Part shown: piece after piece, positions 1 through 64,000 of the stretch
Position numbering within the stretch: position 1 is the first letter of the stretch
Layout: each line of letters opens with the position of its first letter
DNA from: Xanthomonas euvesicatoria pv. euvesicatoria
Lineage (GTDB): Bacteria > Pseudomonadota > Gammaproteobacteria > Xanthomonadales > Xanthomonadaceae
Length of the DNA: 64,000 bases
NCBI RefSeq assembly: GCF_020880415.1
Contig: NZ_JAJIUJ010000119.1
Location: forward strand, 248,001 to 312,000
Reading direction: 5' to 3'
Notes under the pieces: model-generated
Told to the model about the DNA's origin: nothing
Databases searched by the model: none
The model's input: only the letters and a program-made list of their open reading frames with translations
Program-made: the position numbers and the translations under genes

Positions 1-1
1 G

Positions 2-808
2 ATCAAGTCCTACCTTATCAACATGCAGCGCAGCGGCGACCGGTTGCAGGCCATGTCGGCGCGCTTCGATGCGCTGGGCCTGCCGTTCGAGCGCATTGCT
101 GCCATTGATGGCGCCACGTTGACGGACGAGCAGATCGCCCACTTTGTACGCGAGCGCCCGTTGGAAGGGTCGGGCGATGCCTTCAGCGCCGGCCCGCGCA
201 AGTGGACGGCGTCCAACATCGGCTGCTTTCTCAGTCACCAGGCAGCGTGGCGCATTGCGGCCGATTCCGACGACGCCTACACGGCGATTTTCGAAGACGA
301 CATGCATCTGTCCGATGCGCTGCCGGCGTTGCTGGGCAGCACCGATTGGCTACCGGGTGGCCGCAGCATCGTGCGGCTGGAGCCGTCCTACAACCGCATC
401 AAACTCGATGCCAAGGTGGCGGATGTCGCCGGACGCCAACTGCGCCTGGTGCGGCCATCGACGTATCAGCATTGCTGGCCGGTATGCGCCGGCGCGCTGA
501 TCATCAGCAGGGATGCGGCGCGATTGCTGCTGGCTGCGAAGGCGCGCTGGCACACCATGGCCGATATCTTTTTGTTCGGCTGGAACGAGTCGCCGGTGGC
601 GCACCAGTTGTCCACCTATCAGCTCTCGCCGGCTGCGTGCATCCAGGACAAATTCTTCCATGCAGCTGCGGAAAACATCGTATTTACCAGCACCATCGAT
701 GCGCCGCTGACGCACGCACAGAAGCAGCGCAGCACGCATTGGAAAGCCAAGGCCACCGCGCTGTTGCGGGTGGCGCAGGGCTATCGCAAGGTGGTCTTTG
801 CGCCTTAG
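2..808 (+). CDS. Glycosyltransferase family 25 (LPS-type), 5' end missing
   Basis: Probable sugar transferase of the GT25 family, which adds sugars to lipopolysaccharide or other surface glycans in the cytoplasm. The frame is open from base 2 and reads IKSYLIN before the first internal ATG at 23, which matches the usual family N-terminus (a short beta strand ending in N, then RS.DR). The true start therefore lies upstream of the window. The family pattern continues with FERIAAIDG, NIGCFLSH and the acidic FEDDM (metal/nucleotide-sugar site), then a C-terminal region with SRDAARLLL. At least 268 residues are visible, a normal length. The acceptor cannot be told from sequence, and no other glycan gene is visible beside it. 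Confidence 0.85.
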   Translation: MKSYLINMQRSGDRLQAMSARFDALGLPFERIAAIDGATLTDEQIAHFVRERPLEGSGDAFSAGPRKWTASNIGCFLSHQAAWRIAADSDDAYTAIFEDDMHLSDALPALLGSTDWLPGGRSIVRLEPSYNRIKLDAKVADVAGRQLRLVRPSTYQHCWPVCAGALIISRDAARLLLAAKARWHTMADIFLFGWNESPVAHQLSTYQLSPAACIQDKFFHAAAENIVFTSTIDAPLTHAQKQRSTHWKAKATALLRVAQGYRKVVFAP

Positions 809-1132
809 CGCGGCAAACAATCCGTCGCGCGCAGGCGTCGGTCGTGCCGGGCGGTTGCGCGGTCGTTGGCGGGCGGTTTGATGCATGGCGCGCTATCTGC
901 AACGCCACCGGCAGGCATCGTGGCGGATACCGCGTGCTGACCGAGCGCGTGATCCGGGCTGGGCCAAGGCATCGAAAAGGTTGTTGCATGTGGCCAGCGC
1001 GATGCCGGCCCACACATCGCACGTGGCGATGACTGCATTCACCATGCGGTACCGCATGTCATGCAGGTGCACAAGACGCTCGCAGAACATTGCGGCATGA
1101 TGCCGCCCTTCGCCGTCTTTCAGTCTTTGCCG
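809..1132. other. Intergenic region with two perfect palindromes
   Basis: This 324-base gap holds no convincing gene. It contains a perfect 16-bp palindrome at 1043-1058 (CATGCGGTACCGCATG) and a second inverted repeat at 1092-1106 (GCGGCAT-G-ATGCCGC) just before the thioesterase start. The second could fold as a short hairpin in a leader transcript. A long minus-strand reading frame across the region is a shadow of high GC content. Confidence 0.5.
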
Positions 1133-1603
1133 ATGACTCCTTCGTGCACGCTCGCATCCGCCCTGCAGTCGCTGCAGCAGCAGTTCATCGCCATGCCGCC
1201 GGTCCTGTCGATGGGCATTGCCGTGGACGGTCTGCACGATGGTGCGTTGCGCCTGCGGGCGCCGCTGCAGGCCAACGTCAACGACAAGGCCAATGCGTTC
1301 GGCGGCAGCCTGGCCTCGCTGATGACGCTGGCCAGCTGGGGGTGGCTGACCCTGCAGCTGCAATTGGCTGGGCACCACGCCGATGTCTACGTTGCAGACA
1401 GCCAGCTGCGCTATGTCGCGCCTGTGTACGAAGACCTGGTCGCCAATGCCGAGCCGTCCGAGTTGGGAAGCTGGGAGGCCTTTCTGGCGACGTTCCGGCA
1501 GCGTGGCAAGGCGCGCATCGGCATGCGCGCGCAGATCGCACTGGGCTCCGGTGCCGCCGCGGCCACGTTGAGCGGGCGCTTCGTGGCGTTTCCAAAACGG
1601 TAG
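1133..1603 (+). CDS. Thioesterase-fold protein (YiiD C-terminal-like)
   Basis: Resembles the putative thioesterase domain found at the C-terminus of E. coli YiiD (hot-dog fold). Supporting residues are the central N.KANAFGGSLASL segment (helix and substrate loop) and the later YVADSQLRYVAPV strand, typical of acyl-CoA/ACP thioesterase-like proteins. I start it at the ATG at 1133 (MTPSCTLASAL, 156 residues). An upstream in-frame ATG at 1061 would add 24 residues that do not look like family sequence and would run through a palindrome. It is followed 28 bases later by a small secreted protein gene on the same strand. Substrate unknown. Confidence 0.7.
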   Translation: MTPSCTLASALQSLQQQFIAMPPVLSMGIAVDGLHDGALRLRAPLQANVNDKANAFGGSLASLMTLASWGWLTLQLQLAGHHADVYVADSQLRYVAPVYEDLVANAEPSELGSWEAFLATFRQRGKARIGMRAQIALGSGAAAATLSGRFVAFPKR

Positions 1604-1631
1604 GATGCCGGCTGGATCCGGGGGAATACGC

Positions 1632-2054
1632 ATGCGTGCAGTCATTACAACGATCGTGCTGCTTGGGCTGGCACTGCTGAGCGGGGTGGCCAATGCCGGC
1701 AGCCGTGCCCAGGCGCGGGCGCTGGAAACCATCCAGGCCGCCTACACGGCCGCCGTGCGCTGGAACGATTTCGATGCCGCGCAGGGCTTCGTCGAGCCGG
1801 CCTATGCCCAGGCGCATCCGCTCAGCGACCTGGAACGTTCGCGCTACGAGCAGGTGCAGATTTCCGGCTACCGCGAGGTGCGCGTGGGCCAAGACCCCAA
1901 TGGCGACCTGCGGCGCGAGGTCGAGTTGCGGGTGATCAACCGCAATACCCAGGCCGAACGGCTGGTGCGCAGCATCGAGATCTGGCGCTGGAATCCCGAG
2001 CAGAAGCGCTGGTGGCTGGCCAGCGGCCTGCCCGACCTGTGGAAGGGCCAGTAG
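1632..2054 (+). CDS. Small secreted protein of unknown function
   Basis: A 140-residue protein with a clear Sec signal peptide: Met-Arg, a hydrophobic core VITTIVLLGLALLSG, and an A-N-A cleavage motif near residue 22. The mature part is alpha/beta and charged, with a repeated W.W pattern near the end (IWRWNPEQKRWWLASGLP). It resembles exported proteins of the NTF2-like/SnoaL type found in Xanthomonadaceae, though I cannot name a family. The start at 1632 is preferred over an upstream ATG at 1605 because the signal peptide begins there and a GGGGGAA ribosome site lies just upstream. Confidence 0.6.
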   Translation: MRAVITTIVLLGLALLSGVANAGSRAQARALETIQAAYTAAVRWNDFDAAQGFVEPAYAQAHPLSDLERSRYEQVQISGYREVRVGQDPNGDLRREVELRVINRNTQAERLVRSIEIWRWNPEQKRWWLASGLPDLWKGQ

Positions 2055-2129
2055 CCTGGCCCCTGCGCGCCGGGCGTCGCGTGCGCCAGCTGTGCGACAA
2101 TTCCCGCCCGCTCGACTGACCCTGACCCC

Positions 2130-2564
2130 GTGAATTTCGAAGAGCTGCAGGCCTTTGTCGGCCGCAACCCCATGTTGTCGCTGGCCCTGGTGGGCCTGAC
2201 CATCGCCCTGATCGTCACCGAGGTCGCGCGCCTGTTCCGCGGCTATCGCGCGCTCAAGCCGGCCGAGCTGACCCGTCTGATCAACAGCGAAAATGCGCTG
2301 GTGATCGACCTGTCGCCCACTGCCGACTTCGAAAAAGGCCACATCGCCGGCAGCCGGAACGTGGCGCTGGCCAAGTTCGACCCAGCCGGCAAGCTATTGG
2401 CCAACGCCAAGGCCTCGCCGGTGGTGGTGGTGTGCCGCAGCGGCACCACCTCCGCCGGTGCAGCCAAGACGCTGAAGAAAGCTGGTTTCGAACAGGTGTA
2501 CTGGCTCGAAGGCGGCGTGGCCGCCTGGCAGATGGCCGAGCTGCCACTGATCAAGGGCCGCTGA
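2130..2564 (+). CDS. yibN: Membrane-anchored rhodanese-like protein (YibN type)
   Basis: A single-domain rhodanese (sulfurtransferase fold) with an N-terminal membrane helix (about residues 15-33) followed by the rhodanese domain. Cys102 sits in the active-site loop VVVVCRSGTTS and is followed by the usual AAKTLKKAGF..VYWLEGG segment. It starts with GTG at 2130. The gene order rhodanese, secB, gpsA matches the yibN-grxC-secB-gpsA block of enteric bacteria except that grxC is missing. Whether it acts as a sulfurtransferase or a scaffold near the translocon is not settled for the family. Confidence 0.85.
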   Translation: MNFEELQAFVGRNPMLSLALVGLTIALIVTEVARLFRGYRALKPAELTRLINSENALVIDLSPTADFEKGHIAGSRNVALAKFDPAGKLLANAKASPVVVVCRSGTTSAGAAKTLKKAGFEQVYWLEGGVAAWQMAELPLIKGR

Positions 2565-2673
2565 TCCGCCTTGTGCGGCAACCGGCACGCCCCCATTGCT
2601 GGCGTGAGAGACTTGCGCTTTCACGTTCGCATCACTCAACGCTGCATCCACCGAACCGTTTCTGGAGTTAGGA

Positions 2674-3186
2674 ATGTCCGACGAAATCCTCAACGGCGCC
2701 GCTGCGCCGGCCGACGCCGCTGCTGGTCCCGCCTTCACCATCGAAAAGATTTACGTCAAGGACGTGTCCTTCGAATCTCCGAACGCACCGGCCGTCTTCA
2801 ATGACGCCAATCAGCCCGAGCTGCAGCTGAACCTCAACCAGAAGGTGCAGCGCCTCAACGACAACGCCTTCGAAGTGGTGTTGGCCGTGACCCTGACCTG
2901 CACCGCCGGTGGCAAGACGGCCTATGTGGCCGAAGTGCAGCAGGCCGGCGTGTTCGGCCTGGTCGGCCTGGACCCGCAGGCGATCGACGTGCTGCTCGGC
3001 ACCCAGTGCCCGAACATCCTGTTCCCGTACGTGCGCACCCTGGTCAGCGACCTGATCCAGGCCGGCGGCTTCCCGCCGTTCTACCTGCAGCCGATCAATT
3101 TCGAAGCCCTGTACGCAGAAACCCTGCGTCAGCGTCAGAACGAAGGCACTTCGCTGGCCGATTCCGAGCCGGCTGGCAACGCCTAA
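2674..3186 (+). CDS. secB: Protein-export chaperone SecB
   Basis: Cytosolic tetrameric chaperone that keeps precursor proteins unfolded and passes them to SecA. The 170-residue sequence carries the family core: [41 protein letters not shown], the [10 protein letters not shown] segment and [17 protein letters not shown]. An acidic, low-complexity N-terminus and a disordered C-tail are normal. The start ATG at 2674 follows a GGAGTTAGG ribosome site. It is followed after 15 bases by gpsA, as in many proteobacteria. Confidence 0.97.
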
Positions 3187-3201
3187 GCGTTGATTGCGCC
3201 G

Positions 3202-4227
3202 ATGAGCGATTGGACCCACAAGATCGCCGTTCTCGGCGCCGGTTCCTGGGGCACGGCCCTGGCCGCGCTGCTCGCCAGGCATGGTCATCCGACCGTGCTC
3301 TGGGGGCGCGATGCGGCGATGGTGGATACCATCGACCGCACCCACGAGAACGCTCGCTATCTGCCGGGCATTGCGCTGCCCGACAGTCTGCGTGCCACCA
3401 CCGACCTGCAGGCGGCGGTGGCTGACGCCACCTGGATCCTGGTGGTGGTGCCCTCGCATGCGTTCACCGAGACCATCCGGCTGATCGCACCGCTGCGTCC
3501 GGCCGGTGCCGGCGTTGCCTGGGCGACCAAGGGCTTCGAACCCGGTTCCGGGCGGTTCCTGCATGAAGTGGCACGCGACATCCTCGGCCCCAGCGTTCCG
3601 CTGGCCGTGGTGACCGGGCCCTCCTTCGCCAAGGAGGTCACGCTCGGCCTGCCGACCGCCATCACCGTGCACGGCGACGATGCGGCGTTTGCACAAGTGG
3701 TGGCCGATGCGATGCACGGCCCCACCTTCCGCGCCTACACCGGCGACGACATGGTGGGCGCCGAGCTGGGCGGGGCGATGAAGAACGTGCTGGCGGTGGC
3801 CACCGGCGTGGCCGACGGCATGCAGCTTGGTCTCAATGCACGGGCCGGTCTGATCACGCGTGGCTTGAACGAGATGCTGCGTCTGGCGGCGGTGATCGGC
3901 GCACGTCCGGAGACCCTGATGGGCCTGGCCGGATTGGGCGATCTGGTGCTTACCTGCACCGGCGATCTGTCGCGCAACCGGCGCCTCGGTCTGGCCCTGG
4001 GGCGCGGGCAGAGCTTGGACGATGCGATCCGCGAGATCGGCCAGGTGGTCGAATCGGTGCAGACGGCCGATGAGGTCATGCGTCAGGCCGAACACCACGG
4101 CATCGAACTGCCGATCTCCAATGCCGTGCGTGCGGTATTACACGGTGAAATCACTCCGGAAGCAGGCCTGAAGGAACTGCTGGCACGCGAGCGCAAGCCA
4201 GAGTACCCGCAGACCTTGTTTACCTGA
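3202..4227 (+). CDS. gpsA: NAD(P)H-dependent glycerol-3-phosphate dehydrogenase
   Basis: Reduces dihydroxyacetone phosphate to sn-glycerol-3-phosphate for phospholipid synthesis. The N-terminal Rossmann site reads [15 protein letters not shown], followed by [14 protein letters not shown], the catalytic-lysine region [11 protein letters not shown], and the C-terminal [11 protein letters not shown] and RNRRLG motifs. Length is 341 residues from the ATG at 3202, typical for GpsA. An upstream in-frame TTG at 3190 is less likely. It lies 15 bases downstream of secB and is probably co-transcribed with it. Confidence 0.97.
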
Positions 4228-4414
4228 GAACAGCCGACAAACCGCTGCGCTTACTGCCAGTCGTGCGTGGGCCGGTGCTTAGAATCCTCGTGCGCCACCC
4301 TTGCATGACGGTTCCGCGCGCTGTCCACGCCCCCGGATGATTGCTCGCTCCGTCTTGTTCGCCGCGCCAAGACCGGTAGCGCCTTGGCATCCAATGCGAA
4401 AATGCACAACACAA

Positions 4415-4443
4415 CGCCCGGCGTACCGGGCGCGTTTGTTTGG
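4415..4443 (+). terminator. Possible Rho-independent terminator after gpsA
   Basis: Perfect 7-bp stem CGCCCGG/CCGGGCG (4415-4421 and 4426-4432) with a CGTA loop, followed by CGTTTGTTTGG. The U-tract is imperfect and the site lies about 190 bases after the gpsA stop, so it could instead end a short transcript made inside the gap. Confidence 0.45.
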
Positions 4444-4608
4444 CCGCTTGCCGCGCGGCGCAAGCACGGCTTTGGCGGATCGGGCGCCAGGTCGTTGGGG
4501 CACCCAACGCGAGCACGGCCCACCCTCGTGACGCAGATGCAACGTTGGCGAGTTTCCTGTGCGAAGTGACGCGCATCGTGACGTGCATGTCCAAACCGCC
4601 AACCGATC

Positions 4609-4646
4609 GCCCAAAAGAAAGAAGCCCGGTCGGGGGACCGGGCTTC
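4609..4646 (-). terminator. Rho-independent terminator of ax21
   Basis: Perfect 11-bp stem GAAGCCCGGTC/GACCGGGCTTC (4621-4631 and 4636-4646) with a GGGG loop. On the minus strand it is followed by TTTCTTTTGGG, a usable U-tract. It begins about 45 bases after the ax21 stop codon. Confidence 0.9.
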
Positions 4647-4691
4647 CAGTGCAACGCGGGAGAGAGAGCGCGCTGCAGTCAAACGTGCGGC

Positions 4692-5288
4692 TTACCAGCT
4701 GAAGCGCGGGCCGACCGACCATTCCTTGTTGCCGTCGCCATCCATACGGATGTCGCCGTTGATGCCCCAGTTCTGGTTCAACTTCACCTGGGCGCCAAGG
4801 CGGCCGTAGAAGTTGTCGCCGATGTCGATGCCACGCTTCTTGGAGAAATCTTCGTAGCCAGCCAGGGCATAGACTTCGAAGTGCTCGCCGAAGGCGTTAC
4901 GCAGACCGGCTTCAACGCTGTAGCCGTCGAAGTTGATGTTCGGGGTGTCCAGGTCCAGCTTGCGGTAGGCAACGCGCGCAACGAAGTCGGTGCTCGTGGC
5001 GATTTCGTGGTTGAAGCCCACGCCGACGCCCCACTGCTGGAAGTCCGAGTCGGTGTTTTCGAACACGTTGTTGTTGTCGTCAGCATTCTGCTTGCTGTAA
5101 TCGCCGAACACGTGGAAATTCGGAGCGATGGCGTAGGAGGCCTTCACGCCCCAGCCGTCTGCATCGCGACCTTCGGTCGGCGTGCGCACGTAGTCGCCTT
5201 CGACGAAGTTGTAGGAGAGGTTTTCAGCAGCCGAAGCCGCAAACGGCAGAGCTGCGAGAAGGCCGAGGGCCAGCAAAGAAGTCTTCAT
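4692..5288 (-). CDS. ax21: Ax21-family outer-membrane beta-barrel protein
   Basis: A 198-residue exported protein with a signal peptide (MKTSLLALGLLAALPFAASA) and a mature part made of amphipathic beta strands ending in a C-terminal aromatic (GPRFSW), as expected for a small outer-membrane barrel. The mature N-terminus AENLSYNFVEGDYVRTP corresponds to the region of Ax21 from which the axYS22 peptide was derived. The original claim that Ax21 is the XA21 ligand was retracted, so only an outer-membrane/vesicle role should be assumed. It is monocistronic, with its own terminator downstream and a divergent poxB upstream. Codon use is the normal high-GC type. Confidence 0.9.
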   Translation of the reverse strand: MKTSLLALGLLAALPFAASAAENLSYNFVEGDYVRTPTEGRDADGWGVKASYAIAPNFHVFGDYSKQNADDNNNVFENTDSDFQQWGVGVGFNHEIATSTDFVARVAYRKLDLDTPNINFDGYSVEAGLRNAFGEHFEVYALAGYEDFSKKRGIDIGDNFYGRLGAQVKLNQNWGINGDIRMDGDGNKEWSVGPRFSW

Positions 5289-5645
5289 GATCGGGATACC
5301 TGTACTTATTTGATTGGACCGGCGCTGAGGCGGATGCCGTTCGCTGCCGAGATGTAAATTCTCCGTTATTCGATGGAACGCGACATGAATTTTGGACTGA
5401 CCAGTTGATGAATCATCGCGCCAGATTCAGCTGCGCTTTCTTGTGTAGCGTGCAGATGCGCGTACAGCACGTGCAAAACGTGATGCTCTAGCGCTTACAT
5501 GGCGCCGACGTGAGGCATGTGTACACAAACGCGGCAGATCGCCTGGTTTCCAACGTTTTACGCGCGCGCGCTCCACCAGCACATTGCACTGACACCGCCG
5601 CTGGGAGCATTGCACGCCTGTTGAACACACCTGTGGAGCTGCATC
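5289..5645. promoter_or_regulatory. Divergent promoter region between ax21 and poxB
   Basis: A 357-base region that must carry promoters for both divergent genes. It is clearly more AT-rich on the ax21 side (5340-5420) than the coding sequence around it. It contains GCACGTGC and ACGTG elements near 5465-5485, but I find no clean -35/-10 pair or long operator palindrome. poxB has a GGAG ribosome site just upstream of its GTG. Confidence 0.4.
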
Positions 5646-7373
5646 GTGGCGAAGAAAAAAACGTTGGCGCGCTTTCTGGCCGAGACGCTGCAGAGCGCCG
5701 GGGTCGAGCGGATCTGGGGCGTGACCGGCGACAGCCTCAACGGCTTGACCGATGCCTTGCGCGAGATGCAGACCATCGCGTGGATGCATGTGCGGCACGA
5801 AGAAGTGGCCGCGTTCGCCGCAGGTGCCGAGGCGGCGGTGACCGGCCAGCTGGCGGTGTGTGCGGGCAGTTGCGGGCCGGGCAATCTGCATCTGATCAAC
5901 GGGCTGTTCGATTGCCATCGCAGCCGCCAGCCGGTACTGGCGATTGCCGCGCATATTCCGTCGTCCGAGATCGGGCTGAGCTATTTTCAGGAGACCCACC
6001 CGCAGGAGCTGTTTCGCGAGTGCAGTCACTTCGTGGAGTTGGTGACCAACCCGGCGCAATTGCCGGAAGTGCTGCATCGGGCGATGCGCACGGCCATCCT
6101 GCAGCAAGGCGTGGCGGTGGTGGTGATTCCCGGCGATATCGCGCTGCTGGAGGTGGACAAGCATGTCTCCAGTGCGTGGCCGGCGCTGCGTCAGCCGCGG
6201 ATGCTGCCTGCCGCCGAGGATGTGCGGCAATTGGCCGAGCTGCTGCAGCAGAGCAAGGCGGTGACGCTGTTGTGCGGCAGTGGCTGTGCCGGCGCGCATG
6301 ACGCAGTCGTGGCGTTGGCCGACACGTTGGGTGCGCCGGTGGTGCATGCGCTACGTGGCAAGGAATACGTGGAGTGGGACAACCCGTTCGATGTCGGCAT
6401 GACCGGCCTGATCGGTTTCAGTTCCGGTTATCACGCCATGCTCAATTGCGACACCTTGCTCATGCTGGGCACGGATTTTCCGTACCGGCAGTTCTACCCG
6501 AAGGACGCGACCATCGTGCAGGTGGATCGCGACCCAAGCGCGCTCGGTCGGCGCACGCCGTTGCAGCTGGGCATTGCCGCCGATGTGGGCGAAACCATTG
6601 CAGCATTGCTGCCGCAGCTGCAGCGCCGCGAAGAACGCGGGTTTCTGGAAAAGTCGCTTGCGCACTACCGCAAGGCGCGCGAAGGGCTGGACGATCTGGC
6701 GGTGCCGGCAGATCCCGGGCAGCCGCTGCACCCGCAGTTCGTGACCCGGCTGATCAGCCAGATTGCCGATCAGGATGCAGTGTTCACCTGCGATGTCGGC
6801 ACGCCCACGGTGTGGGCCGCCCGCTACCTGCGCATGAACGGCAAGCGTCGCTTGCTGGGGTCGTTCAATCACGGTTCGATGGCCAACGCAATGCCGCAGG
6901 CGCTTGGTGCGCAAGCAGCATTTCCCGGTCGGCAAGTCATTTCGCTATCGGGCGATGGTGGCTTTGCGATGCTGATGGGCGATTTCATCTCGCTGGCGCA
7001 ATTGAATCTGCCGGTGAAGGTGGTGGTGTTCAACAACGCTTCGCTGGGATTTGTGGCGATGGAGATGAAGGCTGCCGGTTACCTGGATACCGGTACCGAG
7101 CTGCGCAATCCGGATTTCGCGGCGATGAGCAACGCGATGGGCATCCTCGGCATCCGTGTCGATGAGTCGTCGCAACTGGAGCGTGCATTGCGCCAAGCCT
7201 TCGCGCATTCGGGTCCGGCGCTGGTGGATGTGCGCATCGCCACGCAGGAGCTGGCGGTGCCGCCGGCGATCAAACTCGAACAGGCCAAGGGTATGGGCCT
7301 GTATCTGCTCAAGGCAGTGATGAGCGGGCGTGGCGATGAGGTCATCGAGTTGGTGAAGACCAACCTGCGTTAA
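5646..7373 (+). CDS. poxB: Pyruvate dehydrogenase (quinone), thiamine-dependent
   Basis: Peripheral membrane flavoprotein that oxidises pyruvate to acetate and CO2 and passes electrons to ubiquinone. The 575-residue length matches E. coli PoxB (572). The N-terminal TPP domain shows [13 protein letters not shown] and the catalytic glutamate in [13 protein letters not shown]. The FAD/central domain follows. The C-terminal TPP-binding motif runs from [11 protein letters not shown] to the NN of VVVFNN. The tail ([21 protein letters not shown]) is amphipathic, like the lipid-binding C-terminus of PoxB. It starts with GTG at 5646 and stands alone, 50 bases ahead of a two-component system. Acetolactate synthase is a distant relative, but overall similarity favours PoxB. 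Confidence 0.93.
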
Positions 7374-7422
7374 TTCAGTTGCACTCACGCACACTGGCTG
7401 TCCTCTTCAGGCCGCTTCGTCC

Positions 7423-8865
7423 ATGCCCCGTTCGCTGCTCCGGCAACTGTTGCTGATCTGGATGGTGATCGTGGCCGCCTGTGTGGGCGTGGCCACGATG
7501 TTGTACGGCCTGTATCGGCAGACCGAGGGTGTGCGGCTGGAAGAGGCGCGCCAGCAATTGGGCGGGCAATGCGCGCGCATCGTGCAACGCTATGCCGGGG
7601 CAAGCGAGGCGGCGCGTCGCGGCGACGATGGCGCAGGCCTGGCAGCGGTGGTGGTGCAGTTGGTGCTGGCCGATGCGCCAGGCGTCGAGGGCGGTGTCTG
7701 GGACCTGCACAAGGGCTTTGTTGCCTATGCCTACCCGACCTACGACGGCAGCGATCACAAGACCGATATTCCCGCCGCGGAGTGGGCCAACATCGTCAAC
7801 ACGGCGCAGCAGAGCGTGACGACAAGGCAGGCGGCGCAATACCGTCGCGACGGTCGCCGCGAGGTGCTGCTGATCAGCGCCTGTCCGTTGGCATCCGGCA
7901 GCGCGGCATGGACGATGACGCGGGTGCCGGCCAGCAAGGCCGACGCGTGGCGGCCGTTGGTCGTTGGCATGCTGCTGATCTTCGCGATGGTGGCGATATC
8001 GGCCATTGCGCTGGGCGTGCTGGTGCGGCGCTGGAGCCAGCGCCTGCAGCGGATCCAGCAGGCGCTGGCGGCCGACACCGAGATGCCGCACATTCCGCCG
8101 ACCGGTACGCCGGAACTGGACCGCCTGGGCGCGGCGGTCAACGACTATGCGCAGCGCAACGCGCAGGCGCTGGCGCAGACGCGCCGGTTGGCCGACGAGC
8201 TGTCGCGGCACGAACGGCTTGCCGCACTGGGGCGCATGACGGCCACGGTGGCGCATGAGATCCGCAACCCGATCGCCACGATGCGGTTGGCGCTGGAAAA
8301 CGAGATCGCGCGCCGCGATGCGACGCCGGACGATGCGGCGCATGGCGAGTTGATGCTGGGGCAGATTCGTCGCCTGGATGGCGTGGTCGAGAGTCTGCTC
8401 GGCATGGTGCAGCCGATTCGTCTGCAACTGGAGACGGTGGTCGTGCAGGACTGGCTGGCGACGCTGCTGGAACACAGCCCATTACCGCCGGGCACGCCGC
8501 CGCCCCGCCTGCTGCTGCCGGCCGCGCCGTTGCGCTGGACCCTGGATCCGCAGCAACTGGGGCGCGCCGTGCACAACCTGCTGCGCAATGCTGCGCAGCA
8601 CGCCGATCCAGGCAGCGAGGTCACGCTGCAGGCGGCAGCAGTGGAGGGCATGTTGCAGCTGCAGGTCTGCAACCGTGGCGCGCCGATCGCAGAACCGATC
8701 GCTGCGCACCTGTTCGAACCGTTCGTCAGTGGCCGCGCCGACGGCAATGGCCTGGGGCTGGCGCTGGTGCGCGAGATCGCGCGTGCGCATGGCGGGCACG
8801 CGCGCTACGCACATGCCGACGGGCTGACCCATTTCATCCTGGAGTTGCCATGGCGCGCATCCTGA
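7423..8865 (+). CDS. Membrane sensor histidine kinase
   Basis: A 480-residue kinase with a membrane helix at about residues 7-27, a periplasmic sensing region of about 140 residues with no domain I recognise, and a second membrane helix near 168-190. A linker leads to the phosphoacceptor helix with His278 in VAHEIRNPIATMRL. The ATP-binding domain follows, with the N box NLLRNAAQHAD, the F box LFEPFVSG and the G2 box NGLGLALV. The gene overlaps the next one, a sigma-54 response regulator, by 16 bases, so the two are translationally coupled cognate partners. The signal is unknown. The nearby sigma-54 promoter at 10322 suggests the repeat-module protein downstream is its output. Confidence 0.93.
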   Translation: MPRSLLRQLLLIWMVIVAACVGVATMLYGLYRQTEGVRLEEARQQLGGQCARIVQRYAGASEAARRGDDGAGLAAVVVQLVLADAPGVEGGVWDLHKGFVAYAYPTYDGSDHKTDIPAAEWANIVNTAQQSVTTRQAAQYRRDGRREVLLISACPLASGSAAWTMTRVPASKADAWRPLVVGMLLIFAMVAISAIALGVLVRRWSQRLQRIQQALAADTEMPHIPPTGTPELDRLGAAVNDYAQRNAQALAQTRRLADELSRHERLAALGRMTATVAHEIRNPIATMRLALENEIARRDATPDDAAHGELMLGQIRRLDGVVESLLGMVQPIRLQLETVVVQDWLATLLEHSPLPPGTPPPRLLLPAAPLRWTLDPQQLGRAVHNLLRNAAQHADPGSEVTLQAAAVEGMLQLQVCNRGAPIAEPIAAHLFEPFVSGRADGNGLGLALVREIARAHGGHARYAHADGLTHFILELPWRAS

Positions 8866-10193
8866 TCATCGACGACGACGCGGCGTTTCGCACCACCTTG
8901 CAGGCCACCTTGCGCTCGCTCGGGCATACGGTGGTCGCCGCCGGGAACGGGCCGGACGGGCTGGCGCGGCTGAGCGAAGGCGGCATCGACATGGCGTTCG
9001 TGGATTTCCGCATGCCGGGCATGGACGGCATCGCGGTGCTGCGTGCGCGCCTGGACGATGCGCAGGCGCGTCAGGTGCCGCTGGTGATGCTGACCGCCCA
9101 TGTGTCCAGCGGCAACACGATCGAGGCGATGACGCTGGGCGCCTTCGATCATCTGGTCAAGCCGGTCGGCCGTGCCGATATCGTGGAGGTGGTGGAGCGC
9201 GCGCTGCTCAGTCGTGCCGATGCGCAGGCTGCAGCGACAGACAGCTCGCCTGCGCCGGTCGAGGATGAGGATGCACTGGTCGGCCACAGCCCGGCGATGC
9301 GCACCGTGCACAAGCGCATCGGGCTGGCAGCGGCGTCCGATCTGCCGGTGCTGATCACCGGGGAAACCGGCACCGGCAAGGAATTGGCCGCACGCGCACT
9401 GCATCGCGCCAGCCCGCGCGCCAATGCACCATTTGTCGCAGTCAACTGCGCGGCCATTCCGCTGGACTTGATGGAGAGCGAGCTATTCGGCCATCGCAAG
9501 GGGGCGTTTTCCGGCGCCAGCAGCGACCGACGCGGGCTGATTCGCGAAGCCGATGGCGGCACGTTGTTTCTGGACGAAATCGGCGACATGCCATTGCCGA
9601 TGCAGGCCAAGCTGCTGCGTTTCCTGCAGGAAGGCGAGGTGACGCCACTGGGTGGCGGCCCGCAGAAGGTGGATGTGCGGGTGCTGGCCGCCACCCATCG
9701 CGACCTGGCGGCCTGCGTGGCCGACGGACGCTTTCGGAGCGACCTGCGTTACCGCCTCAATGTGGTGCCGATCGAATTGCCGCCATTGCGCGAGCGTGGC
9801 CAGGACATCCTGCTGCTGGCGCAGCACTTCCTGAGCGCCGATGCAGCGCGTGCGCAGAGCCTGTCGCCGGCCGCGCAGGAGCGACTGCTCGCGCACCGCT
9901 GGCCTGGCAACGTGCGCGAATTGCGCAATGTCATGCAGCGCAGCCAGGTCTTGGTGCGTGGCGCCAGCATCGATGCGGCGGATCTGGATGAAGCGCTGGG
10001 CGAGGCGGGCGAGTTGCCGCCGCAGGAGCCATCGGTGGTGACCGGGACCCTGCCCGAGGCCGTGGCGCGGCTGGAAACGCAGATGATCCGGTCGGCGCTG
10101 GAACACAGCCAGGGCAATCGCGCCGAGGCCGCGCGCCGGCTGGGGATCCACCGGCAGCTGCTCTATCGCAAGCTGGAGGAATACGGCCTGTGA
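8850..10193 (+). CDS. Sigma-54-dependent response regulator, NtrC family
   Basis: A 447-residue activator in three parts. The receiver domain (1-120) has phosphoacceptor Asp52 in AFVDFRMPG. The AAA+ domain (about 145-375) has Walker A GETGTGKE, Walker B GGTLFLDEIGDM and an arginine-finger region. The C-terminal Fis-type helix-turn-helix is NRAEAARRLGIHRQLLYRKL. The sigma-54 contact loop reads GAFSGA instead of the consensus GAFTGA, a conservative Thr to Ser change. The start ATG at 8850 lies inside the kinase gene. It would bind upstream palindromes as an oligomer and remodel sigma-54 RNA polymerase; candidate target sites lie just after its stop codon. Confidence 0.95.
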   Translation: MARILIIDDDAAFRTTLQATLRSLGHTVVAAGNGPDGLARLSEGGIDMAFVDFRMPGMDGIAVLRARLDDAQARQVPLVMLTAHVSSGNTIEAMTLGAFDHLVKPVGRADIVEVVERALLSRADAQAAATDSSPAPVEDEDALVGHSPAMRTVHKRIGLAAASDLPVLITGETGTGKELAARALHRASPRANAPFVAVNCAAIPLDLMESELFGHRKGAFSGASSDRRGLIREADGGTLFLDEIGDMPLPMQAKLLRFLQEGEVTPLGGGPQKVDVRVLAATHRDLAACVADGRFRSDLRYRLNVVPIELPPLRERGQDILLLAQHFLSADAARAQSLSPAAQERLLAHRWPGNVRELRNVMQRSQVLVRGASIDAADLDEALGEAGELPPQEPSVVTGTLPEAVARLETQMIRSALEHSQGNRAEAARRLGIHRQLLYRKLEEYGL

Positions 10194-10222
10194 CACTTGC
10201 GCGCACATCGATCGCAGGCTGC

Positions 10223-10236
10223 GGGACAGGTGTCCC
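10223..10236. promoter_or_regulatory. Candidate enhancer (UAS) palindrome for the sigma-54 activator
   Basis: Perfect inverted repeat GGGACA-GG-TGTCCC, centred about 94 bases upstream of the -24 element at 10322-10324, which is the usual enhancer distance. A second, widely spaced inverted pair CCGGAC (10241-10246) and GTCCGG (10273-10278) lies between. The assignment to the adjacent NtrC-type regulator is by position only. Confidence 0.6.
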
Positions 10237-10321
10237 CAAACCGGACAGGGTGGATGAAATGCAGACGTCTCCGTCCGGCTGCAGAGCAAATAAAGCTCTT
10301 TCAAAACAATCAGTTATTGGT

Positions 10322-10337
10322 TGGCACGATTGCTGCT
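10322..10337 (+). promoter_or_regulatory. Sigma-54 (RpoN) -24/-12 promoter
   Basis: Reads TGGCACG-N5-TGCT: the consensus TGGCACG block is intact, and the GC of the -12 element is at the canonical distance from the GG of the -24 element. Transcription would start near 10348, leaving a short leader with an AGGAGA ribosome site before the ATG at 10384. It lies directly downstream of the gene for a sigma-54 activator. Confidence 0.8.
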
Positions 10338-10383
10338 TTGTCTCTGGTACGCGGCCCCGTCCCGCCGCGCAGGAGACATCCCC

Positions 10384-11136
10384 ATGATGCGTCAGACTGT
10401 TCTTGCAATTGCCCTGGCCTGCACCATCGGCGCCGCCGCCGCACAAGTGGCCGCCCCGCCGCCGCCGCCGGCGCCCAATGGCCCGATCGGCGGTCCGCCA
10501 GCCCCGCCGACCCCGGTCGCCGCCACACCGGTGAGCGTGAGCGGTACCGTCGAGCGCTTCCTGCTCAACCCCAATGGCGAGGTCGACGGACTGTGGCTGC
10601 GCGACGGCACCCAGGTCGGGTTTCCACCGCATCTGTCCAGCGAGGTGAAGGCAGCCGTACGGGCCGGCGACAGTGTCGTCGTCAAGGGCTTCCGCCTGGG
10701 CAATCTGCCGGTGCTGCAGGTCAGTTCGATCCGCTCCGGCCGTAGCGGCCGCGAGGTGGTCGACCGTCCGCCCACCTTCGGCGCCGCCCCGCCGCCGCCG
10801 CCGACCCCCGGCCAGCTGACCCCGTTGCAGTCCGATGGCACGATCCAGCGCCTGGTCTATGGGCCTGCCGGCGAGGTCAATGGTGCGCTGGTCAGCGATG
10901 GCACGGTGGTGCGGATGCCACCGCATCTGGCGCTGCAGTTTGCCGATCTGCTGCGCGTGGGCGAGCCGCTGAGCGCCAGCGGCTTCGGTGTGGCCACCCC
11001 GGACGGCCGTGCGATCGAGGCGACCCAGCTGGGGCGTGATCGCTCCTCGCTGCGTGCGCTGTTCACCGCGCCGCGTCCGGACGGCCCGCTGCCGCCACCG
11101 CCGCCGGGCGCGCCGGTTCCGCCGGCCGGCCGTTGA
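10384..11136 (+). CDS. Exported protein with two copies of a ~70-residue PPH module
   Basis: A 250-residue secreted or periplasmic protein of no family I can name. A signal peptide (MMRQTVLAIALACTIGAAAA) is followed by a proline-rich linker. Two homologous modules come next, starting GTVERFLLNPNGEVDG and GTIQRLVYGPAGEVNG, each continuing to a D-G-T-x-V-x-x-P-P-H-L signature and then a G-rich turn. A second Pro-rich linker separates them, and the protein ends in another Pro-rich tail. The module has the strand/turn spacing of a small beta barrel (OB-like), which is inference. It sits behind a sigma-54 promoter and a candidate enhancer, right after a kinase/activator pair, so it is the likely regulated output. 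Confidence 0.75.
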   Translation: MMRQTVLAIALACTIGAAAAQVAAPPPPPAPNGPIGGPPAPPTPVAATPVSVSGTVERFLLNPNGEVDGLWLRDGTQVGFPPHLSSEVKAAVRAGDSVVVKGFRLGNLPVLQVSSIRSGRSGREVVDRPPTFGAAPPPPPTPGQLTPLQSDGTIQRLVYGPAGEVNGALVSDGTVVRMPPHLALQFADLLRVGEPLSASGFGVATPDGRAIEATQLGRDRSSLRALFTAPRPDGPLPPPPPGAPVPPAGR

Positions 11137-11172
11137 GTCGTACCGCTCCGGTTTTCTTCATTGGTTTCCTCC

Positions 11173-11198
11173 GCTGGTCACGCAGCCGCGTGGCCAGC
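11173..11198 (+). other. Hairpin between the two repeat-module genes
   Basis: Stem GCTGGTCACGC/GCGTGGCCAGC (11 bp with one T-G pair) and an AGCC loop, directly ahead of the terminator at 11204. The two together form a double stem-loop that could stabilise the 3' end of the upstream message. Confidence 0.6.
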
Positions 11199-11203
11199 GG
11201 CTT

Positions 11204-11226
11204 GACCGGCAATGCCGGTCCTTTTT
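11204..11226 (+). terminator. Rho-independent terminator after the first repeat-module gene
   Basis: Perfect 7-bp stem GACCGGC/GCCGGTC (11204-11210 and 11214-11220) with an AAT loop, followed at once by CTTTTT. The only in-frame ATG for the next gene (11212) lies inside this hairpin. Confidence 0.85.
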
Positions 11227-11856
11227 CGGAGTAACACCACGCATTGGGTCGACCCTGATTTCCTCCCCGCCACCCGCGGCACCCTGGCGCGTTTCCTGCT
11301 CAACCCCAAGGCCGATATCGACGGCCTGCTGCTCACTGATGGCACCGAAGTGCACACCCCGCCGCATCTGTCCGAGGCGCTGCTGAAGGCGCTCAAGCCT
11401 GGTAGCGCGCTCACCGTACGTGGCCTCAAGCCGCGCGACGTGGAGATGCTGGTGGCGCTGGCAATCGATCCGGAAGGCGGCAAGCGCATCCTCGATGAAG
11501 GCCCGCATGGGCCGCATGCCAAGCCCAAACCCAAACCGCCCGGCAAACCGCCCAAGCCGGAAGTGGCCCAGCACAGCGGCACCATCACCCGGTTGCTGCA
11601 TGGTCCGCATGGGCAGGTGCATGGCGTGCTGCTGGACGATGCGGTCACGGTGCGGTTTCCGCCGCATGCCGGTGGCGACTTCGCCAAGCAGCTGGTGGTC
11701 GGCAAGCCACTGGTGGCCGAAGGCGAGACCAAGGCCACGCCGCACGGTGTGCTGATCCATGCCCATGCCTTGGGTGGCAAGGCGGCGACGCTGAAGCAGA
11801 TCGAGCATCCACCGCACGGCCCTGCGCATAAACCCAAGCCCAAGCCCAAACACTAG
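11212..11856 (+). CDS. Paralogue with two PPH modules, no signal peptide, start uncertain
   Basis: Tandem paralogue of the preceding gene. It again has two copies of the ~70-residue module (GTLARFLLNPKADIDG and GTITRLLHGPHGQVHG, each leading to a PPH signature), joined by a Lys/Pro-rich linker (AKPKPKPPGKPPKPE) and ending in KPKPKPKH. No signal peptide is seen. The ATG at 11212 sits in the loop and stem of the preceding terminator without a ribosome site. A good GGAG site at 11228-11231 is followed eight bases later by an in-frame ACG (11239) where an ATG would be expected. The gene may use another start, or its start may have decayed. The function would match the neighbour if it is expressed. 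Confidence 0.55.
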   Translation: MPVLFRSNTTHWVDPDFLPATRGTLARFLLNPKADIDGLLLTDGTEVHTPPHLSEALLKALKPGSALTVRGLKPRDVEMLVALAIDPEGGKRILDEGPHGPHAKPKPKPPGKPPKPEVAQHSGTITRLLHGPHGQVHGVLLDDAVTVRFPPHAGGDFAKQLVVGKPLVAEGETKATPHGVLIHAHALGGKAATLKQIEHPPHGPAHKPKPKPKH

Positions 11857-11948
11857 GAGCCGGACATGCGGCCACCGCGCGCCACTGAGATGCCCGCCCC
11901 GTGGTCTGCCACGTGCGCCTTCGTGCGCGCTCGCAGCGGAGCGGTGCC

Positions 11949-13178
11949 ATGCCGGTGACCAAGGACAGGCCCCGTGGGACACGCGCGCTGGAAGCACTGC
12001 ATTTCAGCGTGGCCGATGTGCAGGACGGGCTGGGGCCGTTCCTCAGCGTGTTTTTGCAATCCAAAGGCTGGTCGGTGGCGGCGATCGGCACGGTGATGAG
12101 CGTGGGCGGCATTGCCGGCATGCTCGCCACCACACCGGCCGGCGCGCTGGTCGATGCCACCCGGCGCAAACGCGCCGTGGTGGTCATCGGTTGCCTGGCG
12201 ATCCTGCTTGCCACCGCCTTGATCTGGCTGCAGCCCACCTCTTCGGGCGTGGTCGCCGCCCAGATCGCCTCGGCGTTGGCAGCGGCCGGCATTGGCCCGG
12301 CATTGACGGGCATTACGTTGGGGCTGGTGCACGCGCACGGTTTCGACCATCAGCTGGCGCGCAACCAGGTGGCCAACCATGCCGGCAACGTGCTGGCCGC
12401 GGTGCTGGCCGGCTGGTTGGGATGGCGCTATGGCTTCGCCGCCGTGTTCCTGCTGACCGCCTTTTTCGGCGCCCTGGCGCTGGTGGCGGTGCTGGCGATT
12501 CCGGCTGCGGCCATCGACCACCGCGCAGCACGCGGTCTGGCAAGCAACAACGGTGGGGATGCGTTGAGCGGTTGGCGTGTGCTGCTGACCTGCCGCCCGC
12601 TGGCGCTGCTGGCGGCGACCTTGGGGCTGTTCCATCTGGGCAATGCGGCGATGCTGCCGCTGTACGGCATGGCGATCGTGGCGGCGCACGCCGGCGACCC
12701 GAGTGCATTGACGGCCACCACCATCGTGGTGGCACAGGCCACGATGGTGGTGGTCGCGCTGCTGGCGATGCGCTGGATACGCGTGCATGGGCACTGGTGG
12801 GTGCTGCTGGTGGCGTTCATGGCCCTGCCGTTGCGCGCCTTGGTGGCGGCCTCGGTGATTCACGGCTGGGGCGTGTTTCCGGTGCAGATCCTCGATGGGC
12901 TCGGCGCCGGCTTGCAAAGCGTGGTGGTGCCGGCACTGGTCGCGCGGTTGTTGCAAGGCACCGGGCGCGTGAATGTCGGCCAGGGCGCGGTGATGACCGT
13001 GCAGGGCGTCGGTGCGGCACTGAGTCCGGCCTTTGGTGGCTGGTTGGCGCATGCCTTCGGTTACCGCATCGCGTTTCTGACCTTGGGTGCGATCGCGCTG
13101 CTGGCAGTGGCGTTGTGGGCCGGCTGTCGCGGCATGTTGCAGGCAGCGGCTTCCATGCAGGCCGAGACAGTGCTGTGA
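11949..13178 (+). CDS. Major facilitator superfamily transporter
   Basis: A 409-residue polytopic membrane protein with about twelve hydrophobic segments. The loop 2-3 signature region of the MFS appears as GALVDATRRKRAVVVIG. The N-terminal half has FSVADVQDGLGPFLSVFLQSKGWS (a helix typical of drug/sugar efflux MFS members), and the C-terminal half has GLQSVVVPALVARLL and GVGAALSPAFGGWLAHAFGYR. I start it at the ATG at 11949; an upstream ATG at 11901 would add a polar Arg-rich stretch. Substrate unknown. It stands alone, about 90 bases after the paralogue gene. Confidence 0.88.
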   Translation: MPVTKDRPRGTRALEALHFSVADVQDGLGPFLSVFLQSKGWSVAAIGTVMSVGGIAGMLATTPAGALVDATRRKRAVVVIGCLAILLATALIWLQPTSSGVVAAQIASALAAAGIGPALTGITLGLVHAHGFDHQLARNQVANHAGNVLAAVLAGWLGWRYGFAAVFLLTAFFGALALVAVLAIPAAAIDHRAARGLASNNGGDALSGWRVLLTCRPLALLAATLGLFHLGNAAMLPLYGMAIVAAHAGDPSALTATTIVVAQATMVVVALLAMRWIRVHGHWWVLLVAFMALPLRALVAASVIHGWGVFPVQILDGLGAGLQSVVVPALVARLLQGTGRVNVGQGAVMTVQGVGAALSPAFGGWLAHAFGYRIAFLTLGAIALLAVALWAGCRGMLQAAASMQAETVL

Positions 13179-13527
13179 CCGGTGCGCAGGGCGCGCGCAA
13201 GCGGAGCGACCGATCGCTGTCCGTCGCGGCTTGCGCGTTATCGATCGCGCTGCGCTGACGGGACGAGCAAGTGCGGTCTGACCAGGGGCGTGTCCTGTCG
13301 GCCGGCAGGCCTGGCATGCGCGCAGATGACGCGGCGCACATCATCGCCTCGTTGGTCCGGATCGATGCAGTGTCTGTCGCTGTCCAACGATAGCCACCAC
13401 CACAGATGCCGCGTCCTGGTGAGAGATCAGGTGCGATAGCCACCATCTCATCGCGCGTCCGGCGACGCGGTCTTGCCAGCAGGCACGCAGGCGCATGCCG
13501 TTGCGTACAGTCCCGGCTATCGCCTGG
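13179..13527. other. 349-base gap between convergent MFS and trmL genes
   Basis: Both flanking genes end here and no gene is supported inside. The only structure I see is a 12-bp direct repeat, CGATAGCCACCA, at 13388-13399 and 13434-13445 (46 bases apart). No clear terminator with a T-tract is visible for either gene. Confidence 0.4.
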
Positions 13528-14004
13528 TTACTGTCCGCCAGCGAAATTCCATTGCCGCCAGGCTTCGAACACCATCACCGCAACGGTGTTGGACAGGTTG
13601 AGGCTGCGGTTGTCCGGGCGCATCGGCAAACGGAGCCGGTGCTGCGGCGGAATTGACTCCAGCACCTCGGCCGGCAGGCCGCGGGTTTCCGGACCAAATA
13701 AAAACGCATCGCCATCGGCGAACTGCGGTGTGTCGTAGCGCACCGTACTGCGGGTGCTCAGTGCGAAGACGCGCTTGGGCGCGATCGCGGCCAGGGCGCT
13801 GGGCAGGTCGGTGTGCACCTGCAACGGCGCGTATTCGTGGTAGTCCAGGCCGGCGCGCTTGAGCTGCTTGTCGCTGAGGTCGAAGCCGAGCGGCTCGATC
13901 AGGTGCAGGCGCGCGCCGGTATTGGCGCACAAGCGAATCACATTGCCCGTATTGGGCGGAATTTCAGGCTGAAACAGGATGACGTCGAGGACAGGTGCTG
14001 GCAT
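13528..14004 (-). CDS. trmL: tRNA (cytidine(34)-2'-O)-methyltransferase TrmL
   Basis: SPOUT-class methyltransferase that 2'-O-methylates the wobble base of tRNA-Leu isoacceptors, using SAM. The 158-residue protein has the N-terminal PEIPPNTGNVIRLCANTG, the central GLDYHEY, and the knotted C-terminal SAM site FGPETRGLP followed by RSLNLSNTVAVMVFEAWRQ. The length is exactly that of single-domain TrmL, which lacks the extra RNA-binding domain of TrmH. It ends convergent with the MFS gene. A small secreted protein gene with the same direction lies 26 bases upstream. Confidence 0.95.
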   Translation of the reverse strand: MPAPVLDVILFQPEIPPNTGNVIRLCANTGARLHLIEPLGFDLSDKQLKRAGLDYHEYAPLQVHTDLPSALAAIAPKRVFALSTRSTVRYDTPQFADGDAFLFGPETRGLPAEVLESIPPQHRLRLPMRPDNRSLNLSNTVAVMVFEAWRQWNFAGGQ

Positions 14005-14030
14005 GCGCGCAAGTGTAGCTGCGCGCGTGC

Positions 14031-14492
14031 TTAAAGGCTGATGGCGGCGTTGACCAGCGCTTCCGGTTCGGCCGGCGAGGGCTGCAGCTGCGGCGTCGGC
14101 AGGTTCACGATGACCTGGCCCATCAGTGCACCGATGGCGCCAGCTGCCTGGCTGGAGGCGCTCTGCGCGCTGGCGGCGGCGCTGCGCACCACCAGGTCGG
14201 CACGCTGTTCAGCCGAAGGGCGCACCTGCACCGCCGCCAAGGTGACGATGCGCGGGCCGGCCTGTTCGGCGGCCAGCGCGGCCACTTGCTCGGCCGAGGG
14301 ACGCACTTGCACGGCGGTCAGGGTGCGAATGGCGCTGTTGCGCTCCAGTGTCTGCTGGGCGATCTGGTCGGCGGCCGGGCGAACCTGGACGGTGTCCAGG
14401 GTGGTCAGGCTCGCGGCCTGGGCAAATCCGGCCAGGGTGGCGCCAGCGAACAGGGCGGTGGAGAGGGCGATGCGCAGGGTTTGGGTCTTCAT
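14031..14492 (-). CDS. Exported protein with three VQVRPSAEQ repeats
   Basis: A 153-residue protein with a signal peptide (MKTQTLRIALSTALFAG, cleavage near AQA at residues 24-26). The mature N-terminal half holds three copies of a 12-residue motif, L-x-x-VQVRP-x-A-x-Q, at residues 32-43, 58-69 and 85-96, spaced 26-27 residues apart. The first copy is degenerate (PAADQ); the other two are identical (VQVRPSAEQ). The C-terminal half is Ala-rich. No family is recognised. The regular spacing suggests a repeated surface or binding element rather than an enzyme. It is transcribed towards trmL; its upstream region is AT-rich. Confidence 0.65.
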   Translation of the reverse strand: MKTQTLRIALSTALFAGATLAGFAQAASLTTLDTVQVRPAADQIAQQTLERNSAIRTLTAVQVRPSAEQVAALAAEQAGPRIVTLAAVQVRPSAEQRADLVVRSAAASAQSASSQAAGAIGALMGQVIVNLPTPQLQPSPAEPEALVNAAISL

Positions 14493-14878
14493 GGCGGGGT
14501 CTCTTGGTGTTGTTAATCAGTGGTGTGGTAGTAAGGTAGTACACCGTTTCGGTATGCACAAGAACTTTCGCGTGGCTTTTTATTTTGTTCAGCGAAAAGT
14601 CAGTTTCAGTGGTTGTCGGCGGTTGCGAGATACAGGGGAGCAAACGGTGTGCCAACAAAAGGCCATTGTTTTTAAAGGGTTTTCAGCCGCGTAAGAGTGT
14701 CCGCGTCCGGACACCCGGACGCGCTGCAGGACGGCGGACACCGCGCCCAAACGGGTATGCACGCTCAAGGCAAGGCGGTTCGGTGCGCTGAATGGGTGGA
14801 TGGCGGGTGCCACCGCGCGCCGGATCGCCAGCACGCAACTGCGGCACAATCCGGCTTTCCCCACAGGTGTGATGACTT
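14493..14878. other. AT-rich divergent intergenic region with a perfect 22-nt hairpin
   Basis: A 386-base region between two divergent small exported protein genes. The part next to the minus-strand gene (14500-14690) is unusually AT-rich for this genome (TTTTTATTTTG, TTGTTTTTAAAGGG) and probably holds its promoter. At 14702-14723 there is a perfect inverted repeat with 9-bp arms (CGCGTCCGG/CCGGACGCG) and a four-base loop ACAC, with no T-tract after it. No protein gene is supported. Confidence 0.5.
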
Positions 14879-15199
14879 ATGCGCGTGCTGATGCTGTCTG
14901 TTCTGGTTGCCACCACCACTGCGGCGTGCACCTGGGTGCCGATCGAACAAAGCGGCAAAAGTGTGCGGGTGCTGCCCGCAGGCCCTGTGCCAGCGGGGTG
15001 TCAGCAGCAGGGCGAAGTGGTGGTGACGGTCAAGAGCAAGGTCGGCTTCTATAACCGCAACCCGCTGCGCGTGCAGGAAGAACTGGAAACGCTGGCGCGC
15101 AACGAGGCCCCCGGCGCCAACGCCAATGCGGTGCAGGCGCAAGGCCAGCCGGCCGACGGCAGCCAGCGTTTCAACGCCTTCCGCTGCCCCCCGCGCTGA
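14879..15199 (+). CDS. DUF4156 lipoprotein
   Basis: A 106-residue small lipoprotein. The signal peptide MRVLMLSVLVATTTAAC ends in a lipobox-like TAAC, so Cys17 would be lipidated. The mature part carries the DUF4156 pattern: a Cys in GCQQQGEVVVTV, then KVGFYNRNPLRVQEELETLARNEA and the conserved GANANAVQA, with a final Cys in FRCPPR. Members are envelope lipoproteins of unknown function, sometimes described as osmotic/stress related. The ATG at 14879 is preceded by a short untranslated region; the next gene (oleA) begins about 100 bases later, on the same strand. Confidence 0.8.
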   Translation: MRVLMLSVLVATTTAACTWVPIEQSGKSVRVLPAGPVPAGCQQQGEVVVTVKSKVGFYNRNPLRVQEELETLARNEAPGANANAVQAQGQPADGSQRFNAFRCPPR

Positions 15200-15300
15200 A
15201 CCGTTGGGCTGGGGCGCAGGCGATTCAATTGTAAAGATGCGGTAAAACCAGCCAGCGGCTAGACTAGCGCCCCCTCGCCTGACGCCATGGCGCTACTTCG

Positions 15301-16317
15301 ATGCTCTTCCAGAATGTCTCCATCGCGGGACTGGCGCATGTTGATGCGCCGCACACGCTGACTTCCAAGGAAATCAACGAACGCCTGCAACCGACCTACG
15401 ACCGCCTCGGAATCAAGACCGACGTGTTGGGCGACGTTGCCGGTATCCATGCACGGCGCTTGTGGGACCAGGATGTCCAGGCATCGGACGCCGCCACCCA
15501 GGCCGCGCGCAAGGCGCTGATCGATGCCGGTATCGGCATCGAGAAGATCGGCTTGCTGGTCAACACCTCGGTGAGCCGCGATTACCTGGAGCCGTCCACG
15601 GCGTCCATCGTGTCCGGCAACCTGGGCGTGGGCGACCACTGCGTCACCTTCGACGTGGCCAACGCCTGCCTGGCCTTCATCAATGGCATGGACATCGCCG
15701 CACGCATGCTTGAGCGCGGCGAGATCGACTATGCGTTGGTGGTGGATGGCGAGACTGCCAACCTGGTGTACGAAAAGACCCTTGAGCGCATGACCTCGCC
15801 GGATGTCACCGAGGAGGAGTTCCGCAACGAACTTGCCGCGCTGACCCTGGGCTGCGGTGCAGCAGCCATGGTGATGGCGCGCACCGAGCTGGTGCCCGAC
15901 GCGCCGCGCTACAAGGGCGGCGTGACCCGTTCGGCCACCGAGTGGAACAAGCTGTGCCGGGGCAACCTGGACCGCATGGTCACCGACACCCGGCTGTTGC
16001 TGATCGAAGGGATCAAGCTGGCCCAGAAGACCTTCATGGCCGCCAGGCAGGTGCTGGGCTGGGCGGTGGAGGAGCTGGACCAGTTCGTCATCCACCAGGT
16101 CAGCCGCCCGCACACCGCCGCCTTCGTGAAGTCGTTCGGCATCGACCCGGCCAAGGTCATGACCATCTTCGGCGAGCACGGCAACATCGGCCCGGCCTCG
16201 GTGCCGATCGTGCTGAGCAAGCTCAAGGAACTGGGCCGCCTGAAGAAGGGCGACCGCATCGCGCTGCTGGGCATTGGCTCGGGCTTGAACTGCTCGATGG
16301 CCGAAGTGGTTTGGTGA
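15301..16317 (+). CDS. oleA: OleA, acyl-CoA condensing thiolase-superfamily enzyme
   Basis: Condenses two fatty acyl-CoAs into a 2-alkyl-3-ketoalkanoic acid, the first step of long-chain olefin synthesis. The 338-residue protein has the catalytic Cys123 in VANACLAF, Glu97 in DYLEPST, His265 in VIHQVSRPH and Asn295 in EHGNIGP. These sit exactly 20 residues before Glu117, Cys143, His285 and Asn315 of the published X. campestris OleA numbering, as expected if that numbering counts a 20-residue tag. An in-frame stop at 15280 confirms the start at 15301. It heads the ole cluster. FabH is the nearest other family, but Glu97 and the downstream genes support OleA. Confidence 0.97.
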   Translation: MLFQNVSIAGLAHVDAPHTLTSKEINERLQPTYDRLGIKTDVLGDVAGIHARRLWDQDVQASDAATQAARKALIDAGIGIEKIGLLVNTSVSRDYLEPSTASIVSGNLGVGDHCVTFDVANACLAFINGMDIAARMLERGEIDYALVVDGETANLVYEKTLERMTSPDVTEEEFRNELAALTLGCGAAAMVMARTELVPDAPRYKGGVTRSATEWNKLCRGNLDRMVTDTRLLLIEGIKLAQKTFMAARQVLGWAVEELDQFVIHQVSRPHTAAFVKSFGIDPAKVMTIFGEHGNIGPASVPIVLSKLKELGRLKKGDRIALLGIGSGLNCSMAEVVW

Positions 16318-16355
16318 TGCACGGAAAGACGCGTTAAAAAAAATGGATTTTTAGA

Positions 16356-16369
16356 ACGCGTTCTTGCAT
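16356..16369 (+). repeat. Left copy of a 14-bp direct repeat flanking fic
   Basis: ACGCGTTCTTGCAT, located 38 bases after the oleA stop. It matches 13 of 14 positions of the right copy at 17677-17690. A shorter ACGCGTT copy also lies at 16329-16335. Confidence 0.7.
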
Positions 16370-16400
16370 CATGTTCGTTCTCGCAACATGAGCAGGTGCC

Positions 16401-17540
16401 ATGGATGAACCACCCGCTTTCGACCCGGGTCAACCCCACAATGCTCTCCCGCCGCTACCGCCGGCGGGAGATATAGAAACCCGCAGCCTGCTCAAGGCTT
16501 GCATCGTCGCACGCACCGCCCTGGCCGAACTGAAACAGGCCACCGCGTTGTTACCCAACCCGGCCGTGTTGATCAATACGATTCCGGTCCTGGAAGCGCA
16601 GGCCAGCTCGGAGATCGAAAACATCGTCACGACCACTGACGATTTATTTCGCTACGCAGACGACCAAGAGCGCGCCCAAAATCCCGCGACCAAAGAAGCC
16701 CTGCGTTACCGCAGTGCGCTGTACGAAGGCTTTCAATCGCTCAGACAGCGGCCGCTGTGTACCGAAACCGCAATTGTCGTGTGCAGTCGTATCAAAGCGG
16801 TGCAGATGCAGATTCGTCGCGTGCCTGGTACTGCGCTGGCTAACGATCAGATCCAGCAGATCATTTATACCCCGCCAGTGGGTGAAACGCTGCTACGCGA
16901 CAAACTCGCGAACTGGGAGCGCTTCATCCACGAACACACCGATGTCGATCCATTGATCCGGATGGCGGTTGCGCATTATCAATTCGAAGCAATCCACCCA
17001 TTTACCGATGGTAACGGTCGCACAGGGCGGGTGTTGAATCTGCTGATGCTGATCGAACAAGGATTACTCGATGTACCGGTGCTGTATCTGTCGCGCTACA
17101 TCATTCGACATCGCAGCGACTACTACCGCTTGCTGCTGGACGTGACGCGGCATGGACACTGGGCCGAGTGGATTCATTACATGCTCGCTGCCGTCGCTGA
17201 GACTGCTGCATGGACAACAGCCAAAATCCAGGCGATTCGCGGCTTGGAGGCACAGGCACAAGATCACGTCCGCAGCCTCGCACCGAAGGCCTACAGCCGC
17301 GAGCTTGTCGATGTGATCTTCAATCAGCCGTATTGCCGCATCCAAAATGTTGTAGAGGTGCTGGGCGTGACCAGGCAAACCGCTGCACGTCACCTCAAGG
17401 AACTGGTAGATATCGGTGTCTTGAAAGAGCAGCGTTTAGGCAAAGAAAAACTGTTCCTACATCCGGCATTTCTACAGCTGCTGTCCAGCGACGAGCATCA
17501 ACTGCCGCCGTATCGGGGGCATGCGAGGCAAGCCGAGTGA
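16401..17540 (+). CDS. Fic-domain AMP-transferase with self-inhibitory motif and winged helix
   Basis: Likely transfers AMP (or another nucleotide moiety) to a hydroxyl side chain of a target protein. The Fic motif is complete at residues 199-210 ([12 protein letters not shown]). An N-terminal inhibitory helix motif SSEIEN at 69-74 fits the [S/T]xxxE[G/N] consensus, so this is a class II, self-restrained Fic protein. The C-terminal ~70 residues form a winged-helix-like segment ([20 protein letters not shown]). The layout and 379-residue length resemble Shewanella SoFic. It splits oleA from oleB, has lower GC (about 53-60% in sampled lines against 65-75% in oleA) and is flanked by a 14-bp direct repeat, all signs of insertion. 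Confidence 0.92.
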
Positions 17541-17676
17541 CGCTTGGGATCTATTGAAATCTCCGCTACGGGTGGCGTGCCTTGGCCCGGACGCATCGTG
17601 ACAATCAACGTAATCTGCACTTGTGTGCGGTACAGGGCAGCACCTGCACCGCGCGAAATTACTCGAACTGAATCGG

Positions 17677-17690
17677 ACGCGTTTTTGCAT
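17677..17690 (+). repeat. Right copy of the 14-bp direct repeat flanking fic
   Basis: ACGCGTTTTTGCAT. Its last two bases are the first two bases of the oleB start codon (17689-17691). Recombination between the two copies would remove fic and leave oleB about 50 bases after oleA. Confidence 0.7.
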
Positions 17691-18591
17691 GAATTACCCC
17701 GGCTACCCCTTTACCCCCAAGCGCCTTGAAGTGCGCCCCGGCGTTGCGATGTCGTATCTGGACGAAGGCCCGCGCGATGGCGAGGTGGTTGTCATGCTGC
17801 ACGGCAATCCGTCGTGGAGTTATTTGTGGCGGCATCTGGTGAGCGGCCTGTCCGATCGCTACCGCTGCATCGTGCCCGATCACATCGGCATGGGGCTGTC
17901 CGACAAGCCGGACGATGCGCCCGACGCGCAGCCGCGTTATGACTACACGCTGCAATCGCGCGTGGACGATCTGGATACGTTGTTGCGACATCTGGGCATC
18001 ACCGGGCCGGTGACGCTGGCAGTGCACGATTGGGGCGGCATGATCGGGTTCGGCTGGGCGTTGTCGCATCACGCCCAGGTCAAGCGGCTGGTCATCACCA
18101 ACACCGCAGCGTTCCCGCTGCCGGCGGAAAAGCCGATGCCGTGGCAGATTGCGATGGGCCGGCACTGGCGGCTGGGCGAGTGGTTCATCCGCACGTTCAA
18201 TGCGTTCTCGTCCGGCGCTTCATGGTTGGGCGTGTCGCGGCCGATGCCGTCGGATGTTCGCCGTGCGTATGTGGCGCCGTACAACAACTGGCGCAATCGC
18301 ATCTCCACCATCCGCTTCATGCAGGATATTCCGCTGTCGCCGGCCGACAAGGGTTGGTCGCTGCTGGAGCGCTCGGCGCAGGCGCTGCCTTCGTTCGCCG
18401 ATCGCCCGGCCTTCATTGCCTGGGGCCTGCGCGACATCTGTTTCGACAAGCACTTCCTGGCCGGCTTTCGCAAGGCACTGCCGCAGGCCGAAGTGACAGC
18501 ATTCGACGATGCCAATCACTATGTGCTGGAAGACAAGCATGAGGTGTTGGTGCCGGCGATTCGCGCGTTTCTGGAGCGCAATCCGCTCTAG
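17689..18591 (+). CDS. oleB: OleB, beta-lactone decarboxylase (haloalkane dehalogenase-like)
   Basis: Alpha/beta-hydrolase that decarboxylates the cis-beta-lactone made by OleC, giving the cis-olefin. With the start at 17689 (300 residues) the nucleophile is Asp114 in VHDWGG, the acid Asp249 in GLRDICF and the base His277 in ANHYVLED. The Asp114 position agrees with the published X. campestris OleB, which supports this start over the upstream ATG at 17623. HGNPSWSYLW is the oxyanion/substrate-site region of dehalogenase-type hydrolases. It is separated from oleA by the fic gene and followed by a minus-strand YkgJ-type gene. Confidence 0.95.
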   Translation: MNYPGYPFTPKRLEVRPGVAMSYLDEGPRDGEVVVMLHGNPSWSYLWRHLVSGLSDRYRCIVPDHIGMGLSDKPDDAPDAQPRYDYTLQSRVDDLDTLLRHLGITGPVTLAVHDWGGMIGFGWALSHHAQVKRLVITNTAAFPLPAEKPMPWQIAMGRHWRLGEWFIRTFNAFSSGASWLGVSRPMPSDVRRAYVAPYNNWRNRISTIRFMQDIPLSPADKGWSLLERSAQALPSFADRPAFIAWGLRDICFDKHFLAGFRKALPQAEVTAFDDANHYVLEDKHEVLVPAIRAFLERNPL

Positions 18592-18746
18592 CGCATTGCG
18601 CCGGCAGCAGCGTGCGGCCACGCGTCAGCTCACTGCACGCAATGACTGGAATGACTGCATCCAAATCCGATGCAGCGCATCGGTCATCCCGGCCAGATGC
18701 CTGCCGACGCGGTTGCGAGCACGACACAAGGTGCTGCGCTATAGCG

Positions 18747-19130
18747 TTACATCGGCGGCAGCGGGTTGCGTTGTGCGTCGTCCACGCCAACCCAATCGGC
18801 ATCGGTCAGTGCGTGCAGGCCGTGCGCCAAACGCGCTTTATCGCATTGCGCACTGCGCTGCCCGAATTCCAGCGAGGCCGGCACGGCCGCGCAGGACGAG
18901 GGGCGGCGGTCGTGGATGCTGCAGCGGCTGTAGCGCCCGATGTCTGCATCCAGCGCGATGCAGCGCGGTTGCGACTGCGAGGTGCCGCGCATCACCCGCT
19001 CATGCGTGCGTAGGGCGTCGGTCAGCTCGATCGGCACCCTGCCGCCCAATGCAGGATCGGCTTCGCTCCAATGGAAACTGACGCGGAAATAGGCGCAGCA
19101 GGCGCCGCAGGTAAGGCAGGGGTGTGCCAT
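18747..19130 (-). CDS. YkgJ-family cysteine-cluster protein
   Basis: A 127-residue protein with the metal-binding cysteine pattern of the YkgJ/UPF0153 family: CLTCGACCAYFR at the N-terminus and later C in QPRCIALD and CSIHDRRPSSC, probably holding zinc or an iron-sulfur cluster. I start it at the ATG at 19130 (MAHPCLTCGACC), as the upstream extension is not family-like. The biochemical role of these proteins is unknown. It lies inside the ole cluster on the opposite strand, between oleB and oleC, with about 155 bases on its 3' side. Confidence 0.85.
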   Translation of the reverse strand: MAHPCLTCGACCAYFRVSFHWSEADPALGGRVPIELTDALRTHERVMRGTSQSQPRCIALDADIGRYSRCSIHDRRPSSCAAVPASLEFGQRSAQCDKARLAHGLHALTDADWVGVDDAQRNPLPPM

Positions 19131-19450
19131 GGAGTGCCGGGCCTGGCGCGGCGAAATCGCGTGGGAAGCGCGGCATTTTGACCGAACCGCGCCGCGATAC
19201 AAGTAGCGTGCCGCGGTGACCGGTTAGCGATTCAGATGCGCGCCGCCATGCCTGGGTGGGCGGCGCTCCACGCGTGTCGCGCACCCAGGCATGCGCTGCG
19301 AACGCGTTGCGGCGATTGGGTCGGGTACTGCCGCGCATCGATGCGTCATGGCGTCAGGCGATGATGAGCCGCGCTTGCGCCCGCGCCGTGCGTCGCCTTC
19401 AGGCAGGCTGCAGCGGCCGGCGTCATTGGCGCATGGGTGATAATGCGCAG
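19131..19450. promoter_or_regulatory. Divergent upstream region of ykgJ-like gene and oleC
   Basis: A 320-base region between the divergent starts. No gene is supported; an in-frame extension of oleC upstream to 19256 is Arg/Ala-rich and unlike the family. It presumably carries promoters for both genes, so oleC-oleD need not depend on transcription from oleA. I do not see a clean promoter or palindrome. Confidence 0.4.
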
Positions 19451-21112
19451 ATGACGACCCTCTGCAATATCGCGGCCACCCTTCCGCAACTGGCGCGCGA
19501 GCGCCCCGACCAGATCGCCATCCGTTGCCCGGGCGCTCGCGGCGCCAACGGGTTTGCCGCCTACGATCTGACCTTGAGCTATGCCGAGCTGGATGCGCGC
19601 AGCGATGCGATCGCCGCCGGGCTGGCACGCCGCGGCATCGGGCGCGGCGCGCGTGCGGTGGTGATGGTGCGGCCGTCGCCGGAATTCTTCCTGCTGATGT
19701 TCGCCTTGTTCAAGGCTGGCGCGGTGCCGGTGCTGGTGGATCCGGGGATCGACAAGCGTGCGCTCAAGCAGTGCCTGGACGAAGCGCAGCCGCAGGCATT
19801 TATCGGCATTGCGCTGGCGCAGCTGGCGCGCCGTTTGCTGCGCTGGGCGCGCTCTGCCAAACAGATCGTCACCGTCGGCGGACGTTATGGCTGGGGCGGG
19901 GTGACGCTGGCGCGCGTGGAGCGCGATGGTGCCGGCGCAGGCAGCCAACTGGCCGACACCGCGCCCGACGATGTGGCGGCGATCCTGTTTACCAGTGGCT
20001 CGACCGGTGTGCCCAAGGGTGTGGTGTATCGCCACCGGCATTTCGTCGGCCAGATCGAATTGCTGCGCAATGCGTTCAACATGCAGCCCGGCGGGGTGGA
20101 TCTGCCGACGTTTCCGCCATTTGCCTTGTTCGATCCGGCGTTGGGACTGACCTCGGTGATTCCGGACATGGACCCGACGCGCCCGGGCAGTGCCGACCCG
20201 CGCAAGTTGCATGATGCGATCGCGCGCTTCGGTATCACCCAGTTGTTCGGTTCGCCGGCCCTGATGCGCGTGCTGGCCGACGATGGGCAGCCGCTTCCCA
20301 ACGTGCGCCTGGTCACGTCGGCCGGTGCGCCGGTGCCGCCGGATGTGGTGGCGAAGATCCGCGCGCTGCTGCCGGCCGATGCGCAGTTCTGGACCCCTTA
20401 CGGCGCCACCGAGTGCCTGCCGGTGGCCGCGATCGAAGGGCGCACCCTGGATGCCACGCGCGCCGCTACCGAGGCTGGTGCCGGCACCTGTGTGGGCCAG
20501 GTGGTCGCGCCGAATGAGGTGCGCATTATTGCGATTGACGATGCGGCCATTGCCGATTGGAGTGGCGTGCGCGTGCTGGCGACCGGTGAGGTCGGCGAGA
20601 TCACCGTTGCCGGCCCCACCGCCACCGACACCTATTTCAACCGCGATGCGGCCACGCGCATCGCCAAGATCCGCGAACGCCGCAGCGATGGCAGCGAGCG
20701 CGTCGTGCACCGCATGGGCGATGTCGGATATTTCGACGCCGAAGGACGCTTGTGGTTCTGTGGGCGCAAGACCCAGCGCGTGGAAACCGCCAGCGGCCCG
20801 CTGTACACCGAACAGGTGGAGCCGGTGTTCAACGTGCATCCGCAGGTGCGGCGCACCGCGCTAGTGGGCGTGGGTGCGCCCGGACAGCAGCAACCGGTGC
20901 TGTGCGTGGAGTTGCAGCCGGGGGTGTCTGCTCCTGCGTTCGCACAGGTGGAAAGCGACCTGCGCGCGCTGGGCGCTGCCCGCCCGCACACCGCAGGTAT
21001 CGCGCGTTTCCTGCGCCACTCCGGTTTTCCGGTCGACATCCGCCACAACGCCAAGATCGGCCGCGAAACGCTGGCGGTGTGGGCAGCGCAGCAGCTGCAT
21101 GAGAACGGATGA
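19451..21112 (+). CDS. oleC: OleC, beta-lactone synthetase (AMP-forming family)
   Basis: Converts the 2-alkyl-3-hydroxyalkanoic acid from OleD into a beta-lactone with ATP, giving AMP and PPi. It is an ANL-superfamily enzyme of 553 residues from the ATG at 19451. The P-loop-like motif reads AAILFTSGSTGVPKGVVY, followed by SAGAPV, the adenylate motif FWTPYGATECLPVA, GEVGEITVAGP, and the hinge-region MGDVGYFDAEGRLWFCGR. The C-terminal lysine region is NAKIGRETL. An ATG at 19433 is a possible alternative start. oleD follows after a 227-base gap. Confidence 0.94.
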   Translation: MTTLCNIAATLPQLARERPDQIAIRCPGARGANGFAAYDLTLSYAELDARSDAIAAGLARRGIGRGARAVVMVRPSPEFFLLMFALFKAGAVPVLVDPGIDKRALKQCLDEAQPQAFIGIALAQLARRLLRWARSAKQIVTVGGRYGWGGVTLARVERDGAGAGSQLADTAPDDVAAILFTSGSTGVPKGVVYRHRHFVGQIELLRNAFNMQPGGVDLPTFPPFALFDPALGLTSVIPDMDPTRPGSADPRKLHDAIARFGITQLFGSPALMRVLADDGQPLPNVRLVTSAGAPVPPDVVAKIRALLPADAQFWTPYGATECLPVAAIEGRTLDATRAATEAGAGTCVGQVVAPNEVRIIAIDDAAIADWSGVRVLATGEVGEITVAGPTATDTYFNRDAATRIAKIRERRSDGSERVVHRMGDVGYFDAEGRLWFCGRKTQRVETASGPLYTEQVEPVFNVHPQVRRTALVGVGAPGQQQPVLCVELQPGVSAPAFAQVESDLRALGAARPHTAGIARFLRHSGFPVDIRHNAKIGRETLAVWAAQQLHENG

Positions 21113-21339
21113 CAACAGGGAGCGCCTAGTGGTCAGGCGGGTATGGATGGCGCACTCGTAAATTGCAGCGCGCAAGTGGTCGATTCCGATCACCGCACCC
21201 GCCCGCCAGGGATTAGGTGCAGTGTCTGTTGATCGCTGCGGCCCTCGACGGCAGCCTGCACGGCCGCGCGTCGACGCAAGATCGCCAAGTCGGGTGTGGC
21301 CGGCTATGGTGTCGTCCCTCAGAGGCGAGGTGTGGTGCG

Positions 21340-22350
21340 ATGAAGGTATTGGTGACCGGTGGTGGCGGCTTTCTTGGCCAGGCGTTGTGCCGCGGCCTGC
21401 GCGCGCGTGGGCACGAGGTGGTGAGCTTCCAGCGCGGCGATTACCCGGTGCTGCAACGCCTGGGCGTGGGCCAGATCCGCGGCGACCTGGCCGACCCGCA
21501 GGCGGTGCGGCATGCCTTCGCCGGTATCGATGCGGTGTTCCACAATGCCGCCAAGGCCGGCGCATGGGGCAGTTACGACAGCTATCACCAGGCCAATGTG
21601 GTGGGCACGCAGAACGTGATCGAGGCCTGTCGCGCCAACGGCGTGCCGCGGTTGATCTATACCTCCACGCCCAGCGTCACCCATCGCGCCACCAATCCGG
21701 TGGAAGGACTCGGTGCCGATGAAGTGCCGTATGGCGAGAATCTGCGCGCCGCCTACGCGGCAACCAAGGCCATTGCCGAGCGTGCAGTGCTGGCGGCCAA
21801 CGATGCCCAGTTGGCGACAGTGGCGCTGCGACCGCGCCTGATCTGGGGGCCGGGCGACAATCACTTGTTGCCGCGCCTGGCCGCGCGTGCGCGTGCCGGG
21901 CGGCTGCGCATGGTCGGCGATGGCAGCAACCTGGTCGACAGCACGTACATCGACAACGCCGCGCAGGCGCATTTCGATGCGTTCGAGCACCTTGCCGTGG
22001 GCGCTGCCTGCGCAGGCAAGGCGTACTTCATTTCCAATGGCGAACCGCTGCCGATGCGCGAGTTGCTCAATCGTTTGCTGGCTGCGGTGGACGCGCCGGC
22101 AGTCACGCGCTCGCTGTCGTTCAACACCGCCTACCGCATCGGCGCCGTGTGCGAAACGCTATGGCCACTGTTGCGTCTGCCAGGCGAGGTGCCGTTGACG
22201 CGTTTTCTGGTGGAACAGCTGTGTACGCCGCATTGGTACAGCATGGAGCCGGCACGTCGCGACTTCGGCTATGTACCGCGCATCAGCATTGAAGAAGGCC
22301 TGCAACGGCTGCGATCCTCATCTTCCAACGACATCGCCATCACCGGATAA
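21340..22350 (+). CDS. oleD: OleD, 2-alkyl-3-oxoalkanoate reductase
   Basis: NADPH-dependent reductase of the extended short-chain dehydrogenase family; it reduces the OleA product to the beta-hydroxy acid. The Rossmann motif is [16 protein letters not shown] at the N-terminus. The catalytic residues are Ser in [10 protein letters not shown] and the Y-x-x-x-K pair in [28 protein letters not shown] is typical of the 3-beta-HSD/OleD branch. I use the ATG at 21340 (336 residues) because the Rossmann strand begins there. It is the last ole gene; a DUF1328 membrane peptide follows. Confidence 0.94.
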
Positions 22351-22414
22351 AGACCGGCATATCCACAAGATACGTCTGCGCCGATTCGGCACGACAACTT
22401 CTGGATACCTTGCC

Positions 22415-22573
22415 ATGCTGCATTACGCCATCATCTTTTTCGTCATCGCCATCATCGCTGCTGTGCTGGGCTTTAGCGGTATCGCCGGTGCGGCGACCAA
22501 CATCGCCTGGATCCTGTTCGTGGTGTTCCTGATCCTGGCAGTGATCTCGATGTTCCGTCGCGGCAAGGTATAA
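22415..22573 (+). CDS. DUF1328 (UPF0391) small membrane protein
   Basis: A 52-residue protein with two hydrophobic helices (residues about 3-20 and 30-46), the central [13 protein letters not shown] motif characteristic of the family, and a basic tail FRRGKV. Such peptides (E. coli YtjA type) are widespread and of unknown function. The start at 22415 (MLHYAIIFF) is chosen because longer in-frame extensions read into oleD. Confidence 0.9.
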
Positions 22574-22593
22574 CGCTTAGCTGCGATACGTCA

Positions 22594-22654
22594 CGGCAGC
22601 GGCGCTGCCGGTTGGCGCTCACAGGGCCCGCTTCCGCAAGGATGCGGGCCCTGT
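22594..22654. terminator. Paired hairpins after the DUF1328 gene
   Basis: Two stems in series: CGGCAGC-GGC-GCTGCCG at 22594-22610, then a perfect 11-bp stem ACAGGGCCCGC/GCGGGCCCTGT at 22621-22631 and 22644-22654. No T-tract follows on either strand, so termination may be weak or Rho-assisted. The site separates convergent DUF1328 and ddlA genes. Confidence 0.5.
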
Positions 22655-22761
22655 GCGTTGTGGCCGGAAATGCGCGGATTTTGAATGTGCGTTGTCGAGT
22701 CCAGGCGCGGCGTCGTGGTCGTGGTCGCGCGCTTGTATGCGATGTAACGGCGGCAGCGCCA

Positions 22762-23865
22762 TCAAGGCAGTTGGACCGCACTGCGCAGCAATTGATCGTC
22801 GGCATGCCGTTCTAGTGCAAGCTCGATCAACCGCGCGATCAGGCTGCGATAGTCCAGCCCGCTTGCCTGCCACAATTTCGGATACATGCTGATGCGGGTG
22901 AAGCCCGGCAGCGTGTTGACCTCGTTGATCACGATGCGTCCATCGGCGCACAGGAAGACATCCACCCGCGCCAGGCCTGCACAGTCCAGCGCCTGGTAAG
23001 CCTGCACCGCGATTTGCTGGATGCGCTGCTGGGTCCGCGCATCAATGTCGGCCGGAATCACGATCTCCGCGCCGTGTTCGCTGATGTATTTGGTCTGGTA
23101 CGAATAGAACGCGTCGTGCACTACCACCTCGCCGCAGACGCTGGCCTGGGGTGTGGCATTGCCCAACACGGCACATTCGATTTCGCGCCCGGCAATGGCC
23201 GCTTCCACCAACACCTTGTAGTCGTAGGCCAAGGCCAAGGCGAGTGCAGCGGCGAACTGATCGGCGCTGCGCACCTGGCTGACGCCGACCGACGAGCCCT
23301 GGTTGGCCGGTTTGACGAACAGCGGCAAGCCAAACTGCGCGATCAACGCCTCTACATCGGCCATCGCGGCGGTGTGGCGGTTGAAGCAGACGAACGGCGC
23401 CACCGCCAGCCCGGCATCGCGCAACACGCGCTTGGCCATGTCCTTGTCCATCGCGACCGCCGAGCCCAGTACGCCGGAGCCCACGAAGGGCAGGTTGGCC
23501 ATGCGCAGCAGCCCCTGCAGCGAGCCGTCCTCGCCCAGGGTGCCGTGCACGATAGGGAACACCACATCGATCTGCGCCAGCGCCTGCTCCGGCTGGATCG
23601 GCCGCACCTGCTGCTGTTGCGCGCCCGGCAGCAGCGCTACGCCGCGCCCGCTACGATGCAGCGCAATGCGCGCCGGGTCGTCGGCATGCAGCAGGAAGCT
23701 GTCGGGGTCGTTGACGTGCCACTGGCCTTGCTTGTCGATACCGATCAGCACCGGCTCGAAGCGTTGCGGGTCTAGTGCATCCAGGATATTGCGCGCCGAT
23801 TGCAACGAGACCTCGTGCTCGGCCGATTTGCCACCGAAGATGAGGCCGACCCGAATCATGCGCAT
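22762..23865 (-). CDS. ddlA: D-alanine--D-alanine ligase, DdlA type
   Basis: ATP-grasp enzyme that joins two D-Ala for peptidoglycan precursors in the cytoplasm. The 367-residue length matches the longer DdlA subtype. Visible motifs are [63 protein letters not shown] and the C-terminal metal site [18 protein letters not shown]. An AGGAG ribosome site six bases before the ATG at 23865 fixes this start rather than the ATG two codons later. It stands alone on the minus strand. Confidence 0.95.
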
Positions 23866-24099
23866 TGCCTGCTCCTGCCATTGGAAGTGGACAGGATGCC
23901 TGTGGCGTATGCGCTGAAGGAAGTCGTGCTGCAGCCAACCATGGCGAACAACGCCGGCGTGCCCGATGCGCCTGACCATGCGCCGCGGTGCCCGGCAACC
24001 TGCCGTCGCAACGACCGCACGACCGCCGTACCGACAGCCGGCGCACGTGCCACACCGCCGTCAGGCAGCTGCGACATGCAGGGGCGGTAGAATGCGGGC

Positions 24100-24744
24100 A
24101 TGCCCGGATCACTCTTCAATTCTCTCAAGCCGCTCGCCGGCCAGGCCCTGCAGGCAGCGCTCAACCGTGCGCTGGCGCTGGACCCGGATACCCGCGACGC
24201 CCTGCTGCCGCTGGAAGGCCAGCGCATCGCGCTGACCCTGGAGGCGCCCGCGCTGGCCCTGCAGATCCGCGTGCACGAGCGCCGGTTGCTGGTCGGCCCG
24301 GTCGATCAGGCACAGGAACCTGACCTGGCGGTGCGCAGCAGCCTGGCCGGCTTGCTCGGGCAACTGCCGCTGCTGGCCAACGCACGTCGCGCCGGCGCGC
24401 CGGCCGGTCGGCTCAAGGTTTCCGGCGATGCCGAACTGGCGCGCCAGCTGCAGCAACTGGCCGGCCGCTTCGACCCGGATTGGCAGTTGCCGTTCGTTAC
24501 GGTGTTCGGCGACATCCTGGGCGTGCAGATCGCCGGCGCGGTGCGCGCAGCGCTGCAGCAGGCACGTCGCAGTGCGGTGGATCTGGCGCAGAGCGCGGCC
24601 GAATTCGTCACCGAAGAATCGCGCGATGTGGTGCCGCGCGCCGAGCTCGAGGCTTTCCATGACGACGTGGACGAGCTACGCGATGACGTCGAACGGCTGG
24701 CCGCGCGCGTGCGCCGCCTGCGTGCGAGCGGAGGCACGGCATGA
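24100..24744 (+). CDS. ubiJ: Ubiquinone biosynthesis accessory factor UbiJ
   Basis: A 214-residue SCP2-fold protein that binds ubiquinone intermediates and organises the Ubi complex. Features are an N-terminal helix ([20 protein letters not shown]), the SCP2 lipid-binding domain (about 35-130, including [24 protein letters not shown]) and a C-terminal coiled coil ([27 protein letters not shown]). It overlaps ubiB by four bases (ATGA), as expected for the ubiJ-ubiB pair. ubiE, the usual third member, is not adjacent. Confidence 0.92.
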
Positions 24745-26414
24745 AGGCGATCCTGCGGGCAAGCCGCATCGGCCGGGTGATCCTGCGCTATCGCCTGGAT
24801 GCCTTGCTGGAAGGCACCCCGGCCGAGCGCTGGTTGCGTTTGGCCAAGCCCTTCGTGCCGCGTGCCAGCGCCGAAATCGCCGCGCAATCGCGCGGTGCGC
24901 GGCTGCGCCTGGCGCTACAGGAGCTGGGGCCGATCTTCGTCAAGTTCGGGCAGATTCTGTCCACCCGGCGCGATCTGATTCCGGCCGACGTGGCCGAAGA
25001 ACTCACCTTGCTGCAGGACCGGGTCAAGCCGTTCGATGGCCAGGCCGCGCGCCTGATCGTCGAAGCCGCACTCGGCCTGCCGGTCAGCGTGGCGTTTGCC
25101 AGCTTCGATACCGTGCCGCTGGCCTCGGCGTCGATCGCGCAGGTGCATGCGGCCACGTTGCCGCCCGATGCCAACGGCGTGCGCCGCGAAGTGGTGGTCA
25201 AGGTGCTGCGTCCGGACATCGAACGCCAGATCGATGCCGATATCGCGTTGCTGCACTCGCTGGCCACTTTGGTCGAGCGCACCCACCCGCGTGCCGACAA
25301 GATCCGTCCGCGTGAAGTGGTGGCCGAGATCGAAGGCACGCTGGCCGCCGAACTGGACCTGCAGCGCGAAGGCGCCAACGCCAGCGTATTGCGCCGGTTC
25401 TGGGAAGGCTCGGACGATCTGTACGTGCCGGAAGTGATCTGGTCGCACACCGCCGAGCGCGCGCTCACGCTGGAGCGCGTGTACGGCATTCCATCCGACG
25501 ACATCGCCAAGCTCGATGCGGCGGGCATCGATCGCAAGGCGCTCGCGGCCAAGGGCGTACGCGTGTTCTACACCCAGGTATTTCGCGACAACTTCTTCCA
25601 TGCCGATGCGCACGCCGGCAACATCTGGGTCGATTCGGACCCGGAACGCCGGCTCAATCCGCGCTTCATTGCGTTAGATTTCGGCATCATGGGCCAGCTC
25701 TCGCAGGAAGATCAGTACTACCTGGCCGAGAACTTCATGGCGATCTTCCACAAGGATTACCGCCGCATGGCCGAGTTGCACGTGGAGGCCGGCTGGATGC
25801 CCAGCAACGTGCGCATCGACGAACTGGAGGCGGCCGCGCGCTCGGTATGCGAGCCGTATTTCACCCGGCCGCTGTCGGAAATTTCCTTGGCGCAGGTGCT
25901 GATCAAATTGTTCCGCGTGGCGCAGCGCTATGAGTTGACGCTGCAGCCGCAGCTGATCTTGCTGCAAAAAACGCTGCTCAATATCGAAGGCGTGGGCCGG
26001 CAACTCGACCCCAAGCTGGATATCTGGGCAGTGGCGCGACCGGTGCTCGAGCGCATCCTGCGCGAGCGTTACAGCCCGCGCCGCGTGCTGCGCGAACTGG
26101 GCAAGCGGTTGCCGGAGATCATGACCCATGCGCCGGACATGCCGCGCCTGGTGCACAGCTGGCTAAAGCAGCAGGTGGAAGGCCGCCATCAGATCGACAT
26201 CCGCTCGCCCGAACTGCTCGCCCTGGACCTGAGCCTGCGCAAGCTGCAGACCCGCGTGGTGACCGCCATCACCGGCAGCGGGTTACTGGTGGTCGCGGCC
26301 GTGCTCTATGGACTGCATCCGGATGGTTGGTACCTGGGCACGGTGCCGGTGTGGAGCTGGATCAGCGGCGGCGCCGGTTCGGCCGCGCTGCTGGTCGCCT
26401 GGTTGCGGCGATAG
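24741..26414 (+). CDS. ubiB: Ubiquinone biosynthesis regulatory kinase-like ATPase UbiB
   Basis: Member of the ABC1/ADCK atypical kinase family needed for aerobic ubiquinone synthesis. The family-specific KxGQ helix reads [15 protein letters not shown] and is followed by an Ala-rich nucleotide loop ([13 protein letters not shown]), VVVKVLRP, the catalytic [15 protein letters not shown] and the metal-binding LDFGIMG. Two membrane helices close the 557-residue protein ([17 protein letters not shown] and [14 protein letters not shown]). Its start overlaps the ubiJ stop; a cupin gene follows nine bases after its stop. Confidence 0.96.
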
Positions 26415-26423
26415 GGGACGACC

Positions 26424-26927
26424 ATGCCCGACGCAACCGATACCTTGGACGCAAGCACATCCGTAGCGGCGATTGCGGCGCTGGATGCGCCACCGCGCAC
26501 GCAAGAATCCAGCTATCCGCCGTTGTTCGCCGCGCAGATGGGCGGCCGCCAGAAGCGCGCACTGGGCGAGGTGTTCGGGCTGCGCAACTTCGGCGTCAAC
26601 CTGACCACGCTGGCGCCGGGTGCACGTTCGGCGCTGCGGCACGGGCATTCGCAGCAGGACGAGTTCGTCTACATCGTCAGCGGCGCGCCCAGCCTGATCA
26701 CCAACGCCGGCGAGCAGTTGCTGCAGCCGGGCATGTGCGTTGGCTTCCGCGCCGGTGATGGCGATGCGCATTGCCTGATCAATCGCAGCCAGACGGTGGT
26801 GACGTACCTGGAAGTGGGCGACCGCAGTGCCGGCGATTGCGTGACCTATCCGGACGATGACCTGATGCTGGTCCCCGTGGCGGACGGGCAGCGCGCGTAC
26901 CGGCACAAGGACGGCACGCCCTACTGA
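26424..26927 (+). CDS. Cupin-domain protein
   Basis: A 167-residue single-domain cupin. The metal motif 1 is present as RHGHSQQDEFVYIVSG (H-x-H then E) and motif 2 as FRAGDGDAHCLIN. The C-terminal tail has DDLMLVPVADGQRAYRHKDG. Such small cupins often bind Fe or Mn and are tied to sugar or aromatic metabolism, but no substrate can be inferred. The spacing of nine bases from ubiB suggests co-transcription. Confidence 0.8.
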   Translation: MPDATDTLDASTSVAAIAALDAPPRTQESSYPPLFAAQMGGRQKRALGEVFGLRNFGVNLTTLAPGARSALRHGHSQQDEFVYIVSGAPSLITNAGEQLLQPGMCVGFRAGDGDAHCLINRSQTVVTYLEVGDRSAGDCVTYPDDDLMLVPVADGQRAYRHKDGTPY

Positions 26928-27219
26928 GCGCGCCGGTGGTGGTCCATCTGTTGGCGTTGCACGATGGCGCAATACACCGCGATACGCGCATCCGTCTGCT
27001 GCCCTGACGCTGGCGTGGTTGGGGCAAGTGAGACGTGAAGCAGCCACCCATGCGGCGGGCAGGCATCAGTTGCGTGTGGAGCGCGCAGCAATTGCACCGT
27101 ACGAGCGGTCCAGGCCGCAGCCATTGCCGTACACGTGGCTGGCGACAGCACGGTCTGTTCGCCGTCGGCAGCGCGGCGATGCAGTGGCATGCGGTGTCGG
27201 CGATGCGGATAATCCGCCG

Positions 27220-27936
27220 GTGAGCATATCCCCCAAGCATCTGCAGATTCTCTACCAGGACGATGTCCTGGCCGTCGTCGACAAACCCGCCGGCCTGATG
27301 GTCCATGACAGCAAGCTGGCGCGTGGAGAGGACGACTTCCTGGCCGACCGTCTACGCGAGCAGCTGGGCAAGCCGATCTTTCTGGTGCACCGGCTCGACC
27401 GCGCCACCAGCGGCTGCCTGCTGCTGGCCTTCGATCGCGACAGCGCCAGTGCGCTGGGCAAGGCCTTGATGGCGGGCGAGGTGGAGAAAGATTATCTCAC
27501 CGTCTGTCGCGGCTGGCCGGCCGAGGAGCGCTTCATCGTCGACCATGACCTGGACGGCGGGCCGGGCAAGCCGGTCAAGAAGCCGGCCGTGACGCATTTC
27601 CAGCGTCTGGCCACCGGCGAGCTGGAGATTCCTTCCACCGGGTTCACCACCTCGCGCTACGCACTGCTGCGCTGTCAGCCGCAGACCGGCCGCTTCCGGC
27701 AGATTCGCCGGCATATGAAGCACCTGTCCCATCACATGATCGGCGACACCAGCCACGGCGACGGCCGCCACAACCGCAGTTTCCGCATGCTCGGCATCCA
27801 CCGCATGTTGCTGCACGCCGAACGCCTGGGATTTCCGCATCCGGGCGGTGGCCGGCGCATCAGCATCACCGCGCCGCTGGATGCGGAGTTCACCAAGGCG
27901 TGTGCGTTGTTTGGTTGGGACGTGGCGCAGTTGTAG
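27220..27936 (+). CDS. truC: tRNA pseudouridine(65) synthase TruC-like
   Basis: RluA-family pseudouridine synthase of 238 residues starting with GTG at 27220. The catalytic aspartate is in LVHRLDRATSGCLLLAFD, the conserved tyrosine region in VEKDYLTVCRG, and the C-terminal KRL-like motif in QTGRFRQIRRHMKHLSHHMIGD. The short length and lack of an N-terminal S4 domain fit TruC, which modifies U65 of some tRNAs. Extension upstream to 27019 is possible in frame but gives non-family sequence. Confidence 0.9.
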   Translation: MSISPKHLQILYQDDVLAVVDKPAGLMVHDSKLARGEDDFLADRLREQLGKPIFLVHRLDRATSGCLLLAFDRDSASALGKALMAGEVEKDYLTVCRGWPAEERFIVDHDLDGGPGKPVKKPAVTHFQRLATGELEIPSTGFTTSRYALLRCQPQTGRFRQIRRHMKHLSHHMIGDTSHGDGRHNRSFRMLGIHRMLLHAERLGFPHPGGGRRISITAPLDAEFTKACALFGWDVAQL

Positions 27937-28086
27937 GTGGCGCCACCGCTGTCGCGCGGGAGCGCCCTGATCGTCCTACGGGGGAGGGGCGCCGCAGAGG
28001 CGGATGAGGGCGCGCGCTCAGCCCGCCTGGTCAACGCGCGTGCCACTCTCCGCTAACTCAAGGCCCCAGCAAAGCAAGCTCTGACG

Positions 28087-28107
28087 ATTCCCCATTCCCC
28101 ATTCCCC
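28087..28107. repeat. Three tandem ATTCCCC heptamers
   Basis: Three perfect head-to-tail copies of the 7-base unit ATTCCCC, between truC and the DUF2059 gene. Simple heptamer arrays of this kind could vary in copy number by slippage. Confidence 0.8.
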
Positions 28108-28112
28108 GCCTT

Positions 28113-28655
28113 TCAGGGCTTCTTGGCCGGCGCAGGTTCGTTGACGATCTTCTCCAGGTCCTTCTGCAGGTCGGCAAACAGCGGCAGCATCCTTTGCTGG
28201 ATGGCGCCCATCAGGTTCTGGGTCAGGGCGGGGGTCTTGTCGAGCAGGCTCTGGCCGGCCGAGCTCTCGTAGAACTCGGCCATGGCCAGCACGTCCTCGC
28301 GCGAGAACGAGCGCTTGTAGATATCCACATACATCGGGCGCAGTTCCGACCACGACAGCGCCTTGCGCACGGTCTGGCGGGTGCGTTCCTGGATGCGTTG
28401 CAGCTGCGCCTGTTGGTCGGGGTCGAGCTGGCGCTGTGCGGTGAGCTGGGCGAATTGCTGCTGCTGCAGTGCTTCGATCTGCGGCAGCATCGTATCCAGC
28501 ATGGTCTGCGCGCGCGAGGCGGCCAGCAGGCGGTTGATGTCGGCATCGCTGGGCGCCTGCGCCAATGCCGCCGGGGCAGCCACGGCCAGCAGGGCCGACA
28601 GCAGCAGCCGGCGTCCGAGGCGGCGCGTGGCAGTGAGCGAATGGGTAGGTGTCAT
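28113..28655 (-). CDS. DUF2059 exported protein
   Basis: A 180-residue protein with a signal peptide whose twin-arginine-like start (RRLGRRLLLSALLAVAAP) ends near ALA-Q. The mature part carries the DUF2059 helical domain: MLPQIEALQQQQFAQL, the LSWSELRPMYVDIYKRSFSREDVLAMAEFYESSAGQSLLDK core, then MGAIQQRMLPLFADLQKDL. Function is unknown; the family is periplasmic. The start at 28655 follows an AGGATG stretch. It is divergent from arfB with only about 90 bases between the starts. Confidence 0.85.
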   Translation of the reverse strand: MTPTHSLTATRRLGRRLLLSALLAVAAPAALAQAPSDADINRLLAASRAQTMLDTMLPQIEALQQQQFAQLTAQRQLDPDQQAQLQRIQERTRQTVRKALSWSELRPMYVDIYKRSFSREDVLAMAEFYESSAGQSLLDKTPALTQNLMGAIQQRMLPLFADLQKDLEKIVNEPAPAKKP

Positions 28656-28746
28656 CGGAGCATCCTGCAAACGGGGGACCGGCCGCAGCATACGGGAGCC
28701 GGCGTTCGCGCGCGCGTCCACGCCGCTGCCGATACAATCGGCGCAC

Positions 28747-29178
28747 ATGGCCAGCGACCCGATCCAGATCACCCCCAGCCTGACGATTCCGCCGAGCGAA
28801 CTCGTCGAACGCTTCGTGCGTGCCAGCGGCGCCGGCGGGCAGAACGTCAACAAGGTCTCCACCGCGGTGGAGCTGCGTTTCGACGTGGCTGGGTCGCCGT
28901 CGCTGCCCGAGCCGCTGCGGGCGCGGCTGCTGTCGCGGCGCGACCGCCGCATGACGGCCGACGGCGTGCTGGTGATCGACGCGCAGCGCTTCCGCACCCA
29001 AGACCGCAACCGCGACGATGCGCGCGAGCGGCTGGTCGAAATCATCAGTGCGTGCCTGTCGGTGCCCAAGCGCCGGGTCGCCACCAAACCGAGTCATGGT
29101 GCCAAGCTGCGGCGGCTGGATGCCAAGCGGGAACGCAGCCAAATCAAGCGTGGACGCTCTGCGTCCCACTGGGAGTAA
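28747..29178 (+). CDS. arfB: Alternative ribosome-rescue factor ArfB
   Basis: Peptidyl-tRNA hydrolase that frees ribosomes stalled without a stop codon. The 143-residue protein has the release-factor GGQ motif at residues 30-32 (GAGGQNVNKVSTAVELRF) and a basic C-terminal tail (KLRRLDAKRERSQIKRGR) that would enter the empty mRNA channel. The length and tail separate it from RF1/RF2. It is followed two bases later by an acyltransferase gene. Confidence 0.95.
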   Translation: MASDPIQITPSLTIPPSELVERFVRASGAGGQNVNKVSTAVELRFDVAGSPSLPEPLRARLLSRRDRRMTADGVLVIDAQRFRTQDRNRDDARERLVEIISACLSVPKRRVATKPSHGAKLRRLDAKRERSQIKRGRSASHWE

Positions 29179-29180
29179 GC

Positions 29181-29810
29181 GTGAGTCAACCCGACCCGTC
29201 GTTGCCACCGGTAACACAGGCCAACATCCTGCTGCAGCCATCTCCGCCCCGGATGCCGCGTGCCCATGGCCGCTTCATCCGCTGGCTGGGCCGTACCGCC
29301 TTGCGCGTGACCGGCTGGCGCCTGCTCGGGCGGCTGCCCGACGAGCCCAAGCTGGTCATGATCGTGGCCCCGCATTCGTCCAACTGGGACGGCTTTTTGG
29401 GCTTTGCGGCCAAGTTCGCGCTGGGCTTCGAAGTGCGCGTGCTGGGCAAGGCGCAGCTGTTCTGGTGGCCGCTGGGCCCGCTGCTGCGCAAGCTCGGCGG
29501 CATTCCGCTGGACCGCAGCTCGCCACAGGGCACCATCGGCCAGGCGGTGCGGCTGATCCGTAACTCCGAGCAGATGTGGTACGTGATCACCCCCGAAGGC
29601 ACGCGCAAGCGGGTGGAGCAATGGAAGGCCGGCTTCTGGAAGATCGCTTCCGATTCCAATGTGCCGATCCTGCCGGTGTATTTCGACTACCCCAGCAAGA
29701 CCGTGGGCATCGGCGAGCCGTTCTGGACCGGTAACGACATGGCCGCCGATATCGCCGCCATCCGCACCTGGTACCGGCCGTGGCGCGGCAAGCATCGCGA
29801 TACGTTGTGA
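29181..29810 (+). CDS. PlsC-like lysophospholipid acyltransferase family protein
   Basis: A 209-residue protein with the acyltransferase motif order: block I as VAPHSSNWDGFL (H-x4-D variant HSSNWD), block II GGIPLDRSS, block III TPEGTRKRVEQWKAGFWKIA, and block IV VPILPVYFDYPSK. Members acylate lysophospholipids or related glycerolipids at the inner membrane. It begins with GTG at 29181, two bases after arfB, so the two are probably translated from one mRNA. Substrate is not predictable. Confidence 0.85.
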   Translation: MSQPDPSLPPVTQANILLQPSPPRMPRAHGRFIRWLGRTALRVTGWRLLGRLPDEPKLVMIVAPHSSNWDGFLGFAAKFALGFEVRVLGKAQLFWWPLGPLLRKLGGIPLDRSSPQGTIGQAVRLIRNSEQMWYVITPEGTRKRVEQWKAGFWKIASDSNVPILPVYFDYPSKTVGIGEPFWTGNDMAADIAAIRTWYRPWRGKHRDTL

Positions 29811-29898
29811 GTGGCGTGGCGCGCGGTTGAAGGATCGTCGGCGTTGGTTGGTGAACCGGTGCGCCTGTCGTCGAATATGCATTCCATCGAGGCACTTC

Positions 29899-30915
29899 AT
29901 GATCGCTAGGTACGCACGCGCGTTGTGTCTGTCGCTTTCTCTGCTGCTCATCGCCGGCCCGGCGCTGTCGGCCACGCCGATGCTGGTGATCCATGGTGGT
30001 GCGGGCGTGGAGAAATCCAGCCTTTCCAAGGACGAGCAGGCGCAGGCGCGCGAGGCGATGCAACGCGCACTGCGCGCCGGGCACGCGGTGTTGAACCGCG
30101 GTGGCAGTGCGGTGGATGCAGTGGCCGCCACCATCATCGTGCTGGAGGACGCACCGCAGTTCAATGCGGGGCGTGGTGCGGTGTTTACCCACGACGGCAG
30201 GAACGAACTGGACGCGGCCATCATGGACGGCGCCAGCGGCAAGGCCGGCGCGATTGCCGGCGTGCACACGGTCAAGAACCCGATCCAGCTGGCACGCCGC
30301 GTGATGGACCACTCCAGGCACGTCATGCTGGTCGGCAACGGCGCCGAGCAATTCGCGCGCGAGCAAGGCATCGCCCTGGTCGACCCGAGCTATTTCCGCA
30401 CCGACAAGCGCTGGCAGCAGCTGCAGAAGGCGCTCAAGGCCGAGGCCGGCGACCGCCAGGCGCAGGCGCAGCTGGACCTGGAAACCGCCAAGCATTTCGG
30501 CACGGTCGGTGCGCTGGCGCTGGACCGCGACGGCCATCTGGCCGCTGGCACCTCCACCGGCGGCATGACCAACAAGCGCTATGGCCGCGTGGGCGATGCG
30601 CCGATCATCGGCGCCGGCACCTATGCCAACAGCCAATGCGCGGTGTCGGGCACCGGCTGGGGCGAGTTCTACATCCGCGCCGTGGCGGCCTACGACATCT
30701 GCGCGCGCATGAAATACGCCGGACAATCGCTGCAGCAGGCGGCCGAGACCGTGATCGACCAGCAGATCCCAAAGGCCGGCGGCGACGGCGGCGCCATCGC
30801 GCTGGATGCACAGGGCAACCTGGCGTTTCCCTTCAATACCGAGGGCATGTACCGCGGCTGGATCGGTGCCGACGGCACCCCGCATGTGGCGATTTTCAAG
30901 GACGAGACGCTGTAG
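29899..30915 (+). CDS. iaaA: Exported isoaspartyl peptidase / L-asparaginase
   Basis: Ntn-hydrolase that cuts isoaspartyl dipeptides and may hydrolyse asparagine. It has a signal peptide (residues 1-25, ending PALSA). The alpha subunit follows (MLVIHGGAGVEKS, NAGRGAVF, ELDAAIMDG), then the autocleavage site HFGTVGALALDRDG, where Thr becomes the new N-terminal nucleophile, and the beta-subunit motifs AGTSTGGMTNKRYGRVGDAPIIGAGTYA and GTGWGEFYIR. Length 338. Periplasmic location is unlike the cytoplasmic E. coli enzyme and is inferred from the signal peptide. Confidence 0.92.
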   Translation: MIARYARALCLSLSLLLIAGPALSATPMLVIHGGAGVEKSSLSKDEQAQAREAMQRALRAGHAVLNRGGSAVDAVAATIIVLEDAPQFNAGRGAVFTHDGRNELDAAIMDGASGKAGAIAGVHTVKNPIQLARRVMDHSRHVMLVGNGAEQFAREQGIALVDPSYFRTDKRWQQLQKALKAEAGDRQAQAQLDLETAKHFGTVGALALDRDGHLAAGTSTGGMTNKRYGRVGDAPIIGAGTYANSQCAVSGTGWGEFYIRAVAAYDICARMKYAGQSLQQAAETVIDQQIPKAGGDGGAIALDAQGNLAFPFNTEGMYRGWIGADGTPHVAIFKDETL

Positions 30916-31023
30916 CGTCGCCATCCCCAACCGCGTCCGTCGACCCAATCCAACGGCACATGCCAGCGGGCGCGAAACCCGCTAGCGTGGCCGGCTGCAC
31001 TACCCACTCAGGAATCACACGCC

Positions 31024-33207
31024 ATGTCGCGTACCGTCGTTCTGGCCGCTGCCATCACCTTGGCACTGGCTGCTTGTTCTGGAAAAGAGTCGTCCGGCCA
31101 GGAGTCCACCACCGTGACCGAGAAAACCGCCCCGGCCCCGGCCGCGGATGCTGCATCCAACCCCTTGCTGACTGCCAGCACGCTGCCGTTCCAGGCGCCG
31201 CCGTTCGACAAGATCAAGGACGCCGATTACCTGCCGGCGTTCGAAGAAGGCATGCGCCAGCATCTGGCCGACATCCGCAAGATCGCCGATAACCCCCAAG
31301 CGCCCACCTTCGACAACACCATCGAAGCGATGGAGCGTGGTGGCGAAACGCTTACGCGCGTGTCGCGCATCTTCTTCGGGCTGGTGCAGGCCGATACCAG
31401 CGACGCACGCCAGAAAATCCAGGAAGAGATCGCGCCCAAGCTGGCCGCGCATCAGGACGAGATCAATCTGGACCCCAAACTCTTCGCACGCGTCAAAACC
31501 ATTTACGACCAGCGCGACACGCTGAATCTGGACCCGGAGCAGAAGCGTCTGGTCGAGCGCGACTACGAAGAGCTGGTACGCGCCGGCGCGCAGTTGTCCG
31601 ATGCCGACAAGGACAGCCTGCGCAAGCTCAACGTGGAAGAAACCACCCTCTCCACGCAGTTCCATACCCGCCTGGTCGCCGCCTCGGCCGCCGGCGCGGT
31701 GGTGGTGGACGACAAGGCCAAGCTCGATGGCCTGAGCGAAGGCGATATCGCCGCCGCGGCCGATGCCGCCAAGGCCCGCAAGCTCGATGGCAAGTATCTG
31801 CTCACCCTGCAGAACACTACCCAGCAGCCGGTGCTGGCCTCGCTGAAGGATCGCCAGCTGCGTGCCGAGGTGTTGAAGGCCTCTGAAACACGCGCAGAAA
31901 AGGGCGATGCCAACGACACCCGCCAGACCATCCAGCGCCTGGCGCAGCTGCGCGCGCAAAAGGCCAAGTTGCTCGGCTTCGACAACTACGCCGCCTACAG
32001 CCTGGGCGACCAGATGGCCAAGACGCCGGATGCTGCGCTCAAGCTGCTGACCGACACCGTGCCGGCGGCCACCGCCAAGGCGCGCCGCGAAGTGGCCGAC
32101 ATGCAGAAGGTGATCGACGCGCAACGTGCTGATGCAAAGACCGGCGATTTCAAGCTCGCCGCGTCCGATTGGGACTTCTACGCCGAGCAGGTGCGCAAGG
32201 CCAAGTACGACCTGGACGAGGCGCAGATCAAGCCGTACTTCGAGCTGGACAACGTGCTGCAGAACGGCGTCTTCTACGCCGCCACGCAGCTGTACGGCAT
32301 CACCTTCAAGCAACGCACCGACATCCCGACCTATCACGCGGATATGAAGGTGTATGAGGTGTTCGATGCCGACGGCACTTCCATGGCGCTGTTCTACACC
32401 GACTACTTCAAGCGCGACAGCAAGTCCGGTGGCGCGTGGATGGACGTGTTCGTCGAGCAGGATGGCCTTACCGGTGCCAAGCCGGTGGTCTACAACGTGT
32501 GCAACTTCACCAAGCCGGCCGCCGGCCAGCCGGCGTTGCTGAGCTTTGACGACGTCACCACCTTGTTCCATGAGTTCGGCCATGCGCTGCACGGCATGTT
32601 CTCCAAGGTGAAGTACCCCTCGATTGCCGGCACCAGCACTTCGCGCGACTTCGTGGAATTCCCCTCGCAGTTCAACGAGCACTGGGCCTCCGATCCGAAG
32701 GTCTTCGCCCACTACGCCAAGCACTACCAGACCGGCGCGCCGATGCCGGCCGAGCTGGTGGAAAAGATCAAGAAGGCCAAGACCTTCAACAGCGGCTACG
32801 CCACCACCGAATACCTGTCGGCAGCGCTGCTGGATCTGGCCTGGCACACCCAGCCGGCCGACGCGCCGCTGCAGGACGTGAGCAAGTTCGAAGCCGACGC
32901 CCTGAAGCGCTTCAAGGTGGATCTGGCCGAAGTGCCGCCGCGTTATCGCAGCAGCTACTTCGACCACATCTGGGGCGGCGGTTATTCGGCCGGGTACTAC
33001 GCGTACTTCTGGTCGGAAGTGCTCGACGACGATGCGTTCGAATGGTTCAAGGAAAACGGCGGCCTGACCCGCAAGAACGGCGACACGTTCCGCGCCAAGA
33101 TCCTCTCGCGCGGCAACACCGTCGATCTGGCCACGCTGTATCGCGATTTCCGCGGCAAAGACCCCAGCGTCAAGGCGCTGCTGGAAAACCGTGGATTGAC
33201 CGAGTAA
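31024..33207 (+). CDS. dcp: M3-family peptidyl-dipeptidase, lipoprotein form
   Basis: Zinc metallopeptidase that removes dipeptides from the C-terminus of oligopeptides. The 727-residue protein has the M3 zinc motif HEFGH at 516-520 with LHGMF after it, the third ligand in the downstream RDFVEFPSQFNEHW, and the substrate-binding YFDHIWGGGYSAGYYAYFWSE near the end. The N-terminus is a lipoprotein signal with LAAC (Cys18), so the enzyme is anchored in the envelope; a Ser/Glu/Pro-rich spacer follows. A terminator lies about 50 bases downstream. Confidence 0.95.
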   Translation: MSRTVVLAAAITLALAACSGKESSGQESTTVTEKTAPAPAADAASNPLLTASTLPFQAPPFDKIKDADYLPAFEEGMRQHLADIRKIADNPQAPTFDNTIEAMERGGETLTRVSRIFFGLVQADTSDARQKIQEEIAPKLAAHQDEINLDPKLFARVKTIYDQRDTLNLDPEQKRLVERDYEELVRAGAQLSDADKDSLRKLNVEETTLSTQFHTRLVAASAAGAVVVDDKAKLDGLSEGDIAAAADAAKARKLDGKYLLTLQNTTQQPVLASLKDRQLRAEVLKASETRAEKGDANDTRQTIQRLAQLRAQKAKLLGFDNYAAYSLGDQMAKTPDAALKLLTDTVPAATAKARREVADMQKVIDAQRADAKTGDFKLAASDWDFYAEQVRKAKYDLDEAQIKPYFELDNVLQNGVFYAATQLYGITFKQRTDIPTYHADMKVYEVFDADGTSMALFYTDYFKRDSKSGGAWMDVFVEQDGLTGAKPVVYNVCNFTKPAAGQPALLSFDDVTTLFHEFGHALHGMFSKVKYPSIAGTSTSRDFVEFPSQFNEHWASDPKVFAHYAKHYQTGAPMPAELVEKIKKAKTFNSGYATTEYLSAALLDLAWHTQPADAPLQDVSKFEADALKRFKVDLAEVPPRYRSSYFDHIWGGGYSAGYYAYFWSEVLDDDAFEWFKENGGLTRKNGDTFRAKILSRGNTVDLATLYRDFRGKDPSVKALLENRGLTE

Positions 33208-33257
33208 GCGCCGCGCTGCGGCGACATGCTGCACGGGTATCGTGCATGCAGATCGAG

Positions 33258-33290
33258 ACGGGGTGGCCATCGGCCATCCCGTTTTCGTTT
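33258..33290 (+). terminator. Rho-independent terminator of dcp
   Basis: Stem ACGGGGTGGCC/GGCCATCCCGT (one G-T pair) with an ATC loop, followed by TTTTCGTTT. It lies about 50 bases after the dcp stop codon. Confidence 0.85.
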
Positions 33291-33460
33291 GCGGACCTGG
33301 CAACCTTCTCGCATTCGCGAGCATGCCGGATGCAGCGCAGGGCACCCTGTCAGGACGCTATCGCAACGTCTCCGCAAGCGCAGCCGCTGCGACGGCTTCA
33401 CTTGCGCAGCGCAGTGCAGAGACCAAGTCAAACTGCGTGGCCGGCTTCATCAGGGCGCCA

Positions 33461-34390
33461 TCAGAACGCCACGCCCGTCAGCGCACACGCGGTATCCCAC
33501 AAGCGTGCTGCCACCTGCTGGTCATGCGCCTGGTGGGCGATCTTGGCAGGCGCCGGATCGCCCTTCAGCTCGAACAGGCCGTTTGGTCCGTAATAGCCCC
33601 CGGCCTGTGCCTGCGGAGACGTCGCCGCATACAGCGTCGGTCGTGCGCCCGCGCTTGCCGAATGGCCGATGCAGCGGGTGAACAGCCCGGTGGCCACGCC
33701 GCTCGCGCTGCGTCGGCCTGCGCCGTCCGGCCCGTTGGCGATCAAGGCGGTCCGTGCGATTCCCGGGTGCGCGGCGATCGCACGCACGCCCCAGCCATGC
33801 GTGTTGCTGCGGCGCTGCAATTCCAGGCTGAACATCAGCATTGCCAACTTGGATTGCCCATAGGCTTTCCACGGACGGTATGGGCGTTCGCTCTGCAGAT
33901 CGTCGAAATCGATGCGCGCCTGTCGATGCGCCAGGCTCGACAAGTTGACCACACGCGGTGCCGACGCAGCACGCAGCAAAGGAAGTACCTGCGCGGTCAG
34001 CGCAAAATGTCCCAGGTAATTGCTGCCCAGTTGCAACTCCATCCCGTCGGCGGTGGTTTGCCGTTGCGGGGGCGCCATCACGCCGGCGTTGTTGATCAGC
34101 AGATCCACCGCAGCATGGCGCGTGGTCAGCCGCTTGGCGAATGCGCGAACCGACGCCAAACTTGCCAAGTCAAGCGCCTCCACACGCACCTCGGCCTCCG
34201 AATGGCGGGCAAGCAGCGCCCAGCGTGCCGCTTCGCCCCTGTCGGGGTTGCGTGCGGTCAGCACGACATGGGCGCCGGCACCGGCCAGGGCCAGCGCGGT
34301 TTCGTAGCCCAGTCCGCCGGGACTGGCGCCGGTGACGATGGCCACTCGTCCCCGCTGCGATGGCAGATCGGCTAGCGTCCAGCCGCTCAT
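33461..34390 (-). CDS. Short-chain dehydrogenase/reductase
   Basis: A 309-residue SDR oxidoreductase of the retinol/protochlorophyllide type. The cofactor site is VAIVTGASPGGLGYETALAL, the structural motif is LLINNAGVM, and the catalytic residues are Ser in VVNLSSLAH and Y-x-x-x-K in AYGQSKLAM. PGIARTAL follows. Its ATG overlaps the stop of the upstream MBL-fold gene by one base (TGATG), so the two form a coupled pair. The pair is divergent from a TetR regulator with two operator-like palindromes, suggesting induction by a small hydrophobic compound. Confidence 0.88.
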   Translation of the reverse strand: MSGWTLADLPSQRGRVAIVTGASPGGLGYETALALAGAGAHVVLTARNPDRGEAARWALLARHSEAEVRVEALDLASLASVRAFAKRLTTRHAAVDLLINNAGVMAPPQRQTTADGMELQLGSNYLGHFALTAQVLPLLRAASAPRVVNLSSLAHRQARIDFDDLQSERPYRPWKAYGQSKLAMLMFSLELQRRSNTHGWGVRAIAAHPGIARTALIANGPDGAGRRSASGVATGLFTRCIGHSASAGARPTLYAATSPQAQAGGYYGPNGLFELKGDPAPAKIAHQAHDQQVAARLWDTACALTGVAF

Positions 34391-35442
34391 CACGCAAGTA
34401 CCAGAGTGTCGGGCAGCGTGCGCCACCAGCGTTGATCGGTGTCCGGGCGGTGCGCGTTCACCCGTTCGCCCATCTGCGGGATGGCCAGCGGAACGTTTGC
34501 GGCCGCCGCCAACGCGACGATGCGCTCGAACGGCTCGGACCAGGCATGCAAGGCCAGGTCGAAGGTGCCGTTGTGGATAGGCAACAAGGTATGCCCGCCG
34601 ACGTCGAAGAAGGCCTGCAAGGTCTGCTCCGGCTGCATGTGCACGTGCGGCCACATGTGGTCGTAGGCGCCGTTTTCGATCAATGCCACATCGAACGGCC
34701 CGAGCTGCTCGCCGATGGTCTTGAAGTGCGGGCCATAGCCGCCGTCGCCGCTGAAGAACAAACGCAGGTCACCTGCCTGGATCACCCAGGAACACCACAG
34801 CGTGCGCCCGTTGTCGAACAGCCCGCGGCCGGAAAAATGTTGCGACGGGGTGGCGGTGAGCTGCAGGCCGGCAACGCTGATCGACTCCCACCAGTCCAGC
34901 TGCCGCACCTTGGCCGGGTCCACGCCCCAGCGCACCAGCAGGTCGCCCACGCCCAACGGAGCGACAAACACGCCGACACGGTCGGCCAGCGCACCGATGG
35001 TGGCGCGGTCGAGATGGTCGTAGTGGTCATGCGACAGGATCACCCCAGCCAGCGGCGGCAGCGCGTCCAGCGCAATCGGCGGGGCGTGGAAGCGCTTGGG
35101 TCCGGCGAACGGCACCGGCGAGGCGCGTTTGGAAAACACCGGGTCGGTCAGCCACAGCCCGCCCGCCAGCTTCATCAGCAGGGTGGAATGGCCCAGCCGG
35201 TACAGGCTGCGATCCGGTGCGGCCAGCAGTTGCGCGCGTGTCAGCGGCTGCACCGGCAAGGGCGCGGAGGGCGCCGTGGTGCGGGGCTTGCCGAATACCA
35301 TGGCCCACATCAGGCCGAGCTGCTCGCGCAGGGTCATGACGGTGGTCGGCAACGGCATGGCATTACGGAAGCGGCCAGCGCGAAACTGCGGCGAATCGAC
35401 ATACGGGGAAGGGCGTGGGGAAGCCATAGGAAGTCCGGGCAA
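34390..35442 (-). CDS. MBL-fold hydrolase, NAPE-PLD/UlaG-like
   Basis: A 350-residue metallo-beta-lactamase-fold hydrolase. The metal motif is ILSHDHYDHLDRATIG (H-x-H-x-D-H); a further His is in TPSQHFSGRGLFD, and the bridging Asp is in LRLFFSGDGGYGPHF. The N-terminal RLGHSTLLMKLAGGLWLTDPVFSKRASPVPF is the hallmark of the N-acyl-phosphatidylethanolamine phospholipase D-like branch. Substrate unknown. An ATG five codons downstream (35427) is an alternative start. It is the first gene of an operon with the SDR gene, opposite the TetR gene. Confidence 0.88.
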   Translation of the reverse strand: MPGLPMASPRPSPYVDSPQFRAGRFRNAMPLPTTVMTLREQLGLMWAMVFGKPRTTAPSAPLPVQPLTRAQLLAAPDRSLYRLGHSTLLMKLAGGLWLTDPVFSKRASPVPFAGPKRFHAPPIALDALPPLAGVILSHDHYDHLDRATIGALADRVGVFVAPLGVGDLLVRWGVDPAKVRQLDWWESISVAGLQLTATPSQHFSGRGLFDNGRTLWCSWVIQAGDLRLFFSGDGGYGPHFKTIGEQLGPFDVALIENGAYDHMWPHVHMQPEQTLQAFFDVGGHTLLPIHNGTFDLALHAWSEPFERIVALAAAANVPLAIPQMGERVNAHRPDTDQRWWRTLPDTLVLA

Positions 35443-35599
35443 GACGTGGGAGAGCAGAAGGACGAGCGATCAGGCAACGGCGATGCAGCAAGCACTGGGT
35501 GGAACTGGCGTCAGGATCGGCATGGACGGCCGTACAGGCAGCTTCCTACAGACCAACGGCGGCGCGGTGACAACAACACAGCGCACCAGCACTGATTAC

Positions 35600-35614
35600 A
35601 CTACACAGTGTAGT
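35600..35614. promoter_or_regulatory. Primary TetR operator
   Basis: Perfect palindrome ACTACAC-A-GTGTAGT in the divergent region between the MBL-fold gene and the TetR gene. It is the size expected for a TetR dimer site. Confidence 0.75.
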
Positions 35615-35633
35615 TTTATTTTAGTGAAAGTAA

Positions 35634-35648
35634 ACTACCCGGTGTAAA
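35634..35648. promoter_or_regulatory. Secondary, imperfect TetR operator
   Basis: ACTACCC-G-GTGTAAA keeps the ACTAC and GTGTA half-sites of the perfect operator and is centred 34 bases from it, about three helical turns. It ends nine bases before the tetR ATG, where binding would block translation start or the promoter. Confidence 0.6.
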
Positions 35649-35656
35649 ATCGCCCC

Positions 35657-36289
35657 ATGTCGACCGCATCTTCCTCTCCGGCCACGCCCCAGCGCCTGAC
35701 CGACCGCAAGCGCAACGCCATCGTCGAGGCCGCCATTGCCCAATTCCGGCAGCACGGCTTCGAAGCGACCAGCATGGACCGCGTGGCCGCCACCGCCGGC
35801 GTTTCCAAACGCACGGTCTACAACCACTTCCCCAGCAAGGACGCCTTGTTTGGCGAGATCTTGCGCGGACTGTGGCAACGCAGCGCCGAGGCGGTGAACC
35901 TGGCCTATCGGCCCGACCAACCGCTGCACCTGCAGTTGATCGCCCTGCTGCAACAGAAACTGCGGCTGTTGGACGACCCGGCGTTCATCGATCTGTCGCG
36001 CGTGGCCATCGCCGAAGGCATCCACTCGCCGGCGCGTGCGCGCGAATTGTTGTCGCAGCTGGGCAGCAAGGAAGAGGGCACCACCGCCTGGCTGCGTGCC
36101 GCACTGGCCGATGGCCGGCTGGCAGGCGTAGAGCCTGAATTCGCCGCGCAGCAGTTGCAGGCGCTGGTGAAGGGCTTTGCGTTCTGGCCGCAGATCACCA
36201 TGGGCCAGCCGCCGCTGTCGCCGCAGCAACAGACGCAGGTGGCCGAATCGGCGGTGGCGATGTTCCTGGGGCTGTACGCGCGCAAATAA
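35657..36289 (+). CDS. TetR-family regulator (AefR-like)
   Basis: A 210-residue repressor. The N-terminal helix-turn-helix is typical (IVEAAIAQFRQHGFEATSMDRVAATAGVSKRTVYNHFPSKDALF). The C-terminal ligand domain resembles the AefR-type TetR C-terminus (LSRVAIAEGIHSPARARELL, GQPPLSPQQQTQVAESAVAMFL). It is divergent from the MBL-fold/SDR operon and probably represses both that operon and itself through the palindromes at 35600 and 35634. The inducer is unknown. Confidence 0.92.
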   Translation: MSTASSSPATPQRLTDRKRNAIVEAAIAQFRQHGFEATSMDRVAATAGVSKRTVYNHFPSKDALFGEILRGLWQRSAEAVNLAYRPDQPLHLQLIALLQQKLRLLDDPAFIDLSRVAIAEGIHSPARARELLSQLGSKEEGTTAWLRAALADGRLAGVEPEFAAQQLQALVKGFAFWPQITMGQPPLSPQQQTQVAESAVAMFLGLYARK

Positions 36290-36450
36290 GCGCGGGCAGC
36301 CCGTTCATTTGCTAACAAGGCGTAGCGAGTAGTCGTCAGGTGAGCGCAGCCGGCGCACTCACAGGCGCAGCGGACGAGTGAGACATGCCCCGACTTCGCG
36401 CACCGGCTGCGCCCGCCTGGCGGCGCGCGTAGGCGTTTTGCCAGCTGCGC

Positions 36451-36798
36451 TTAGTCTTTTGACCACACTGCCAAGGGATAGCCGTGCGGGTCGGCAAAGT
36501 GAAAACGGCGCCCGCCCGGGAACGCGAACACCGGTTGGGTGATGCGTCCACCTGCCGCTTCGATACGCGCCTGGCTGCGCGCCAGATCATCGGAGGCGAG
36601 CACCACCAGCGCGCCACCCGGCTGCGGCGTGCCATGGAAGAAACCGCCGCTCAGGCGGCCGTCGCGGAATTCGCAGTAGTCAGGGCCGTAGTCCTGAAAT
36701 GTCCAGCCGAAGGCCTGCCCGTAAAAGGCTTTGGCGACGGCGATCGAGTCGACGGCAAATTCCAGATAATCGATGCGGTGCTGCGTGGTGTCGGTCAT
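36451..36798 (-). CDS. VOC-superfamily (glyoxalase/bleomycin-resistance-like) protein
   Basis: A 115-residue single VOC module: RIDYLEFAVDSIAVAKAFYGQAFGWTFQDYG at the N-terminus, GGFFHGTPQPGGALVVLASDDLARSQARIEAAGG in the middle, and FAFPGGRRFHFADPHGYPLAVWS at the end. This is the small divalent-metal fold of glyoxalase-like and resistance proteins. It lies 68 bases downstream of an AraC-type regulator on the same strand, probably in one operon. The substrate is unknown. Confidence 0.88.
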   Translation of the reverse strand: MTDTTQHRIDYLEFAVDSIAVAKAFYGQAFGWTFQDYGPDYCEFRDGRLSGGFFHGTPQPGGALVVLASDDLARSQARIEAAGGRITQPVFAFPGGRRFHFADPHGYPLAVWSKD

Positions 36799-36866
36799 GG
36801 CGTGCTCCTGAGCGAGCGCACAGCATGCAGATGGCGCACGCCGGTGGCTTGGCGAAAACGGCCAAC

Positions 36867-37595
36867 TCAGCGTGCATGCTGCTGCACCAGGGCGCGCGGA
36901 CTCAGCCCGGTGAGTTGACGTGCATCGCGCACCAGATGCGGCGCATCGCCGTAGCCGGCATGCAGCGCGGCCTCGGTCAAGTTGCGGTGCCGTCGCACGA
37001 TCCGCAGGAAGCGCTGCAGGCGCAGAACGCGCTCCAGCGTCTTGCTGCCGTAGCCGAACGCGTCCTGACAGCGGCGGCGCAGCGAGCGCTCGCTGATTCC
37101 CAACGCGTCGGTCAACGCGCTTAGCCGGGTCGGCGCGCCGACGGACAGTTGTTCGAACAGCCAAGCCATCTGCGGATCGCGCGCTGCGGCGTGCTGTAGG
37201 CACAGTGCCTGCAAGGTCTGTAACGGGTCGGCGCCGTCTTCCAGGCGATGCTGCCATGTGCGGCCCCGCTCGCCCCACAGCGTTTCCAGCGCAACGCGTT
37301 GGTCGGCAATGGCGTGTAACGGCAGCTGCAGCAGACCGGCTGCCACGCCCGCTGCCAGGCGGACACCGGTCAACGTCGTGCCTGCCGCCACCGATGCGGG
37401 ATTGGCAATGCGATCCGGCCCGGCAACGAATACTTCGCTGCCGTTCCAGATCAGATCGACGCTGCCATCGGGCAACACCAGCACCGGTTGCGGCGCGGGA
37501 CCGCCCTGGCGAAATTGCCAACTGCACTGCAGCTGCGCGCGTAACGCAGGCGGTGCCGCGCTTTCGGCATAACATGGCTCAGCTGGGTCGGACAT
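36867..37595 (-). CDS. AraC-family transcriptional regulator
   Basis: A 242-residue regulator with a variable N-terminal domain (QPVLVLPDGSVDLIWNG, the DUF6597-like start of many small AraC proteins) and a C-terminal pair of helix-turn-helix motifs (LSALTDALGISERSLRRRCQDAFGYGSKTLERVLRLQRFL and LTEAALHAGYGDAPHLVRDARQLTGLSP). I start at the ATG at 37595; a frame extension to 37721 is not family-like. It lies just upstream of a VOC gene, which it may control. Confidence 0.88.
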   Translation of the reverse strand: MSDPAEPCYAESAAPPALRAQLQCSWQFRQGGPAPQPVLVLPDGSVDLIWNGSEVFVAGPDRIANPASVAAGTTLTGVRLAAGVAAGLLQLPLHAIADQRVALETLWGERGRTWQHRLEDGADPLQTLQALCLQHAAARDPQMAWLFEQLSVGAPTRLSALTDALGISERSLRRRCQDAFGYGSKTLERVLRLQRFLRIVRRHRNLTEAALHAGYGDAPHLVRDARQLTGLSPRALVQQHAR

Positions 37596-37739
37596 GACGG
37601 CACTCTGCGTAAGAGTGGATGCGGGCGCGTGCAGTGCCGCAACGTGGAGCGCGCCATGATTCAATGCCGTGCGCTGCACGGCAGCCCAGTTGCATGCACG
37701 GTATCGGGCCTGACGCGGCACCGCAGCACCATCGCGCCC

Positions 37740-39002
37740 TCATCCGTGAGGTGAATTGCTTGCGGCCAGCGCATCGGCTGCTGCATGCCGTTTGCGCTGG
37801 AACCAGGCCACCATCGGCGAGGCCATGACCGTGGTCACCAGCGTCATGCCGAACAACAGCGTAAACAGATCCGGCCCGATCACGCCGCTATCCAGGCCGA
37901 TCTTGATCACCACCAACTCCATCAGCCCGCGTGCGTTCATCAGCGAGCCCACTGTAAGACTGTCGCGCCAGTGATGGCCGCTCAGGCGCGCACCCAGCGT
38001 GCAGCCGAGCAACTTGCCGCCCACCGCCACCCCGATCACCAGCACAAGTCCGCTCAGGCCGGCGCCGGCGAATGCGCCAGGGCTGGTGGCTTGACCGGCA
38101 ACCGCAAACAGCACCGGCATCAGTAGGGTGATGGCCAGCGGCTCGATACGCCCGGCCAGATGTTCCAGCAGGCGGTCATCGCGCGGCAGGCAAATGCCGA
38201 ACAGGAAGGCGCCAAAGATCGCATGCAGCCCGATCCACTCCGCCAGCGCGGCGCACGCCAGCAGACCGATCAAGACCCATACCAGCGCGCTCGGTGCATA
38301 CCGGCCGTCATGCGCGCGTGCGCGCAGCACGCGCGCATAGGCAGGCTTGAGCACACCGAACACGGCGGCGATCAAGACCAACGCACCGATCGCCGTGAAC
38401 GCCACGCCGCCATGCGCGTTGTTGCCGGTCAAGGTCAGCACGATCGCCAGGAAGATCCATACCGTGGCGTCGTCGATCACGGCCGCGCCCAGCGCCAGGC
38501 GGCCGGCGGGCGTCCGCGTCATGTTGCGGTCCTTGAGGATGCGCGCCAGCACCGGAAATGCCGTTACCGACATCGCCGCGGCAATGAACAGCGCGAATGG
38601 CCAGAAGCTGACGCCTTGCGGTGCGAAGCGCGGGAACAGCCATGGCGCGGCAGCCAGTCCGAGCAGCAGCGGCAACACGATGCCGGATACGCCCACCAGG
38701 ATCGAGGCGCGCACTTGCGCTTTGGTGCCTTCCGGCGCACGCAATTCGACACCGACCACGAACATGAAAAGCACCACGCCCATCGTGGCCAGGCCGGACA
38801 GCGGCGGCAGGCTTCTGGCGGCGAACAACGCCATGTGCAGGTCGGGCAGCCAGGCACCGAATGCGATCGGACCGAGCAACAACCCGGCCGCCATTTCGCC
38901 GATGACCGGCGGCTGCCCAATGCGTTGCAGCAACGCACCGCACAGGCGCGCAGCGCCCAGGATCACTGCCAACTGCACCAGCAACAACGTGGTCGGATTC
39001 AT
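37740..39002 (-). CDS. CPA2-family cation:proton antiporter
   Basis: A 420-residue integral membrane protein with about twelve hydrophobic helices and no C-terminal RCK/TrkA domain. The opening GQPPVIGEMAAGLLLGPIAFG is characteristic of Kef/CPA2 transporters. The ion-binding core includes MTRTPAGRLALGAAVIDDATVWI, with the paired Asp of the D-D motif. Late helices read LMNARGLMELVVIKIGLD. It probably exchanges K+ or Na+ for protons across the inner membrane. Confidence 0.92.
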   Translation of the reverse strand: MNPTTLLLVQLAVILGAARLCGALLQRIGQPPVIGEMAAGLLLGPIAFGAWLPDLHMALFAARSLPPLSGLATMGVVLFMFVVGVELRAPEGTKAQVRASILVGVSGIVLPLLLGLAAAPWLFPRFAPQGVSFWPFALFIAAAMSVTAFPVLARILKDRNMTRTPAGRLALGAAVIDDATVWIFLAIVLTLTGNNAHGGVAFTAIGALVLIAAVFGVLKPAYARVLRARAHDGRYAPSALVWVLIGLLACAALAEWIGLHAIFGAFLFGICLPRDDRLLEHLAGRIEPLAITLLMPVLFAVAGQATSPGAFAGAGLSGLVLVIGVAVGGKLLGCTLGARLSGHHWRDSLTVGSLMNARGLMELVVIKIGLDSGVIGPDLFTLLFGMTLVTTVMASPMVAWFQRKRHAAADALAASNSPHG

Positions 39003-39355
39003 CGCGTGAGCATTCCAGTGGTTGAGTCAGCTCAGCCGCGCGTCCTGCAGGGCATCGGCAAGTTTCCCCCAACCGACGGCACGGCGATGCGCGGCACGCC
39101 GGCGCTTAGTGTATGCATGGCGACGCGCTGCGATCAGGTTGGCGATCAACGCGCGCAGGCAATGCGTCCTGACGTGAGGGGTAGATGGTCCGATGCAGGT
39201 CACGGCATCTTGTCGCGTTCGCTCGCATTGCTGCACGGCACACACGTTTGGCGCGCTTGATCCAGCGTCTTCCGGCGGATGCGCGTGATGGATGGCGCGA
39301 CGCGTGCTCGCATGGCCGCAATGCCAGACGATGACGTCGGGCTATGGCGAACGAC
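39003..39355. other. 353-base gap between antiporter and LysR genes
   Basis: Both neighbours are on the minus strand. A 94-residue minus-strand frame lies mostly within it but lacks family features and has an odd Arg/Ala/His composition. I see no terminator with a T-tract, no palindrome and no RNA gene. Confidence 0.4.
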
Positions 39356-40312
39356 TCAACGCTCCGAATCGCCGCTCTCGTCATAGCCACGCGGCGTGAA
39401 CAGATCCGGCTGAATCAGCTCGATAAACGCGCGTGCTTGCGGCGACAGATACTTGCCCTTGCGCACCACCACGCCGTAGCTACGGGTCGGGAAAAAATCT
39501 TTCAGCGAGCGCGTGGCCAGCTTGTCGCGGTCGGCGTCGGTGAGGCAGATCGCAGTGACGATGGAAATACCCATGCCCATCGCCACGTATTGCTTGATCA
39601 CCTCCCATCCGCCCACCTCCAGTGCCACGGTGTAGGGCACGCGCGCCTGCTGAAAGACCAGATCGACCAGGCGGTAGGTCACCTGCCGGCGCGGCGGCAG
39701 GATCAATGGATATGGCGACAGATCCTGCAGCGAGACCTCGGCCTTGCCGGCCAATGGATGATCGGGCGGGGTGATCAGCAATTGCTCGAAACGGTAGACC
39801 GGCGCGTAGTTGAGGTCGGCCGGCACATCCAGCATCGAGCCAACCGCCAGGTCCACCGCATCTTCACGCAGCAGGTCGGTGCCATCGGCGCTGATGGCGT
39901 TGTGCAGGGTCAGCCGCACGTCCGGATGGCGCGCCCGGAAGTTGGCCACGATGCGCGGCAGCAGGTACAGGATGGTGGAACTGTTGGCGGCGATATTGAG
40001 CTCGCCGGCATCCAGCCCGCGCACCTTTTCGCGAAAGCTCGCTTCCAGCCCATCCAGGCTTTCCACCAGCGGTTGCGCCATGTCGTACAGCAACTGACCT
40101 TCGCGGCTGGGTGCCATGCGTCGCCCGGAGCGTTCGAACAACGGCACGCCCAGATCACGCTCCAGTGCCTGCAGCTGCAGGGTCACGGCCGGCTGGCTGA
40201 CATAGAGCGCCTCAGCGGCCCGTGAGACAGAGCCCAGCCGCACCGTCTGGCAGAATGCGCGTAACGGTTTGAGGCGATCAGATTTGTAGGAAAATCGCGG
40301 GGTTGGCGCCAT
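39356..40312 (-). CDS. LysR-family regulator divergent from aceBA
   Basis: A 318-residue LTTR. The winged HTH occupies the N-terminus (LRAFCQTVRLGSVSRAAEALYVSQPAVTLQLQALERDLGVPLFER), followed by the effector domain (NIAANSSTILYLLPRIVANFRARHPDVRLTL and later VAMGMGISIVTAICLTDAD). The sequence style is that of the CysB/CbI-like branch. It is transcribed away from malate synthase with 118 bases between the coding starts and a palindromic site in that gap, so it is the likely regulator of the glyoxylate genes. The effector is unknown. Confidence 0.9.
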   Translation of the reverse strand: MAPTPRFSYKSDRLKPLRAFCQTVRLGSVSRAAEALYVSQPAVTLQLQALERDLGVPLFERSGRRMAPSREGQLLYDMAQPLVESLDGLEASFREKVRGLDAGELNIAANSSTILYLLPRIVANFRARHPDVRLTLHNAISADGTDLLREDAVDLAVGSMLDVPADLNYAPVYRFEQLLITPPDHPLAGKAEVSLQDLSPYPLILPPRRQVTYRLVDLVFQQARVPYTVALEVGGWEVIKQYVAMGMGISIVTAICLTDADRDKLATRSLKDFFPTRSYGVVVRKGKYLSPQARAFIELIQPDLFTPRGYDESGDSER

Positions 40313-40336
40313 GAGCGTGCGTTGCGCTGGTCTAAT

Positions 40337-40351
40337 ATAAGTCGAGCTTAT
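40337..40351. promoter_or_regulatory. Candidate LysR operator between lysR and aceB
   Basis: Inverted repeat ATAAG-TCGAG-CTTAT in an AT-rich stretch of the divergent region. It is the size and position expected for the recognition half of an LTTR site. The assignment is by position. Confidence 0.55.
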
Positions 40352-40430
40352 TTACAGCATTGATAAAACTGCTTTGTCAAATAGTTGTATCGGGCGCACG
40401 GTGCAGGTCCGGATGCACAAGGACTCCCAC

Positions 40431-42047
40431 ATGGCTGCCACCGCGTTTGCTCCCCGTCCCACCGACCACGCCACGCCCGGCATTGCGCTGACCACCCAGA
40501 TCGCCGGCCAGGCGGAGCTGCTGCCGGCCGCTGCGCTGGCCCTGCTGGTTTCGCTGCACCGGGCGATCGAGCCCGGCCGCCAGCAGCGTCTGGCCCAGCG
40601 GCGCCAGCGCCAGGCCGCTTTCGATGCCGGTCAGCTGCCGGACTTCCGTACCGATACCCAGGCCATCCGCGCCGGCGATTGGCGCGTGGCTCCCCTGCCG
40701 GCGGCACTGCAGGACCGCCGTGTCGAAATCACCGGCCCGACCGACCCGAAGATGGTCATCAACGCGCTGAACTCCGGCGCCAAGGTGTTCATGGCCGACT
40801 TCGAAGATTCCACCGCGCCGACCTGGCGCAACCTGCTGGCCGGCCAGCGCACCCTGGCTGCGGCGGTGCGCGGTGACCTCAGCTTCGATGCGCCCAACGG
40901 CAAGCACTACGCCCTGCGCCCGGAGGCCGAACGTGCAGTGCTGATCGTGCGCCCGCGCGGCTGGCACCTGGACGAAAAGCACGTGTTGATCGACGGCCAG
41001 CCGCTGGCCGGCGGCCTGTTCGATGCGGCGCTGTTTGCCTTCCACAATGGCCGTGCGTTGCTGGCCAAGGACCGCGGCCCGTACCTGTACCTGCCCAAGC
41101 TGCAGAGCATGGAAGAAGCCGCCCTGTGGGACACCGCGCTGGCGCATATCGAAGCGATGCTGGGCCTGCCGCATGGGCAGATCAAGGTCACCGTGCTGAT
41201 CGAAACGCTGCCGGCGGTGTTCGAGATGGACGAAATTCTCCACGCGCTGCGCGAGCGCATCGTGGGCCTGAACTGCGGGCGTTGGGACTATATCTTTTCC
41301 TACCTGAAAACCTTTCGTGCGCACCGCGACCGCGTGCTGCCCGAACGCGGCCAGGTCACCATGACCCAGCCATTTTTGAAGGCCTATTCGGAGCTGTTGA
41401 TCAAGACCTGCCATCGCCGCGGTGCGCATGCGATGGGCGGCATGGCCGCGCAGATTCCGATCAATCACGATGAAGCCGCCAACGAACAGGCCATGGCCCG
41501 CGTGCGTGCCGACAAGTTGCGCGAAGTGACCGCCGGCCACGATGGCACCTGGGTGGCGCATCCGGCGCTGATTCCGGTGGCGATGAAACTGTTCGACGAA
41601 CACATGCCCACCGCGCATCAGCAGCATGTAGTGCGCAATGACGTGCAGGTGACGCGCGACATGTTGATCGCGCCCTCGCCGGGCAATGTCACCCGCGCCG
41701 GGTTCGAAGGCAATGTCGAAGTGTGCGTGCGCTATCTGGCGGCCTGGCTGGACGGCAATGGCTGCGTGCCGATCCACCACCTGATGGAAGACGCCGCCAC
41801 GGCCGAAATCAGCCGCGCGCAGCTGTGGCAATGGTTGCATCACGGCCAGCACCTGGATGATGGCACCGCCATCGATCAACACTTGCTGCAGGCCACCTTG
41901 CGCGCACTGCCTGCACGGCTGGGAACCGCCACCGCGCTGCCCGGCGCTGCACGGATCGATGAAGCGATCGCCTTACTCGAAGAGTTGAGCCGCGCCGACG
42001 AACTGGCGGACTTCCTTACCGTACCGGCGTACCGCCTTATCGATTGA
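40431..42047 (+). CDS. aceB: Malate synthase A
   Basis: Condenses glyoxylate with acetyl-CoA to malate in the glyoxylate shunt. The 538-residue length matches MSA (533 in E. coli), not the longer malate synthase G. Motifs include the N-terminal RRVEITGPTDPKMVINALNSGAKVFMADFEDSTAPTW, the acetyl-CoA/glyoxylate site VTVLIETLPAVFEMDEIL..GLNCGRWDYIFSYLKTF, and GGMAAQIPI. An AAGGA ribosome site seven bases upstream supports the ATG at 40431 over 40413. It is followed after 159 bases by isocitrate lyase on the same strand and shares its terminator. Confidence 0.97.
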   Translation: MAATAFAPRPTDHATPGIALTTQIAGQAELLPAAALALLVSLHRAIEPGRQQRLAQRRQRQAAFDAGQLPDFRTDTQAIRAGDWRVAPLPAALQDRRVEITGPTDPKMVINALNSGAKVFMADFEDSTAPTWRNLLAGQRTLAAAVRGDLSFDAPNGKHYALRPEAERAVLIVRPRGWHLDEKHVLIDGQPLAGGLFDAALFAFHNGRALLAKDRGPYLYLPKLQSMEEAALWDTALAHIEAMLGLPHGQIKVTVLIETLPAVFEMDEILHALRERIVGLNCGRWDYIFSYLKTFRAHRDRVLPERGQVTMTQPFLKAYSELLIKTCHRRGAHAMGGMAAQIPINHDEAANEQAMARVRADKLREVTAGHDGTWVAHPALIPVAMKLFDEHMPTAHQQHVVRNDVQVTRDMLIAPSPGNVTRAGFEGNVEVCVRYLAAWLDGNGCVPIHHLMEDAATAEISRAQLWQWLHHGQHLDDGTAIDQHLLQATLRALPARLGTATALPGAARIDEAIALLEELSRADELADFLTVPAYRLID

Positions 42048-42206
42048 TTTCACCCTGCGGAGACGCCTGCCACCGGCGTCGCGCAGGCTCCACTTCAACG
42101 CATTCCAACGCCCGTTGCGCACGCACGCGCAACGACGGCCTTGCCATGCCGCATGCCCACCATTCCTTCCTCGTTCCATCCGTCGTACCTCTCAGGAGAA
42201 CGCAAG

Positions 42207-43502
42207 ATGAGCACCACACTGCAAAGCGCCGAACAACTGCAGCAGGACTGGTCCAACAACCCGCGCTGGAGCGGCATCACCCGCAATTACAGCGCTGCCG
42301 ATGTGGTGCGCCTGCGTGGCACCGTGCATGTCGAGCACTCGCTGGCGCGGTTGGGCGCGGAAAAATTGTGGACCTCATTGCATGCCACGCCGTTCGTCAA
42401 TGCGCTGGGCGCATTGACCGGCAACCAGGCCATGCAGCAGGTCAAGGCCGGCTTGAAGGCGATTTACCTGAGCGGCTGGCAGGTTGCCGCCGACGCCAAT
42501 CTGGCCGGGCAGATGTATCCGGACCAATCGCTGTACCCGGCCGATTCGGTGCCGGCGGTGGTCAAGCGCATCAACAACACCTTGCTGCGCGCCGACCAGT
42601 TGCACCATGCCGAAGGCAACGATGCCATCGACTTCCTGCAGCCGATCGTGGCCGACGCCGAAGCCGGTTTCGGTGGCGTGCTCAACGCCTTCGAACTGAT
42701 GAAGGCGATGATCGAAGCCGGCGCGGCTGGCGTGCACTTCGAAGACCAACTGGCCTCGGTCAAGAAGTGCGGCCACATGGGCGGCAAGGTGCTGGTGCCC
42801 ACGCGTGAGGCGATCGAAAAATTGAATGCCGCGCGCCTGGCTGCCGACGTGCTGGGCGTGCCGACGGTGCTGATCGCACGCACCGACGCCGAAGCCGCCG
42901 ACCTGATCACCAGCGACGTGGATGCCAACGACCAACCGTTCACCACCGGGCAGCGCACGGTCGAAGGCTTCTTTAAGACCCGCAATGGCCTGGACCAGGC
43001 GATCAGCCGCGGCTTGGCCTATGCCCCGTACGCCGACCTGATCTGGTGCGAAACCGGCAAGCCGGACCTGGAATTTGCGCGTGCGTTTGCGCAGGCCATC
43101 CATGCCAGGTTCCCCGGCAAATTGCTGGCCTACAACTGCTCGCCGAGTTTCAATTGGAAGAAGAATCTGGACGATGCCACCATCGCCAAATTCCAGACCG
43201 AACTGGCGAGCTATGGCTACAAGTTCCAGTTCATCACCCTGGCTGGCTTCCACGCCTTGAACTACGGCATGTTCCATCTGGCGCACGGCTATGCGCGCCG
43301 GCAGATGAGTGCGTTCGTCGAATTGCAGCAGGCCGAGTTCGAAGCGGCGGAGAGGGGATTTACCGCAGTCAAGCACCAGCGCGAAGTAGGCACCGGCTAT
43401 TTCGATGCAGTGACGCAGGCGATCCAGCAGGGGCAATCGTCCACCACCGCCTTGCGTGGCTCCACCGAAGAAGCGCAATTCCATAGCGACAAGGCGGCCT
43501 GA
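42207..43502 (+). CDS. aceA: Isocitrate lyase
   Basis: Splits isocitrate into succinate and glyoxylate. The 431-residue protein shows [36 protein letters not shown], the catalytic loop [11 protein letters not shown] with the essential Cys, [10 protein letters not shown], and the C-terminal [13 protein letters not shown]. An AGGAG ribosome site precedes the ATG at 42207. It completes the glyoxylate shunt with aceB; no isocitrate dehydrogenase kinase (aceK) is present in the window. A strong terminator follows about 150 bases after the stop. Confidence 0.98.
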
Positions 43503-43651
43503 TGGCTGGCGGCACCGCAACGGCAGCGGCTGTACATGAGGCAATGCAGTGCAGCGACACCTGGCGCTGAGTTGATGCAGCTGTTGCTACAGCAATAGCC
43601 GACCAAGGCAGATTCAACCGGCGCCACATTGCGCCACCCTGGGAGGGGGAA

Positions 43652-43678
43652 GGGCTCGGAGAACCGAGCCCTTTTTTT
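43652..43678 (+). terminator. Strong Rho-independent terminator of aceBA
   Basis: Perfect 8-bp stem GGGCTCGG/CCGAGCCC with an AGAA tetraloop, followed directly by seven T. It separates the glyoxylate operon from the second-messenger genes. Confidence 0.95.
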
Positions 43679-43801
43679 ACGTCCGATACCCGTCAATTCG
43701 TCTCTTTCTTGGTGAGAAATAGTGTGATCTGGTGCTGAACAAGGGGGTCCTGTAGGATTTGTCCATGGGCTAATGGTGCAGGCTGGCCTAAGGGAAAACC
43801 G

Positions 43802-44860
43802 ATGACGTGCCACAACACCGCAGGCGCACTCGAGCCGACAGGGAACGTTGCCAAAACGGTCCCCGATGGGCTGCATGCGCTGATGACTGCCGAGGAACTG
43901 GCGTTTTTCGCCCGTTTCGGCCGTTCGCGTGAGGTGTCCGCGGGCCAGTCGCTGTTCGAGCGCGGTGCGGTGGGCACGCAGATGTACATCGTTGTCAGCG
44001 GCCAGATCGACCTGGATTTCGGCGAGGACCTGATGCTCAAGCATCTGGGCCCGGGAGAATTCTTCGGCGAGCTCGGCCTGCTGATCGGCGATCACGCGCG
44101 CAGCGCCGGCGCCAGCGCCTCCACCGACAGCCGTCTGATCGAGCTGGCACACGAGGATTTCCAGCGTCTGGTCGACCAGGACCCCTCGGTGGTGGCGCAC
44201 TTCCTGCGCCGCTCCATCGTGCGGGTGGTCAACAACGAACAATTGCTGATCCGCCAGCTGCGCCGCCGCAACCACGATCTGGAAGCGGCGCTGGACAACC
44301 TCTACGTCACCTCGCACCAGCTCAACCACACCGAAGAACTGAGCCGGACCGACGAGCTCACCGGCCTGCACAACCGGCGCGGGCTGGCGTTGCACCTGCA
44401 GGAATGCCGGCGGGCCGGCCACGTGCCGGGTGTGGGCCTGATCCTGATCGACTGCGACCGTTTCAAGCGCATCAACGACGAGTTCGGTCACCTGGCAGGC
44501 GACCGCGTGCTGCAGAACGTGGCGCATGCCCTGCGTTCAGTGATCGCCGAAGGCGACCTGGCCTGCCGTCTCGGCGGCGACGAATTCTGCGTGCTCGTCG
44601 CACAAGGCACCAGCGAGCTGGTGCACCACATCGGCGAATGCATCGTGCGCGCGGTGGAAGCGCGGCTGTGCAACGGCCAGGGCGAACAAGGCTGCTCGGT
44701 CAGCGTAGGCTCGTGCATGATCGACGCGGACGCGGCCTGGAACGACTGGTACACGCTCGCCGACAGCGCCTTGTACCAGGCCAAGCGGCAGGGCGGCAAT
44801 GTGCTGTGCATGCAGGAGACGCTGGCCCTGGATCAACCGCCTGCCACCGGTCACCGCTGA
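43802..44860 (+). CDS. Cyclic-nucleotide-binding diguanylate cyclase (cNMP-GGDEF)
   Basis: A 352-residue soluble signalling protein. An N-terminal cyclic-nucleotide-binding domain (about 25-150; GPGEFFGELGLLIGDHARSAGASA is the phosphate-binding cassette) is joined by a helical linker (VVNNEQLLIRQLRRRNHDLEAALDNLY) to a GGDEF domain (about 175-335) with an intact RLGGDEFCV signature. It should therefore make cyclic di-GMP. The matching X. campestris protein, recalled as XC_0249, was reported to bind cGMP and respond with increased cyclic di-GMP output. The next gene, three bases downstream, encodes the nucleotide cyclase, so signal source and receptor are co-expressed. No I-site RxxD is obvious before GGDEF. 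Confidence 0.93.
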   Translation: MTCHNTAGALEPTGNVAKTVPDGLHALMTAEELAFFARFGRSREVSAGQSLFERGAVGTQMYIVVSGQIDLDFGEDLMLKHLGPGEFFGELGLLIGDHARSAGASASTDSRLIELAHEDFQRLVDQDPSVVAHFLRRSIVRVVNNEQLLIRQLRRRNHDLEAALDNLYVTSHQLNHTEELSRTDELTGLHNRRGLALHLQECRRAGHVPGVGLILIDCDRFKRINDEFGHLAGDRVLQNVAHALRSVIAEGDLACRLGGDEFCVLVAQGTSELVHHIGECIVRAVEARLCNGQGEQGCSVSVGSCMIDADAAWNDWYTLADSALYQAKRQGGNVLCMQETLALDQPPATGHR

Positions 44861-44863
44861 GCG

Positions 44864-47377
44864 ATGAGCAGCCGCACCCACGCACGCAAGTACGCGTCGT
44901 CGGAAGCGATCCAGGCGCCGCGGCTGCGCACCTTGCTGTTGACCGATCTCTGCGATTCGACCGCGCTGGTCGAACGTATCGGCGACAACGCCGCGGCCGC
45001 CTTGTTCCGCGAGCACGACCGCCTGGTGGTCAAGCTGCAGCAGCACTGGCGCGGCCGCCTGATCGATCGTTCCGACGGGCTGCTGCTGCTGTTCGACCGC
45101 CCCATCGATGGCCTGGGTTTCGCGCTGGATTACGCGCGCGGGCTCAAGACGATGGGCGATGCGCATGCGCTCACGCTCTGCGCACGCCAGGGCCTGCATG
45201 TGGGCGAAGTGCTGACCTGGCGCAATAGCGACGAAGCGATCAGCATCGGCGCCAAGCCGCTGGAAGTCGAAGGGCTGGCCAAGCCCACCGCCGCACGCCT
45301 GATGTCGATGGCACGGCCGGGGCAGATCTTGCTCTCGGCGGTGGCCGAGTCGTTGACCCATCGCGCCGCACGCGAACTCGGAAACCGGGCCGACCGGTTA
45401 TTGTGGAAATCGCACGGGCGCTGGCGCTTCAAAGGCATGCCCACCGCGATGGAGATCTACGAAGTCGGCGAAGTCGGCCTGACTCCCCTGCGCATGCCGA
45501 AGAATTCGGCAAAAGCCTGGCGCGATGTGCCGCTGTGGCGCAGGCCGGCCGCGTTGGTGGCTGAGGTGGGGGTGGTGCTGGGGATTGGTTTCGCAATCTG
45601 GCTCTTTGCACGGCCGCAACCAGCGCTCGCGTTTGCAGAACGCGACTGGGTGGTTGTCGGGACGGTCCGCAACCTCACCAATGACGTGATGCTGGACGGA
45701 GCACTCGATCAGGCATTTCGGATCAGCCTGGAGCAGTCGCGATACGTCAACGTTCTCAGTGAAGACAGAACACTGAAACTGTTAGCACTGATGCGCAAAG
45801 ATCCCACCAAAGATCCGCTGGACCGCAAGAACGCGTCGGATGTCGCATTACGCACCGGTGCGAGAGCGGTGTTACTTCCTTCCGTGGGTTACGTTGGGGG
45901 GCGCACACGTTTCGTCGTGGAAGTGGTCGACCCGAAAACTCAGCAGACTGTTGCTGTAAGTACCGCATTCGGCTCAAATCCGTCGATTCTTTCTGCTGTT
46001 GATACAGTGACGGGCGAACTGAGGACGCAGCTCGGCGAAAACCGTGACAGTATTCGACAAAACAGTCCTGCCTTGCCGGATGTCACCACATCTAGTCTCG
46101 ATGCGTTGCGCGCTTATGCATTGGGACAACAACGATACTCGGAAGGGAAATACGGTGCTGCTTTGGATTTCTTCCAGAAAGCAGTCGATATCGATCCGCA
46201 CTTTGCGCTGGCCTGGCTTGGTCAAGTGCGCGCCCATTTTGCCAATGTCGATTACAAGAAGGCGACCGAAACGCTTAGGGTTGCTGAGCAATTCAAGTCC
46301 AGGCTCCCCCCGCGCGAGGCGCTTTACGTAAAAAGCTGGGGCGTGCAGATTCTCGATCCAGCGCAGGCGGCCGATTTCTGGATACAGATGGCGGAGTTGT
46401 ATCCCGACTATGCACCTGCCCAAGCGAACGCAGCGATGGACTTGTTCGTCGCTAATCGGTTCGCTGACGCTCTGCCGTACGCGCGTGCTTCGGCGCAGGG
46501 GAAGTACGATCTTTCCAGCGTATCGCTCGATATGTATGGGCGTATCTTGCTGGCTCTTGGTCAATACGACCAAGCCGATCAGGCAGTGAGAAAGGCGGTC
46601 GGATCAGGATGGAATGGCGCGCTGCTGCGTCAGGCTGCTGTCGCGGCTGCGAAGCGTGACTACTCGGGCGCACGCGATGCGCTTGCTCGAGTCGACAAGA
46701 CGAATTTCCATGCCGATATCACGCGAACCACTATCGCTCTTGATGAAGGGGATCTGCACGCGGCGGTCGCGCATGCCCAAGTCGGACTGAGCGCAGGATT
46801 GAACAGGAGAGGAACTGATCGGATCAACTATTACGTCCCGCTAGCAACTGCGTTGCTTGCCTCCGGGCAGCGACCAAAAGCCGCGGAGGTCGCCGAAGAG
46901 GGGGCAAGGTTGGCATTGCGGGATTTAGGCGCAGATGTCCCAATCGATAGGATCGACAACCTGTCCACCGCATTGGCTGCCGCGCTCATCATGGCCCGCA
47001 CCGGCGATACCCAAGGTGCCGCTAGGGTCCGGCAGCAGGTCAAGGTGGCGCCACTGGCCTACGCCAACCGCTTGGTGGTGGAACTGGGTGCGGTTGTCGA
47101 TGCGGAAATTCTATTAGCCGAGCAGCGGCCAGACGATGCATTCCGCATGCTCAGTCCCTATCTGGATTCGATGTCGCGATTTCAGACAAGGGCAACCGCA
47201 ATGCGCGCTGCCCAACTTGGACAGCGTAACGCAGATGCGCGGATTCAACACGACTGGATCCGCCAGCATCGAGGTTTGGCTTACGCGGAGATCGAATGCG
47301 GATACTGTCTGCAGCCGCTCAATCTGGTGGATCTTAGAACAGCAGAAGATTCGTGGATAGCAGAGACGCAGGGGTGA
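44864..47377 (+). CDS. Membrane class III nucleotide cyclase with TPR C-terminal half (peptide-modification-system type)
   Basis: An 837-residue protein. A cytoplasmic class III cyclase domain (about 18-200) has both metal aspartates (LLTDLCDST and RSDGLLLLF). A single membrane helix lies near 229-250 (AEVGVVLGIGFAIWLFA). An alpha/beta domain (about 258-400) and TPR-like repeats follow (420-830; QQRYSEGKYGAALDFFQKAVDIDPHFALAW is clear). The usual lysine position before the second Asp reads Ile, and the Asn of the N-x-x-x-R pair reads Pro, so activity should not be taken for granted. The X. campestris counterpart, recalled as XC_0250, was reported to make cGMP. It also fits the family NCBI names putative peptide modification system cyclase (TIGR04510, from memory). 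GC content falls just after the membrane helix. Confidence 0.88.
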   Translation: MSSRTHARKYASSEAIQAPRLRTLLLTDLCDSTALVERIGDNAAAALFREHDRLVVKLQQHWRGRLIDRSDGLLLLFDRPIDGLGFALDYARGLKTMGDAHALTLCARQGLHVGEVLTWRNSDEAISIGAKPLEVEGLAKPTAARLMSMARPGQILLSAVAESLTHRAARELGNRADRLLWKSHGRWRFKGMPTAMEIYEVGEVGLTPLRMPKNSAKAWRDVPLWRRPAALVAEVGVVLGIGFAIWLFARPQPALAFAERDWVVVGTVRNLTNDVMLDGALDQAFRISLEQSRYVNVLSEDRTLKLLALMRKDPTKDPLDRKNASDVALRTGARAVLLPSVGYVGGRTRFVVEVVDPKTQQTVAVSTAFGSNPSILSAVDTVTGELRTQLGENRDSIRQNSPALPDVTTSSLDALRAYALGQQRYSEGKYGAALDFFQKAVDIDPHFALAWLGQVRAHFANVDYKKATETLRVAEQFKSRLPPREALYVKSWGVQILDPAQAADFWIQMAELYPDYAPAQANAAMDLFVANRFADALPYARASAQGKYDLSSVSLDMYGRILLALGQYDQADQAVRKAVGSGWNGALLRQAAVAAAKRDYSGARDALARVDKTNFHADITRTTIALDEGDLHAAVAHAQVGLSAGLNRRGTDRINYYVPLATALLASGQRPKAAEVAEEGARLALRDLGADVPIDRIDNLSTALAAALIMARTGDTQGAARVRQQVKVAPLAYANRLVVELGAVVDAEILLAEQRPDDAFRMLSPYLDSMSRFQTRATAMRAAQLGQRNADARIQHDWIRQHRGLAYAEIECGYCLQPLNLVDLRTAEDSWIAETQG

Positions 47378-47404
47378 ACCTGCAGCGTGCCAAAAAGCTG
47401 TCCT

Positions 47405-47710
47405 TTATTTGAGCGTCCTATCGCCGTTGTAACCGGCATCCAGCTGAGGGACGATGTGTGAGGTCCCAGACGTCAGCATGGTGTTGATCTGCTCACGCGC
47501 ACCTGCGATTACATCCTTATCTGCCAACTGGATATTGCATGCGCAATCGCGAACGAATGCCTCGATGTCGTCGCCAGGTGCGGCGATGTGCCCAACCTGT
47601 CGTAGTGCCTCTAATGTGTCTGAGACGAATAATGCACGAAAGGCATCATCGGTAGACAGTAGATCGATCAGGTTGCTTGCAACAGCAGGTTCAAGCTTCA
47701 GCATTGGCAT
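47405..47710 (-). CDS. Putative modified (RiPP-like) precursor peptide with NHLP/Nif11-like leader
   Basis: A 101-residue small protein, convergent with the cyclase gene and divergent from the dehydrogenase gene. The N-terminal half looks like a leader of the nitrile-hydratase/Nif11 kind: NLIDLLSTDDAFRALF followed by DTLEALRQVGH. The middle has a Cys pair (RDCACN). The C-terminus (LTSGTSHIVPQLDAGYNGD) is the part that would be processed or modified if this is a RiPP. It matches the family NCBI calls putative modified peptide (TIGR04509, from memory). I use the ATG at 47710; a second ATG at 47704 and an upstream GTG at 47740 are alternatives. No modification has been shown. Confidence 0.72.
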   Translation of the reverse strand: MPMLKLEPAVASNLIDLLSTDDAFRALFVSDTLEALRQVGHIAAPGDDIEAFVRDCACNIQLADKDVIAGAREQINTMLTSGTSHIVPQLDAGYNGDRTLK

Positions 47711-47865
47711 CGCTGGCACTTCAGTGGGATGAAGTAACACATAGCGGCTCTAACGGGGCTGGCTTGAGCGGCATCACGCATTGGCTCAAGTTAGGCAACG
47801 GCGGGGCGTTATCCCTGGAGCAGAAATATCTGCACACGGTGTACCTCAGATCGCTGGAGAAGATG
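47711..47865. promoter_or_regulatory. Divergent region between peptide and dehydrogenase genes
   Basis: About 155 bases that must hold both divergent promoters. The dehydrogenase frame stays open throughout this stretch and beyond, so translation could start earlier than assigned. I see no clean -35/-10 pair. The GGAGAAG just before 47863/47866 is the best ribosome site for the dehydrogenase. Confidence 0.4.
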
Positions 47866-49026
47866 ATGCTGGTCAAGCGTTGCGCAATTGTCGTGCTGGA
47901 GCCACGTGAGACCGTGTCTTACACATTGGACAGTCTTCTACGAGGCGGCAATGGGCTGGACCATTCGATGCAGTGGTTTGCGCTCGCGCCGCATCTCGAT
48001 GCCCCGGTGGCCGTGTCAGAAGCTCAGCGGGCGTTGCTGGGTGAGCTTAGTCCCTCGCACTGGACGACCCGCTTGCCATACGAGAGTGAAGCGCTTGACG
48101 GCTTGATCGCGCAGGGCCTGGTGCTGGAGGAACAAACGCAAGGCAGCAGGTTTGCTAAAGCCGATTCGCGTCTGAGGGCCTCGCACTGGCATCCGCTTGC
48201 CGCGGTGCTGCACGCATTTACGCGATGGGATGGGGTAGATGCGGTCAAGAACACCCGGGATTCTGGCACCGATACAGCGGTGGCAATGCGGCGTGTCTTG
48301 GGGCCTGCGCCTCCGGAAGTGTTGCCGGCAAATGACCGTCGAACACTCATCGGCCTGCCGCCCATGGTCGCAAACGATTTCGATGACCTGCTGGGACGGC
48401 GTGTCACTTGTCGTAATTTCGATCAGAGCAGACCCGTTCCTCTACCGACGTTCGCCCACATGTTGCAGCGGGTGTTCGCTGCTCATGCCAAGGTAAAGGT
48501 GGGCGATGACCTGGTTTTTCTTAAAAAGAATGTGCCTTCCGGTGGTGGCTTGCATCCTATCGAGGCATACATTTTGGTGAGGAACGTCCAAGATCTGGAA
48601 TCTGGCGTCTACCACTATCGTGCAGATAGTCACGCCTTAGAGCGTATGTCAGGTCTTGAGTGCTCCGATGACTTCGTCATGCAGGCTGTAGGACAGCAAC
48701 ACTGGTTCGCAGACGCGCATGTACTGGTTGCCTTGGTGCCGGGCTTTGATCGAACCTTCTGGAAATACAGGCAGCATGCCAAAGGGTATCGCGTGGTTGC
48801 GTTGGAAGCCGGGCACTTGTCGCAGACGCTGTATCTGGCGGCAACCGACCTCGGTTTGGGGGCGTTTATCACCGGTGCGGTGAACGAAAAACATCTTGAG
48901 CGCGCGCTTGGTTTGGACCCGACTTCGCAAGGCGTTCTCGCCGTATGCGGCTTTGGCTGGCGCGCCACGACCATGGTGACGGCAGAGCTGGATCCTATGG
49001 GTGCGATTTGGTCCGCAGCGACTTGA
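47866..49026 (+). CDS. SagB-like nitroreductase-fold peptide maturation dehydrogenase
   Basis: About 386 residues from the ATG at 47866 (the ATG at 47863 or an earlier non-ATG start are possible). An N-terminal domain of about 140 residues (VLEPRETVSYTLDSLLRGG) precedes a SagB-type FMN nitroreductase fold: DDLLGRRVTCRNFDQSRPVPL, NVPSGGGLHPIEAYILVRNV, GVYHYRADSHALERM, and ALEAGHLSQTLYLAATDLGLGAFITGAV. SagB proteins oxidise azolines to azoles in RiPPs, but no YcaO cyclodehydratase is present. It fits the family NCBI names putative peptide maturation dehydrogenase (TIGR04511, from memory). Composition is about 52% GC in sampled lines, below the window average. Confidence 0.82.
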   Translation: MLVKRCAIVVLEPRETVSYTLDSLLRGGNGLDHSMQWFALAPHLDAPVAVSEAQRALLGELSPSHWTTRLPYESEALDGLIAQGLVLEEQTQGSRFAKADSRLRASHWHPLAAVLHAFTRWDGVDAVKNTRDSGTDTAVAMRRVLGPAPPEVLPANDRRTLIGLPPMVANDFDDLLGRRVTCRNFDQSRPVPLPTFAHMLQRVFAAHAKVKVGDDLVFLKKNVPSGGGLHPIEAYILVRNVQDLESGVYHYRADSHALERMSGLECSDDFVMQAVGQQHWFADAHVLVALVPGFDRTFWKYRQHAKGYRVVALEAGHLSQTLYLAATDLGLGAFITGAVNEKHLERALGLDPTSQGVLAVCGFGWRATTMVTAELDPMGAIWSAAT

Positions 49027-49197
49027 GACGTATCGGACAATCGCGTGAGGTCAGTTTGCTCGCTTTCTCGCTATGTCCGAGCGTGTGCCGTTGACGTATT
49101 GGTAGCTGCCCTTGATACACCCGGTTTACCCGCCGGTATCTGGCGCCGCTTACTGACAATCCGAGCCGCGCTCCGGTGTTTCGTAGCACCTGCGAAG

Positions 49198-49228
49198 GCC
49201 GACGGCAGAGTGCCGTCGGCTTTCGTTT
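49198..49228 (+). terminator. Terminator between the dehydrogenase and S9 peptidase genes
   Basis: Perfect 9-bp stem GCCGACGGC/GCCGTCGGC with an AGAGT loop, followed by TTTCGTTT on the plus strand. On the minus strand it is followed by TTCG, so it may serve both convergent genes. Confidence 0.8.
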
Positions 49229-49255
49229 CCCGGCTAAAGCAAGTCACGCGCAGGC

Positions 49256-51340
49256 TTACTTCCGAATCGCCTGCGTATGCGTCTTCAAGGCCTCGCTCAG
49301 GCCGTTGATCTTGTCGGCGCCTTCCGGGACGGTGATGCTGGAGCCTTCCAGGTCCGCACCGATCGGTTGCACGCGGCCGCCCAGGCACTGGCTCAGGAAG
49401 CTTTCGGTCACGGCGTTGAAGGCCTTGCTGTTTTCCGGGCGGCGGAAGCCGTGGCCTTCGTCGGGGAACAGCACGTAGGTGACCGGAATGTTCTTGGCCT
49501 TCATTGCGTTGACGATCTGGTCGCTTTCGGCCTGCTTGACGCGCGGGTCGTTGGCGCCCTGGCCGATCAACAGCGGCTTGCTGATCTTGTCGACATGGGT
49601 CAGCGGAGAACGGTCGGTCAGCCACTGCTTGCCGGCTTCGGTGGCGGGGTCGCCCATGCGCCGGGTCAGCTGCTTGTAGAAGCTGGCCCAGTAGGGCGGC
49701 ACGGTGCCGAGCAAGGTGTTGAGATTGGCCGGGCCCACGATATCCACGCCGCATTTGAAGGCGTCCGGGGTAAACGTCATGCCGACCAGCGTGGCATAGC
49801 CGCCGTAGCTGCCGCCCATGATGGCGACCTCGTCCGGTTTGGTGACGCCTTGCTTGACCGCCCATTGCACCGCGTCGAGCAGGTCCTCGTGCATCTTGCC
49901 GGCCCACTCGCCATTGCCGGCGTTGGTGAATGCCTTGCCGAACCCGGTGGAGCCACGGAAGTTCACCGACAACACCGCATAGCCGCGGTTGGCCAACCAT
50001 TGTTCGTACGGCCCGTAGCCGTAGCTGTCGCGCGCCCACGGGCCGCCGTGCACGAACAGCACCAACGGCACCGGCTTGTCGGCCTTGCCGTCGTGGTTGG
50101 CATCGGCTTCGGCCGGCAGGGTGAGGTAGCTGATCAGCTTGAGGCCGTCGCGTGCGGTCAGCTCCTGTGGCCACATCGGCACCAGCGGCTTGCCCTCCAG
50201 TGCGGGCCGTGCGGAGAACAGCTTGGTCAGCTTGCCGCCATCGGCGCGATCGTAGCGGTAGTACGTGAGCGGGGTTTCTGCCGCGGAATAGCCCACGATC
50301 CAGATGCGGTCGTCGAGCGTGCGCGCGGCCACGCTGGCATCGCCGCCGCCAAGGGATTTGAGTTTCTGCAGATCCGCGGCAATGCCGTTGTCCAGCGGCT
50401 TCCATTCTTCGCGCAGGTAGTCGGTGGACACCGCCTGCACCGCCCCGGTCTTGGGGTCATTCAAGGTGGCGCCGACGTCGGCGCGCGGGTTTTCGAACAG
50501 CAGCGTGCGTGTATTGCTGGCCGTGTCGATGGCATACAGCGCTGCAGTGTCGCGGTTGCGCGAATCCTGCATGTACAGCGTCTTGCCATCCTCGGTCAGG
50601 CCCTCCGGCGCGGTATTGGTGACGTCCTCGAACGGAATGCGGTCCACGCTCTTCCAGCGGTTGCCATCGGGCACCAGCAACTCCCTGCCGGCATCGTCTG
50701 TCGCGCGCGTGGCGTAGCGCAGCTGGTAGTCGCCATCGAGCAGGTACGCATCCAGGCTGTCGGTGTTCTTCTGCACCAGCGTGCGCTTGCCGGAGGCCAG
50801 GTCCACGCGGTACAGGTCGTGCCACTTGGCATCGCGGTCGTTCATGCCGACCATGATCGATTCGGGATGTTGTGCGCTGACCCGATACACCTCGGCATTG
50901 GTCTTCTTGAACGGAGTGAGATCCTTGCTGCTGCCGTCAGCCAAATTGACCGAAAACAGGTGGAAATCTTCATCGCCGCCGTTGTCGCGCAGATACAGCA
51001 AGGTATTGGGTTGGTAGGTCCAGAAGTAATTGCGAATGCCGCGTGCGGTGTCCTTGGTGATCGCACGCGCCTGGTCGGGCGCATCCACCGGCGCAACCCA
51101 GACATTGAGCACGCCCGCCAACGGCGCCACCCAGCTGAGGTACTTGCCGTCCGGACTGATGCTGACATTGGCCCGCTCGGGATTGCCGAACAGCGCATCG
51201 CGGGTGATCAGCGCAGGCGGCGCTGCGGGCGCTGCTGCCGCCGGTGCAGGTGCTGCCGCTTTCTCGGGAGCGGGCGCAGGTTTGTCGCTGCACGCAGACA
51301 GCGCGAGCAGCATGCTGGAAACAAGAAGCAGGCGTTGCAT
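49256..51340 (-). CDS. S9-family prolyl oligopeptidase-like lipoprotein
   Basis: A 694-residue serine peptidase of the acylaminoacyl-peptidase/DPP type. A lipoprotein signal with LSAC (Cys17) is followed by an Ala/Pro-rich spacer, a beta-propeller (SPDGKYLSWVAPLAG, WTYQPNTLLYLRDNGGDEDFHLF and similar blades), and a C-terminal alpha/beta-hydrolase domain. The domain has FVHGGPWARDSYGY, the nucleophile Ser511 in GGSYGGY, the acid near GANDPRV and the His in DEGHGFRRPEN. It probably cleaves peptides in the envelope. It stands alone on the minus strand and is convergent with the peptide-maturation dehydrogenase; a role in that system is only a guess. Confidence 0.92.
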   Translation of the reverse strand: MQRLLLVSSMLLALSACSDKPAPAPEKAAAPAPAAAAPAAPPALITRDALFGNPERANVSISPDGKYLSWVAPLAGVLNVWVAPVDAPDQARAITKDTARGIRNYFWTYQPNTLLYLRDNGGDEDFHLFSVNLADGSSKDLTPFKKTNAEVYRVSAQHPESIMVGMNDRDAKWHDLYRVDLASGKRTLVQKNTDSLDAYLLDGDYQLRYATRATDDAGRELLVPDGNRWKSVDRIPFEDVTNTAPEGLTEDGKTLYMQDSRNRDTAALYAIDTASNTRTLLFENPRADVGATLNDPKTGAVQAVSTDYLREEWKPLDNGIAADLQKLKSLGGGDASVAARTLDDRIWIVGYSAAETPLTYYRYDRADGGKLTKLFSARPALEGKPLVPMWPQELTARDGLKLISYLTLPAEADANHDGKADKPVPLVLFVHGGPWARDSYGYGPYEQWLANRGYAVLSVNFRGSTGFGKAFTNAGNGEWAGKMHEDLLDAVQWAVKQGVTKPDEVAIMGGSYGGYATLVGMTFTPDAFKCGVDIVGPANLNTLLGTVPPYWASFYKQLTRRMGDPATEAGKQWLTDRSPLTHVDKISKPLLIGQGANDPRVKQAESDQIVNAMKAKNIPVTYVLFPDEGHGFRRPENSKAFNAVTESFLSQCLGGRVQPIGADLEGSSITVPEGADKINGLSEALKTHTQAIRK

Positions 51341-51439
51341 GGGAACTCCGGTGGCAAGGCGGCCGAACCGGCCGATTTGCCACGCTAGCGGCAGCGTGCG
51401 CGCAGGCGAACGTGCCGTTGGTCACCCTGCCATGCGCCG

Positions 51440-53467
51440 CTACGCAGACGCGGACACAAATTCCACCAGCGCCGCACCGTCGTTCACCAGGTCGCCTTCG
51501 GCCACCAGGTACGCCTGCACGGTGCCATCGCTGGGCGCGTGCAGGGTGTGCTCCATTTTCATCGCTTCCAGCACCACCAGTGCCTGCCCACGGGCGACCG
51601 GCTGGCCTACTGCTGCGGGCAGGGCCACGATGCGGCCGGGCATCGGTGCGGTCAGTCCGCCGGTGTCCTGGGTGGGCTGGTCGGCTTCTGCCAGTGCATC
51701 GTGGTGACGGAAGACGGCCCGCTGCGTGGCCCCGATCAGGGTCAGCGTGGCGCCGTCGCGCAACACCTGTGCACGCCATTGCCGGCCGTCCATCTCCACC
51801 CGCACGCCCGTCTCGTGCGGGTGGTAGCGCACGGCATGCGTCTGGCCTGCGTCGGTGACTTGCCAGCCATCGGCATCCGGGCGCACAGCGAGTTGGCGGC
51901 GCTCGCCGTTTGCTTCCAGGACGATGCGCTGCGCTGCATGCGCACCGATGCGCCAGCCGTCCGCGTGCTGCCACGGCGAATGCGGATCGGCCGGATCAAC
52001 GGCCGCTGGCGGCAATGCATCGGCAATCAACACCGCTGCCAAGCACCACCAGGCGTTGTCGGGGCTGCGCGCCTCTGGAAACAGCACGGCGTGTTCGCGC
52101 TCGATCAAGGCGGTGTCCAGATTCGCCGATGCGAACGAATCGGTCGCGATCAGGCGCGACAGAAATGCACTGTTGGTGGTGACCCCTACTGCGTGGAATT
52201 GCGCCAATGCCGCGCGCATGCGGGCCAATGCAGCCGTGCGATCGGTATCCCAGACGATCAGCTTGGCGATCATCGGGTCGTAGTACGGGCTAATGGTGTC
52301 GCCTTGCTCCACGCCTGCATCGACGCGCACATGCGCGCTGGCAGCAGGCATCTGCAACTGACGCAGCGTGCCGGTGGACGGCAGGAAACCGCGCTCGGCA
52401 TCTTCGGCGTACAGGCGCGCTTCCAGTGCATGCCCGTGGATGCGCAGCTCGTGCTGCCTGCGCGGCAAGCGTGCGCCAGCGGCAACCCGCAATTGCCACT
52501 CGACCAGGTCGGTGCCGGTGATCAATTCGGTCACCGGGTGCTCCACCTGCAGACGGGTATTCATTTCCATGAAATAGAAATCGCCGTCCGGGCCGGCGAT
52601 GAATTCCACCGTGCCGGCACCGACGTAGCCCACCGCCTGTGCCGCATCTACCGCCGCCTTGCCCATCGCCGCGCGCCTGGCTTCACTCATGCCCGGTGCG
52701 GGCGCTTCTTCCAGCACCTTCTGGTGGCGGCGCTGCACCGAGCAGTCGCGTTCGAACAGGTACACCACCTCGCCATGCGTATCGCCGAACACCTGGATTT
52801 CGATATGCCGCGGCCGCTGGACATATTTCTCCACCAGCACGTGCGCGTTGCCGAATGCCGACTGCGCTTCACGCTGGCAGCTCGCCAGCGCGTCTTCGAA
52901 CGCTGCGCTGGTATCCACCCGACGCATGCCCTTGCCGCCACCGCCGGCACTGGCCTTGATCAACACCGGGTAGCCGATGGCGTCGGCTTGCGCACGCAGG
53001 AATGCCGGTGCCTGCTCGTCGCCGTGGTAGCCCGGTGTCAGCGGCACGCCGGCCCGTTGCATCAGTGCCTTGGCCGCACTCTTGTCGCCCATCGCCCGGA
53101 TCGCCGCCGCCGGTGGGCCGATGAAGACGATGCCAGCGTGTGCGCAAGCCTCGGCAAATGCCGCGTTTTCCGACAGGAACCCATAACCGGGATGGATCGC
53201 CTGCGCACCGGTGGCGCGTGCCGCTTGCAGGATTGCTTCGCCCCGCAGATAGCTCTGCTGCGCGGGCGCGGCGCCGATGTGCACCGCCTCGTCCGCCATG
53301 CGCACATGCCGTGCATTGCGGTCTGCATCCGAATACACCGCCACCGTCGCAATGCCCAGGGTGCGGCAGGTGGCGATGACCCGGCAGGCAATCTCGCCGC
53401 GATTGGCGATCAGGATCTTGTCGAAGGGCGCTTGCGTTGCTGCGGCGATAGGGTCGCGCTGGGTCAT
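51440..53467 (-). CDS. liuD: Methylcrotonyl-CoA carboxylase, biotin-containing alpha subunit
   Basis: Carries biotin carboxylase, a linker and a biotinyl domain in 675 residues. Motifs: FDKILIANRGEIACRVIATCRTLGI, HPGYGFLSENAAFAEAC, the ATP-grasp glycine loop VLIKASAGGGGKGMR, EMNTRLQVEHPVTE, and the biotin site EAMKMEHT with Lys637. With the beta subunit it carboxylates 3-methylcrotonyl-CoA in leucine breakdown. Propionyl- or geranyl-CoA carboxylase is possible from this subunit alone; the isovaleryl-CoA dehydrogenase gene in the same operon points to leucine. It lies 240 bases after the beta-subunit gene. Confidence 0.9.
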   Translation of the reverse strand: MTQRDPIAAATQAPFDKILIANRGEIACRVIATCRTLGIATVAVYSDADRNARHVRMADEAVHIGAAPAQQSYLRGEAILQAARATGAQAIHPGYGFLSENAAFAEACAHAGIVFIGPPAAAIRAMGDKSAAKALMQRAGVPLTPGYHGDEQAPAFLRAQADAIGYPVLIKASAGGGGKGMRRVDTSAAFEDALASCQREAQSAFGNAHVLVEKYVQRPRHIEIQVFGDTHGEVVYLFERDCSVQRRHQKVLEEAPAPGMSEARRAAMGKAAVDAAQAVGYVGAGTVEFIAGPDGDFYFMEMNTRLQVEHPVTELITGTDLVEWQLRVAAGARLPRRQHELRIHGHALEARLYAEDAERGFLPSTGTLRQLQMPAASAHVRVDAGVEQGDTISPYYDPMIAKLIVWDTDRTAALARMRAALAQFHAVGVTTNSAFLSRLIATDSFASANLDTALIEREHAVLFPEARSPDNAWWCLAAVLIADALPPAAVDPADPHSPWQHADGWRIGAHAAQRIVLEANGERRQLAVRPDADGWQVTDAGQTHAVRYHPHETGVRVEMDGRQWRAQVLRDGATLTLIGATQRAVFRHHDALAEADQPTQDTGGLTAPMPGRIVALPAAVGQPVARGQALVVLEAMKMEHTLHAPSDGTVQAYLVAEGDLVNDGAALVEFVSASA

Positions 53468-53707
53468 CGGATCAGTCTCTGCACGTCGCCGTAGCGGCGG
53501 GTCGTCTTACGAAGATAAACGGCTTGCCTGTTGCACACCGACATCGAGCGCAAGCAGGTTTGTTGTCACACGGCGCTGTGTTGCTGCAAGCCACCTGCGC
53601 AAACGTCGACGATTGCCGGCACGCATATACACAACCTCACTCCCAGCCTGCACACCAGCATCGGGTGCCGCAGCACGCAGAACCGCGGCTGCAATGCTCC
53701 CCCTCAC
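53468..53707. other. 240-base gap between liuB and liuD
   Basis: In many leucine operons a methylglutaconyl-CoA hydratase gene (liuC) sits here. No crotonase-like sequence can be read on the minus strand, only a 66-residue frame without family features, so there is no visible remnant. No T-tract hairpin is evident. Confidence 0.5.
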
Positions 53708-55318
53708 TCACATGCGAAACACGCCAAAGCGCGTGGGTTCGATCGGCGCGTTCAAGGCCGCCGACAATCCCAGGCCCAGCACGCGGCGCGTATCGGCCGG
53801 ATCGATGATGCCATCGTCCCAGAGCCGAGCACTAGCGTAATACGGATGGCCTTGCTGCTCGAACTGCGCGCGGATCGGCGCCTTGAACGCATCCTCGTCT
53901 TCGCCCGACCATGCACCGCCCTTGGCCTCGATGCCGTCGCGACGCACCGTGGCCAGCACGCTGGCCGCCTGCTCGCCACCCATCACGCCGATGCGCGCGT
54001 TCGGCCACATCCACAAGAAGTTCGGCGAATACGCGCGTCCGCACATGCCGTAGTTGCCCGCACCGAACGAGCCGCCGATCACCACGGTGAACTTGGGCAC
54101 CTTGGCGCAGGCCACCGCCATCACCAACTTGGCGCCGTCCTTGGCGATGCCGCCATGTTCGTATTTGCGCCCGACCATGAAGCCGGTGATGTTCTGCAGG
54201 AAGACCAGCGGAATGCCGCGCTGCGTGCACAGCTCGATGAAGTGCGCGCCCTTGAGCGCGGACTCGGAAAACAGAATGCCGTTGTTGGCAATGATGCCGA
54301 CCGGGTAGCCATGCAGGTGCGCAAACCCCGTCACCAGCGTGCTGCCATAGCGCGGTTTGAATTCATCCAGGCGCGAATCGTCGACGATGCGCGCGATCAC
54401 TTCGCGCACATCGAACGGCTTGCGCGTATCTGCAGGAATCACGCCATATAGTTCGTCGGCGGCATAGCGTGGCGGCAACGGTGCCTGCAGCGCCAGCGAT
54501 GCGGCAGGTTTGCGCCAGTTGAGCTGCGCGATGATGGCGCGCACGCGCGCCAGCGCCTGCAGATCGTTGTCGGCAAAGTGATCGGCCACGCCGGAAATGC
54601 GCGTATGCACATCGGCGCCGCCCAGGTCTTCGGCACTGACTTCTTCGCCGGTGGCGGCCTTCACCAGCGGCGGGCCACCCAGGAAGATGGTGCCTTGCTC
54701 GCGCACGATCACCGTTTCATCGCTCATTGCCGGCACATAGGCGCCGCCAGCGGTGCACGAGCCCATTACGCAGGCAATCTGCGGGATGCCGTTGGCCGAC
54801 AGGTTGGCCTGGTTGTAGAAGATGCGCCCGAAGTGGTCGCGGTCCGGAAACACTTCGTCCTGCAACGGCAGGAATGCGCCGCCGGAATCGACCAGATAGA
54901 TGCACGGCAACCGGTTTTGCTGCGCGATCTCCTGCGCACGCAAGTGCTTTTTCACCGTCATCGGGTAATAGGTGCCGCCCTTGACGGTGGCGTCGTTGGC
55001 CACGATCACGCATTCCACGCCGGACACGCGGCCAATGCCGGCCACCACGCCCGCGCACGGGACCTGGTCGTCGTACATGCCATGGGCGGCCAGGGGGGCG
55101 ATCTCCAGCAATGGGCTGCCCGGATCCAGCAAGGCATCGATGCGCTCGCGCGCCAGCAGCTTGCCGCGTGCGGTGTGCTTGACGCGTGCGGCGTCGCTGC
55201 CGCCACGCGCGGTCCGGGCGAGGGTGTGGCGTAGGTCGTCGATCACCGCGCGCATCGCGGCGGCGTTGTGTTGGAAACTCTCGCCGCTGACCTGCAGCTG
55301 GCTATCGATCACGCTCAT
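53708..55318 (-). CDS. liuB: Methylcrotonyl-CoA carboxylase, carboxyltransferase beta subunit
   Basis: A 536-residue carboxyltransferase of the crotonase fold. Features are [45 protein letters not shown], the CoA-binding [47 protein letters not shown], the C-terminal [26 protein letters not shown] and [14 protein letters not shown]. The [11 protein letters not shown] and YEHGGIAK stretches are typical of methylcrotonyl- rather than propionyl-CoA enzymes. Only ten bases separate it from liuA. Confidence 0.94.
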
Positions 55319-55328
55319 GGTGGCTCCG

Positions 55329-56492
55329 TCAGGCGGTGCGTTCGAACAACTCGCGGCCGATCAGCATGCGCCGGATTTCCGAGGTGCCCGCGCCAATCTC
55401 GTACAACTTGGCATCGCGCCACAGGCGTCCGGTGGGGTACTCGTTGATGTAGCCATTGCCACCCAGCACCTGGATGGCCTGGCCGGTCAGCCAGGTTGCC
55501 TTCTCGGCGGCATACAGGATGGCGCCGGCTGCGTCCTGGCGGGTGGTACGCCCGGCATCGCAGGCGCGCGCCACTGCATACACATACGCGCGGCAGGCAT
55601 TGAGTCCCACATACATGTCGGCCAGCTTGGCCTGCATCAACTGGAAGGTGCCGATCGGCTCGCCGAACTGCTTGCGCTCGTGCACGTACGGCAACACCAC
55701 GTCCATTGCTGCGGCCATCAGCCCGAGCGGCCCGCCGGCCAGCACCACGCGTTCGAAATCCAGCCCCGACATCAGCACACGCACGCCGCCGTTGAGCGTG
55801 CCCAGCACGTTTTCCGCCGGTACTTCGCAATCGGTGAACACCAGCTCGCAGGTGTTGGAGCCGCGCATGCCCAGCTTGTCGAGCTTCTGCGCCGTGGAAA
55901 AGCCCGGCATGCCCTTCTCGACGATAAAGGCGGTGATGCCGCGCGCGCCGGCGTCCGGGTCGGTCTTGGCGTACACCACCAGCACGTCGGCATCCGGGCC
56001 GTTGGTGATCCACATCTTGCTGCCGTTGAGCACAAAGCGGTCGCCGCGCGCATCGGCGCGCAGCTTCATCGACACCACGTCCGAACCGGAGCCGGCTTCG
56101 CTCATCGCCAGCGCGCCCACATGCTCGCCACTGCACAGCTTGGGCAGGTAGCGTTGCTTCTGCTCGTGGCTGGCGTTCTTGCGCAGCTGGTTCAGGCACA
56201 GATTGGAATGCGCGCCATACGACAGCCCGATCGCACCGCCAGCGCGGGAGATCTCTTCCATCGCCACCACGTGCGCCAGATAGCCCATGCCGCTGCCGCC
56301 GTACGCGTCTTCTACGGTCAGACCGAGCAGCCCTTGTTCGCCGAGCAGGCGCCATAGCTGGGCGGGGAACACGTTATAGTGGTCGGCTGCCGCGGCCAGC
56401 GGAGCGATATGGTGGCTGGCGAAGGCGGCCACGCTTTCGCGCAGCAGGTCGATCTCTTCGCCAAGCTCGAAGTTCAAGGACGGCACATGCAT
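55329..56492 (-). CDS. liuA: Isovaleryl-CoA dehydrogenase
   Basis: FAD-dependent acyl-CoA dehydrogenase of 387 residues. Motifs: [36 protein letters not shown] (a segment typical of isovaleryl-CoA dehydrogenases), [33 protein letters not shown], the catalytic Glu in [17 protein letters not shown] (the G-helix position specific to isovaleryl-CoA dehydrogenases), and [33 protein letters not shown]. It is the first gene of the leucine-degradation operon, divergent from a TetR regulator. Confidence 0.95.
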
Positions 56493-56593
56493 GCAACAAC
56501 TCCACAGGGATCGGGATGTGCCGGGTGGGAGCGGGCGGACCGCGCGGCGGATGCGGCCAGACTAGCGGTCCGCAACAAAAAAGTGAACTAAAA

Positions 56594-56606
56594 TTCAACT
56601 ATTGAA
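56594..56606. promoter_or_regulatory. Candidate TetR operator upstream of liuA
   Basis: Inverted repeat TTCAA-CTA-TTGAA in the short divergent region, ending 14 bases before the tetR ATG. Related TGAAC elements lie next to it (56584-56588 and 56603-56607). Confidence 0.5.
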
Positions 56607-56620
56607 CCAAGAATCACACC

Positions 56621-57241
56621 ATGGCTTATCGACGCTCCGCCCTGATGGAAGAACGCCTGGCCGGCAATCGCGAACGGATCCTGCACGCCGCCCGTGTCCT
56701 GATCGCCGAAGGCGGTTACCGCAATGCACCGGTCACCGCGGTGGCCGCGGCGGCGGGCGTATCAACCGGGCAGATTTATCGACATTTCCCGTCGAAAGCT
56801 GAACTTTTCGTAGAAGTTCTAAACGAAGCGGTACAGCGCGAGATGGTCATCCTGCGTGCCATTGCGGCCACCCAGGCCAGCGCAGCCGAGCGCCTGCGTA
56901 GCGCGATCGCCACCTTCGTACGGCGGGCGCTGGCCGGCCCGGCATTGGCGTACGCCTTCATCGCCGAGCCGGTGGAGAGCGAGGTCGACGCCGAGCGCAT
57001 CCGCGGCCGCCGCCTGTTCGGTGAGGTGTTTCGCCAGCTGCTTGCCGAAGGCGTGGCGGCCGGGGAGTTTCCGCAGCAGTCGCTGGATGCCGCGGCTGCC
57101 TGCATCGTTGGCGCGTTTACCGAGGCCCTGGTGGGACCGATCGCCCCCAGCCGTGGTGACCCGCAACAGGGCGAGCAACTGGTCGAAGCGATCTGCGGCT
57201 TCTGTCTGCGCGCGGTGGGGGCAGCGCAAGCGCGCAGCTGA
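56621..57241 (+). CDS. TetR-family regulator of the leucine-degradation operon
   Basis: A 206-residue repressor. The HTH is standard (RILHAARVLIAEGGYRNAPVTAVAAAAGVSTGQIYRHFPSKAELF). The ligand domain includes ALAGPALAYAFIAEPVESEVDAERIRGRRLFGEVFRQLLAEG. It is divergent from liuA with 128 bases between the starts and an inverted repeat in that gap. By position it should respond to a branched-chain acyl-CoA or related intermediate, in the place taken by the MerR-type LiuR in Pseudomonas and TetR-type LiuQ in some betaproteobacteria. Confidence 0.9.
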   Translation: MAYRRSALMEERLAGNRERILHAARVLIAEGGYRNAPVTAVAAAAGVSTGQIYRHFPSKAELFVEVLNEAVQREMVILRAIAATQASAAERLRSAIATFVRRALAGPALAYAFIAEPVESEVDAERIRGRRLFGEVFRQLLAEGVAAGEFPQQSLDAAAACIVGAFTEALVGPIAPSRGDPQQGEQLVEAICGFCLRAVGAAQARS

Positions 57242-57286
57242 CAGTGCACTGACCGAGCGCATGGATGTGCCTCCCAGATGCAGCTG

Positions 57287-57305
57287 ACTGTGCATATACT
57301 GTGCA
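57287..57305 (+). promoter_or_regulatory. Direct repeats around the -10 box of the Xre/RES operon
   Basis: Two copies of ACTGTGCA (57287-57294 and 57298-57305) separated by TAT. A good -10 hexamer TATACT (57295-57300) is formed between and across them, 28 bases before the antitoxin ATG. A related inverted element ACAGTGCACTG lies at 57241-57251. The layout suits autorepression by the toxin-antitoxin complex. Confidence 0.65.
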
Positions 57306-57327
57306 CCTACCTTGCCGGAGCCGTGCG

Positions 57328-57702
57328 ATGGTCGCCGTTCTCAATCCCCTGGCCTTGACCGAACGCCTGCGCGTGCCGGACCGAACCATCCTGTCGCCGT
57401 CGGCCATGGCCGGTCTGCTGGATCTTTCGCAACAGGAACTGGCCGACCTGGCCGGCGTGCATCGCAACAGCCTGCGCGTGCACCCTGAAAGCCCGCGCGT
57501 GCAGGACCTGCTGCGCAATCTGTCGCGGCTGCTGGTGGCGATGGCGCAGGTGCAACCGGACGAGCGCCAGGTGGTGTTCCACCTCAAGAACACGCCGATC
57601 CCCGCGTTCGAGTTCGCCACCTTGCTGGAAGTGGTCAAGCAGGGGCGCACCGACGATGCGCTGACCTATCTGCGCACGGTCGCCGCAGGGGCCGCCGGTT
57701 GA
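57328..57702 (+). CDS. Xre/MbcA/ParS-type antitoxin (DUF2384)
   Basis: A 124-residue antitoxin. The N-terminal HTH region is LSPSAMAGLLDLSQQELADLAGVHRNSL, and the C-terminal toxin-binding DUF2384 part is RLLVAMAQVQPDERQVVFHLKNTPIPAFEFATLLEVVKQGRTDDALTYLRTV. It overlaps the RES-domain gene by four bases, the normal arrangement of these modules, in which the antitoxin also represses the operon. The start at 57328 places it just after the direct-repeat operator. Confidence 0.9.
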   Translation: MVAVLNPLALTERLRVPDRTILSPSAMAGLLDLSQQELADLAGVHRNSLRVHPESPRVQDLLRNLSRLLVAMAQVQPDERQVVFHLKNTPIPAFEFATLLEVVKQGRTDDALTYLRTVAAGAAG

Positions 57703-58223
57703 AGCTGAGCGCCCCGGCGCACTGCACGCTCTATCGCGCGTTTACCCCGCGCTGGGCCGCCGAACCGCTGAGCGGTGCCGGTGCGGCGCGCTCGGGTGGG
57801 CGCTTCAATCGCTTCGGCCAGCCGGCGCTCTATCTGTCGCTGCAACTGGAAACCGCCGCGGCCGAATATGCCCAGGCTGCCCCGTTCCTGCCACCGTTGA
57901 CGCTGGTCAGCTACGCCGCCGATCTTCCGGCGCTGGCCGATCTGCGTTTGCTCGATGCCAGCTGGGATGCGGTGTGGGCCGACTGGGCCGACGACTGGCG
58001 CAAGGCGCTGGTCAACAAGATCGAACCGGTGAGCTGGGTGCTCGGCGACCTGTTGCGCGAAGCAGAGATTCCCGGCGCGATCTTCCCCAGCATGGCGCGG
58101 CCGGAAGGCGTCAACATGGTGCTGTTTCTGGACATGCTGCAGCCCGAGCGCGTGCTGCAGGTGCTTGACGATGGCCGCCTGCCGCGCGATGGCCGCAGTT
58201 GGGGCGACCCGCCGACAGTTTAG
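57699..58223 (+). CDS. RES-domain toxin
   Basis: A 174-residue RES protein. The three hallmark residues are present: Arg in GGRFNRFG, Glu in LETAAAEYAQ and Ser in IFPSMARPEGVN; the YLSLQLE segment and C-terminal NMVLFLDM are also family features. RES toxins degrade cellular NAD+. The start is TTG at 57699, inside the antitoxin's last codons, so expression is coupled to the antitoxin. The toxin looks intact. Confidence 0.9.
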   Translation: MKLSAPAHCTLYRAFTPRWAAEPLSGAGAARSGGRFNRFGQPALYLSLQLETAAAEYAQAAPFLPPLTLVSYAADLPALADLRLLDASWDAVWADWADDWRKALVNKIEPVSWVLGDLLREAEIPGAIFPSMARPEGVNMVLFLDMLQPERVLQVLDDGRLPRDGRSWGDPPTV

Positions 58224-58329
58224 CTCGGCGATTCCGTCGGCCGGTCACGCGTGTGCTTCATGCTGCTCGTTGCCGCCGGGTCGGCATGCAAACGCACGCA
58301 GTAGACCTCTGATCAGCCGCGAACCACCT

Positions 58330-58665
58330 TCAACCAATCAGCACCTGCATCACACCCGCCAGCACCGGTGCAGCCACTGCGGCCGGCACGATCGCGCCGC
58401 GCCGATACGGCAGCAGCCACAGCGACAACACCGCCGCACTGGCGGTCAACGTGCCCAGCCACAGCACTGCGCCGATGCCCCAGCCCTGCGCATGCACCGC
58501 CAACGCGAAGGTGACACACAGCAGCAACCAAGCCAGCACACGCAGTTGGCGCGACCGTGCAGTGCCCAGCAGGCGGCCGTGAAGTTCCAGTTGATGCTTG
58601 TCCATCGCCAGGCATAGCGCAGCAAAGCCGGAAAAATTCAGCGCCAGCAACAGCAACACGCTCAT
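58330..58665 (-). CDS. DUF3325 small membrane protein
   Basis: A 111-residue protein with four hydrophobic helices and the DUF3325 signature AALCLAMDKHQLELHGR near the N-terminus. Its start overlaps the stop of the PepSY gene by four bases. In Pseudomonas this protein type accompanies PepSY reductases that release iron from siderophores in the periplasm, and the local gene set fits that role. It is the last gene of the minus-strand iron module. Confidence 0.85.
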   Translation of the reverse strand: MSVLLLLALNFSGFAALCLAMDKHQLELHGRLLGTARSRQLRVLAWLLLCVTFALAVHAQGWGIGAVLWLGTLTASAAVLSLWLLPYRRGAIVPAAVAAPVLAGVMQVLIG

Positions 58666-60281
58666 GCGCTTTCCTGGATCGGCGCGGTGTGCGGCACGGG
58701 CGTTGCGGCAGCCGCAGCGCGCGCGCGTCGTGCCGAAGCCGGCTGCGGCGCTTTCCAACGCTGCAGGCGAAAGGCGGCAATGCCTAGGCTAAGGCCCAGG
58801 AACAGGCACACCAGATCCACACCGGCCAGTGCCCATTGCCCGGCCGGCAGCGTCACGCCCAGATGCGCATCGGTGGTGATCGCGTTGAGCACCGGCACCA
58901 GCGCGAACAACGCCGCGCCCAGATAGAGCTGCCAGCTCCACATCGCACGCCGCGGCCACACGAATGCGGCCAGCAATGCCGTGGCCCACGCAGCAAAAAA
59001 CACATTGGCCTCCATCGCTGCACGCGCATCCAGGCCGACCGGCAACACGCGGTTGGCCCAGAAGAAGCTGGCAAATGCGATCGGCAAACCGGCCACGGTG
59101 CCGATATTGAGTGCATCCACCAGGCGCAGTCCGAAACCGATTCGCCCGGCTTTCAGATGCTTGGGGCGTTCTTTCACTGCCCACATCACCACGCCACTGG
59201 CCACCATCAGGCAGCCCAGCAGGCCGGAGCCGAAAAACAGCGCGCGCAGCCATGGCCCGGCGAAATGGGCCAGATGCAGGCCCACCATCACCCCGCGCGT
59301 CTGGCTGGCACCGCCCGGCGGCCCGCTGCGTTGCAGGCGCTCGCCGCTCACTGCATCGAACAGGATGGAGGGCACGTCGGTGGAAAGGTTGTCGGCCAAC
59401 TGGCTCACCCCGACGGCAGCGTGCGCATCGTTGGGCAGTGACACCGCCACATTGCTCACCTGGCCACCACGCCAGTCGCTGCGCGCACGTGCCACGAACT
59501 GCTCCAGCGGCAGCATGTGCGCCGGTACACCGGCGGCCTTGCGCGTATCGGCCACCCGGTTGGCCGCCTCGTCGTAGAAGCGCATCTCATCGCCGGCATA
59601 GCGCGCCTTGATGCCCCACGGCAGGTACATGAACATCAAGGTCACGATGCCGGTGTAGGTAATCATCGCGTGGTACGGCAGCGCGGTCACCGCGCTGACG
59701 TTGTGGAAATCCAGCCACGACCGTAGCCCCTTGCCGGGGCGGAAGGTGAAGAAATCCTTGAAGATTTTCTTGTGCGTGATCACCCCGCTGATGATCGCCA
59801 CCAACATGAACATCGCGCAGAACCCCACGATGTAGCGCGCCCACATCACCGGCACGTAATGCAGGTCGAAATGCAGCCGGTAGAAGAACTCGCCGCCCAG
59901 CGTGTCGCGTGCGGCGATGTCCTTGCCGGTGGCGGGGTCGATGATGGCGGTGCCGTACATCTGCCGGCGCTCTGCCGGTTTACCGTCGGCGGGCGCGGGA
60001 TTCTGCCAGTACATGCTCACCACCGGAGTGCGCGGATCCGGCAAGGTGATGTTCCAGCTCACTGCATCGGCTGCGTGTGTCTGCAGATACTGCTCGGCAC
60101 TGCGCAGCGCGGTGGCGGTGCTCACGGTGGTGGTGGGCAGTTCCGGGCGCATCCAGCGGCTGATTTCGTCGCGGTAATAACTGGCCGTGCCGCCCATGAA
60201 GATCAGCAGCAAGACCCAGCCGACCAGCAGCCCGGTCCAGGTGTGCAGCCACGCCATCGATTGGCGAAAGCCCTGCTTCAT
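58662..60281 (-). CDS. PepSY-associated membrane protein (FpvG-like iron reductase)
   Basis: A 539-residue membrane protein with four or more helices and an extended periplasmic PepSY region between them. The N-terminal MAWLHTWTGLLVGWVLLLIFMGGTASYY, the mid-region RLHFDLHYVPVMWARYIVGFCAMFMLVAIISGVITHKKIFKDFFTFRPGKG with RSWLDFHN, and the later GLHLAHFAGPWLRALFFGSGLLGCLMVASG carry the paired His residues expected to hold haem. Relatives act in ferric-siderophore reduction. It overlaps DUF3649 upstream and DUF3325 downstream by four bases each, so the three are one translational unit. Confidence 0.88.
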   Translation of the reverse strand: MKQGFRQSMAWLHTWTGLLVGWVLLLIFMGGTASYYRDEISRWMRPELPTTTVSTATALRSAEQYLQTHAADAVSWNITLPDPRTPVVSMYWQNPAPADGKPAERRQMYGTAIIDPATGKDIAARDTLGGEFFYRLHFDLHYVPVMWARYIVGFCAMFMLVAIISGVITHKKIFKDFFTFRPGKGLRSWLDFHNVSAVTALPYHAMITYTGIVTLMFMYLPWGIKARYAGDEMRFYDEAANRVADTRKAAGVPAHMLPLEQFVARARSDWRGGQVSNVAVSLPNDAHAAVGVSQLADNLSTDVPSILFDAVSGERLQRSGPPGGASQTRGVMVGLHLAHFAGPWLRALFFGSGLLGCLMVASGVVMWAVKERPKHLKAGRIGFGLRLVDALNIGTVAGLPIAFASFFWANRVLPVGLDARAAMEANVFFAAWATALLAAFVWPRRAMWSWQLYLGAALFALVPVLNAITTDAHLGVTLPAGQWALAGVDLVCLFLGLSLGIAAFRLQRWKAPQPASARRARAAAAATPVPHTAPIQESA

Positions 60282-60589
60282 GCCGCGCTCCGTTGCAGCC
60301 ACGTGGCCAACGCAAACATCAACGCCGCCGGCACCGCGATGCCGGCCCAGGCACGCCACACGCTGGCGGTGGCGAAGGCCCACAACGGCGCACACGCGCA
60401 CACCACGATTCCGATCAGCATGCTGGTCAATACCGCTTCACTGCGCGGCATCGGCAGCACCAGCGCCAGCAACAGATTGGTGGCGCTGGCCAGCGCGTAG
60501 CCACCGAAGATGGCTGCCAGCGTGCGCGCAAGCACGCCCAGCCAGGGGCGCCTGAACCAGGCAAGCGGCAGGGGCGAGGCGCTGGACAT
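60278..60589 (-). CDS. DUF3649 small membrane protein
   Basis: A 103-residue protein with three hydrophobic helices and the DUF3649 pattern (LARTLAAIFGGYALASATNLLLALVLPMPRSEAVLTSMLIGIVVCACAPLWAFAT). I start it at the ATG at 60589 (MSSASPLPL); the frame stays open further upstream but the family begins here. It is the first gene of the tightly packed DUF3649-PepSY-DUF3325 set. Confidence 0.85.
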   Translation of the reverse strand: MSSASPLPLAWFRRPWLGVLARTLAAIFGGYALASATNLLLALVLPMPRSEAVLTSMLIGIVVCACAPLWAFATASVWRAWAGIAVPAALMFALATWLQRSAA

Positions 60590-60770
60590 CACGCCACCGC
60601 GCGCGATGGACGTGGGGCAACCGCCATACCGCAACGCAACGTTGCCCAGCCGGGTGGGCCGGCAACCGCAAGTGGTTCCCGCGTGTGGCATGGGACGCGC
60701 AAGCCCGGCGTCGCCACCGCGCAGCGGCAGCGCCCGTTCCATGAGTGCGCGGGAGATGTGCCGACCACGC

Positions 60771-61415
60771 TTACTCGGCCAGGAACGTCAGCGTGCTGAT
60801 GTGATGCACCATCGACACCTGCTTGCCGGCGATCTCGCGCTTCACCGGTTCCTTGTGGGTGGCCACCAGGATGTGACGGCCGGCGCGCAGCGTGGGCAGC
60901 GTCACCTGGCCCTTGGCATCGGAGGTCAGCGTCTTCTGCCACTTTTGCGGGTCGATCACCGTCACTTCCACCTTGGGCAGCGGCTTGTTGCGATAAAGCA
61001 CGGTCAGCGTATTGCGATTGGCAGCGGTGGGAACCAGCTCGAAATCGAGCTTTGCAGCCGGTGTGGCACGGCCGGCGCGTGCGTAATAGCTCACCGTCTC
61101 GAAGCCGCCGGCTTCCCCCTTCCACGGCTCGAACACGCTGTCGTCGCTCAACCACGCATCGCCGCTGCCGGCCAGCGGCGCGGTCAGGAACTCGGTCCCG
61201 CGCTGCAGCGGGCCGGCCTTGCCGGCAGTGCCGAACACGTTCGGCTTGACCACGCGCTTGATCTCGTCTTCGCCGTGGTCCAGCGCGTCCTGCGCCGGTT
61301 CGCCGAAGAAGATGCGCACCGGGCCGCTGCCGTCGCGCTCGATCCAGATTTCGTGGGCCTGGGCAGACAGGCTGATGCTGGCCAAGGCCAGGCAGGACAG
61401 CAGGAAGGATTTCAT
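60771..61415 (-). CDS. DUF4198 exported protein
   Basis: A 214-residue periplasmic protein with a signal peptide (MKSFLLSCLALASISLSAQA) followed directly by the H-E-I-W-I start typical of DUF4198/CbiK-like metal-uptake-associated proteins. It ends in a beta-sandwich-like domain (VEVTVIDPQKWQKTLTSDAKGQVTLPTLRAGRHILVATHKE). Members are found beside TonB-dependent receptors for metals. It is the first gene after a Fur-box-like palindrome and is followed by the DUF3649 module after about 180 bases. Confidence 0.88.
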   Translation of the reverse strand: MKSFLLSCLALASISLSAQAHEIWIERDGSGPVRIFFGEPAQDALDHGEDEIKRVVKPNVFGTAGKAGPLQRGTEFLTAPLAGSGDAWLSDDSVFEPWKGEAGGFETVSYYARAGRATPAAKLDFELVPTAANRNTLTVLYRNKPLPKVEVTVIDPQKWQKTLTSDAKGQVTLPTLRAGRHILVATHKEPVKREIAGKQVSMVHHISTLTFLAE

Positions 61416-61473
61416 CGCGGCGACTCCTCAAGGACGGGACCGGCGAGGCGAGAACCGCGCCACCGTGGTTGTT

Positions 61474-61493
61474 GGGAATGATACGCAATTCCC
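61474..61493. promoter_or_regulatory. Fur-box-like palindrome
   Basis: GGGAAT-GATACGCA-ATTCCC, a perfect 6-bp inverted repeat containing AATGATA. It lies about 60 bases upstream of the DUF4198 start in the region divergent from the cytochrome gene. It resembles a Fur site, fitting the iron-related genes downstream. Confidence 0.6.
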
Positions 61494-61697
61494 ACAACGG
61501 AGACCAATGCGCGGCATGCGGCGCTGCGGCAATTGGTCAGCCGGGGCGAGCGTGCCCGTGGACAGAAGCATCCGCCCACCGGGCGCGCAGCGCCCATCGC
61601 TGCGAAAACTGTCATACAGGCTGGTCAGACTGGCGCAAAGTGTGCTCTATACTCCGGCGCTAGCAGAGGTCTTCGACCAACAGCCAGGGGTGAGCGC

Positions 61698-62216
61698 GTG
61701 CGGAATTACGACCTCGAGTTCCTGAAAAAATTCTCGATGGTGATCGGTTTACTCGTGGTGATCACCCTGGGCCTGATCGCCCTGGCAGCGTATTTGCAAC
61801 GCGCTATCCCCGACGAAGTCTCGCCCACCGCCGCAAAACGTGTGCAGCAACGCATTGCGCCTGCCGGTGCGGTGTATGCCGGCGCCACGGGCGCGTCCGC
61901 GCAGGCCGCAGCCCAGGCCGCGGCGCTGGCCAAGGCCGCCTCGCAGTCTGCTTACGGCGGTACGACCGACGGCAAGACCATCTTCAACAACCTGTGCACC
62001 GCCTGCCACACCACCGGTGTCGGCAAGGCGCCCACGCTGGACCATTCGCATTGGGATGCACGCATCGCACAGGGCAAGGACACCTTGTACAAGCACGCGA
62101 TCGAGGGCTACACCGGTCCGGATGGCGGCATCATGCCTCCCAAGGGCGGCAACCCGGCGCTGACCGAAGAGCAGGTGCGCGCCACTGTCGATTGGATGCT
62201 GGGCAACCTCAAGTAA
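61698..62216 (+). CDS. Membrane-anchored cytochrome c5-type protein
   Basis: A 172-residue c-type cytochrome with an N-terminal membrane anchor (residues about 12-34, KFSMVIGLLVVITLGLIALAAYL), an Ala-rich periplasmic linker, a haem-binding motif CTACH at 100-104 and an axial Met in GGIMPPKGG. These make it a class I, cytochrome c5-like electron carrier facing the periplasm. It begins with GTG at 61698 after an AGGGG ribosome site. A TATACT hexamer at 61648-61653 is a candidate -10 box. It is divergent from the DUF4198 operon. Confidence 0.9.
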   Translation: MRNYDLEFLKKFSMVIGLLVVITLGLIALAAYLQRAIPDEVSPTAAKRVQQRIAPAGAVYAGATGASAQAAAQAAALAKAASQSAYGGTTDGKTIFNNLCTACHTTGVGKAPTLDHSHWDARIAQGKDTLYKHAIEGYTGPDGGIMPPKGGNPALTEEQVRATVDWMLGNLK

Positions 62217-62440
62217 GGGCTCGGCAAGTCGGCGGAGGCGGATGGGTCTGCGATTCCCGCCTGGTACCGCGCATTGGCTGTGTTGCGCGCCTGATCAAAC
62301 GCCTCGCGTGCAGAGGTGACCTAGGCGCTGCAGCACTGCATCAGTGCACGCGTTAGCCGCATCACGGTTGCGCAGCGTATGTGCCTGGCGGTCATTGACC
62401 ATCGTTTGCTAGCCTGTTTCCGCGCTTTTTCGTTATCACG

Positions 62441-62470
62441 CGCCGCCTTTCCGGGCGGCGTTTGCGTTTG
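62441..62470 (+). terminator. Terminator-like hairpin ahead of the nuclease gene
   Basis: Stem CGCCGCC/GGCGGCG (62441-62447 and 62454-62460) followed by TTTGCGTTTG. It lies about 225 bases after the cytochrome stop and 30 bases before the nuclease ATG, so it may end the cytochrome message or be a leader structure. Confidence 0.45.
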
Positions 62471-62492
62471 ATCCACTCACTGGAGTCGTTCG

Positions 62493-64000
62493 ATGTCGCC
62501 TCGCCCGCTGGTTGTGCTCGGTTTGGTTGGTCTGTTGGCCCCGTTGCTGTGCAGCGCCGCCGATGGTGCCGCGCAGCGGCTCTCGATTGCCGACGTGCAG
62601 GGCGAAGACAGCCGCAGCCCGTACGACGGTCGCGTGGTGGAGGTGGAAGCAATCGTCACCGCCGATACGCGCGCGGGGCTGGCCGGCCTGTTCGTGCAGC
62701 AGCCCGGGTTCGAACCGCGGCGCTCGCATGGCCTGTTCGTCACCGGGGCCGGCAATGCCGAGCTGGCGGTGGGCGACCGCGTGCGCATCGTCGGCACCGT
62801 GCGCGAGGTTTCGGCAGGTGGCGAGGCGAGCCTGACCACCGTGGACGCCAGCAGCATCGAGCGGCTTGCCAGTGGCCAGCCGGTGCCGGTGCGCATGCTC
62901 AGCGGCCCGCCGGCCAACTGGGAAGCGCTGGAAGGCGAGCACGTGCGCATCGCCTCGCTCACGCTCAATGGCAGCGACCGCCTGGATACGTACGGCGAGC
63001 TGTTCGCCGCGTTCGGCGGACGCCTGTGGCAGCCGAGCGAGGTCGCCGCTGCCGGCACGCCGGCGTTCGCGCAGGTGCAGGCCGATAACGCACGTCGTCG
63101 CGTGTTGCTGGACGATGCGCGCAACGGCCGCAGCCCCAAGACGGTGTCGTATCTGCCGGCCGATCCGGTGTTGCGCAGCGGCAGCCTGCTCAAATCGGTC
63201 GATGGCATCGTCGATCAACGCTACGACGGCAACTATCGCATCCAGGTGCTGAGCCCACTGACCTTGCCGGCGATGCCCACAGCCGTTGCGCCGCAGGTGG
63301 GCGGCGATCTGCGTATTGCCTCGTTCAACCTGGAGAATTTCTTCAACGGCAATGGCCGTGGCGGTGGCTTCCCGACCAAGCGTGGCGCACGCACGCACGA
63401 ACAGTTCCAGGCGCAGCTGGCCAAGCTGGTCGCCACCATCGTGCCATTGGACGCCGACGTGGCTGCGTTGATGGAAGTGGAAAACGACGGCAACGGCGCC
63501 GATGCGGCGGTATCGCAACTGGTGGCCGCGCTCAACGCTGCCGGCAAGGACAAGGATTGGCAGTTCGTCGATACCGGCAGCGGCCCGGGCGACGATGCGA
63601 TCCGGGTCGGCATCCTCTATCGCAGCTCGCAGGTCACCCCGGTCGGCAAGCCGGCCACGCTGACCGGCGGGCCGTTCGAGAACCACAGTCGCGTGCCGCT
63701 GGCGCAGGCGTTTCGCAGTGCCCGCGGAGCCACCTTCGTGGTGGTCGCCAATCACTTCAAGTCCAAAGGCTGCGGCAACGCCAGTGGTGCCGACGCCGAT
63801 CAGCAGGACGGCCAGGCCTGCTGGAATGCCACCCGGACCGAATCGGCCAAGCGGTTGCACCAGTGGCTGCAGACCGACCCCACTGGCGCGCAGACCAAGC
63901 TCGCCGTGCTGCTGGGCGACTTCAATGCCTATGCGATGGAAATGCCGATGCGCAGCCTGCGCGCCAGCGGCTGGCAGGACGCGTTTGCAGTGGCCGGTGT
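62493..64000 (+). CDS. ExeM/NucH-like extracellular endonuclease, 3' end missing
   Basis: The reading frame is open from the ATG at 62493 to the window edge (502 codons). It begins with a signal peptide (PLVVLGLVGLLAPLLCSAA), then an OB-fold-like nucleic-acid domain (DGRVVEVEAIVTADTRAGLAGLFVQQPGFEPRRSHGLFV), and from about residue 280 an endonuclease/exonuclease/phosphatase domain: DLRIASFNLENFF, VAALMEVENDGNGADA, VVVANHFKSKGCG and LLGDFNAYAMEMPM. The Cys pair in SKGCG..QACWNATR is typical of extracellular ExeM-type DNases. It probably degrades extracellular DNA. The stop codon lies beyond the window. Confidence 0.9.
   Translation, partial: MSPRPLVVLGLVGLLAPLLCSAADGAAQRLSIADVQGEDSRSPYDGRVVEVEAIVTADTRAGLAGLFVQQPGFEPRRSHGLFVTGAGNAELAVGDRVRIVGTVREVSAGGEASLTTVDASSIERLASGQPVPVRMLSGPPANWEALEGEHVRIASLTLNGSDRLDTYGELFAAFGGRLWQPSEVAAAGTPAFAQVQADNARRRVLLDDARNGRSPKTVSYLPADPVLRSGSLLKSVDGIVDQRYDGNYRIQVLSPLTLPAMPTAVAPQVGGDLRIASFNLENFFNGNGRGGGFPTKRGARTHEQFQAQLAKLVATIVPLDADVAALMEVENDGNGADAAVSQLVAALNAAGKDKDWQFVDTGSGPGDDAIRVGILYRSSQVTPVGKPATLTGGPFENHSRVPLAQAFRSARGATFVVVANHFKSKGCGNASGADADQQDGQACWNATRTESAKRLHQWLQTDPTGAQTKLAVLLGDFNAYAMEMPMRSLRASGWQDAFAVAG

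What the first reader, a model, noticed from the sequence alone, without database searches (positions are those of the whole stretch)
44864..49026. A RiPP-like peptide system built around a nucleotide cyclase instead of a peptide cyclase
Three genes lie together: a membrane nucleotide cyclase with a TPR half, a small NHLP/Nif11-leader peptide, and a SagB-like dehydrogenase. No YcaO, lanthipeptide synthase, radical-SAM enzyme, protease or exporter gene is nearby. Known SagB enzymes act after a YcaO cyclodehydratase, so this one either works on a different peptide feature or uses partners elsewhere. The three families co-occur in NCBI family names (putative peptide modification system), which I recall, but the product and function are undescribed as far as I know.
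Basis: partly seen in the sequence, partly recalled or inferred. Interest (0 to 1): 0.9.

Follow-up and report, generated by a model that had tools for sequence, protein, structure and literature searches.

The report
Swappable peptide sensor for cyclic GMP
A cyclic-GMP enzyme of Xanthomonas bacteria carries a sensor half that is exchanged between relatives together with the neighbouring genes for a small peptide and its modifying enzyme, which suggests that a modified peptide is the unknown signal of this pathway.

Summary
The three genes are real: TIGR04510, TIGR04509, TIGR04511. The input of that pathway is unknown. In 149 genomes of the family, 89 of the 95 with any of the three gene families have all three; 82 of 91 with the dehydrogenase have no YcaO over cut-off. 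New here: sensor half, peptide and dehydrogenase are exchanged as one block that starts at the membrane helix, while the catalytic half and the cyclic-GMP receptor stay. One congeneric pair has flanks 97-99% identical and an unrelated 3.6 kb between. The genus has six sensor types, each with its own peptide core. Of 7024 module pairs with unlike sensors, none shares a core at 75% or more. Best reading: a peptide-pheromone-like system read out by a receptor guanylate cyclase. That the peptide is the ligand is inferred; physical linkage is the main confounder; export and chemistry are unknown.

The parts
43802..44860 (+). Cyclic-GMP receptor and diguanylate cyclase (cNMP-binding + GGDEF), XC_0249-like; constant output part
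   Evidence: Pfam PF00027 and PF00990; first domain matches PDB 5h5o, E 2.1e-73; 7 of 7 contact residues of XC_0249 identical at the same numbers
44864..45541 (+). Cytoplasmic guanylate-cyclase half (residues 1-226), XC_0250-like; constant output part
   Evidence: 6 of 6 residues named for XC_0250 identical at the same numbers
45542..47377 (+). Membrane helix (about residues 229-250) plus middle and TPR sensor half; exchangeable part
   Evidence: TIGR04510, Pfam TPR, hydropathy peak and breakpoint at about residue 226
47405..47710 (-). Precursor peptide, 101 aa, NHLP-related leader
   Evidence: TIGR04509, 109 bits; dN/dS 0.08-0.10 within its type
47408..47479 (-). Type-specific C-terminal core of the peptide (residues 78-101 by my split)
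   Evidence: Core identity follows sensor type; last 27 aligned residues 93% invariant within the window's type
47711..47862 (.). Divergent intergenic stretch between peptide and dehydrogenase
   Evidence: Gene layout; promoter scan of 47300-47900 found nothing
47863..49026 (+). SagB-related flavin dehydrogenase; exchangeable part
   Evidence: TIGR04511, 537 bits; W300-K301-Y302 invariant in 68 of 68 aligned members
45542..49254 (.). The exchanged block as a whole
   Evidence: Gap between matching flanks in DNA comparison with congeners; edges in L108/L087

Best explanation
This is the exchangeable input side of the Xanthomonas cyclic-GMP pathway, and it works like a peptide-pheromone (pherotype) system. 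Proposed steps: (1) the ~100-aa precursor is bound through its NHLP-type leader by the SagB-related flavin dehydrogenase, which oxidises something in the type-specific C-terminal core [inferred]; (2) the product reaches the periplasm by an unknown route [inferred, no support]; (3) the TPR sensor half of the membrane guanylate cyclase recognises the peptide of its own type [inferred from co-exchange]; (4) the cytoplasmic half makes cyclic GMP [shown for XC_0250 by others; residues identical here]; (5) cyclic GMP binds the neighbouring cNMP-GGDEF protein and raises cyclic di-GMP, with effects on biofilm and host interaction [shown for XC_0249 by others]. Sensor half, peptide and dehydrogenase are replaced together while the parts for steps 4 and 5 stay, so that different signal types are plugged into one constant output [the replacement is shown here at sequence level].
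For: Output half equals XC_0250/XC_0249 at all 13 residues checked. L108 and L087: catalytic domains 100% and receptors 99.7% identical, but sensor (TPR) 23%, dehydrogenase 32%, peptide core 4%; DNA flanks 97% over 5.5 kb and 99% over 4.7 kb, no blastn match in the 3.6 kb between, edge at about residue 227. In 326 pairs with conserved output, sensor identity is bimodal (209 under 45%, 115 at 60% or more, 2 between) and dehydrogenase and peptide follow it. Six sensor types in 26 modules of the genus, each with its own core; at least 3 changes forced for each of the three larger types on the tree of the output proteins. 0 of 7024 pairs with unlike sensors have like cores. Displaced orphan sensor halves in L174 and L179. 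G+C 53-58% in sensor, peptide and dehydrogenase against 66-67% in the output parts of the window.
Against: The exchanged block is contiguous, so co-variation may reflect linkage alone; core lies next to sensor and leader next to dehydrogenase, so even the finer pattern can arise by linkage, and the finer partial correlations are nearly equal (0.24 and 0.20). 276 of the 326 pairs come from one genus. No exporter is linked, and two module-bearing congeners (G017, G118) have no C39 domain at all. L117 has receptor and cyclase but no detectable peptide or dehydrogenase; X. vasicola L184 has only a 62-bit N-terminal fragment of the dehydrogenase. 4 of 117 pairs with like sensors have unlike cores. 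The catalytic domain of XC_0250 restores biofilm without its sensor half (PMC3770947). No experiment shows the peptide expressed, modified or bound.
Confidence: 0.6

Rival explanations
1. Self-regulated RiPP antimicrobial: the peptide is a bacteriocin sensed by its own receptor cyclase (as nisin is by NisK, recalled), and the types reflect competition between strains.
For: NHLP-type leader, type diversity, and peptide-receptor pairs would also be exchanged together.
Against: No linked immunity, exporter or protease family among the 25 commonest neighbour clusters of 148 loci; C39 domains are not a constant partner: 64 of 89 module genomes, 25 of 54 without any of the three families; a fixed single-copy place in most of the family looks more like core signalling.
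Confidence: 0.15
2. Linkage only: the block is one recombination hotspot under diversifying selection for some other reason (for example a phage or toxin target on the sensor half), and the peptide does not bind the sensor.
For: The genes are contiguous; conserved stretches on both sides of the breakpoint can serve as crossover sites; partial correlations do not separate core from leader.
Against: All three families occur together in 89 of 95 genomes that have any; the left edge falls between sensor and output and not inside the output; separate exchange of sensor plus core with retained dehydrogenase in 11 pairs.
Confidence: 0.17
3. Intracellular regulator: the peptide, modified or not, stays in the cell and controls the cyclase or the dehydrogenase directly.
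For: No signal peptide seen and no exporter linked; the dehydrogenase is cytoplasmic by its family.
Against: The part that varies with the peptide lies beyond a predicted membrane helix; topology itself untested.
Confidence: 0.08

Closest known systems
XC_0250/XC_0249 cyclic-GMP pathway of Xanthomonas campestris (PMC3770947, parts 1-3 of 4 read)
   Same: Same gene pair order; same catalytic and ligand residues at the same numbers
   Different: The paper mentions neither the peptide nor the dehydrogenase in the parts read; its TPR part is uncharacterised; the exchange of the sensor half is not described there
NCBIfam cassette TIGR04509/TIGR04510/TIGR04511
   Same: All three models matched far above cut-off
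   Different: The family names speak of a peptide modification system; here the cyclase is identified as a guanylate cyclase with a receptor and the cassette as exchangeable
ComQXPA quorum sensing of Bacillus (PMC4408185, passages seen); agr of Staphylococcus (recalled)
   Same: Peptide gene, modifying-enzyme gene and receptor adjacent and varying together between close relatives
   Different: Receptor is a membrane guanylate cyclase instead of a histidine kinase; the enzyme is a SagB-related dehydrogenase instead of ComQ or AgrB; Gram-negative host; signal activity not shown
SagB/McbC/CyaGox azoline dehydrogenases
   Same: Same family by sequence: 5lq4, 8pz5, 7ly4, 6gos matched; WKY motif kept
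   Different: No YcaO in 82 of 91 genomes; 76 of 107 distinct cores without Cys

Membership tests
XC_0250/XC_0249 cyclic-GMP pathway | Residues D41, D71, L73, A150, L157, A161 of the cyclase | tested here: met
   6 of 6 identical in the window; across 88 aligned cyclases D71 and A150 invariant, D41 in 87, A161 in 83, L157 in 71, L73 in 60
XC_0250/XC_0249 cyclic-GMP pathway | Cyclic-GMP contacts F73, E90, L91, H98, V142, N145, E146 and GGDEF motif of the receptor | tested here: met
   7 of 7 identical in the window; across 81 aligned receptors F73, E90, H98, E146 and GGDEF invariant, N145 in 68
XC_0250/XC_0249 cyclic-GMP pathway | Makes cyclic GMP from GTP; receptor activated by it | not testable with these tools
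   Shown for X. campestris proteins in PMC3770947; not for this species
TOMM (YcaO-dependent azole peptides) | YcaO cyclodehydratase partner | tested here: not met
   0 of 1 in the own genome; over cut-off in 9 of 91 dehydrogenase genomes
TOMM (YcaO-dependent azole peptides) | Core with Cys/Ser/Thr to cyclise | tested here: inconclusive
   First locus set only: 76 of 107 distinct cores without Cys, 3 without Cys, Ser or Thr; the window core has Ser and Thr but no Cys
NHLP-leader RiPP | NHLP-type leader | tested here: met
   TIGR04509, 109 bits
NHLP-leader RiPP | Dedicated C39-type exporter | tested here: not met
   None linked; C39 in 64 of 89 module genomes, none in G017 and G118; the own genome has 3 unlinked matches
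NHLP-leader RiPP | Peptide is post-translationally modified | not testable with these tools
   Needs mass spectrometry
Pherotype-type peptide signalling (ComQXPA, agr) | Peptide, modifying enzyme and receptor sensor half adjacent and co-varying, output conserved | tested here: met
Pherotype-type peptide signalling (ComQXPA, agr) | Secreted peptide activates the receptor of its own type | not testable with these tools
   Bench assay needed

The most novel reading that the evidence does not exclude
A bacterial peptide-receptor guanylate cyclase: a membrane enzyme that turns recognition of a modified, type-specific peptide into cyclic GMP and then cyclic di-GMP, with interchangeable ligand-receptor cassettes in most sampled genera of one bacterial family. 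I recall no bacterial peptide-receptor guanylate cyclase; the animal natriuretic-peptide receptors would be the analogue.
Probability: 0.5. Interest if true: 0.95.

Novelty: new variant of a known kind. Interest (0 to 1): 0.85.

Why it matters
The cyclic-GMP pathway of Xanthomonas controls biofilm formation and virulence, but what switches it on is unknown: the TPR part of the cyclase is called uncharacterised in 2013 (PMC3770947) and in 2019 (PMC8042644, passages). The joint exchange names a concrete candidate ligand and its maturation enzyme and makes the question testable by gene removal. It joins cyclic-GMP signalling with this peptide cassette, which my searches did not find joined. If right, it adds a receptor class and a maturation chemistry without YcaO to peptide communication, with many types (76 sensor types at 55% identity among 121 modules).

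Tried and rejected
Azole peptide with a distant YcaO: not supported. Redox-cofactor precursor (as for PQQ, recalled): rejected by reasoning, because such a core would be constant and this one is type-specific. Dead cyclase: suspected because no Pfam cyclase model matched and the usual Asn and Arg are replaced; rejected, since XC_0250 has the same replacements and is active. C39 exporter as constant partner: not supported. CRP/Clp-like sites between peptide and dehydrogenase: 12 of 105 stretches with up to 2 mismatches against 4.2 in mononucleotide shuffles; weak, relatedness not controlled, not used. Promoter and terminator scan of 47300-47900: nothing. Weaker dehydrogenase relatives outside the order were not followed.

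Rows dropped: of the 95 genomes with any of the three families over cut-off I fetched 87 (left out: G007, G023, G024, G030, G120, G126, G136, G141). Pair statistics use the 121 of 148 loci with exactly one full cyclase, one dehydrogenase, one receptor and at least one peptide; where a locus has several peptides only the best-scoring one was used. L078's dehydrogenase is split and only its larger piece was compared. Peptide composition counts use the first set of 88 loci plus the window.
Full report
WHAT IS THERE. The three genes of the finding match their NCBIfam models far over cut-off: cyclase 44864-47377 (+), TIGR04510, 1237 bits; peptide 47405-47710 (-), TIGR04509, 109 bits; dehydrogenase ending 49026 (+), TIGR04511, 537 bits. 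Cyclase and peptide converge; peptide and dehydrogenase diverge. The dehydrogenase probably starts at 47863. The gene upstream, 43802-44860, is separated from the cyclase by 3 bases and encodes a cyclic-nucleotide-binding domain plus a GGDEF domain. The host is a Xanthomonas: the nearest named relative of that upstream protein is in X. phaseoli, 99% identical (records of the own genome may be left out there).

WHAT THE CYCLASE IS. The first domain of the upstream protein matches PDB 5h5o, a diguanylate cyclase, at E 2.1e-73. PMC3770947 (EMBO J 2013; parts 1-3 of 4 read) reports for X. campestris that XC_0250 is a class III guanylate cyclase joined to a TPR part of unknown function and that the linked XC_0249 is a diguanylate cyclase activated by cyclic GMP. 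The six residues it examines in XC_0250 and seven ligand-contact residues it names in XC_0249 are identical at the same positions in the window proteins. Across 88 aligned cyclases of the first locus set D28, D71, A143, L146 and A150 are invariant, D41 is kept in 87, A161 in 83, L157 in 71 and L73 in 60; across 81 aligned receptors F73, E90, H98, E146 and the GGDEF motif are invariant and N145 is kept in 68. So the 'peptide modification system cyclase' of the family name is a guanylate cyclase of a known pathway. XC_0250 of strain 8004 itself was not among my loci, so its own peptide and dehydrogenase neighbours were not looked at.

DISTRIBUTION. In 149 genomes of the window's family, drawn evenly, the dehydrogenase passes its cut-off in 91, the cyclase in 93 and the peptide in 93. 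All three pass in 89 of the 95 genomes that have any; the other six are G007, G011, G024, G054, G120 and G126. In the order the peptide passes in 82 of 299 genomes, some of them in families other than the window's. In the phylum the dehydrogenase passes in 8 of 398, all of the same order. In the genus it passes in 28 of 35. A YcaO passes in 9 of the 91 dehydrogenase genomes and not in the window's genome. I fetched 148 loci, chosen because a match had been found there: 124 have all four genes, 13 lack only the receptor, 11 lack something else or more. The usual order is receptor, cyclase, peptide on the other strand, dehydrogenase; in a second layout dehydrogenase and peptide share a strand (for example L106, L108-L111, L114).

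THE NATURAL EXCHANGE EXPERIMENT. L108 and L087 are congeners of the window. Their catalytic domains are 100% and their receptors 99.7% identical, but their TPR parts are 23%, their dehydrogenases 32% and their peptide cores 4% identical. The TPR part, dehydrogenase and peptide of L108 are nearest to those of L109, of another genus (46, 51 and 57%). At DNA level the flanks are 97% identical over 5.5 kb and 99% over 4.7 kb, with no blastn match in the 3.6 kb between. Thirty-base windows show the edges: at least 97% up to L108:5350, which is about residue 227 of the cyclase and the start of the predicted membrane helix, and at least 97% again from 9091. The window's own locus shows such a gap against L087 and L084, and on the left side against L085, whose contig ends; against L121, with output identities of 96 and 98%, its TPR part is 33% and its dehydrogenase 46% identical. 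The pattern recurs in another genus, L109 against L031 (catalytic 97%, TPR 25%), and, with a less conserved output, in a third, L110 against L048 (83% and 23%).

GENERALITY. Of the 148 loci 121 are complete single modules. Of their 7260 pairs, 326 have catalytic identity of at least 88% and receptor identity of at least 85%. TPR identity in these is bimodal: 209 under 45%, 115 at 60% or more, 2 between. Dehydrogenase and peptide follow: means of 46 and 36% in the first class, 84 and 80% in the second, at nearly equal receptor identity (93 and 94%). These pairs share 64 loci and are not independent, and 276 of the 326 (177 of the 209) come from the window's genus; low pairs also occur in seven other genera. 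Over all pairs, partial rank correlations given the two output parts are: TPR-dehydrogenase 0.60, TPR-peptide 0.48, dehydrogenase-peptide 0.52; catalytic-dehydrogenase given receptor and TPR is 0.16. None of 500 label permutations reached the TPR-peptide value.

TYPES. In the window's genus 26 modules fall into six sensor types at 55% identity, of 13, 6, 4, 1, 1 and 1 members; each has its own peptide type and core. On a tree of the output proteins the six labels need 10 changes where 5 is the least possible and shuffled labels need 12.1 on average (as low in 5 of 200); well supported branches force at least 3 for each of the three larger types. Among named records, X. arboricola pathovars juglandis and guizotiae and strain CFBP 7645 have type 1, X. 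arboricola NL_P126 has type 2, and X. arboricola pv. populi and X. euroxanthea have type 3, the window's type. Synonymous divergence is larger in peptide and dehydrogenase than in the receptor gene in 6 of 6 within-type pairs, narrowly for the peptide of one, as expected if the types are older than, or move between, the species. In the window, sensor, peptide and dehydrogenase have 53-58% G+C against 66-67% in the output parts; over 121 modules the sensor is lower than the catalytic part in 103.

CORE AND LEADER. The peptide has a well conserved N-terminal leader, a second conserved segment and a variable tail. Within the window's type the last 27 aligned residues are 93% invariant against 75% of the first 40; in type 2, 74 against 70%; in type 1 it is the reverse, 52 against 60%. 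Of 7024 pairs with TPR identity under 45%, none has a core at 75% or more; of 117 with TPR at 65% or more the median core identity is 83%, and 4 have less than 50%. In 11 pairs the dehydrogenase stays (80% or more) while the TPR part changes (under 55%): leaders average 71%, cores 42%. In 83 pairs where both stay: 81 and 84%. The 11 pairs are also more distant overall (receptor 84 against 95%). This fits a dehydrogenase that reads the leader and a sensor that reads the core. It is no proof: the order on the chromosome is sensor, core, leader, dehydrogenase, so a crossover in the peptide gene gives the same pattern, and the finer partial correlations do not separate the two (TPR-core 0.24, TPR-leader 0.20, dehydrogenase-leader 0.24, dehydrogenase-core 0.19).

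DISPLACED SENSORS. L174 and L179 have, right after the dehydrogenase, a second sensor half that matches from model position 217-218 on and lacks the catalytic domain. It is 48-51% identical to the sensors of L037, L172, L043 and L178 of the same genus and 32-33% to the sensor of its own locus. It looks like a former sensor left behind when a new cassette came in.

DEHYDROGENASE. Nearest solved relatives are the nitroreductase-type entry 3eo7 and SagB-type enzymes: CyaGox 5lq4 and 8pz5, BmdC 7ly4, McbC 6gos. W300, K301 and Y302 (numbered from 47863) are invariant in 68 of 68 aligned members and align with the same letters in CyaGox; that a Lys-Tyr pair is catalytic in McbC is recalled. The enzyme looks intact, but azoles are unlikely to be its general product: YcaO is mostly absent, 76 of 107 distinct cores have no Cys and 3 have no Cys, Ser or Thr (first locus set). 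A dehydrogenation of a C-C bond, as recalled for the albonoursin oxidase of the same superfamily, is a guess.

NEIGHBOURS. Of the 25 commonest neighbour clusters in the 148 loci (rough gene calls), those scanned are malate synthase, isocitrate lyase, a LysR regulator, methylcrotonyl-CoA-carboxylase-type genes, an S9 peptidase, a Mg-chelatase/ComM-type ATPase, a P-II protein, a BMFP protein, a cation/proton exchanger and a spermidine-synthase-type gene. None is a RiPP enzyme or a peptide exporter; rarer clusters were not scanned.

MECHANISM AND WEAK POINTS. I read the module as a peptide signal with its maturation enzyme, its receptor and its second messenger. Shown here: the genes, their co-occurrence, the exchanged unit and its edges, type-specific cores. 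Shown by others: cyclic-GMP synthesis and its receptor. Inferred: maturation, export, binding. Against it: no exporter is linked; C39 domains are absent from two module-bearing congeners, G017 and G118, and are not much tied to the module (64 of 89 module genomes, 25 of 54 others); L117 keeps receptor and cyclase without detectable peptide or dehydrogenase, and X. vasicola L184 has only a dehydrogenase fragment; the catalytic domain works without its sensor (PMC3770947).

COMPARISON AND NOVELTY. It works like ComQXPA, in which enzyme, peptide and receptor genes are polymorphic between close strains (PMC4408185, passages); that only the sensor half of ComP varies is recalled. By every sequence feature tested it belongs to the XC_0250/XC_0249 pathway and to the NCBIfam cassette. 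It is not a TOMM by the YcaO test. Searches of an open-access library only listed no paper that joins this cassette with cyclic GMP or describes the exchange; I opened PMC8939145 (passages), PMC3770947, PMC8042644 and PMC4408185, not the other listed papers.

Noticed in passing
L174:8756-10585, L179:9004-10854: Orphan sensor halves without catalytic domain directly after the dehydrogenase, more like other loci's sensors than their own.
   Followed up: yes
L072:5726-7608; L093; L095: Arrays without the receptor gene: five near-identical peptide genes in a row (L072), and multi-copy cassettes with several peptides and dehydrogenases (L093, L095).
   Followed up: no
L143/L180, L141/L142, L144: Decayed or interrupted modules in the window's genus: X. 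phaseoli has cyclase, peptide and dehydrogenase in pieces; in G155 the dehydrogenase halves lie about 13 kb apart; G172 has only pieces.
   Followed up: no
window 40374-43502: The module sits beside the glyoxylate-shunt genes (malate synthase, isocitrate lyase) and so do 109 and 102 of 148 loci; a fixed chromosomal place.
   Followed up: partly
peptide-dehydrogenase intergenic stretches of 105 loci: CRP/Clp-like sites in 12 against 4.2 expected by simple shuffling, and some recurrent 7-mers; relatedness not controlled.
   Followed up: partly
G547:C41, G470:C6, G490:C1, G540:C38: Dehydrogenase relatives of 150-169 bits, below the family cut-off, in other orders and classes; neighbours not looked at.
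   Followed up: no
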